From a virus, in the IMG/VR virus record IMGVR_UViG_3300022200_001615, positions 1-24,704 of that record: 24,704 bases of DNA; one strand, given 5' to 3'. This document shows positions 1 through 24,704 of this stretch, piece by piece. The first letter of the stretch is position 1, and the number at the start of each line of letters is the position of its first letter. Position numbers and translations under genes: made by a program. A model generated the notes under the pieces. That model ran no database searches, was not told the origin of the DNA, and saw nothing but the letters and a program-made list of their open reading frames with translations.

Positions 1-742
1 TACCTTCGTCAGTTTGTAAGAAACTAGCAAAAGCGCTATATGGATTTTCTCCAAAAGGAACTTTCATTATTTGTTCTTTAGTTTCAGCCCAAACAAAATC
101 TTTGTTTTTATTAGCCAGCGTTACTACACCTTGTTCAACAGCTTTAATAGCTATATTTCTAAGTTGTATATTTTCATCTGCGGCTAATTTAATAAAAAGC
201 TTAGGATTTTTCTTAGCAAAAACTAATATATCTCTTTTAAGTTCTTTTGTACTTAACTCAGAGACCTTTGTTCCTTTTTCAACTCTTAATATTGCTTCAG
301 CTAAATCAATATCCATACCTCTAGCAATGTTAAGCGCGTCTATTTCAAACTCTATTTCTTCTACTTCATTGGTAGCAACCTGAACAGGTTTTCTTTCAGC
401 ATATTTTTTATCTAATGCTGGGTGGTATAATGATAATAGTTTTTGTAAAGCTTGATATTGTTTTGGAACATTTAAAACACCATCTTTAAATTGAATATGT
501 TTTAATGTTACCTCTCCTTTTTGCTCATCAACAAATGGTGATGACTGATTTGTAGCATATCTTAAAGCTCTTTGCTCGTTTTTCTCTGCATCAAACCAAA
601 GTAAAGGATACCTTTGTGTATGTCTTGAAGACAATGTATATGTAAGAGGTTCTTTATTACCTAATAAATAATATTGTCTATCTTTTATTTCCCAAGAGTT
701 GTCAACAACAACTTCTTCTTTTTGTTTTTTCTTTTTTGTCAT
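1..742 (-). CDS. Unrecognised phage protein, partial (C-terminus beyond left edge)
   Basis: An open frame starts at ATG 742 and runs through 247 codons to the left edge without a stop, so the C-terminus is missing. It begins MTKKKKQKEEVVV, a Lys-rich start, and later holds the stretch RYATNQSSPFVDEQKG at about residues 65-80. The rest is soluble-looking, with charged helical segments and no membrane span. The 65-base gap to the upstream capsid gene contains a strong hairpin, so expression is probably lower than that of the capsid gene. I recall similar unannotated proteins beside the capsid gene in uncultured marine Bacteroidota phages, but I cannot name a function. A head-completion or virion role is inference from position only. 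Confidence 0.8.
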   Translation of the reverse strand, partial: MTKKKKQKEEVVVDNSWEIKDRQYYLLGNKEPLTYTLSSRHTQRYPLLWFDAEKNEQRALRYATNQSSPFVDEQKGEVTLKHIQFKDGVLNVPKQYQALQKLLSLYHPALDKKYAERKPVQVATNEVEEIEFEIDALNIARGMDIDLAEAILRVEKGTKVSELSTKELKRDILVFAKKNPKLFIKLAADENIQLRNIAIKAVEQGVVTLANKNKDFVWAETKEQIMKVPFGENPYSAFASFLQTDEG

Positions 743-766
743 GATATAATATAATTAAATAAGTTA

Positions 767-799
767 AAGGTATATGGGCGCCGAAGCGCCCTTTACCTT
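767..799 (-). terminator. Stable UUCG-capped hairpin after the capsid gene
   Basis: On the minus strand, GGGCGC-TTCG-GCGCCC (791 to 776) forms a six-pair GC stem closed by a C(UUCG)G tetraloop. Outer arms AAGGTA (799-794) and TACCTT (772-767) add a second stem across a small internal loop. It begins 9 bases past the capsid stop codon and ends 25 bases before the next start. There is no clean U-run after it, so it may be a partial terminator, an RNA-end stabiliser, or a processing site that lifts capsid expression over the next gene. Confidence 0.65.
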
Positions 800-807
800 A
801 TAAAATG

Positions 808-2289
808 TTAAGATGTCATCAACACGAAGTTGTTAGCACCTTGTACACATAAACATCTCTCAGATAAGAAATGAACTTCCATTGCGTCAAGATCAGAAGT
901 GAAAGCACCACCGACAGAACCAGTGATCCATGACTTCATTCTTCTATCATCAGTTTGAGAAGCTCTATATCTTACGTGTAAGAAAGGTCTTCTAATGTTT
1001 GTACCAAGAATTTGGTCATAAACAGTTGAAGTACCAGCAGGAATTAATACTCCTTCGATGTCGTCACCTGAAGTAAAGAACTCAGATCCACCTCTTGTAG
1101 AAGCATCGTTTAAGTATTTCCAGCTTGTCTTATAAAAATCGTAAGATCCTCTTCTAAATCCTGAGAACTGTAAATTAAGAGCCATTTCTTCAGAGTTTTC
1201 AAATACACCATAAGATGTACCACCGATACCATAAGAGTTTTGTGAAGCAAGCATGTTATCAATATCAAGCTCAGTAGCTCTATCTAAGAATAACATATTT
1301 TCTTCAATAGCTCCTTGGCTATCTAAGTTCTCAAGAATTGTATCAAAGTCAGCTAATGCACCAGCGAAAGCAGAGAATACATTTCCTCTGTCTTCAATAG
1401 CAGCAAATAAACCTTCAGTACCTAGTAAAGCAGCGTTGTTAGCATTAAAGTCTGTAATACCAGCTTGTGCTTGAGTATGGAATAGGTTTGCAGAAGCACC
1501 ATTTACATCGGCTAATTCACCTTCAACCATTACCATTTCTAAGTAATCTTCAAATCTTAATCTAGTTTCAGATTCAGCTTTTAGATACCATAAGTATCCA
1601 GTTGCACCATCTTCTGTAGTTACTTCAACCCAACCAATCTGTGCAGTATCAGATCCAGATACAGCGTATCTATCTCTAATAATAACTGGTTTGTTGGAGA
1701 ACTGAGTGAAAGAAGGCTCAACATTTTCTAATACTCCTGAGCTAGCTTTTGGATATTCAGAACCATAAACGAATACTTTATATCCTACAGCATCAGCAGG
1801 AATTTGTCCACCACCAGCAGAAGTTTCCATATATGGGAAAACTTGGATTTCATTTGCGTTAAGAGCAGATCCTGGAACAATACCAGAGTCAGCAACATAC
1901 GCTTTAATTGAATCACCACCAGACTTAGGTAGAATTACTACAGTCATACCTGGAGTAATTACGTTAGTAAGTCCTGCTGTTGGAATTACAAATAAATCTA
2001 ATACGTTTCCTGCAGCACCTAACGGCTGTACAGTATCGTAAGATATATGTAATCTGTTTTGTTCAGACCAAACTACTTGGTCAGAAGTCATCGGCATTTC
2101 AGCGCCGACCATTCTAATGAAGCCAGATAACGTTCTGTTTCCATAACGCTCTACTTCAGCTTCATAGATTTCAGGAAGATACTGTTGAGAAAAATCTCTA
2201 GTACCATCCGTAAAACTAAGGTAGTTGTCCGACAAAATCTGTTGAGATTGTGACGGGTTCAACGAACCAAATAAGGGATTTAAGGGCAT
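808..2289 (-). CDS. Major capsid protein
   Basis: This 493-residue protein is read as the major capsid protein. It has the size usual for podovirus-like phages of Bacteroidota, sits directly after an acidic scaffold-like gene and the portal, and has no signal peptide or membrane span. The N-terminal part (FSQQYLPEIYEAEVERYGN, about residues 33-51) and the C-terminal part (EVHFLSERCLCVQGANNFVL, near residues 471-490) match my memory of capsid proteins in this group. The leader TTTAAAAACAATTAATT-ATG is A/T-rich without a Shine-Dalgarno site. By eye its codons are less AT-biased than those of neighbouring genes, which fits high expression. A strong hairpin follows the stop codon. The family call rests on context and recollection rather than a search. 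Confidence 0.87.
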   Translation of the reverse strand: MPLNPLFGSLNPSQSQQILSDNYLSFTDGTRDFSQQYLPEIYEAEVERYGNRTLSGFIRMVGAEMPMTSDQVVWSEQNRLHISYDTVQPLGAAGNVLDLFVIPTAGLTNVITPGMTVVILPKSGGDSIKAYVADSGIVPGSALNANEIQVFPYMETSAGGGQIPADAVGYKVFVYGSEYPKASSGVLENVEPSFTQFSNKPVIIRDRYAVSGSDTAQIGWVEVTTEDGATGYLWYLKAESETRLRFEDYLEMVMVEGELADVNGASANLFHTQAQAGITDFNANNAALLGTEGLFAAIEDRGNVFSAFAGALADFDTILENLDSQGAIEENMLFLDRATELDIDNMLASQNSYGIGGTSYGVFENSEEMALNLQFSGFRRGSYDFYKTSWKYLNDASTRGGSEFFTSGDDIEGVLIPAGTSTVYDQILGTNIRRPFLHVRYRASQTDDRRMKSWITGSVGGAFTSDLDAMEVHFLSERCLCVQGANNFVLMTS

Positions 2290-2306
2290 AATTAATTGTT
2301 TTTAAA

Positions 2307-3485
2307 TTATCGTTTTCTAATTTTTAATTTACTAACATCAGAACCGCTAATAGCACGAACCTTAACACCACCTACAAACACATCATTACTTGGAGACGTA
2401 CGCGCCTCTGTTGATACATTTTTAGATTTATTAACAACATCTTTAACGGCATCGGCTTTACCTTGCTCATAAAAATGCTGCGCTATAGTATCCGCGTTTC
2501 TAGCAGCAAACATTGCTTTGTGATAACCTTGAGTATCTTTTACATTGCCCTTATCGTCCAAGAACTTCTGAACAAAGTCCTGTAAATTACTCTGAGCTTT
2601 TGCAACTTCATTTGGATTTTTAACACCGTATCTAAATTTCTTTTCACCAACTTTGAAATCAAAACCTTTGAATTCATCAGTAAATAATTTAGACGTTTTT
2701 TGTTTAAAATCTTCGTGTTGTTGTAAAGCAACTTCCTGATTTTTTTGATAGCGGTTAAAAAAGTCAATAGCTTTTTGTTGTTCTTCAGTAACACCAGGTC
2801 TTAATCTAACTTGGTCATAATACTTGTTTTTAAGATCATCTAAAAAGTTTTTGGCTTTAGCAACCTCTTCTTTATAAGCGAGTTTTTTTCTTTTGATGTC
2901 TCGCTCCTCATCAACATCTTCATCATATTGGAAATTTTCCTCCATGATAAAATTTATTTCCTCATCATTAAGATGTGGTTTGCTTTGTTTGTAATATTCT
3001 TTTAGTAAAACATTTGTATCTACTTTACTGTAGTCAGCGTTTAATCTTACGTAGTCTTCTATAGTTCCATTTGTTTCTTCCATAAACTTAACTAATTTGT
3101 CTACATTTTCTGGAAGTTGTATTTCTGGTTTTTCTATTTTAGGTTCAACTACTTTTTCTTCTTCTTCATTAGTTACTTCTTTTAAAGGTGTAACTTCTTC
3201 TACTTCTTGTTCTTCGGTGGTCCGTATTTCTTCAACCACTTCTTTGCTGTCGCCACTGTCTTTGGGTTCTCCGATAGTAGCATTGCTGTCATCTGTGCTT
3301 TGCTCTTGAACGGCATCTTCTTCTTGTTTTACTTCTGTTAAATCTACTTTAGCTTCAACAGTTGGTTCAACTGTTTCTTCTACTTTTTTACCTAAATCTA
3401 CTTTTATAGGTTCATCATTTGAAACCTGTTCTTTAATAGATTTTTTCTTGATCTTTAAAGATCCAGAATCTTTTTGTTTTGCCAT
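2307..3485 (-). CDS. Putative scaffolding / head-assembly protein
   Basis: This 392-residue protein lies between portal and capsid, the usual place for a scaffold. Residues about 20-130 are strongly acidic, low-complexity and Glu/Val/Thr-rich. The middle (about 130-260) is charged and helical, including DEDVDEERDIKRKKLAYKEE. The C-terminus is short and basic, ending KLKIRKR. An acidic, helical body with a basic C-terminal tail is the common layout of phage scaffolds, where the tail docks to the capsid protein. I see no Ser or Cys protease motif, so I do not call a prohead protease. Sequence similarity is weak in this class, so the call is mostly positional. Confidence 0.65.
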   Translation of the reverse strand: MAKQKDSGSLKIKKKSIKEQVSNDEPIKVDLGKKVEETVEPTVEAKVDLTEVKQEEDAVQEQSTDDSNATIGEPKDSGDSKEVVEEIRTTEEQEVEEVTPLKEVTNEEEEKVVEPKIEKPEIQLPENVDKLVKFMEETNGTIEDYVRLNADYSKVDTNVLLKEYYKQSKPHLNDEEINFIMEENFQYDEDVDEERDIKRKKLAYKEEVAKAKNFLDDLKNKYYDQVRLRPGVTEEQQKAIDFFNRYQKNQEVALQQHEDFKQKTSKLFTDEFKGFDFKVGEKKFRYGVKNPNEVAKAQSNLQDFVQKFLDDKGNVKDTQGYHKAMFAARNADTIAQHFYEQGKADAVKDVVNKSKNVSTEARTSPSNDVFVGGVKVRAISGSDVSKLKIRKR

Positions 3486-3515
3486 AATAAAATAATATAA
3501 AATTAATAAAAAATA

Positions 3516-5927
3516 CTACGCAAACTGCTCTAATTCAAAACCACCTAATGTATCATTTTGTGATTCAAAATCTACAGGTAAAGAATCATTTTTTCTTTGT
3601 GAAATCATTTCTGATTGCTGCGTAGCTTGTATTCTAGTACGTTGATCTTTACGATCTTCGATTTCTTTTTCTTTTTCTCTTTTAACTGCTGCTTGCATTT
3701 CAGCTAAACGTAGCTGATATTGAAACTCTTGCTCCATTAATTCTTTTTTAATCTGAGCTTCTTTTTCTAATTTTTGTATTTCAAAATTAGATTTACCTTG
3801 TTCTATTTGCATTTGAGTTTCAGCAATAGCCTGTTGTTTTTGAACTTCATACATAGCTGCTTGCTCAGCGCTTTGCGCATTAGCAGCTGCTTGAGCTTGA
3901 ATATTAGCTTGCTGCTGCTGTTGCTCTTGAGCTTGTTTTTGTTTACGTTTTAGTTTTAATAATTGATTAGCTAATTTAATATTATTTATTTCTCTAATAT
4001 CAATAGCATCTTCTAAATTAATACCACCACTCTTTAAAGCTATTTGTATACTTTGTTCTAGTTGCGCTTTTTCTTCTTCATCTGGTTCTAATTCTAAATA
4101 AATACCAAAATCAAATAAGTTTAAGTCTTGTATTTCATCTAGCGTACCTACATTAAAATTACTTATAGACTGTTTTAAAGACTGAGCTAACAGCTCGTAA
4201 TCAAAACAATCAGCTATTCTAAGTGAAATGTTTTCTGCTGTTCTAACAGCTAGATATAACGAAGCTTGTAATATGTGTCTAGTTGCTACATTAGAGTTAT
4301 AAGCGGCTAGTTTCTGTAATCCTACTAACGCGTCTGGGTCTGGTGTACTAGCATCTCTAGCTTCATTTAGTCCCGTCACGTCTCTTATCATCTGTAAATA
4401 GTATTGATACGTGCTAATTAAACTTTGCAACTTAGAGCCAGCATTAGAAGTTCTAAGTTCTTGTATAGGAACTTTACCTCTGTTAGGATCACCATCTTGG
4501 GTTAAACTTCTACCTACAATACTACCTGTTTGGAAGTACATGTTTAACGCTTCTTGTGGATTGTAATTAGTTCCATTACCCAAATCAACTTCAGCTAAAC
4601 CATCTACATCTACAAATACACCGTCAGGTACCATACGTGATATAACCTGCTGTAGTTTTAAATGAGTAAGTTGAATCATATCAGCAAACCCTGTAATTCT
4701 ACTAACCATAGATTCTATTCTACCGTGATACATACGAGGCGCGCATATAGAATAATTCATTCTAACTTTAGTAGAATCAGCAAATGGTCTAGACATATTT
4801 TCAGACATTTCCCATTTAATCATTTCGTTTATACCTAAAACTTTAGCACCAGTATATAATACTTCAATTGATCTAGATACTTTATCAAACTTATCATTTG
4901 GCTGTGGATTAAACGTGTCAGGTTTTTCTAGTGCTTTTTCTAAACCTTGATCTGTCTTTTTAATTTTAAATACTTGATCAATATAAGTTTTGTATTCAAA
5001 AAACATTACAGCAACTACATCAGGAGTTTCATTCCAGTTTCTTAAATAATTTTGTTCACCTGGAAACTTTTCAATTTCTTTTAACTGCGCGTCAGTTAAG
5101 TAAGGAAATTGTTTTTTAAGTTCAGACATGCTAATCATTTTAACCTCTCCAACATAATATAAGTCTTCAAAGTTAGGATCAGTTGTGTATGAATAAACTA
5201 GATTAGAAGGATCAACATATTCAACAGTCACACCGTTAGCTGGATTAAAATTGGTTTTAACAGCACCAATACCTAATACAACTAAATCCTGTATAATTCT
5301 TTTTTTAGTTTCGTAAAATTTATTTTGAGCAAGCACGTTTGAAATAGCTTCTTCTTCTGCTATCTCTATACTTTGTTTATAATCAAGCTGCATGTGTAAA
5401 GATAACTCTTCTTCATTTTCAGGCAAGTTGTCTTTGTTTTCAGTTGAATATAAATCCATGCCTAATACCTGTTGAGCTTTTTGTAGATATTCTCTAGTTT
5501 GAATATCTCTCATCAGCGCATTAGCATAGTTAGTTCTTTTTTGTACCGAGTCTGGATCTTGTGAATAAGCCTTTATATCGTAATCTCTATCAGCTAAACC
5601 ATTTGTAACTATATCTACAAATTTAGAAATAATTGGAACAGGTTTCCAGTCTAAGTTTAAATAAGATAAATCACCATTAATAGCAAGTTCATCTTTATAT
5701 TTTTGTATTGATTGCTCTCCTCTAGCATATAGTCTTCTATTATGATATTCAGCATAATTTGTTTTATATAAGCCATATCTTACGCTACCGCTTCCATATC
5801 TATTATTACTGAACCACTCGTTTTCAATAGCTCTAGCTACTTTCAAGCCGTATTCGTATGTGTTCTTTTCCTCAGTAGGTACCACCTGACTTGGAAAGCC
5901 ACTTAGATAATTAGTGTCAACACTCAT
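3516..5927 (-). CDS. Portal protein
   Basis: At 803 residues and immediately after the terminase, this is the expected portal: the dodecameric ring at the capsid vertex through which DNA enters and leaves. Residues about 515-546 contain RDVTGLNEARDASTPDPDAL, a signature I associate with portals of crAss-like and related Bacteroidota phages. Residues 648 to about 777 form a long coiled coil with a Gln/Ala-rich stretch (QEQQQQQANIQAQAAANAQ), plausibly the barrel or an internal extension. The tail after that is short and acidic (ending LEQFA). The terminase stop codon abuts this start (TAAATG), so the two genes are probably translationally coupled. No frameshift is visible. Confidence 0.88.
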   Translation of the reverse strand: MSVDTNYLSGFPSQVVPTEEKNTYEYGLKVARAIENEWFSNNRYGSGSVRYGLYKTNYAEYHNRRLYARGEQSIQKYKDELAINGDLSYLNLDWKPVPIISKFVDIVTNGLADRDYDIKAYSQDPDSVQKRTNYANALMRDIQTREYLQKAQQVLGMDLYSTENKDNLPENEEELSLHMQLDYKQSIEIAEEEAISNVLAQNKFYETKKRIIQDLVVLGIGAVKTNFNPANGVTVEYVDPSNLVYSYTTDPNFEDLYYVGEVKMISMSELKKQFPYLTDAQLKEIEKFPGEQNYLRNWNETPDVVAVMFFEYKTYIDQVFKIKKTDQGLEKALEKPDTFNPQPNDKFDKVSRSIEVLYTGAKVLGINEMIKWEMSENMSRPFADSTKVRMNYSICAPRMYHGRIESMVSRITGFADMIQLTHLKLQQVISRMVPDGVFVDVDGLAEVDLGNGTNYNPQEALNMYFQTGSIVGRSLTQDGDPNRGKVPIQELRTSNAGSKLQSLISTYQYYLQMIRDVTGLNEARDASTPDPDALVGLQKLAAYNSNVATRHILQASLYLAVRTAENISLRIADCFDYELLAQSLKQSISNFNVGTLDEIQDLNLFDFGIYLELEPDEEEKAQLEQSIQIALKSGGINLEDAIDIREINNIKLANQLLKLKRKQKQAQEQQQQQANIQAQAAANAQSAEQAAMYEVQKQQAIAETQMQIEQGKSNFEIQKLEKEAQIKKELMEQEFQYQLRLAEMQAAVKREKEKEIEDRKDQRTRIQATQQSEMISQRKNDSLPVDFESQNDTLGGFELEQFA

Positions 5928-8147
5928 TTATTGTATAATTTTTGAAGTATAACCAGAGTTACTATATTTTTTAAATCCTAGAGACACCGCCTCTTTTTTA
6001 AATTCAGCAACCGGTTTGTATTTATTTTTATTACAAGCCATTATAGCAAGTCCAGAACTTATTGACGCGTCAAATTTAGTTCTATTGTTTATATTAAATT
6101 TAGCCCAGTCTTCTAATGTACGTTGAAAATACATATCGCCATATCTATCTGATAGTTCACCTACATATGTTTCAATATAATATTCAATTGCAGCTGCATG
6201 AGCTTGTCTTATATCTTCGCTAGAGTTTGGTATACCACCTATTTCTTTTTCAGTAGTTGATAATTTATTCCAAACTTTATCAGGTCTATTCATAGAATAA
6301 CCTCTGTAACCTCTACGTTTTAAATAATATAAAAGTCTAGGTTTATTATTTTCCGCAAGTAATGGCATACCGTAAAATACTAATGCCATTAATATATCTT
6401 CAAAAAATATATCAGCTGTTTGTGGTCTAGCTATATATTCTAAAAAGAAATGATTAGGAGGACAATCCTCCATACTAAATTTTGTTAAACCATGTAAAGA
6501 TCCTTTTGATCCTTTATTGTCTACCGTTCCAGAAATATCGTAACTATCACAACCAAAAGCTCCCATGTGTTCATTACCTGGATATTTAACAGCTCCTTTT
6601 ACTATAACATTATTCTGTAAATTAATAGGTGGAACCCAAGATATTTTAAATCTACCTTCTTTATTAGGAGAAAATATAACTCTACTATCTTGTATACCAT
6701 TTTCCCATTGAAAATTACCAGCTGTAACCAACGGAGAAGTTAATAACATTTCTTCGTTGTAATCAACTTGTTGATATATTTTAGTTAAATTAAACAAAGA
6801 AGATTTTGTTTCATCTCTAAATGCGTGTTTTTCCGTGCGAGGAAATTGTCTATAAAACTCATTTAAAGCATCTTGATCTCCTTTTAATCCATCTACTTCG
6901 TTGTTCCAATAATCAACTACACCTAATTCTATTTCATACCCATCAGGGCCGATCGTTTTTTCTTTAGGTGTATCGAATACAGGTAATCCATAAGAATCAA
7001 TGTATCCTTCGTAATTCCATTCCATAGGTATGAACAAAGAATAGAGTCCCGAACGAGTCTGTCCGTTGGCGTTTCGTTTTGTAACATCGGAATCATAATA
7101 CAATTTTTTAAAATTATTACCTCCTTTATCTAATGCATTTGAAGTTGAACCCATCATGCATTTACCAACTATTCTACTACCTAATCGTAAGGTTGTCTTG
7201 GTGACACGCCAGTTATTGAGGATGTTATTGGGCTTTTCCCACTTCCCCGACTCATCATGGACGAGGAGTTTGAGCTTCTCCCCATCGTAGGAGTTGTCAC
7301 CGGTATTCTTCCAGTCGATGGTGGTGTCCAATCCCTTGAGATCCTGTAAGGTTTCGTCGGCGGTGCTGGTAAGTTTACGTCTGGTAAATTTACTGGCTGG
7401 GACACGGTAGGCAAGCTCGGTCTTTGGACGGTCCATTCCGTCCTGGGTCGGCTTGAAAAAGAAGGGGTAATTAACGGATATGGGTACCACCTTATCTGTG
7501 AACATACTCTTCGCGTCAGGTCCAGACTTGGATAATATACCATACCTGGAGTCACTTGATATGGTTGCCAAGTTAACCACCTCTCCTGAGGCCATGAAAG
7601 AAAACCCGGACCTCCTATTCTTAAGGTAACACATCCCAAAGGATCGTGAATCTGCCTTACAAGCTTCCCAGAAAATAAAGAATAATCTATTTGATTCACG
7701 GAAATCTGGTTTCCCGACGTCAATCTTAGACCACTGCAAGTACATGTAATGAGTACCACTAATGTAAGTAGGAACGTCTTTGTTATAAAACCAAAAACCT
7801 TCTTCTCTACGAGTGAATTCATTATCGATGTAATCATACCATTTTTCTTTAAAATCTTGTGGGTACTGTTTAAAATCAAAAACAGTTTTTATTTTTTGTA
7901 ATTCTTTAGGATAATCAAATCTATCCCAAGTATTACTTTTAAATTTATAAACATCTTTAGGTTTAGGTAAAGCTATTTTTAAATTTTGTATTTCATATAT
8001 ATCGCCTATAGTACCATCTTTACTTATAATTACTATATCAAATTCTTTATTATAACCATATTCCCATTTTTTAGACTTATTATATTTTTTAATAGTCTTA
8101 GGGTTTATATGATCATTTACTATTTTGTATAAAGTTTGCTGATACAT
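5928..8147 (-). CDS. terL: Terminase large subunit (packaging ATPase and nuclease)
   Basis: This 739-residue motor cuts concatemeric DNA and pumps it into the prohead through the portal. A Walker A-like loop KNRRSGFS lies at residues 176-183, Walker B LLVHDE at 294-299, and a coupling-like GST at 333-335. In the C-terminal RNase H-like nuclease, D534 (GCDSYD), E570 (LEYIARP) and D693 (FDASISSGLA) are plausible metal ligands. The first P-loop residue is Lys rather than the classical Gly, as in many phage terminases. Its start overlaps the upstream small ORF as TAATG. Between about 7190 and 7760 (residues about 130-320) the gene becomes abruptly GC-rich with different codon choice, while the frame and protein motifs stay intact. 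Confidence 0.93.
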   Translation of the reverse strand: MYQQTLYKIVNDHINPKTIKKYNKSKKWEYGYNKEFDIVIISKDGTIGDIYEIQNLKIALPKPKDVYKFKSNTWDRFDYPKELQKIKTVFDFKQYPQDFKEKWYDYIDNEFTRREEGFWFYNKDVPTYISGTHYMYLQWSKIDVGKPDFRESNRLFFIFWEACKADSRSFGMCYLKNRRSGFSFMASGEVVNLATISSDSRYGILSKSGPDAKSMFTDKVVPISVNYPFFFKPTQDGMDRPKTELAYRVPASKFTRRKLTSTADETLQDLKGLDTTIDWKNTGDNSYDGEKLKLLVHDESGKWEKPNNILNNWRVTKTTLRLGSRIVGKCMMGSTSNALDKGGNNFKKLYYDSDVTKRNANGQTRSGLYSLFIPMEWNYEGYIDSYGLPVFDTPKEKTIGPDGYEIELGVVDYWNNEVDGLKGDQDALNEFYRQFPRTEKHAFRDETKSSLFNLTKIYQQVDYNEEMLLTSPLVTAGNFQWENGIQDSRVIFSPNKEGRFKISWVPPINLQNNVIVKGAVKYPGNEHMGAFGCDSYDISGTVDNKGSKGSLHGLTKFSMEDCPPNHFFLEYIARPQTADIFFEDILMALVFYGMPLLAENNKPRLLYYLKRRGYRGYSMNRPDKVWNKLSTTEKEIGGIPNSSEDIRQAHAAAIEYYIETYVGELSDRYGDMYFQRTLEDWAKFNINNRTKFDASISSGLAIMACNKNKYKPVAEFKKEAVSLGFKKYSNSGYTSKIIQ
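7190..7760. other. GC-rich island inside terL (putative recombinant patch)
   Basis: By hand count, 7201-7500 is 153 of 300 G+C (51%), against 14 of 60 at 7081-7140 and 27 of 120 at 7861-7980. Within the patch, codons such as CTC, GTC, ACC, ATC and GGG replace the TTA, GTA, ACA and ATA used elsewhere. The left edge near 7190 is sharp. The right side fades through a 40% G+C shoulder (7621-7740). The patch holds Walker A through Walker B. Recent recombination with a higher-GC terminase gene is the simplest reading; a chimeric assembly is the alternative. Confidence 0.8.
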
Positions 8148-8431
8148 TATTTAGACCTCCCTTCTGCAAAACCTTTAAAAGTATCTTTTTTAGTTTCTTT
8201 TTTAGGCTTATCCTCTAACATATCTTTTTCTTCTTGTATACGATTAAGTATTTCAAAAGCATCAAATATAGCAAGCTTTTTAGTTGCCGCTGCATTTTTT
8301 AATCTGTCAGCTGATATATCATCATCTGAATCAACAATAGGTTCTTTAGCTACCTTTATTAATTCTTCCACCGCTTTTTGCCCAGCGTGGATTATATTCA
8401 ACTTCGTCTCCTTTGTATTCATACTTAGCAA
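8147..8431 (-). CDS. Putative terminase small subunit
   Basis: A 94-residue helical, charged protein directly before the large terminase, with the TAA stop sharing its A with the terminase ATG. The core AVEELIKVAKEPIVDSDDD, then DRLKNAAATKKLAIFDAFEI, is predicted helical, and the tail KKETKKDTFKGFAEGRSK is basic. Position, size and a basic tail fit a small terminase that selects viral DNA and hands it to the large subunit, but I see no definite helix-turn-helix. The start is M1 (8431) or M4 (8422). Either way it overlaps the end of the upstream gene by 77-86 bases, because no later Met precedes the conserved-looking core. Confidence 0.5.
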   Translation of the reverse strand: MLSMNTKETKLNIIHAGQKAVEELIKVAKEPIVDSDDDISADRLKNAAATKKLAIFDAFEILNRIQEEKDMLEDKPKKETKKDTFKGFAEGRSK

Positions 8432-8945
8432 AGATGTTTTTAGATTTCATACAATATAAAAGTTCTTCATCAATTAAAAACCTCCATTCACGTTTAGGTG
8501 GATAACCAACTAAATCACCGGTGTTTACGCCTTTTTTAGCTAATTGTTTATTGTTGTATTTTATTACACCAGTTAAATATTTGTCTTTAATTGGTTTTAT
8601 AAAACAATAATCACCAAACGTTTTCCAATTACCATCATTTGTATATAAGTATATTTGATCAGGCGCAGCAAAATACAAGTCTTCATTAAAGTAAGAAGCT
8701 GAATTACGCTCATCACCTTGTTGATCGTACCATCTTCTAAATATATTATGATGCACTATAACTATATCACCTACTTTAATATCTGTATCGTAAGCTGTAG
8801 GCGTTGCTATTACTTTAGCAAATCTACTTATAAATTCAAACTCTTCTATTGAAGTGTTTATAATTAATTTTTTATCACCAATTTTAATTTCATTTTCATA
8901 TCTATTATTAAGAGGTGATATAATAAAATTTTGAATACTTCTCAT
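8346..8945 (-). CDS. Possible tandem GroES-like (Cpn10-like) beta-barrel protein
   Basis: This 199-residue protein is rich in beta-type sequence and has no Cys-rich or membrane region. Residues 5-101 align by eye to the order of motifs in GroES: a KLIINTS strand where GroES has GGIVLTGS, AKVIATP where it has GEVLAVG, IKVGDIVIV (56-64) where E. coli GroES has VKVGDIVIF, and a final strand EDLYFAAPDQIYLY. A second, shorter copy seems to follow at 111-176, with TGVIKY, NTGDLVGYPP and FLIDEELLYCMKSKNIFA. The last 20 residues are basic and Gly-rich. The role is unknown: a co-chaperonin for the phage GroEL or a barrel-fold virion component are both possible. Its start overlaps the upstream stop as TAATG. 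Confidence 0.5.
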   Translation of the reverse strand: MRSIQNFIISPLNNRYENEIKIGDKKLIINTSIEEFEFISRFAKVIATPTAYDTDIKVGDIVIVHHNIFRRWYDQQGDERNSASYFNEDLYFAAPDQIYLYTNDGNWKTFGDYCFIKPIKDKYLTGVIKYNNKQLAKKGVNTGDLVGYPPKREWRFLIDEELLYCMKSKNIFAKYEYKGDEVEYNPRWAKSGGRINKGS

Positions 8946-9172
8946 TAATATTCTAAATCATATTCGACAGATATAGCCATGTTAGAATTAAACTTCTTCC
9001 ATGGCAATACCTCATCGTTTTTCTTTATATAAATATTATAAGAACTATCAGATTCATCAAGCATTATACAATGTATTTCATGTCCTCCATAAACTTGCTG
9101 ACCTATAGAATAATGCATCGCATCATTTTTATAATCAGCGCCAATACTGATTTTTCTTATATTAGAATCCAT
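8945..9172 (-). CDS. Unrecognised small protein (75 aa)
   Basis: A 75-residue ORF with mixed beta-like composition: KISIGADYKN near the start, GQQVYGGHEIHCIM in the middle and WKKFNSNMAISVEYDLEY at the end. It has no signal peptide or membrane span. It is linked on both sides by TAATG overlaps (at 9172 with the upstream gene and at 8945 with the downstream one), which strongly supports it as a real translated gene. I vaguely recall similar short proteins in the pre-terminase block of marine Bacteroidota phages but know no function. Confidence 0.7.
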   Translation of the reverse strand: MDSNIRKISIGADYKNDAMHYSIGQQVYGGHEIHCIMLDESDSSYNIYIKKNDEVLPWKKFNSNMAISVEYDLEY

Positions 9173-9432
9173 TAGTCTACTTTTTTAAGAGTTTCTTCTG
9201 GAATCTCTTCATAAGTACCATCAGCTAAGTTAATACTTACTTTACCATATTCTTTTTCTAACTCAACTTTTAACTCGTCCATTGCTTTTCTAATTGCTGG
9301 AACTTGAGTTAATAAATCTTGTTTTTGTGCTTCAATAGCGCCAACTTGATTTATAACTTGAGCCATTTGGTTTTGGTTTTCTTGAATCTTTTTTAAATCT
9401 TCTTCTTTAACTTTTTTAATTTCTTCACTCAT
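9172..9432 (-). CDS. Small coiled-coil protein (86 aa)
   Basis: An 86-residue protein dominated by a Glu/Lys/Gln-rich helix from about residue 5 to 62 with heptad-like spacing (VINQVGAIEAQKQDLLTQV), followed by a short strand-like end KVSINLADGTYEEIP. It has no membrane segment, so it is not a spanin by itself. It follows the holin-like gene after a 65-base gap with an AT-rich leader (ATTAAATAAAAATTAAATT-ATG) and overlaps the next gene as TAATG. The function is unknown. Chaperone-like or structural adaptor roles are possible but unsupported. Confidence 0.72.
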   Translation of the reverse strand: MSEEIKKVKEEDLKKIQENQNQMAQVINQVGAIEAQKQDLLTQVPAIRKAMDELKVELEKEYGKVSINLADGTYEEIPEETLKKVD

Positions 9433-9497
9433 AATTTAATTTTTATTTAATTTTAATAATTGTTTACTTAATTATAGTCACTTATTTTATTAGTATT

Positions 9498-9956
9498 TTA
9501 CTTTTTAAATATACTAGTTGCTTTTTCTGTCGTGCGTCCTCCGAAATAGGCTAATACAACGGCCATCATAACATTCTCAAAAGTAGAGTTCCAATTATCA
9601 TGTATTGTAAAAGGTATACTTTCTACGCTATCTAATATTCCAGCAAATGAAAATATAACAATACACCATATTAAAACTAATGGTCTTACGTTTTTAGACA
9701 TCCAAGAATCAGACATTGAGTCTGCTTTCCATCTTGAAGTAATGGCCTCTATTTCTTTATTCTGTTGATCAAATATTAATTGTTGAAGTTTAATTTTATC
9801 TTCAACTGGCGCAGGAGATTTTGTAATTTCAGCTATAGCTTCTTGAGGAGATGTTACTCCTTTTAATACATTAGCTAAAGTTGGGTTTACAACTGACGCT
9901 GCTCCAAATAATAATTTACCAACTGTTGTGTCTTTAAATTCTTTTTTGTTTTGCAT
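9498..9956 (-). CDS. Holin-like small membrane protein
   Basis: I place the start at the internal Met at 9956 (MQNKKEFKDTT), giving 152 residues. An upstream in-frame ATG at 9989 would add 11 residues and deepen the overlap with the preceding gene to 56 bases. The sequence has a moderately hydrophobic N-terminal helix (VGKLLFGAASVVNPTLANVL), a charged amphipathic middle (KIKLQQLIFDQQNKEIEAI), a clear membrane helix (VLIWCIVIFSFAGIL) and a second one near the C-terminus (NVMMAVVLAYFGG). This layout resembles the three-helix holin family first described for gene-transfer agents. A holin would form inner-membrane holes at lysis. The HExxH peptidase directly upstream makes a lysis pair plausible. 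Confidence 0.68.
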   Translation of the reverse strand: MQNKKEFKDTTVGKLLFGAASVVNPTLANVLKGVTSPQEAIAEITKSPAPVEDKIKLQQLIFDQQNKEIEAITSRWKADSMSDSWMSKNVRPLVLIWCIVIFSFAGILDSVESIPFTIHDNWNSTFENVMMAVVLAYFGGRTTEKATSIFKK

Positions 9957-10251
9957 AAGCTTCTTTTTCCCAAGGTAAATTTTTATCACCTTCTTTCATT
10001 TTAGATCTTGGATATTTTTTACCACACCAATAAACATATTTATCATCATAAGACAAATCACCGCGTTTTATTTGATCTACATGAACCATCTCATGACTAA
10101 CAGTCTGGGACTCTACGTCAGTAGGTAAATGCCTATTTATAACAATTGCCCCTGTGTTTAAAGTAACACCGTGAACAGCACCATCTTTAAAATCAACTTT
10201 ATATATCGGCGTGTTATCAATATGATATGGTGGGTTTATTTTAAAAGCCAT
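9934..10251 (-). CDS. Small HExxH zinc metallopeptidase-like protein
   Basis: A 105-residue protein with a zinc-protease core: HEMVH at residues 53-57 inside SHEMVHVDQIKRGDL, and downstream acidic residues E95 and E97 in LPWEKEAY as candidates for the third metal ligand (the gluzincin arrangement). It is far shorter than classical gluzincins, so only a minimal catalytic domain is present, and no signal peptide is visible. It starts at a TAATG overlap and its end overlaps the holin-like gene. The role may be peptidoglycan cleavage during lysis or entry, or maturation of virion proteins. The motif is clear; the substrate is inference. Confidence 0.72.
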   Translation of the reverse strand: MAFKINPPYHIDNTPIYKVDFKDGAVHGVTLNTGAIVINRHLPTDVESQTVSHEMVHVDQIKRGDLSYDDKYVYWCGKKYPRSKMKEGDKNLPWEKEAYAKQKRI

Positions 10252-10673
10252 TATCTCTTATAGCTACATCCTTTTTTCTTAGCGCCTTCTCTAATCATAG
10301 CAAAATCATTAGCATCTACATCACCATCGCCATCTCCCATTGCATCAATTTTTTCGCCGCCTTTATTTAATTTTTTAGCTGCAGCTCTATTATCGACTGG
10401 CATATATGTTTCTAGGTTTCTAACTTTTCCATAAACTTTACTTAGTGGATGTATATTACCCGGAAGCATCATAGCAGCTGCTTTATCAGCTTCGCTACTA
10501 TAAGACATTACAGCTTTATTTTTCTCGCCATAACTTTTAGCAGCATGCTTTTTGTCATCATAAGCGTGTAATGATTTGTCAGCTCTGTGCAATTGTTTTT
10601 TTGCATCGTAAATTAATTCTCTGTCGTGAATCATTGTGTATCTTGGGTGATTACCCGTGTATCCATGTCCCAT
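10251..10673 (-). CDS. Unrecognised protein with EF-hand/dockerin-like calcium loop
   Basis: A 140-residue, basic, His-rich protein (N-terminus MGHGYTGNHPRYTMIHDREL). Near the C-terminus, residues 112-124 read MGDGDGDVDANDF, which matches the spacing of a dockerin or EF-hand loop: D114, D116, G117, V119, D120 and D123 fall at loop positions 3, 5, 6, 8, 9 and 12. Position 1 is Met112 instead of Asp. A basic helix follows (AMIREGAKKKG). The A/T-rich leader AATTTAAAACTAAAACA-ATG has no Shine-Dalgarno site, and the stop overlaps the metallopeptidase start as TAATG. A calcium-dependent structural role is possible, but I cannot assign a function. Confidence 0.62.
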   Translation of the reverse strand: MGHGYTGNHPRYTMIHDRELIYDAKKQLHRADKSLHAYDDKKHAAKSYGEKNKAVMSYSSEADKAAAMMLPGNIHPLSKVYGKVRNLETYMPVDNRAAAKKLNKGGEKIDAMGDGDGDVDANDFAMIREGAKKKGCSYKR

Positions 10674-10700
10674 TGTTTTAGTTTTAAATTATTATTATTT

Positions 10701-12251
10701 TTATGGTAATGCGGTAGATGTTAAACTACCTCCATTAGCCACTGTTATTCTATATCTTGTTCCATCAGGTGATTTTAATATTATACCTTTAGTATTTAAA
10801 GTAACTTCAACATCACCACTAGCAACTGTAAGTTTTGCGCTAGGACTAGTAGTTCCAATACCTACGTTGCCATTGTCTGCTAAAGTTGCTAGATCTACAC
10901 CGCTATTATTTTTAAAAAAAATACTACCACCAGATGTTGCTGAAGTAACGTTATTTACAATACAAGCATTACCTACAAAACTTGTAGTAGTACGTATAAG
11001 ACCTACAACATCTAAAGGCACACCAGGACTAGTAGTTCCTATTCCAACCTCACCGGTTTGCTTAACATTTACTAAAGAAGTACCATTATCTGAAATTCTA
11101 AAGTTTCTACCACTATAACTACCAAAGGTGTTTAAATCTATATATAAAGAACCGCCTGATTTTAAAGAAGAAATTGTGCTATTATTTATAAGAATATCAC
11201 CAGAATTAACTTGAAGTTTTTCTGTAGGATTATTAGTTCCAATACCTACGTTGCCACCATTGAAATATGTAGTTCCCCCAGATGCAATTTGTACGCCTTT
11301 TGTAGTGCCATCAGAACTATACATATCTAAAATTGATGCATTTCCTGTACCACCTATATAAAAATCAAATCTTTTTTCACCATTAGATGCTTTAAACCTT
11401 ACATTTCTGTCTATATCATTATTACCTGTACTACCACCTCTGACGTCTAACATAGCTGTCGGCGAAGTAGTGCCTATTCCAATAGCGCCTCCGTTGAAAT
11501 GTGAATTACCATAAGTTCTAATGTTTACCATTTCTACACCACCGCTTCTTCCTACTACGAAACCACCGCTGCTAGATGCACCTATTTCATAATAATTATC
11601 AGCGTCATAACTTGCTCTAACTCTACCAACAACGTCTAGCTTTTGTGCAGGACTAGAAGTTCCAATACCAACTTTACCCGCGCTAGAAGATGTTAATAAT
11701 ACATTAGCTCCGGTAGTACCTAATTGCGATATACCACTAGAAATAAAACTCCCTTCTACATGTAGTTTAGCAGATGGACTAGCAGTTCCAATACCTACAT
11801 TTTCAGATGAAGTTACTGAAAGTACATTAGATCCATTACTTCTAATTTGTAATTTTGATGAGTTGCTTGCTGCAATTCTCCATCTATCTCCAGGTGCGTC
11901 ATTATCTGCGTGTAATTCTAAAATTGCTTCCTGTGATGTATCTCCTAAAATTTTGATATAAGTTGAAGCACTAGAACCTACACCGCTAACTACAAGGTTT
12001 CTAGTAGGACTAGTAGTACCAATACCTAATCTTTTATTAGTATTGTCCCAATAAAAATCATTATCTCCAGTTACTGTAGAAGCAGCACTAAAAAAAGTTA
12101 CTTGACCTGCAGCTCCAGAACCAGTTGGATAATCTGCTAATAAATTTGTAGGTGATATTTGTACGTTGTCTGGGCCAGAATAACCTACTAAAAAATCTAC
12201 ATCTGCTTTCGCGGTTTCTATTGTAAATTGTGAAAACTTTATATTTGCCAT
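10701..12251 (-). CDS. Fibre-like protein with repeated GIGTxxP motifs
   Basis: This 516-residue protein shares its N-terminus with the next upstream fibre (MANIKFSQFT, then DFLVGYSGPDNVQISPTNLL, about residues 1-38), probably a virion-docking module. The body carries seven copies of a motif like VGIGTTSPSAKLxV, separated by beta-rich, Ser/Thr/Gly-rich spacers, typical of trimeric phage fibres and surface adhesins. The C-terminus (RYRITVANGGSLTSTALP) is short, with no S74 chaperone. It probably binds host surface structures or decorates the tail. It starts at a TAATG overlap with the upstream fibre gene. Tail attachment is inferred from composition and the shared N-terminus. Confidence 0.78.
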   Translation of the reverse strand: MANIKFSQFTIETAKADVDFLVGYSGPDNVQISPTNLLADYPTGSGAAGQVTFFSAASTVTGDNDFYWDNTNKRLGIGTTSPTRNLVVSGVGSSASTYIKILGDTSQEAILELHADNDAPGDRWRIAASNSSKLQIRSNGSNVLSVTSSENVGIGTASPSAKLHVEGSFISSGISQLGTTGANVLLTSSSAGKVGIGTSSPAQKLDVVGRVRASYDADNYYEIGASSSGGFVVGRSGGVEMVNIRTYGNSHFNGGAIGIGTTSPTAMLDVRGGSTGNNDIDRNVRFKASNGEKRFDFYIGGTGNASILDMYSSDGTTKGVQIASGGTTYFNGGNVGIGTNNPTEKLQVNSGDILINNSTISSLKSGGSLYIDLNTFGSYSGRNFRISDNGTSLVNVKQTGEVGIGTTSPGVPLDVVGLIRTTTSFVGNACIVNNVTSATSGGSIFFKNNSGVDLATLADNGNVGIGTTSPSAKLTVASGDVEVTLNTKGIILKSPDGTRYRITVANGGSLTSTALP

Positions 12252-14383
12252 TAGTGTACTATTTTTAATAAATCTCCTGTTCTATATAGTTGTCCCGTTG
12301 TCAATCCAGCTGCAATAGCCGCTGTATTGTCTGCATATTCTGAAACTCCTTGTACTTTTAAATTACCTGCAAAAGTTACATTATCATCATTTCTATTAAT
12401 AGTCATTACTGTTGCACCAGTAGTATTATTATTATGTCTTCTTATAAGTAAATTGTTACTTCCATCTCCATCAGTAGTAAATGAAAAACCATAATTCATA
12501 TCACTACCACTTGTATTTTCTACTAATTCTAAAATACTTTTTTGATTACCTATATTACTAGCAACTTTACCTACACTTAATCTATGAGTTGAGCCTGCTA
12601 CTGTACCGCTTACAACATTAACACCGCTACTTGTAGTTTCAAGTTTTTTATTACCAGCGTGGTATAAAGAAACAGAACTACCTGTTAAAGCTTGTAAATA
12701 AGTTTGACTTCCGTCTCCTCTTTTTAATAATAAATTATCTCCTTGTATATTTAAATTACCGGTGCCAGTATCTGTAATATAACTATTACTACCATCGTGA
12801 TATATTTGTAAATCACCAAGATCAGTTCCAAAACTTAAAGTACTATTATCAGGAAATTTAGTAAATAATCTACCACCTCCTTGACCTGCTTTACTGCCAT
12901 CTAAAAAGAAATATGTAGCTATTCCACCACTACCATCATCCGATTGGAAAATAATGTCTGAATCATCTGCAGAATTAAGTATTGTTAAATTTCCTGTAAT
13001 ATTTTGCAATACAGTATTTGTTCCAGAATGATATGCTTTAAAATCAGAGCCACTACCAAGCCTAAATTCTACATTATCTAGGTATCTTGTATTTTTGCTA
13101 AAGACTGTTGTTGTTGAACTACCATCTAAATAAAAATATGTAGTTAATCCACCTGATCCATCATCACATCTAAATAAAATATCATCACCATCTGAATTAT
13201 TTTGTATTTGTAAATCTCCTGTAAAGTTTTGTATAAAACCACCAGTACCAGTGTGTATTAATCTTAAATCATCACTATCTCCAAGGTTTAATTGTACATT
13301 ATCTGCAATACTAATATTTTTTAAAAAATCAACCCTTGTAGAACTTCCATCTAATTGAAAATATGTAGTTGTATTTCCTGAGCCATCATCTGATTCAAAA
13401 GTAATATCAGAATTATCAGAAAAGTTTCTTATTCTTAAATTACCAGTAAGGTTAAGTATCTGACTTTGAACGCCGTCGTGAAATAGTTGCATATCATTTC
13501 CGTTTCCAAATAGCGCTAGAACATTATCTCCTAATCCTACATTTTTAGAAAAAATATTTCTTTGGTTAGAACCATCTAAAAAGAAATATGTTTCTACTCC
13601 ACCACTACCATCATCGGATTGGAATATTATATCTTTATCATCAGCAGTATTTGATATTATAAAATCATTATTAAAATTTTCAATATAAGAGTTTGAACCA
13701 TTAGAATATATGTTTAAATCATTAGCGTCACCAAACTTAGCTATTATATTATCACTATGTCTTGTAGCTTTAGAAAATCTATTTTCAACAATGCTTCCAT
13801 CTAAATAGAAATATGTAGTTGTTCCACCAGAACCATTATCAGATTGAAATAATATATCTTTATTGTCAGCAGTATTAATTAATGCTAAATTACCAGTATC
13901 ACTCTCAATAACAGAATTTACAGCATTGTGATATATTTTTAAATCATCATTATTACCTAATAAAATTTTTACATTATCAGTTAGCCATTGATTTTTTGAA
14001 AATAATACTCTACTACTGCCACCATCTAACTTAAAATATTCAGTAACACCACCAGAACCATCATCTGATTGAAATATAATATCTTTATCATCAGCATAGT
14101 TAGTGATAAGCATATCTCCTGTGAAAGTAGACATAAGTAAGTTGCTACCATTAAATAATATTTCTGCATTACTGCTACTTCCAAACTGAGCTCTTACACC
14201 GCTGTTATATTTTATATTACCAGTCATTGTACCACCAGTAAGTGGTAAATAACCTGCTAGTGTTGCTGACAATAAATTAGCTGGAGATATTTGAATATTA
14301 TTAGCTCCCTTGTAACCTACTACAAAGTCTATATCTGATTCTGTGTTACCGACTGTAAATTGTGAGAATTTTATATTTGCCAT
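12251..14383 (-). CDS. Repeat-rich fibre-like protein (75-residue tandem repeats)
   Basis: A 710-residue protein. Residues 1-38 form the same N-terminal module as the downstream fibre (MANIKFSQFT, VVGYKGANNIQISPANLL). Residues 101-475 are five tandem repeats of exactly 75 residues, each opening like DIIFQSDDGSGGVTTYF and closing near TGNLxIxN. A sixth, longer and degenerate copy spans about 476-554, and a half-copy precedes the array at about 60-100. The C-terminus ends in a compact module (VQGVSEYADNTAAIAAGLTT, about 681-700). It is probably a long trimeric fibre whose length is set by repeat number. The repeats share motifs but differ throughout, so they are old rather than a recent slip. 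Confidence 0.82.
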   Translation of the reverse strand: MANIKFSQFTVGNTESDIDFVVGYKGANNIQISPANLLSATLAGYLPLTGGTMTGNIKYNSGVRAQFGSSSNAEILFNGSNLLMSTFTGDMLITNYADDKDIIFQSDDGSGGVTEYFKLDGGSSRVLFSKNQWLTDNVKILLGNNDDLKIYHNAVNSVIESDTGNLALINTADNKDILFQSDNGSGGTTTYFYLDGSIVENRFSKATRHSDNIIAKFGDANDLNIYSNGSNSYIENFNNDFIISNTADDKDIIFQSDDGSGGVETYFFLDGSNQRNIFSKNVGLGDNVLALFGNGNDMQLFHDGVQSQILNLTGNLRIRNFSDNSDITFESDDGSGNTTTYFQLDGSSTRVDFLKNISIADNVQLNLGDSDDLRLIHTGTGGFIQNFTGDLQIQNNSDGDDILFRCDDGSGGLTTYFYLDGSSTTTVFSKNTRYLDNVEFRLGSGSDFKAYHSGTNTVLQNITGNLTILNSADDSDIIFQSDDGSGGIATYFFLDGSKAGQGGGRLFTKFPDNSTLSFGTDLGDLQIYHDGSNSYITDTGTGNLNIQGDNLLLKRGDGSQTYLQALTGSSVSLYHAGNKKLETTSSGVNVVSGTVAGSTHRLSVGKVASNIGNQKSILELVENTSGSDMNYGFSFTTDGDGSNNLLIRRHNNNTTGATVMTINRNDDNVTFAGNLKVQGVSEYADNTAAIAAGLTTGQLYRTGDLLKIVH
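12959..14083 (-). repeat. Five tandem 225-bp coding repeats
   Basis: Five in-frame units of 225 bp (75 residues each), at residues 101-175, 176-250, 251-325, 326-400 and 401-475 of the fibre protein. Conserved positions include SDDGSGG, YFxLDGS, FSKN, DNV and NDLxIYH. A sixth unit with an insertion continues to about 12722. Lengths of the first five are identical despite high divergence. Confidence 0.9.
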
Positions 14384-14386
14384 TTG

Positions 14387-14551
14387 TTATGGATTTTTTA
14401 TCATAAACTTTAGTGAAGGTGTTGTAGTTTCAGCAATAAAAAAGTCTACACCGTTTTCAGCTATAATAAAGTCTACACTTGGTGAACTACCTGAGCCTGG
14501 ATCTACTGGTAAACCTAATATGGCATTTGAAGTACCTAATATTGATGACAT
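14387..14551 (-). CDS. Small unrecognised protein (54 aa)
   Basis: A 54-residue ORF fills the gap between the 160-residue protein gene and the repeat-rich fibre gene. It begins MSSILGTSNAILGLPVDP and contains a short internal repeat, VDFIIAENG followed by VDFFIAETT, which suggests two beta strands. The stop lies 3 bases before the fibre start, and 6 bases separate its own start from the preceding stop, so it fits the packed operon exactly. It has no signal peptide and no known motif. A small virion or fibre accessory protein is possible. Confidence 0.62.
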   Translation of the reverse strand: MSSILGTSNAILGLPVDPGSGSSPSVDFIIAENGVDFFIAETTTPSLKFMIKNP

Positions 14552-14557
14552 GCTGTA

Positions 14558-15040
14558 TTATAATAAAGCGATTATATCTGAAGCTGTTGTTCCTGCTGCA
14601 TTTACTCTACTTACATTAATTGGAATAAAAGAAGCATTACCTACGTTTTTTAATACCACTGGTTTTCCTGCAGAAGTTTCAATAGAAACATCACCAGCTG
14701 CACCTACGTATAATAAAAAAGAATTAGGTTTAGGATTACCTTGATAAATTTCATAAGACTTAGGAGTTGCCGTGAATATATTAGCACTTAGTTTTAATAC
14801 AGTTGCACTAATTCTACTTGTTACAGTAGCAATAGTTCCATCAGTTACGTTGTATACTACGTCTCCTTGAGACACGCCTAGTTCTACAAAGTCTTTAGTA
14901 CCGTCTATTAATTCATCAGCTGAAACAGCCGTGTTATTGCTTGAAACCACTATATATGGCTGTGGAATATTTATAGTGTCGCTAGGTATTACGTCTATTG
15001 CATAACTAGCTTGATTTGATGTAAAGTTTGACATTGACAT
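14558..15040 (-). CDS. Putative virion structural protein (160 aa)
   Basis: A 160-residue beta-rich, Ser/Thr/Val-rich protein without Cys or membrane segments. It includes KDFVELGVSQGDVVYNVTDG in the middle and ends ASFIPINVSRVNAAGTTASD then IIALL. The composition and its place beside fibre genes suggest a virion surface or decoration protein. I recall similar endings (RVNxxGTTAxxIIAL) in small structural proteins of related phages, but cannot name a family. The leader is A-rich (TTAATAAAAAAAACTTAA-ATG) without a Shine-Dalgarno site. The second Met (MSMS) is an alternative start. Confidence 0.68.
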   Translation of the reverse strand: MSMSNFTSNQASYAIDVIPSDTINIPQPYIVVSSNNTAVSADELIDGTKDFVELGVSQGDVVYNVTDGTIATVTSRISATVLKLSANIFTATPKSYEIYQGNPKPNSFLLYVGAAGDVSIETSAGKPVVLKNVGNASFIPINVSRVNAAGTTASDIIALL

Positions 15041-15054
15041 TTAAGTTTTTTTTA

Positions 15055-15228
15055 TTAACCTCTTTTCGCTACTTCTGTAATTGGTTGACAACAAGCACCC
15101 ATTGCAGGAGAAGCTAATTTTAGTTTCATACTATTTCTACTATTACCTTTACCCATTGGCATTCCTGATGGATCTAATGGTCCTTCCCATATCCACTGTT
15201 GTCCTGATTGATTTTTGTTTGTGCTCAT
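15055..15228 (-). CDS. Small unrecognised protein (57 aa)
   Basis: A 57-residue ORF that fills the space between two larger genes, leaving gaps of only 3 and 14 bases. It begins MSTNKNQSGQQWIWEGPLDP, has a Met/Gly/Ser-rich middle (SGMPMGKGNSRNSMKLKL) and ends with a vicinal cysteine pair (MGACCQPITEVAKRG). It has no signal peptide or membrane helix. The coding sense, the fit in the operon and a normal start support it; the function is unknown. Confidence 0.62.
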   Translation of the reverse strand: MSTNKNQSGQQWIWEGPLDPSGMPMGKGNSRNSMKLKLASPAMGACCQPITEVAKRG

Positions 15229-15231
15229 ATT

Positions 15232-15675
15232 TTATAATTTATATGTTGAAGAATATAGACTTTCCATTGGATCACCTACTCTTGATTCTGTTTGATAATC
15301 ATAAGGCATCATTTGCTCTTGTGACATTGTGTTTGTTCCGCCCTTACCACCCATACTACGCTGTGGTATTGTTCTACGTTCTGTTACTATATCGTTACTA
15401 GCGCCTCCTGTAATAGCTCTGTTAATATCCATTGGATTTACAAATGCATTAGATTTTTCAAATCTTCCAGCTGTTCTTAAACTAGAGCCAGCAAAAGTAC
15501 TTGGTTGTTGGCTTTGATTTGTATTTTGAACTTCACCAACTGGCTCTGCATTTATAGGTACAAGTGGTTGTCTTTGTGGTGCTATAAAACTACCTGTTGG
15601 CGGAACTAATGCTGGTGGTAATCCTTGATTACTAGCCGCGTTTGTTGCTGTTGTGTACCAATCTTGATAAGGCAT
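15232..15675 (-). CDS. Unrecognised Pro/Gln-rich protein (147 aa)
   Basis: A 147-residue protein rich in Pro, Gln, Ser and Asn, probably largely unstructured (GLPPALVPPTGSFIAPQRQP at about residues 18-37). The C-terminal part is polar with several Met (GGTNTMSQEQMMPYDYQTES). It starts at a TAATG overlap with the upstream gene, which supports translation. There is no catalytic motif, signal peptide or membrane span. It may be a minor virion protein or assembly factor, judged only by its place among structural genes. Confidence 0.62.
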   Translation of the reverse strand: MPYQDWYTTATNAASNQGLPPALVPPTGSFIAPQRQPLVPINAEPVGEVQNTNQSQQPSTFAGSSLRTAGRFEKSNAFVNPMDINRAITGGASNDIVTERRTIPQRSMGGKGGTNTMSQEQMMPYDYQTESRVGDPMESLYSSTYKL

Positions 15676-16373
15676 TATCTAAAGTTTTTTAACATTTTAC
15701 GAATAGGTTGACCAGCTGTAATTGAATTAGTGTGAGCTATAAAAGGTCTACCTCTTTTTTCAATAGCATTGTAATCAGGAGTTTCAAGTTTTGGATCTGC
15801 TAAAACATTGTTTTTAAAATCTGTTTTTTCTTTTTCTAATTTAGCTTGATTTTCCCTAGCTATTTTAGCTTTTTCTTCTTTTTCTTTTGCTATATTAATA
15901 TCTCTAGTTGTTGATAAATCTTTAAAAAGTTTTGTGTTATCTGTTCTATCTAAAAATTTTTTAAATCTTTTTTTAACTCTACTTTGTGTTTCACCAACAG
16001 AGCCAGCATCTATATTATCCATAAAGTTTGTAGCTCCTAAATCAGCTTGTGCTCCAAATTTTCTTATATTTTTTTTAGCAGCTCTTGCTTGTCTTCTTAA
16101 ATTTTTTTTGTCAAGCTTAGCTTTTAATCTAACGTATGCTGGATTAGAAGTTCCTCCTTGCTCTTCTAAAGCTTTTACTTTTGCTTCTAAACTAGATAAA
16201 CCAGTTCTAGACCTAGCGTTTTCCCTACCTTTTAAAATAAGATCATCACCTGTTAAAGTAGTCATATCATTAACTGGAGTGTCACCGTCAGCATTACTAT
16301 CTATTGAGACAGGTTCGCTAACATATTTATTGCTTGATTTTGGAAAATCATATCTTATACTTCCTTCAGCCAT
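15675..16373 (-). CDS. Unrecognised basic coiled-coil protein (232 aa)
   Basis: A 232-residue highly charged protein. Residues about 60-110 and 160-190 are likely helical or coiled coil (LSSLEAKVKALEEQ; IAKEKEEKAKIARENQAKLE), with a strongly basic stretch KKNLRRQARAAKKNIRKFG at about 88-106. The C-terminus is basic (GQPIRKMLKNFR). Net basic charge suggests contact with DNA or with an acidic partner such as the capsid interior. It overlaps the upstream gene by 19 bases and the downstream one as TAATG. The function is not assignable; an internal head protein is a guess. Confidence 0.65.
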   Translation of the reverse strand: MAEGSIRYDFPKSSNKYVSEPVSIDSNADGDTPVNDMTTLTGDDLILKGRENARSRTGLSSLEAKVKALEEQGGTSNPAYVRLKAKLDKKNLRRQARAAKKNIRKFGAQADLGATNFMDNIDAGSVGETQSRVKKRFKKFLDRTDNTKLFKDLSTTRDINIAKEKEEKAKIARENQAKLEKEKTDFKNNVLADPKLETPDYNAIEKRGRPFIAHTNSITAGQPIRKMLKNFR

Positions 16374-16816
16374 CTTGATTTATCTTTGTTTACGTTATTA
16401 ATTGAAGTTTGTAGCACTTTGTTTATATAACTATCACCCTTCATTATTTTATTTCTTCTCACGCTGGTTGGTATATCTTCCTCACCTAACATGATACGGT
16501 ACATTCTACTTATAAGTTGTTGGCCTTTAAATGAAACTTTATATATATTATATTTTTGAGTTGTTCTATTTCTATGTCGCCATACAACAATCCAATCATT
16601 CTGTTTTAACTTAGCCCATCTTCTATTATTCCAACTATAAGAGTACGTACCTATTTCAAAATCATGTTTTGTAAATAAACCTATACAGTCTAGATATATT
16701 AATAACTCTAATTCTGCATCAGTTAAGCCGTTGTTTTTACAAGCCCATTTGCGTATTATACGGTAATGTTTTAACAAGGACAAGTCTTTAATTTGCCTTG
16801 CATCTAGCTTTTTCAT
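16355..16816 (-). CDS. Winged-helix-like DNA-binding protein (putative)
   Basis: A 153-residue basic protein. Residues about 31-58 (LTDAELELLIYLDCIGLFTK) could be the helix-turn-helix, followed by a Trp/Arg-rich stretch with strand-like segments (WNNRRWAKLKQNDWIVVWRH, about 66-85, then KYNIYKVSFKGQQLI) that resembles the wing and last helix of MarR/PadR-type regulators. The C-terminal 40 residues are basic and polar. Its start overlaps the groES stop as ATGA. It could regulate late transcription, or be a virion protein using the fold for assembly. Fold assignment is by eye, so I hold it loosely. Confidence 0.55.
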   Translation of the reverse strand: MKKLDARQIKDLSLLKHYRIIRKWACKNNGLTDAELELLIYLDCIGLFTKHDFEIGTYSYSWNNRRWAKLKQNDWIVVWRHRNRTTQKYNIYKVSFKGQQLISRMYRIMLGEEDIPTSVRRNKIMKGDSYINKVLQTSINNVNKDKSRWLKEV

Positions 16817-17073
16817 AAAACAACGACCACGTCTCTTGCTTTTATAACGTGATATGTATCTTTATTTATTTCTATTTTGTGACCAGCTCTTCTGTCAAAG
16901 TATATTTCATCTCCTTCATTTATACCTTTTACATCTTCACCATGAGTTAATACTTTAGCTTTATTAAATCTAATATCTTCTCTTTGGCTATGTGTTAAAA
17001 GCAAACCACCTTTTGTTTTTTCTACACCTTGTTCCATAGGTGTAATAATCAAATTATCTCCTATCGCCTTCAT
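16813..17073 (-). CDS. groES: Co-chaperonin GroES
   Basis: An 86-residue Cpn10, somewhat shorter than the 97 residues of E. coli GroES. It shows the expected order: IGDNLIITP at the start, mobile-loop region EKTKGGLLLTHSQRED (residues about 18-33, with the hydrophobic GLLL that docks to GroEL), then VLTHGEDVKGINEGDEIYFD and a final strand near YHVIKARDVVVVL. It would cap the phage GroEL so that substrates fold in the closed cage. Its start overlaps the groEL end by 20 bases, so the two are translated from one message. The order groEL then groES is the reverse of the usual bacterial operon. Confidence 0.92.
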   Translation of the reverse strand: MKAIGDNLIITPMEQGVEKTKGGLLLTHSQREDIRFNKAKVLTHGEDVKGINEGDEIYFDRRAGHKIEINKDTYHVIKARDVVVVL

Positions 17074-18607
17074 GTACTCTTATATTATTAATTACACAAT
17101 CAGTTGATAAAATAGTAGTAGCTACAGAGGCCGCGTTTTTTAAAGCGCTTTTCGTAACTAACAATGGATCAATAATGCCATTGTCAATCATGTTTACCAT
17201 ATTTCCCGTAACCACATCTATGCCTTCACCTTCAATTAATTTTTTACTGTTAGACAAACCAGCGTTTAATAATATAATATTGAACGGTGATTTAACTGCA
17301 TCTAACAATATTTGTTCAGCTTTATTTGCAGCCTTAATTTTTGACGAAGCATTGTATAAAGCTATACCTCCACCTGGAACTATACCTTCTTTTATCGCGG
17401 CTCTTGTAGCACAAATTGCATCTTCAACCCTATCTTTCTTTTCTTTTAATTCAACATCTGAATTAGCGCCAACTTTTACATTAGCTATTTTAGCAGATAG
17501 TAATGCTAATCTTTTTTCTAATCTTGTTATACTTCCAGGTTTTGTTTCTTTAGCTATATCTTCTTTCACCTGCTTTATAACGTTTTGCACTTGATCTGAA
17601 ACACCTGCGACTTGTATAATAGTTTCATGTTCAGTTGTTGTAACTTTAACACACTCGCCTAAATGCTCTGGCTGTATTAAATCTAAATCATCGCCTAAAT
17701 GCTCGTTAATAACTGTAGCTCCAGTCATCATAGCAATATCATTTAATACTTGTTTTTTAGTTACACCAAAATTTGGAGCATCAACTATATTTATTTTTAT
17801 ATTACCTTTTATTTTATTCATTGCTAAAGCTGCTAATACTTTTGTGTCTGTGTCAGCAATAATAAACAAAGGTCTATTTGTTTTTATAACGTGTTCTAAT
17901 ACTGCTTGTATTTTTCTAATGTTTTCAATTTTAGATTCTACAATTAATACTAATGGTTTTGCTAACTCTGCTTTTTTACCTGCTTGATCAGTAACAAAGC
18001 TCATGTTTTTTAAACCTTTATCGTATTGTATACCATCTACTATTTCTATATACGTATCTGGAGTATTAGATTCTTCCATAGCAACTACACCTGTTTTTCC
18101 TACTGATAAAAAAGCTTCACCAATTTTATCACCTAATTCTTTATCGTTATTAGCAGATATTGTAGCTACTTGTTTAACCATATCATCTACAACAGGTATA
18201 CTTATTTTGTCTAAGTATTTTATTGTTTTATTAACAGCTGAATCAATACCTGTTTTTAAAAATCTTACATTATTTTCTTCATGCTTAGTTGCTAAATGTA
18301 AAATTGAATGAGCAAGTACTGTTGCTGTTGTGGTACCATCTCCAGCTTCTTTCACAGTTTTACGAGCTGCTTCTTTTATTAGAGCAGCGCCCATGTTTTC
18401 AACTGGATCTAAAAGCGTTATGCTTTCAGCTACTGTTATACCATCTTTTGTTATGGTTGGTTTACCTAAGTGATCTTCTAGAATAACACACTTACCGTTA
18501 GCCCCAAGAGTGGAGCTAACAGCGTTTGTGAGTTTATCTATTCCATTTAATATCTTATCTTGAGCTTCCGCTCCAAAGTTAAGATTCTTTACAAGTTTTT
18601 CTGACAT
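17054..18607 (-). CDS. groEL: Chaperonin GroEL (phage-encoded)
   Basis: A 517-residue group I chaperonin subunit that would form a ring for ATP-driven folding, probably of capsid or fibre proteins. Nucleotide-site residues are intact: TLGANGK (33-39), KDG with D55, GDGTTT (89-94), VEDAICATR with D396, GGG (412-414) and D480 in IDPLLV. The apical part is divergent (for example KNMSFVTD where bacterial GroEL has the SPYF type motif), which could shift substrate choice. The C-terminus ends VHEGDRR and lacks the Gly-Gly-Met tail of bacterial GroEL, so it is shorter than the 548-residue E. coli protein. The leader TAAAATTAAATTTAATT-ATG is A/T-rich. Chaperonins are known from virioplankton metagenomes. 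Confidence 0.97.
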
Positions 18608-18639
18608 AATTAAATTTAATTTTATTGTTGGTTTAGATA

Positions 18640-18957
18640 TTAATCAAAGGTTTTAACTACCTTAGGTCCTTTTAAAAAATCTACTTTTTTAGCATAGTGA
18701 TCTACTGATCCATCAATAGCAGCCTCTGCTCCGTCTATAGTTTCTCTTCTTGTGACATCATGCCATTTTTCACAGCAATGATCTTCATTTGGATTACAAG
18801 GACAATCAATGTCTTTATATTCCGTTTGATAAAAACCGTTAGGTAATTGTGTTATCCTCCAGTTTTTCTTTTCTGAAAGATGTTTCCAAAGTTTGATTTG
18901 GTCTTCGGATACTTGTGGTTGACTATTCCACGTTCTAGTCGAATAATAAAACGTCAT
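18640..18957 (-). CDS. Unrecognised Cys-rich small protein (105 aa)
   Basis: A 105-residue soluble protein just before groEL (32-base gap). A compact motif CPCNPNEDHCCEKW (residues about 53-66) has four Cys and one His, which could bind a metal. The surroundings are WRITQLPNGFYQTEY before it and VTRRETIDGAEAAIDGSVDH after it. The leader carries three copies of AAAACCAA. I recall similar ORFs in related phages with no function assigned. Co-transcription with the chaperonin genes is likely, but a functional tie is not shown. Confidence 0.7.
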   Translation of the reverse strand: MTFYYSTRTWNSQPQVSEDQIKLWKHLSEKKNWRITQLPNGFYQTEYKDIDCPCNPNEDHCCEKWHDVTRRETIDGAEAAIDGSVDHYAKKVDFLKGPKVVKTFD

Positions 18958-18987
18958 TGGTTTTGGTTTTAATTAATAATTGGTTTT
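18957..18987 (-). repeat. Three copies of octamer AAAACCAA in a gene leader
   Basis: The leader of the Cys-rich gene carries AAAACCAA (TTGGTTTT on the plus strand) at 18957-18964, 18963-18970 (overlapping) and 18980-18987. It lies between a small hairpin and the ATG. It could be a translation-enhancing A-rich leader or a protein-binding site, and may be chance in AT-rich DNA. Confidence 0.5.
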
Positions 18988-19001
18988 GCTCTCACCGAGC
19001 A
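18987..19001 (-). other. Small hairpin TGCTC/GAGCA
   Basis: A 5-bp stem (18987-18991 with 18997-19001) with a 5-base loop in the gap after the S74 fibre gene, just ahead of the triple AAAACCAA leader. It is short, with no U-run; a possible processing or regulatory structure. Confidence 0.35.
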
Positions 19002-19012
19002 GGTATATTTAT

Positions 19013-19035
19013 ATAATCACTTGTAAAAGTGTTAT
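19013..19035 (-). terminator. Weak hairpin after the S74 fibre gene
   Basis: On the minus strand, ATAACACTT-TTAC-AAGTG-a-TTAT forms nine pairs with one bulged A, starting 4 bases after the TAG stop and followed by AT-rich DNA without a strong U-run. It sits in the longest gap inside the operon (82 bases), between the tail-fibre block and the chaperonin block. It may be a weak terminator or an RNA-stability element. Confidence 0.4.
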
Positions 19036-19039
19036 TTTA

Positions 19040-20566
19040 CTATGCATTTTCTAATGCTGTAACTTTAGCAGATAATTCTTGTACGGCTTTTACTAATACA
19101 GGAATTAATCTACCATAGCTAGCTTCTAATTTATCAGGATTAGCATCATATACTAATCTTAAGAAATCATTATCTACTTCTTGAAGATCTTGCGCTATAA
19201 AACCTATGTCTTTAACTCCTGCGCTAGCTGGTTTTACAAGTTCTGTTACTCTTTCTTCTTCTTTTTCTCTACCGTCGTCTTTTATTATAACTTGTTTTTT
19301 TACTTCTACTTCTCTAGGATCCCAAACGAATTTTTTAGGTTTTAAAGACATTATTGTTTGTAGACCTTCATCTAATTCTACTATGTCTTTTTTATCTCTT
19401 CGGTCAGATAATGCAGATATAGAACTTTGAGCACATCTTAAAACACTTACACTAGCGTCACCTAAAACAATTTCATTACTAACAGCGGTTCCAGATATTT
19501 GAGCGCCATTACCTAAACAAGTATTGTTGTTACCACCAGAAGCAGCGTTATTAGCCGGTCCACTACGGTAACCTATAAATGTATTATTATCTCCACTAGT
19601 ATGCTCAAGACCCGCTGAAGTTCCTACCATTGTGTTATATTGTTGTAAAGTTCCATCAAGATCATTACCACTAGCATACCCAATACAAACATTACTACCA
19701 CCATACACATGTCCACCTGAAGCTCTATATCCAATGTGAACATTAAACTTAGAATCTAAATCCACAGTGTTTTCAGATCCAATTTCTCTTCCTAAATAAA
19801 CACCGTATTGTAATTGACCATTACCTTCTGCTCCTTTACCAAAAGCGTTAGAACCTATTATAACTGTAGAACTCTGAGCTCTATCTAATCCATCTGGGGC
19901 AGAACCATCATCCCACATAGAATAACCTATCCATACATTTTCTTGGCAATTGTTACCTTTAATAGCCTCACCAGTTGTTCCTGCTCCAATAATTACGTTT
20001 TCTCTATTAAATGTACCTGTGTCTGTTAAACCTTGTTGTACAAACTTACTTGCTATTACTACATTATCAGCAAATCTGTTAGCTACTGTCGTAAAATCAA
20101 ATGGTACATCAGCACCAGGACCAGCACCACAAAGTTCTAGTGCTAAAAAATCTCTACAATCATCTGGGTTTTTAGCTAACCAAGGATCCATATCACCTAT
20201 TGGATAGCCTGTCATCCAAACTGCACCTTTACTAAAAAACCCTCTATCTGTAGGCCATTGAATAGTTGATCTATAACCTTTAACAATTGGGTTTCCAGGA
20301 AAACCACCAAGAGGACCAGAATCAATACTCCATTCTCCTCCTATCTTATCTGAAGAAGTCCATCTGGTGTTCCATCCGTCCGCAGGTGTTCCTGATTTTT
20401 CTACTGATCCAGCGTCAAATGCTACTGTATCAATTATGTCTTGCATTGTATATTGTGTCGCAGCTGTTGTAGCCGTGTTGACATTGTCGTTCTGTGTTGT
20501 AACAACTCCTCCTGGTTGAGAAGGATCGTACCACGAAAGTTTATAATTTAAAGGGATATTTGCCAT
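19040..20566 (-). CDS. Tail fibre/spike with C-terminal S74 intramolecular chaperone
   Basis: A 508-residue protein. The N-terminal segment (to about residue 50) shares YTMQDIIDTV with the upstream 525-residue protein, a likely docking module. The middle has repeated head-like motifs (NNTFIGYRSG, NNTCLGNGAQ, VCIGYASGND) like trimeric adhesins. From residue 387 the sequence SDRRDKKDI begins an S74 domain (about 122 residues) with the conserved S387 and K392 dyad of self-cleaving endosialidase-type chaperones; GFIAQDLQEV and a C-terminal helix follow. This domain trimerises the fibre and is then released, with cleavage expected before S387. The role is host adsorption. It is the first of the last-block genes before the hairpin gap. 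Confidence 0.88.
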   Translation of the reverse strand: MANIPLNYKLSWYDPSQPGGVVTTQNDNVNTATTAATQYTMQDIIDTVAFDAGSVEKSGTPADGWNTRWTSSDKIGGEWSIDSGPLGGFPGNPIVKGYRSTIQWPTDRGFFSKGAVWMTGYPIGDMDPWLAKNPDDCRDFLALELCGAGPGADVPFDFTTVANRFADNVVIASKFVQQGLTDTGTFNRENVIIGAGTTGEAIKGNNCQENVWIGYSMWDDGSAPDGLDRAQSSTVIIGSNAFGKGAEGNGQLQYGVYLGREIGSENTVDLDSKFNVHIGYRASGGHVYGGSNVCIGYASGNDLDGTLQQYNTMVGTSAGLEHTSGDNNTFIGYRSGPANNAASGGNNNTCLGNGAQISGTAVSNEIVLGDASVSVLRCAQSSISALSDRRDKKDIVELDEGLQTIMSLKPKKFVWDPREVEVKKQVIIKDDGREKEEERVTELVKPASAGVKDIGFIAQDLQEVDNDFLRLVYDANPDKLEASYGRLIPVLVKAVQELSAKVTALENA

Positions 20567-20579
20567 TTGTTTATTTTTT

Positions 20580-20834
20580 TTATAATGTTATTTTGTTCCA
20601 ACCTTTTTCGTCTATAAAGTTTATAAAACCTCTATAAGAACCATTTTGGTCCTCTGTAAATCTACAACCTTGTACTTGAATTTCGTCTTTATTTATTTCA
20701 CGAGCGTCTAAAAGTGCTTCGTATATACTAACTAGATTAGATGTATCTGATACGTCTATCCACGCTTTTTGATCTTTATCAAATATTTGCCAAGTGTTTT
20801 TTCTTAATGAGTATTCTTTTTCCATGTTATCCAT
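20580..20834 (-). CDS. Unrecognised small protein (84 aa)
   Basis: An 84-residue acidic protein (MDNMEKEYSLRKNTWQIFDK). It looks globular, with NTWQIFDKDQKAWIDVSDTS near the start, then EALLDAREINKDEIQVQG and GSYRGFINFIDEKGWNKITL. There is one Cys and no membrane span. It overlaps the end of the tailspike-like gene by 8 bases and precedes the S74 fibre by 13 bases. Sitting between two tail proteins, it may be a small fibre-assembly or accessory protein; nothing in the sequence proves this. M4 is an alternative start. Confidence 0.65.
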   Translation of the reverse strand: MDNMEKEYSLRKNTWQIFDKDQKAWIDVSDTSNLVSIYEALLDAREINKDEIQVQGCRFTEDQNGSYRGFINFIDEKGWNKITL

Positions 20835-22404
20835 AATTTACTACAGTATATGTAGGGTCTATTGAGTTTCTAATTTTTCCATTACCAGCAACAGCGGGGA
20901 AATCACCATTGGTTTGTCCTATTGCAAAACAATTTAATACTTTCGCATGGCATTCTTTTAATGAATAATAAGATGGTCCGCCGCCAAAAGGATACGCTCC
21001 AGTTGAAGTACAATTAATAAAAGTAGCTTCACACGGAGTAGACATTCCGTATTGATCAGGAGCTCCAAAAGCAAAAGCACCCGAAGGTTGTAATGCTGTA
21101 CAATTTACATACAACGCGCCTGAATGATCACCTTTCGCAACTCCACTAAAACCGTAACTCGATGTTGCTGTACAATTAACATATTGACCATCATTTGTAA
21201 CTGCTTTGTACGCAAAAGCTCTTTGACCTCCTGTACAATTAATAAAATTAGCTCCAATATCATTTGCAAGAGCACCAAAAACCTGGTAGTCTCCACCACA
21301 ATCAATTAAATAACCATTAAATATATCCGCATAATATCCAAAAGTATAACTAAGTTGATGAAATCTACTATCATCAGTATTTCCTATATAACTTCCAGGA
21401 TTGTTACATCTAATATATAAACCAGATGAATCAGCTTGTTTACAGCCAAAACTTGAACGCGCTTGGCACTCTACAAATGTTCCATCTGCTGATACACCTG
21501 TGGGCACTGTGTCTTCATCTCCAGATCCAAAAGATTCAAAACTAGACACACATCTTATAAAAGTTCCATCTACTGATCCTGCTCCATAATTTTTCATTTG
21601 AAAACTTCCCGCTTGAGTAGATCTTATTTCTCTATATGTAATATAAGGCAAGTTGCTTTCCATCCAAATACCATCTGTTGTAAAACCTCCTACAACTATA
21701 GGATATATTGAGTTGTTCGCTCCTGATTTTACATGTACTCCATTTCCAGTAATTTTAACAATTTCTTCTTGTTTAGCTATACCTACTACATTTACCAAAC
21801 CATCAAGTTCTAAGTCAGAAGCTATGTTGTATGTACCAGGTCCAATAATTAAAGTTGTTACATTTGTTAGTACTTCTCTTACTGGAAATCCTTGAGTATT
21901 AATATTAGGAAACGTTAAGCTGGTTTGATAAACTCCATTTAAACTAACGCGAAATTTAAAGTTTTGGTTACTCAACCTTTGAGTTACTATAATAGTATAT
22001 GTTTTAACTCCATCACCGAAATCAGCTGTCCATTCATAAGGAACATTTAAAGGTGTATCTCCAAGGCCTGGATTAGGAGTAAACAAAAATTGATAAATAC
22101 CGTTTCCTTGATTCATCCAACTTTCAAACGGGTATGTTGTGTAAGCTTGTATATTTTCAGCTGTTGTTATTTTTGCTTTAGCTTCATCATAAGCTGCTAG
22201 CAAAGCTACTCCATTTTCATCGCTTGTACCATTAGAACTTACTATAACAGTTGAGTTACTTGAAACTTCAGCAACAGTGTCTTTAATATCCTGCATGGTA
22301 TATATTTGATCCGTATCATTCATGTTTGATTGATTAGAAGTTTGGTATAATCTATGTTGTGGATCATAAAACATAGTACCTCTTGAGCTTGGTATAATTG
22401 CCAT
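20827..22404 (-). CDS. Tailspike-like beta-helix protein with a cysteine ladder
   Basis: A 525-residue protein. Residues about 28-45 (NDTDQIYTMQDIKDTVAEVS) repeat the docking-type motif of the S74 fibre. Residues about 130-280 are beta-rich. From 285 to 492 nine motifs like TFINC or LYVNC recur (Cys 285, 313, 333, 369, 390, 411, 435, 465, 492), spaced 20-36 residues apart, as in successive turns of a right-handed parallel beta helix where side chains stack. Such helices form many phage tailspikes that bind or cut polysaccharide. I cannot see a clear catalytic pair, so enzyme activity is open. Confidence 0.75.
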   Translation of the reverse strand: MAIIPSSRGTMFYDPQHRLYQTSNQSNMNDTDQIYTMQDIKDTVAEVSSNSTVIVSSNGTSDENGVALLAAYDEAKAKITTAENIQAYTTYPFESWMNQGNGIYQFLFTPNPGLGDTPLNVPYEWTADFGDGVKTYTIIVTQRLSNQNFKFRVSLNGVYQTSLTFPNINTQGFPVREVLTNVTTLIIGPGTYNIASDLELDGLVNVVGIAKQEEIVKITGNGVHVKSGANNSIYPIVVGGFTTDGIWMESNLPYITYREIRSTQAGSFQMKNYGAGSVDGTFIRCVSSFESFGSGDEDTVPTGVSADGTFVECQARSSFGCKQADSSGLYIRCNNPGSYIGNTDDSRFHQLSYTFGYYADIFNGYLIDCGGDYQVFGALANDIGANFINCTGGQRAFAYKAVTNDGQYVNCTATSSYGFSGVAKGDHSGALYVNCTALQPSGAFAFGAPDQYGMSTPCEATFINCTSTGAYPFGGGPSYYSLKECHAKVLNCFAIGQTNGDFPAVAGNGKIRNSIDPTYTVVNYG

Positions 22405-22416
22405 TTTTATTTTTAT

Positions 22417-24108
22417 TTATGTTGTTATAACAGTCCAAGTACTTACGTCTAGGACTCTGTATCTTATATTTAATCTCATGCCTCCATCTCCTTGAGTTGG
22501 ATCTATTCCTGGTGTAGTAAGTACCATTGCTGTGTTTGGTTTCATTAATTTTCCAGCATATGTTAAAGCACCTAATTCATTTCCTTGGTAAATATCACCT
22601 GCGCCATTTATAAGCGATTGCTTAAATACCGCTTGATAAGTATCTGTGTTACCAATAAAACCATCTGGACAAACTATTAGATCTGCTGTAAAGTCATATA
22701 CTACTGTAGCATAGTCATATTTAAACGCTACGCCAAGTATTTCTATTACTGTTCCTGCTCCTTGTGCTGGAATAAGTACTTTTGGAGTTGTAGCTAAATT
22801 ACCTAACTCATTAAAATCAACAGTTACACTTAAAGCTCTAGACCCATCTGTACCGGCTAAAGGACTAACCCACTCTACTTGAGAGCCTGTACTTTTTAAC
22901 ACGTAACCAGATAAACCTGATGAACCTGCTGAATCTACTAAATTTTCTTTAACATTAAGTTCACCTATAATTTTAATTACATCTGCAGCGTTGTTTCCTA
23001 ATACAACCTCGCTATCTAAAGTTATTACAGAGCCATCATCAGTTATTCTTGAGTTTCCTAACTCTGTACCGCTAGGCGTCCATTTAGGTATTGTGTTTAA
23101 AGTACCACTACCACCAATTACACCAGCAGCAGAAGATGCGTCAATCCAAGCAACTTGCCCTGCTCCTGTAGATGATAGCACTTGACCAGCAGTACCTGCA
23201 GTGCCTGCAGCGTCTCTAACCTCTCCATCAACTCTAATGTTTTGATAAAAATAGTTTAATCCGTAAAACTGATTTGTACCAGCTACTACACCTAAATCAT
23301 TTGTTGTTCCTGTAAATAAAACATTTGTAGAAGAAGCAAGGGTGACACCATCGTCAGTTAAAGTACTATCACCAAGACTATTAGCACCAGTCCATTTAGT
23401 CATAGTATTTGCTGTACCTGAACCTGAGAATATATTTTGGTTATCTATTTCTTGCCATACAGTACCATTAAATATAGCCCAATCACCTATTTGCCAAGAA
23501 TTATTTCCGTCTAGGTTTGTAGTACCATCTGTTCCTACAATGTAATAATCGCCATTCACACCTACACCAGATGCCAATGCTGGAATATTCAAATCAGCGT
23601 CCCATGTTCCTTTAAAGTTTAAACCTGATGGTAATTGATCTACCCATTCAACTCCGTTTCCTGTACCAAGGGAGGATAATACTTGTGTGTTGTTACCGAT
23701 ATTACCCGCTGTATCTCTTATATCTCCGTAAAATTGAGTTGTGTTATATACTTGAAAAGGATTAGCATTTAGCGTACCTGCAGTCCCTATGTTTACTCTT
23801 TGCAACATATCAGCATCACCTATTGCTGTCATTGTTTTAATAAACTCTATATTTTCTGTAGCTTTAGTTGTAGGCACCGGTGTTGCGTCTTGAACTACAT
23901 ATGAATTACCTAATTGTGTAGATGTAACCCATACTGGCATCGTACCTGGTGTACCAGATCCTATACCAAATAAACTTGCGATATACTGATATATACCGTC
24001 AACAGTTATGTTAATCGTTGGATTTCCAGTCTGCGTGGTATCTGACGCTAGTATTCTGTCAGTACCTTTAACAGGTGTAGAACCAGGGTATGAATAAATT
24101 ATTGCCAT
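22417..24108 (-). CDS. Modular tail fibre protein with triplicated cassettes
   Basis: A 563-residue protein. It opens MAIIYSYPGSTPVKGTDRIL with a segment NITVDGIYQYIASLFG (about residues 33-48), a likely attachment module. Two motif types alternate three times: one like GTLNTIPKWTPSGTELGNS (near residues 53, 230 and 336) and one like DTAGNIGNNTQVLSSLGTG with V-WV after it (near 132, 300 and 395). The last 140 residues form a separate beta-rich domain (ALSVTVDFNELGN to NIRYRVLD), probably the receptor-binding tip. The leader TAAAAAATTAAAAC-ATG is A/T-rich. It is a probable host-recognition fibre; no enzyme motif is seen. Confidence 0.76.
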   Translation of the reverse strand: MAIIYSYPGSTPVKGTDRILASDTTQTGNPTINITVDGIYQYIASLFGIGSGTPGTMPVWVTSTQLGNSYVVQDATPVPTTKATENIEFIKTMTAIGDADMLQRVNIGTAGTLNANPFQVYNTTQFYGDIRDTAGNIGNNTQVLSSLGTGNGVEWVDQLPSGLNFKGTWDADLNIPALASGVGVNGDYYIVGTDGTTNLDGNNSWQIGDWAIFNGTVWQEIDNQNIFSGSGTANTMTKWTGANSLGDSTLTDDGVTLASSTNVLFTGTTNDLGVVAGTNQFYGLNYFYQNIRVDGEVRDAAGTAGTAGQVLSSTGAGQVAWIDASSAAGVIGGSGTLNTIPKWTPSGTELGNSRITDDGSVITLDSEVVLGNNAADVIKIIGELNVKENLVDSAGSSGLSGYVLKSTGSQVEWVSPLAGTDGSRALSVTVDFNELGNLATTPKVLIPAQGAGTVIEILGVAFKYDYATVVYDFTADLIVCPDGFIGNTDTYQAVFKQSLINGAGDIYQGNELGALTYAGKLMKPNTAMVLTTPGIDPTQGDGGMRLNIRYRVLDVSTWTVITT

Positions 24109-24119
24109 GTTTTAATTTT

Positions 24120-24275
24120 TTATTTGTAACAATTAGACGTTAATACGTTGTCAACACGGTTATTACCTACAACCTTAACATCTTGTTCCATTTTTCTAAG
24201 CGCGCAGCTCTTGTATTTTTTTGTTATCGGGTGCGTCATTTTTTTCATTAGCCCCGGTGTATATGCTCCGTTCAT
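24120..24275 (-). CDS. Small basic protein (51 aa), first gene of the late operon
   Basis: A 51-residue ORF from ATG 24275 to TAA at 24120, ending 11 bases before the fibre start. It begins MNGAYTPGLMKKMTHPITKK and ends DNVLTSNCYK, with a net positive charge and two Cys (C24 and C49). No motif is recognised. The 51 codons use the same strand and phase logic as the operon, but AT-rich DNA makes such short ORFs cheap, so coding is likely rather than certain. The hairpin-like inverted repeat upstream (24292-24319) could control it. Confidence 0.5.
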   Translation of the reverse strand: MNGAYTPGLMKKMTHPITKKYKSCALRKMEQDVKVVGNNRVDNVLTSNCYK

Positions 24276-24291
24276 AATACTTGTTTTTTGT

Positions 24292-24319
24292 GTGAAGTGT
24301 ACATTTAGTATACTTACAC
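24292..24319 (-). promoter_or_regulatory. Imperfect inverted repeat with TATACT box (putative late promoter/operator)
   Basis: GTG-AAGTGTAC (24292-24302) faces GTATACTT-a-CAC (24308-24319) across ATTTA, with one mismatch and one bulged A. The right arm contains TATACT on the minus strand, which could serve as a -10 element reading into the operon; the start codon is 17 bases beyond the repeat. I do not see a clear TTTG -33 partner. A repressor or activator of late transcription could bind here. Confidence 0.4.
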
Positions 24320-24329
24320 GTTTTTTAAA

Positions 24330-24354
24330 AAATTTACAAAAATTAAGTAAATTT
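24330..24354. repeat. AT-rich inverted repeat AAATTTAC/GTAAATTT
   Basis: Perfect 8-bp arms at 24330-24337 and 24347-24354, with a 9-base spacer. It lies just upstream (in operon sense) of the putative promoter repeat. It is AT-only apart from one C:G pair, so a cruciform or protein-binding site is more likely than a stable RNA hairpin. Confidence 0.5.
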
Positions 24355-24406
24355 AAAAATTGTTATGTAATATAGGATCTATTATATAATATATTACTCC
24401 TATCTA

Positions 24407-24429
24407 GATATTATACGTAGTATAATATC
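24407..24429. repeat. Perfect 10-bp inverted repeat GATATTATAC
   Basis: GATATTATAC (24407-24416), spacer GTA, then GTATAATATC (24420-24429): 10 of 10 pairs. A near copy, GATAATATC, is at 24660-24668. No U-run flanks it on either strand. The symmetry and non-coding setting suggest an operator or origin element. Confidence 0.65.
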
Positions 24430-24472
24430 ATTAGGGGCGGGAGAAGGATGTATATAGTAGTTAAGATATAGT

Positions 24473-24491
24473 GGGTATTTGTATTATACCC
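24473..24491. repeat. GGGTAT/ATACCC stem-loop
   Basis: Six-pair stem at 24473-24478 and 24486-24491 with a 7-base loop, inside the non-coding block. The downstream CCCCTA could also pair with TAGGGG at 24432-24437, giving an alternative larger fold. Confidence 0.5.
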
Positions 24492-24564
24492 CTAACTGAT
24501 TGATAATCAACGGTTTACAAAATGCTTTTATTTTACCCGGGGGCCCCACTTATTTTATTTTTTA

Positions 24565-24585
24565 GTAAAAATGTTTTACGTTTTT
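24565..24585 (+). terminator. GTAAAA/TTTTAC hairpin followed by a T-run
   Basis: On the plus strand, GTAAAA (24565-24570), loop ATG, TTTTAC (24574-24579), then GTTTTT. The stem is almost all A:T, so the structure is weak; a rho-independent terminator for rightward transcripts is possible only if something is transcribed rightward through the block. Confidence 0.3.
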
Positions 24586-24704
24586 ATATATATATAATTT
24601 ACTATTTATGTTTATATTTTTATACATACTAGTTTACAGACTTAATATTATAATAAGTTGATAATATCTATGTAATAAGAAAATAAATAATAAAAGATAT
24701 AATG

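Follow-up and report, generated by a model that had tools for sequence, protein, structure and literature searches.

The question raised by this locus is whether the cysteines that recur in a predicted phage spike occupy the same place in successive turns of a β-helix and, if they do, what a column of thiols would be doing there. The DNA analysed (the window), 24,704 bases in length, is a virus record. It encodes a terminase with 63 % identity to the one of the uncultured podovirus MW202828 and 43 % identity to those of Flavobacterium Elemovirus phages, and the virus is probably a podovirus related to flavobacterial phages. GroEL and GroES genes are annotated in both MW202828 and the Elemovirus phages and the window has both too; from this common pair and the terminase relatives, we infer that the host would be flavobacterial. 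The GroEL and GroES-like pair was also found on contig L337.

The neighbouring genes referred to below, all on the minus strand, are:

8346-8945 (-), GroES-like gene, in the same window as the tail genes
10701-12251 and 12251-14383 (-), two adjoining tail-fibre-like ORFs (first 39 residues 64 % identical)
17054-18607 (-), phage GroEL chaperonin (PHROG, Pfam and NCBIfam matches)
19040-20566 (-), tail protein with a C-terminal Peptidase_S74 (endosialidase-type) chaperone and an N-terminal segment in common with the spike (PHROG, Pfam, protein alignment)
20580-20834 (-), ORF of 84 aa that overlaps the spike gene by 8 bases, candidate partner family member (position and partner profile)

The spike ORF and its cysteine motif

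The ORF of interest and its parts, as used throughout, are:

20827-22404 (-), putative cysteine-column spike gene, 525 aa (ORF; tailspike structural matches)
22270-22404 (-), N-terminal 45 aa, probable virion-attachment segment with the motif IYTMQDIKDTV (alignment with the S74 tail protein)
21730-22254 (-), N-terminal cap region, aa 51-225, ENGVALLAAYDEAKA ... TTLIIGPGTYNI (family alignment; model)
20929-21573 (-), predicted β-helix coils, aa 278-492, with nine column Cys (ORF sequence; model)
21550, 21466, 21406, 21298, 21235, 21172, 21100, 21010 and 20929 (-), lowest bases of the codons for column Cys285, 313, 333, 369, 390, 411, 435, 465 and 492, respectively
20830-20952 (-), C-terminal cap, aa 485-525, HAKVLNCFAIGQTNGDFPAVAGNGKIRNSID (family alignment)

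The spike gene lies among virion and tail genes; it adjoins the gene for the S74 tail protein, and a terminase and a portal are encoded within the same window. The N-terminus of the spike resembles the start of the S74 tail protein (43 % identity over 49 alignment columns, E 7e-4 for this pair), and because of this resemblance an attachment role is proposed for the first 45 aa, which suggests that the two proteins may use the same virion attachment site. Motifs of the IYTMQDIKDTV type are also present in the relatives L203/L251, L204/L106, L207 and L208 described below. The two tail-fibre-like ORFs at 10701-12251 and 12251-14383 have another N-terminal segment in common.

There are 12 Cys in the spike ORF, at residues 285, 313, 321, 333, 369, 390, 411, 435, 458, 465, 485 and 492. 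An earlier, sequence-only reading had listed nine hydrophobic-x-Asn/Arg/Glu/Asp-Cys motifs, at the nine residues given above as column Cys, and all nine are present; the interval assigned to them (20929-21552) runs exactly from the Cys492 codon (20929-20931) to the Cys285 codon (21550-21552). When the ORF was searched for [VILFYMA]-x-[NRED]-C, ten matches were found, namely the same nine plus Cys485, which had been left out and which sits off the column in the model; Cys321 and Cys458 had not been mentioned. Shuffling the whole protein 20,000 times gave 0.85 matches on average and never more than 6, and 20,000 shuffles of residues 275-500 gave 0.73 on average and at most 5, versus the ten observed. 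The period of the motifs is loose, since the gaps between the nine column Cys (28, 20, 36, 21, 21, 24, 30 and 27 residues) range from 20 to 36, and the 36-residue stretch from 333 to 369 is free of column Cys. The Cys content of the spike is 2.29 %, versus 0-1.31 % in 19 of the 20 other ORFs tallied, the exception being a 105-aa ORF at 18640-18957 with 3.81 %.

A viral protein family with Cys-containing coils

Direct searches with the target returned no match by tblastn in 50,697 phage records, none for six exact target peptide patterns in viral contigs, none among PDB sequences (E<=10) and none in Pfam (E<=1), and 31 contigs with a related terminase, searched as whole records, contained no close homologue. 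PHROG matches with E of 0.39 and above were rejected as chance, as were NCBIfam matches to AAC(6') acetyltransferases, the best of which (E 4e-4) scored 20.5 bits against a cut-off of 325.

Relatives were recovered by a scan of viral contigs for pairs of [FY]xN-C-T units separated by 17-27 residues, which returned at least 120 stretches, and by a protein search among the ORFs of these stretches. A profile of six relatives then gave the best 78 of 113 relatives (counted as loci), some on contigs already in the set. As only the coil-pattern scan followed by the family profile reached them, the family is remote from the target. Membership was defined as at least four coil motifs containing Cys, a rule that favours Cys. 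At least 83 non-identical ORFs, including the target and fragments, belong to the family on this definition, though these are not 83 independent genes as contig ends truncate some of them and a few contigs are present twice. Many further matches of the pattern scan had Cys at regular intervals (11, 23, 24 and 26 residues, for example) but were repeats of other types and were left out; some of these resemble BspA-type leucine-rich repeats (LRRs). Five viral repeat proteins outside the family (L139, L140, L143, L191 and L196) have strictly periodic Cys, with a spacing of 11, or of 8 and 18.

The N-terminus of family members is variable and is followed by a cap (YVFVxANGTDxENAAELQAAY ... IAAPGNYxF), by 4 to 22 coil motifs resembling ASGTFxNCTGGxxSFGG that are about 20-21 residues apart, and by a C-terminal cap, GxLYYCRLTSGTFxTVSGxGRTVLCIDG, to which aa 485-525 of the target are the counterpart. 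The target aligns across all of these parts at 24-30 % identity (26 of the other 82 ORFs were in the alignment). Its N-terminal cap is interrupted by an insertion at about aa 84-177, where pLDDT is <50, and this insertion of about 90 residues is partly common to L227, L229, L230, L231, L236 and L238.

None of the Pfam, PHROG or NCBIfam models in the scans made names the family. No PHROG match was found at 0.01 for eight members, and Pentapeptide_4 was matched weakly by two of 23 members scanned against Pfam (best E 4e-4). Other leads towards pentapeptide repeats came from pentapeptide chains among the PDB profile matches (E 0.03-0.6) and in the Foldseek list. Pentapeptide repeats are defined by a five-residue repeat of the A(D/N)LxX type; the coils here have a period of 20-21 residues with no five-residue repeat and the target has no Pfam match, and assignment as a pentapeptide repeat protein (e.g. 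PF13599) was rejected. The PDB profile matches all had E of at least 0.027 and were regarded as short motif matches. An LRR with a cysteine ladder, as in InlJ, was also rejected, as the repeat (LxxLxLxxNxL / LxxLxLxxCxxL) is absent from the coil profile and Pfam again gave no match to the target.

With 40 % identity and E 5e-23, an uncharacterised protein from an uncultured Caudovirales phage was the best BFVD match of relative L204. Searches of the 50,697 phage records with L106, with the L204 cap and with one of the partner proteins, low-complexity filter on, gave no match, and neither of two named phage genomes whose terminases are related gave a match to the cap profile. In genome contigs, a single-protein scan found no relative and a second scan found seven contigs with relatives. 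These seven (L282-L288) are from bacterial metagenome-assembled genomes (MAGs) labelled Flavobacterium, Sumerlaeaceae, Kiritimatiellae, Hydrogenedentota and Verrucomicrobia.

A related terminase is encoded on eight of the 47 family contigs searched, the contigs being fragments. These include the contigs of L204, L207, L208 and L251, and the spikes on these four also have the N-terminal motif of the target. The L204 contig carries, on one strand, GroEL, spike, tail gene, GroES-like gene and terminase in that order; the window has a similar but not identical order, with the spike ahead of GroEL.

With GxF as the anchor, 81 % of 731 coils had Cys at position +5 and 52 % had Asn at +4; relative to [SA]FG anchors, Cys was found at -6 in 657 of 724. 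Because the family definition required Cys, a search with the cap only was also run, using an alignment whose members themselves came from the Cys-selected set, and this recovered 44 loci (40 distinct proteins). In the cap-selected proteins, Cys is present at -6 of [SAV]F[GSA] in 314 of 342 anchors and at 256 of 313 GxF anchors. Eleven of the loci were previously unlisted; they represent ten distinct sequences, in each of which the cap is followed by seven to nine Cys. A hand count of all Cys after the cap gave odd totals for 23 of the 40 proteins and even totals for the other 17 (one of the 40 is cut by a contig end), and pairing of the Cys therefore does not look obligatory.

Near-identical N-termini carry different numbers of coils, which indicates that rod length changes by whole coils. 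L218 and L220 are 98.7 % identical over the first 150 residues with seven versus five coil motifs, L204 and L205 are 98 % identical with eight versus 12, and L209 and L212 are 94.7 % identical with six versus 22. Tandem arrays of 63-nt units were found in L239 (19.4 copies) and L212 (22.4 copies), arrays of a kind that short-read assembly may distort. At L212:5022-5498, on the downstream side of the 22-coil spike gene, there is a second array, made up of 72-nt units.

Among listed family ORFs with room for it, 59 of 76 are followed immediately by a small ORF. In 46 of these 59 (40 distinct, 78-124 aa), the product ends with a sequence like GI[LI]N[CYF]RvngEHKQIRF. This partner gene follows the spike in L204, L205, L207-L210, L212, L214, L217, L218, L222-L227, L229-L231, L233-L237, L239, L249, L252, L258-L261, L263-L265, L270 and L271. 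Three partner proteins (one partial) had no significant Pfam or PHROG match. The small protein could be a dedicated chaperone or cap for the spike. In the window, a partner profile ranks the ORF at 20580-20834 first among ORFs of at least 70 aa (11.1 bits; 1 in 1,000 shuffles scored higher); it does not have the strict C-terminal signature, and its membership of the partner family is suggestive only.

Predicted fold and proposed role of the cysteine column

The AlphaFold2 model of the target has a mean pLDDT of 62.7, with aa 1-35 and 84-177 below 50. It was built from 27 sequences in which these Cys were already aligned, so model and motif are not independent. In this model, all nine named Cys have the same local DSSP pattern, EEE-[C]E, i.e. 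strand, one-residue turn, Cys and strand. The pattern occurs at 13 positions, and the nine past residue 222 are exactly the nine named Cys; Cys321, Cys458 and Cys485 do not have it. The model of relative L204 (378 aa) has a pLDDT of 88.3 and coil block means of 93-99, and ten of its 11 Cys have the identical pattern, the last being at the same place but called strand (one DSSP letter off). The proposal that Cys would recur at the same place in successive turns is thus borne out at the level of prediction, with nine at one equivalent local position in the target model and the same column in L204. The L204 model, too, was built from aligned Cys, so neither model tests the column independently. 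We still consider it informative that the predicted local structure is equal despite spacings of 20 to 36 residues.

The tailspike-like β-helix proposed from the sequence also agrees with structural comparison, in which the target model resembles the right-handed parallel β-helices of solved tailspikes. VIA-align gave Z 21.9 to CBA120 TSP3 (5w6f; rmsd 4.0, 323 residues, 10 % identity), Z 21.5 to the Sf6 tailspike (2vbk; rmsd 3.7, 319 residues) and Z 21.2 to the AlgE6 epimerase (5lw3; rmsd 4.0, 308 residues), three scores tied within 1, and the L204 model gave Z 19.4 to Sf6. These Z-scores, obtained with predicted models, are a second look at weak candidates; a Foldseek search of the PDB with L204 gave no match at E<=0.001 (best 0.014), and FdlA ranked 21 among its weak matches (E 0.17). 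In the target model, the column Cys come after a one-residue turn and before a short strand, and by the DSSP pattern they occupy one equivalent position in successive coils, as in a cysteine ladder of the FdlA type.

We consider it probable that the protein is a tailspike or receptor-binding protein built as a β-helix with a column of buried, reduced packing Cys. It would consist of an N-terminal attachment segment, a pectate-lyase-like cap, a right-handed parallel β-helix with nine Cys coils and a C-terminal cap. In each Cys coil, a turn of one residue, which in the family is often Asn, would be followed directly by one Cys, and the side chains would thereby line up in one column. The buried stack of reduced thiols would pack the core and hold the coils in register, and such register-keeping would permit the gain or loss of turns. 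Since phage spikes fold in the cytoplasm, which is reducing, buried thiols would be expected to stay reduced. The column is read as structural packing because of this, because the stacks in two solved phage tailspikes are unbonded and because Cys totals are often odd, and a stabilising role is the likeliest reading.

Stacked Cys might instead oxidise pairwise after lysis and lock the spike, as adjacent rungs should bring thiols close together and disulfides are reported to stabilise another phage structure, the Milano tail (PMC10811340). However, the target column is made up of nine Cys, an odd number, the hand count was odd in 23 of 40 relatives, and the stacked Cys of two solved phage tailspikes are explicitly unbonded in the passages cited in the next section; disulfides in the column are unsupported and we regard such a zipper as very unlikely. 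That the column chelates metal ions along its axis, for example Zn, Cu or Hg, seems highly improbable. Although soft metals could be bound by thiols in a row, the data contain no sign of binding, the 21-position coil profile has no conserved His, with Asp at 27 % at +9 and 16 % at +4 only, and no metal is mentioned for the solved Cys stacks in the passages cited, so the metal binding that had been suggested from the sequence found no support here. It is also unlikely that the Cys were simply copied along with duplicated coils without selection for the thiol. Some relatives are arrays of similar 63-nt units (L239 and L212), so that copies need not be independent, but the coils of the target are too diverged for a detectable array, yet nine keep Cys. 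Over the 731 anchored coils Cys is retained more often than the preceding Asn (81 % versus 52 %), and the 314 of 342 anchors with Cys in the 40 cap-selected proteins point the same way.

A bolder version of the packing column, which we put forward as a doubtful possibility, is that the column is not generic packing and is selected for thiol chemistry in a receptor-binding family whose spike gains or loses whole Cys coils (range 4 to 22), with each added turn extending one core sulfur column in a self-templating rod and with the small co-inherited partner being needed for folding or capping the spike. The natural series of 4 to 22 coil motifs could be used to measure the contribution of Cys per rung to β-helix stability, and one Cys per rung is a possible design rule for solenoid proteins. 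The family also points to a gene pair made up of a spike and a small partner.

Comparison with known cysteine stacks

The regular Cys had been called unusual for a protein exposed outside the cell. This does not hold, as the passages cited here for two solved phage tailspikes, TSP3 and APK16_gp47, already describe stacked unbonded Cys. In TSP3 (ORF212, 5w6f) of Escherichia phage CBA120, the first-ranked structural match, Cys341, Cys369 and Cys389 are stacked on consecutive rungs with one rotamer and are described as too distant for disulfides (PMC6517402). The target is like TSP3 in having a right-handed β-helix tailspike fold with a Cys stack, but has nine Cys where TSP3 has three, is only 10 % identical to it, and did not find it in sequence searches. 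The tailspike depolymerase APK16_gp47 of an Acinetobacter phage is likewise a phage β-helix with stacked Cys, and the passage cited gives four that are unbonded, C348, C381, C413 and C434 (PMC10219094).

Outside phages, the C-terminal β-helix of TBCC/RP2 likewise has a core Cys stack, but it is eukaryotic and short with four Cys. In the passages cited (PMC4539340), the S-S distances in LmTBCC-C are 3.8-4.7 A, and the four-Cys core stack is among the conserved features called likely important for folding and stability. InlJ is reported to have a cysteine ladder in a repeat protein, but of the LRR fold and not a β-helix. The N-terminal domain of FdlA from Flavobacterium sp. SA-0082 (7xz7) is like the target in that Cys comes after a short turn. 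The passages cited describe a five-Cys 'cysteine ladder' at the T2-PB3 juncture in coils 4-8, together with a short Asn ladder, which is thought to stabilise the groove, and iodoacetamide lowers FdlA activity, an effect that the authors ascribe to the Cys ladder (PMC9410043). Because of the iodoacetamide effect, such a ladder need not be fully shielded. Unlike the target, FdlA is a bacterial lyase with a shorter column.

In the parts of the literature on cysteine ladders and stacked Cys that were covered, a search that was not exhaustive, neither this family nor an equally long column in a phage protein was found, and the literature on Cys in the P22 tailspike yielded nothing useful. Short stacks of unbonded Cys in phage spikes are already known, and what is new here is the length of the column and its near-invariance, together with the variation in coil number and the conserved small gene downstream of many relatives. 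Stacked core Cys, previously seen case by case in a few phage spikes and lyases, are in this viral β-helix family a defining and near-invariant trait.
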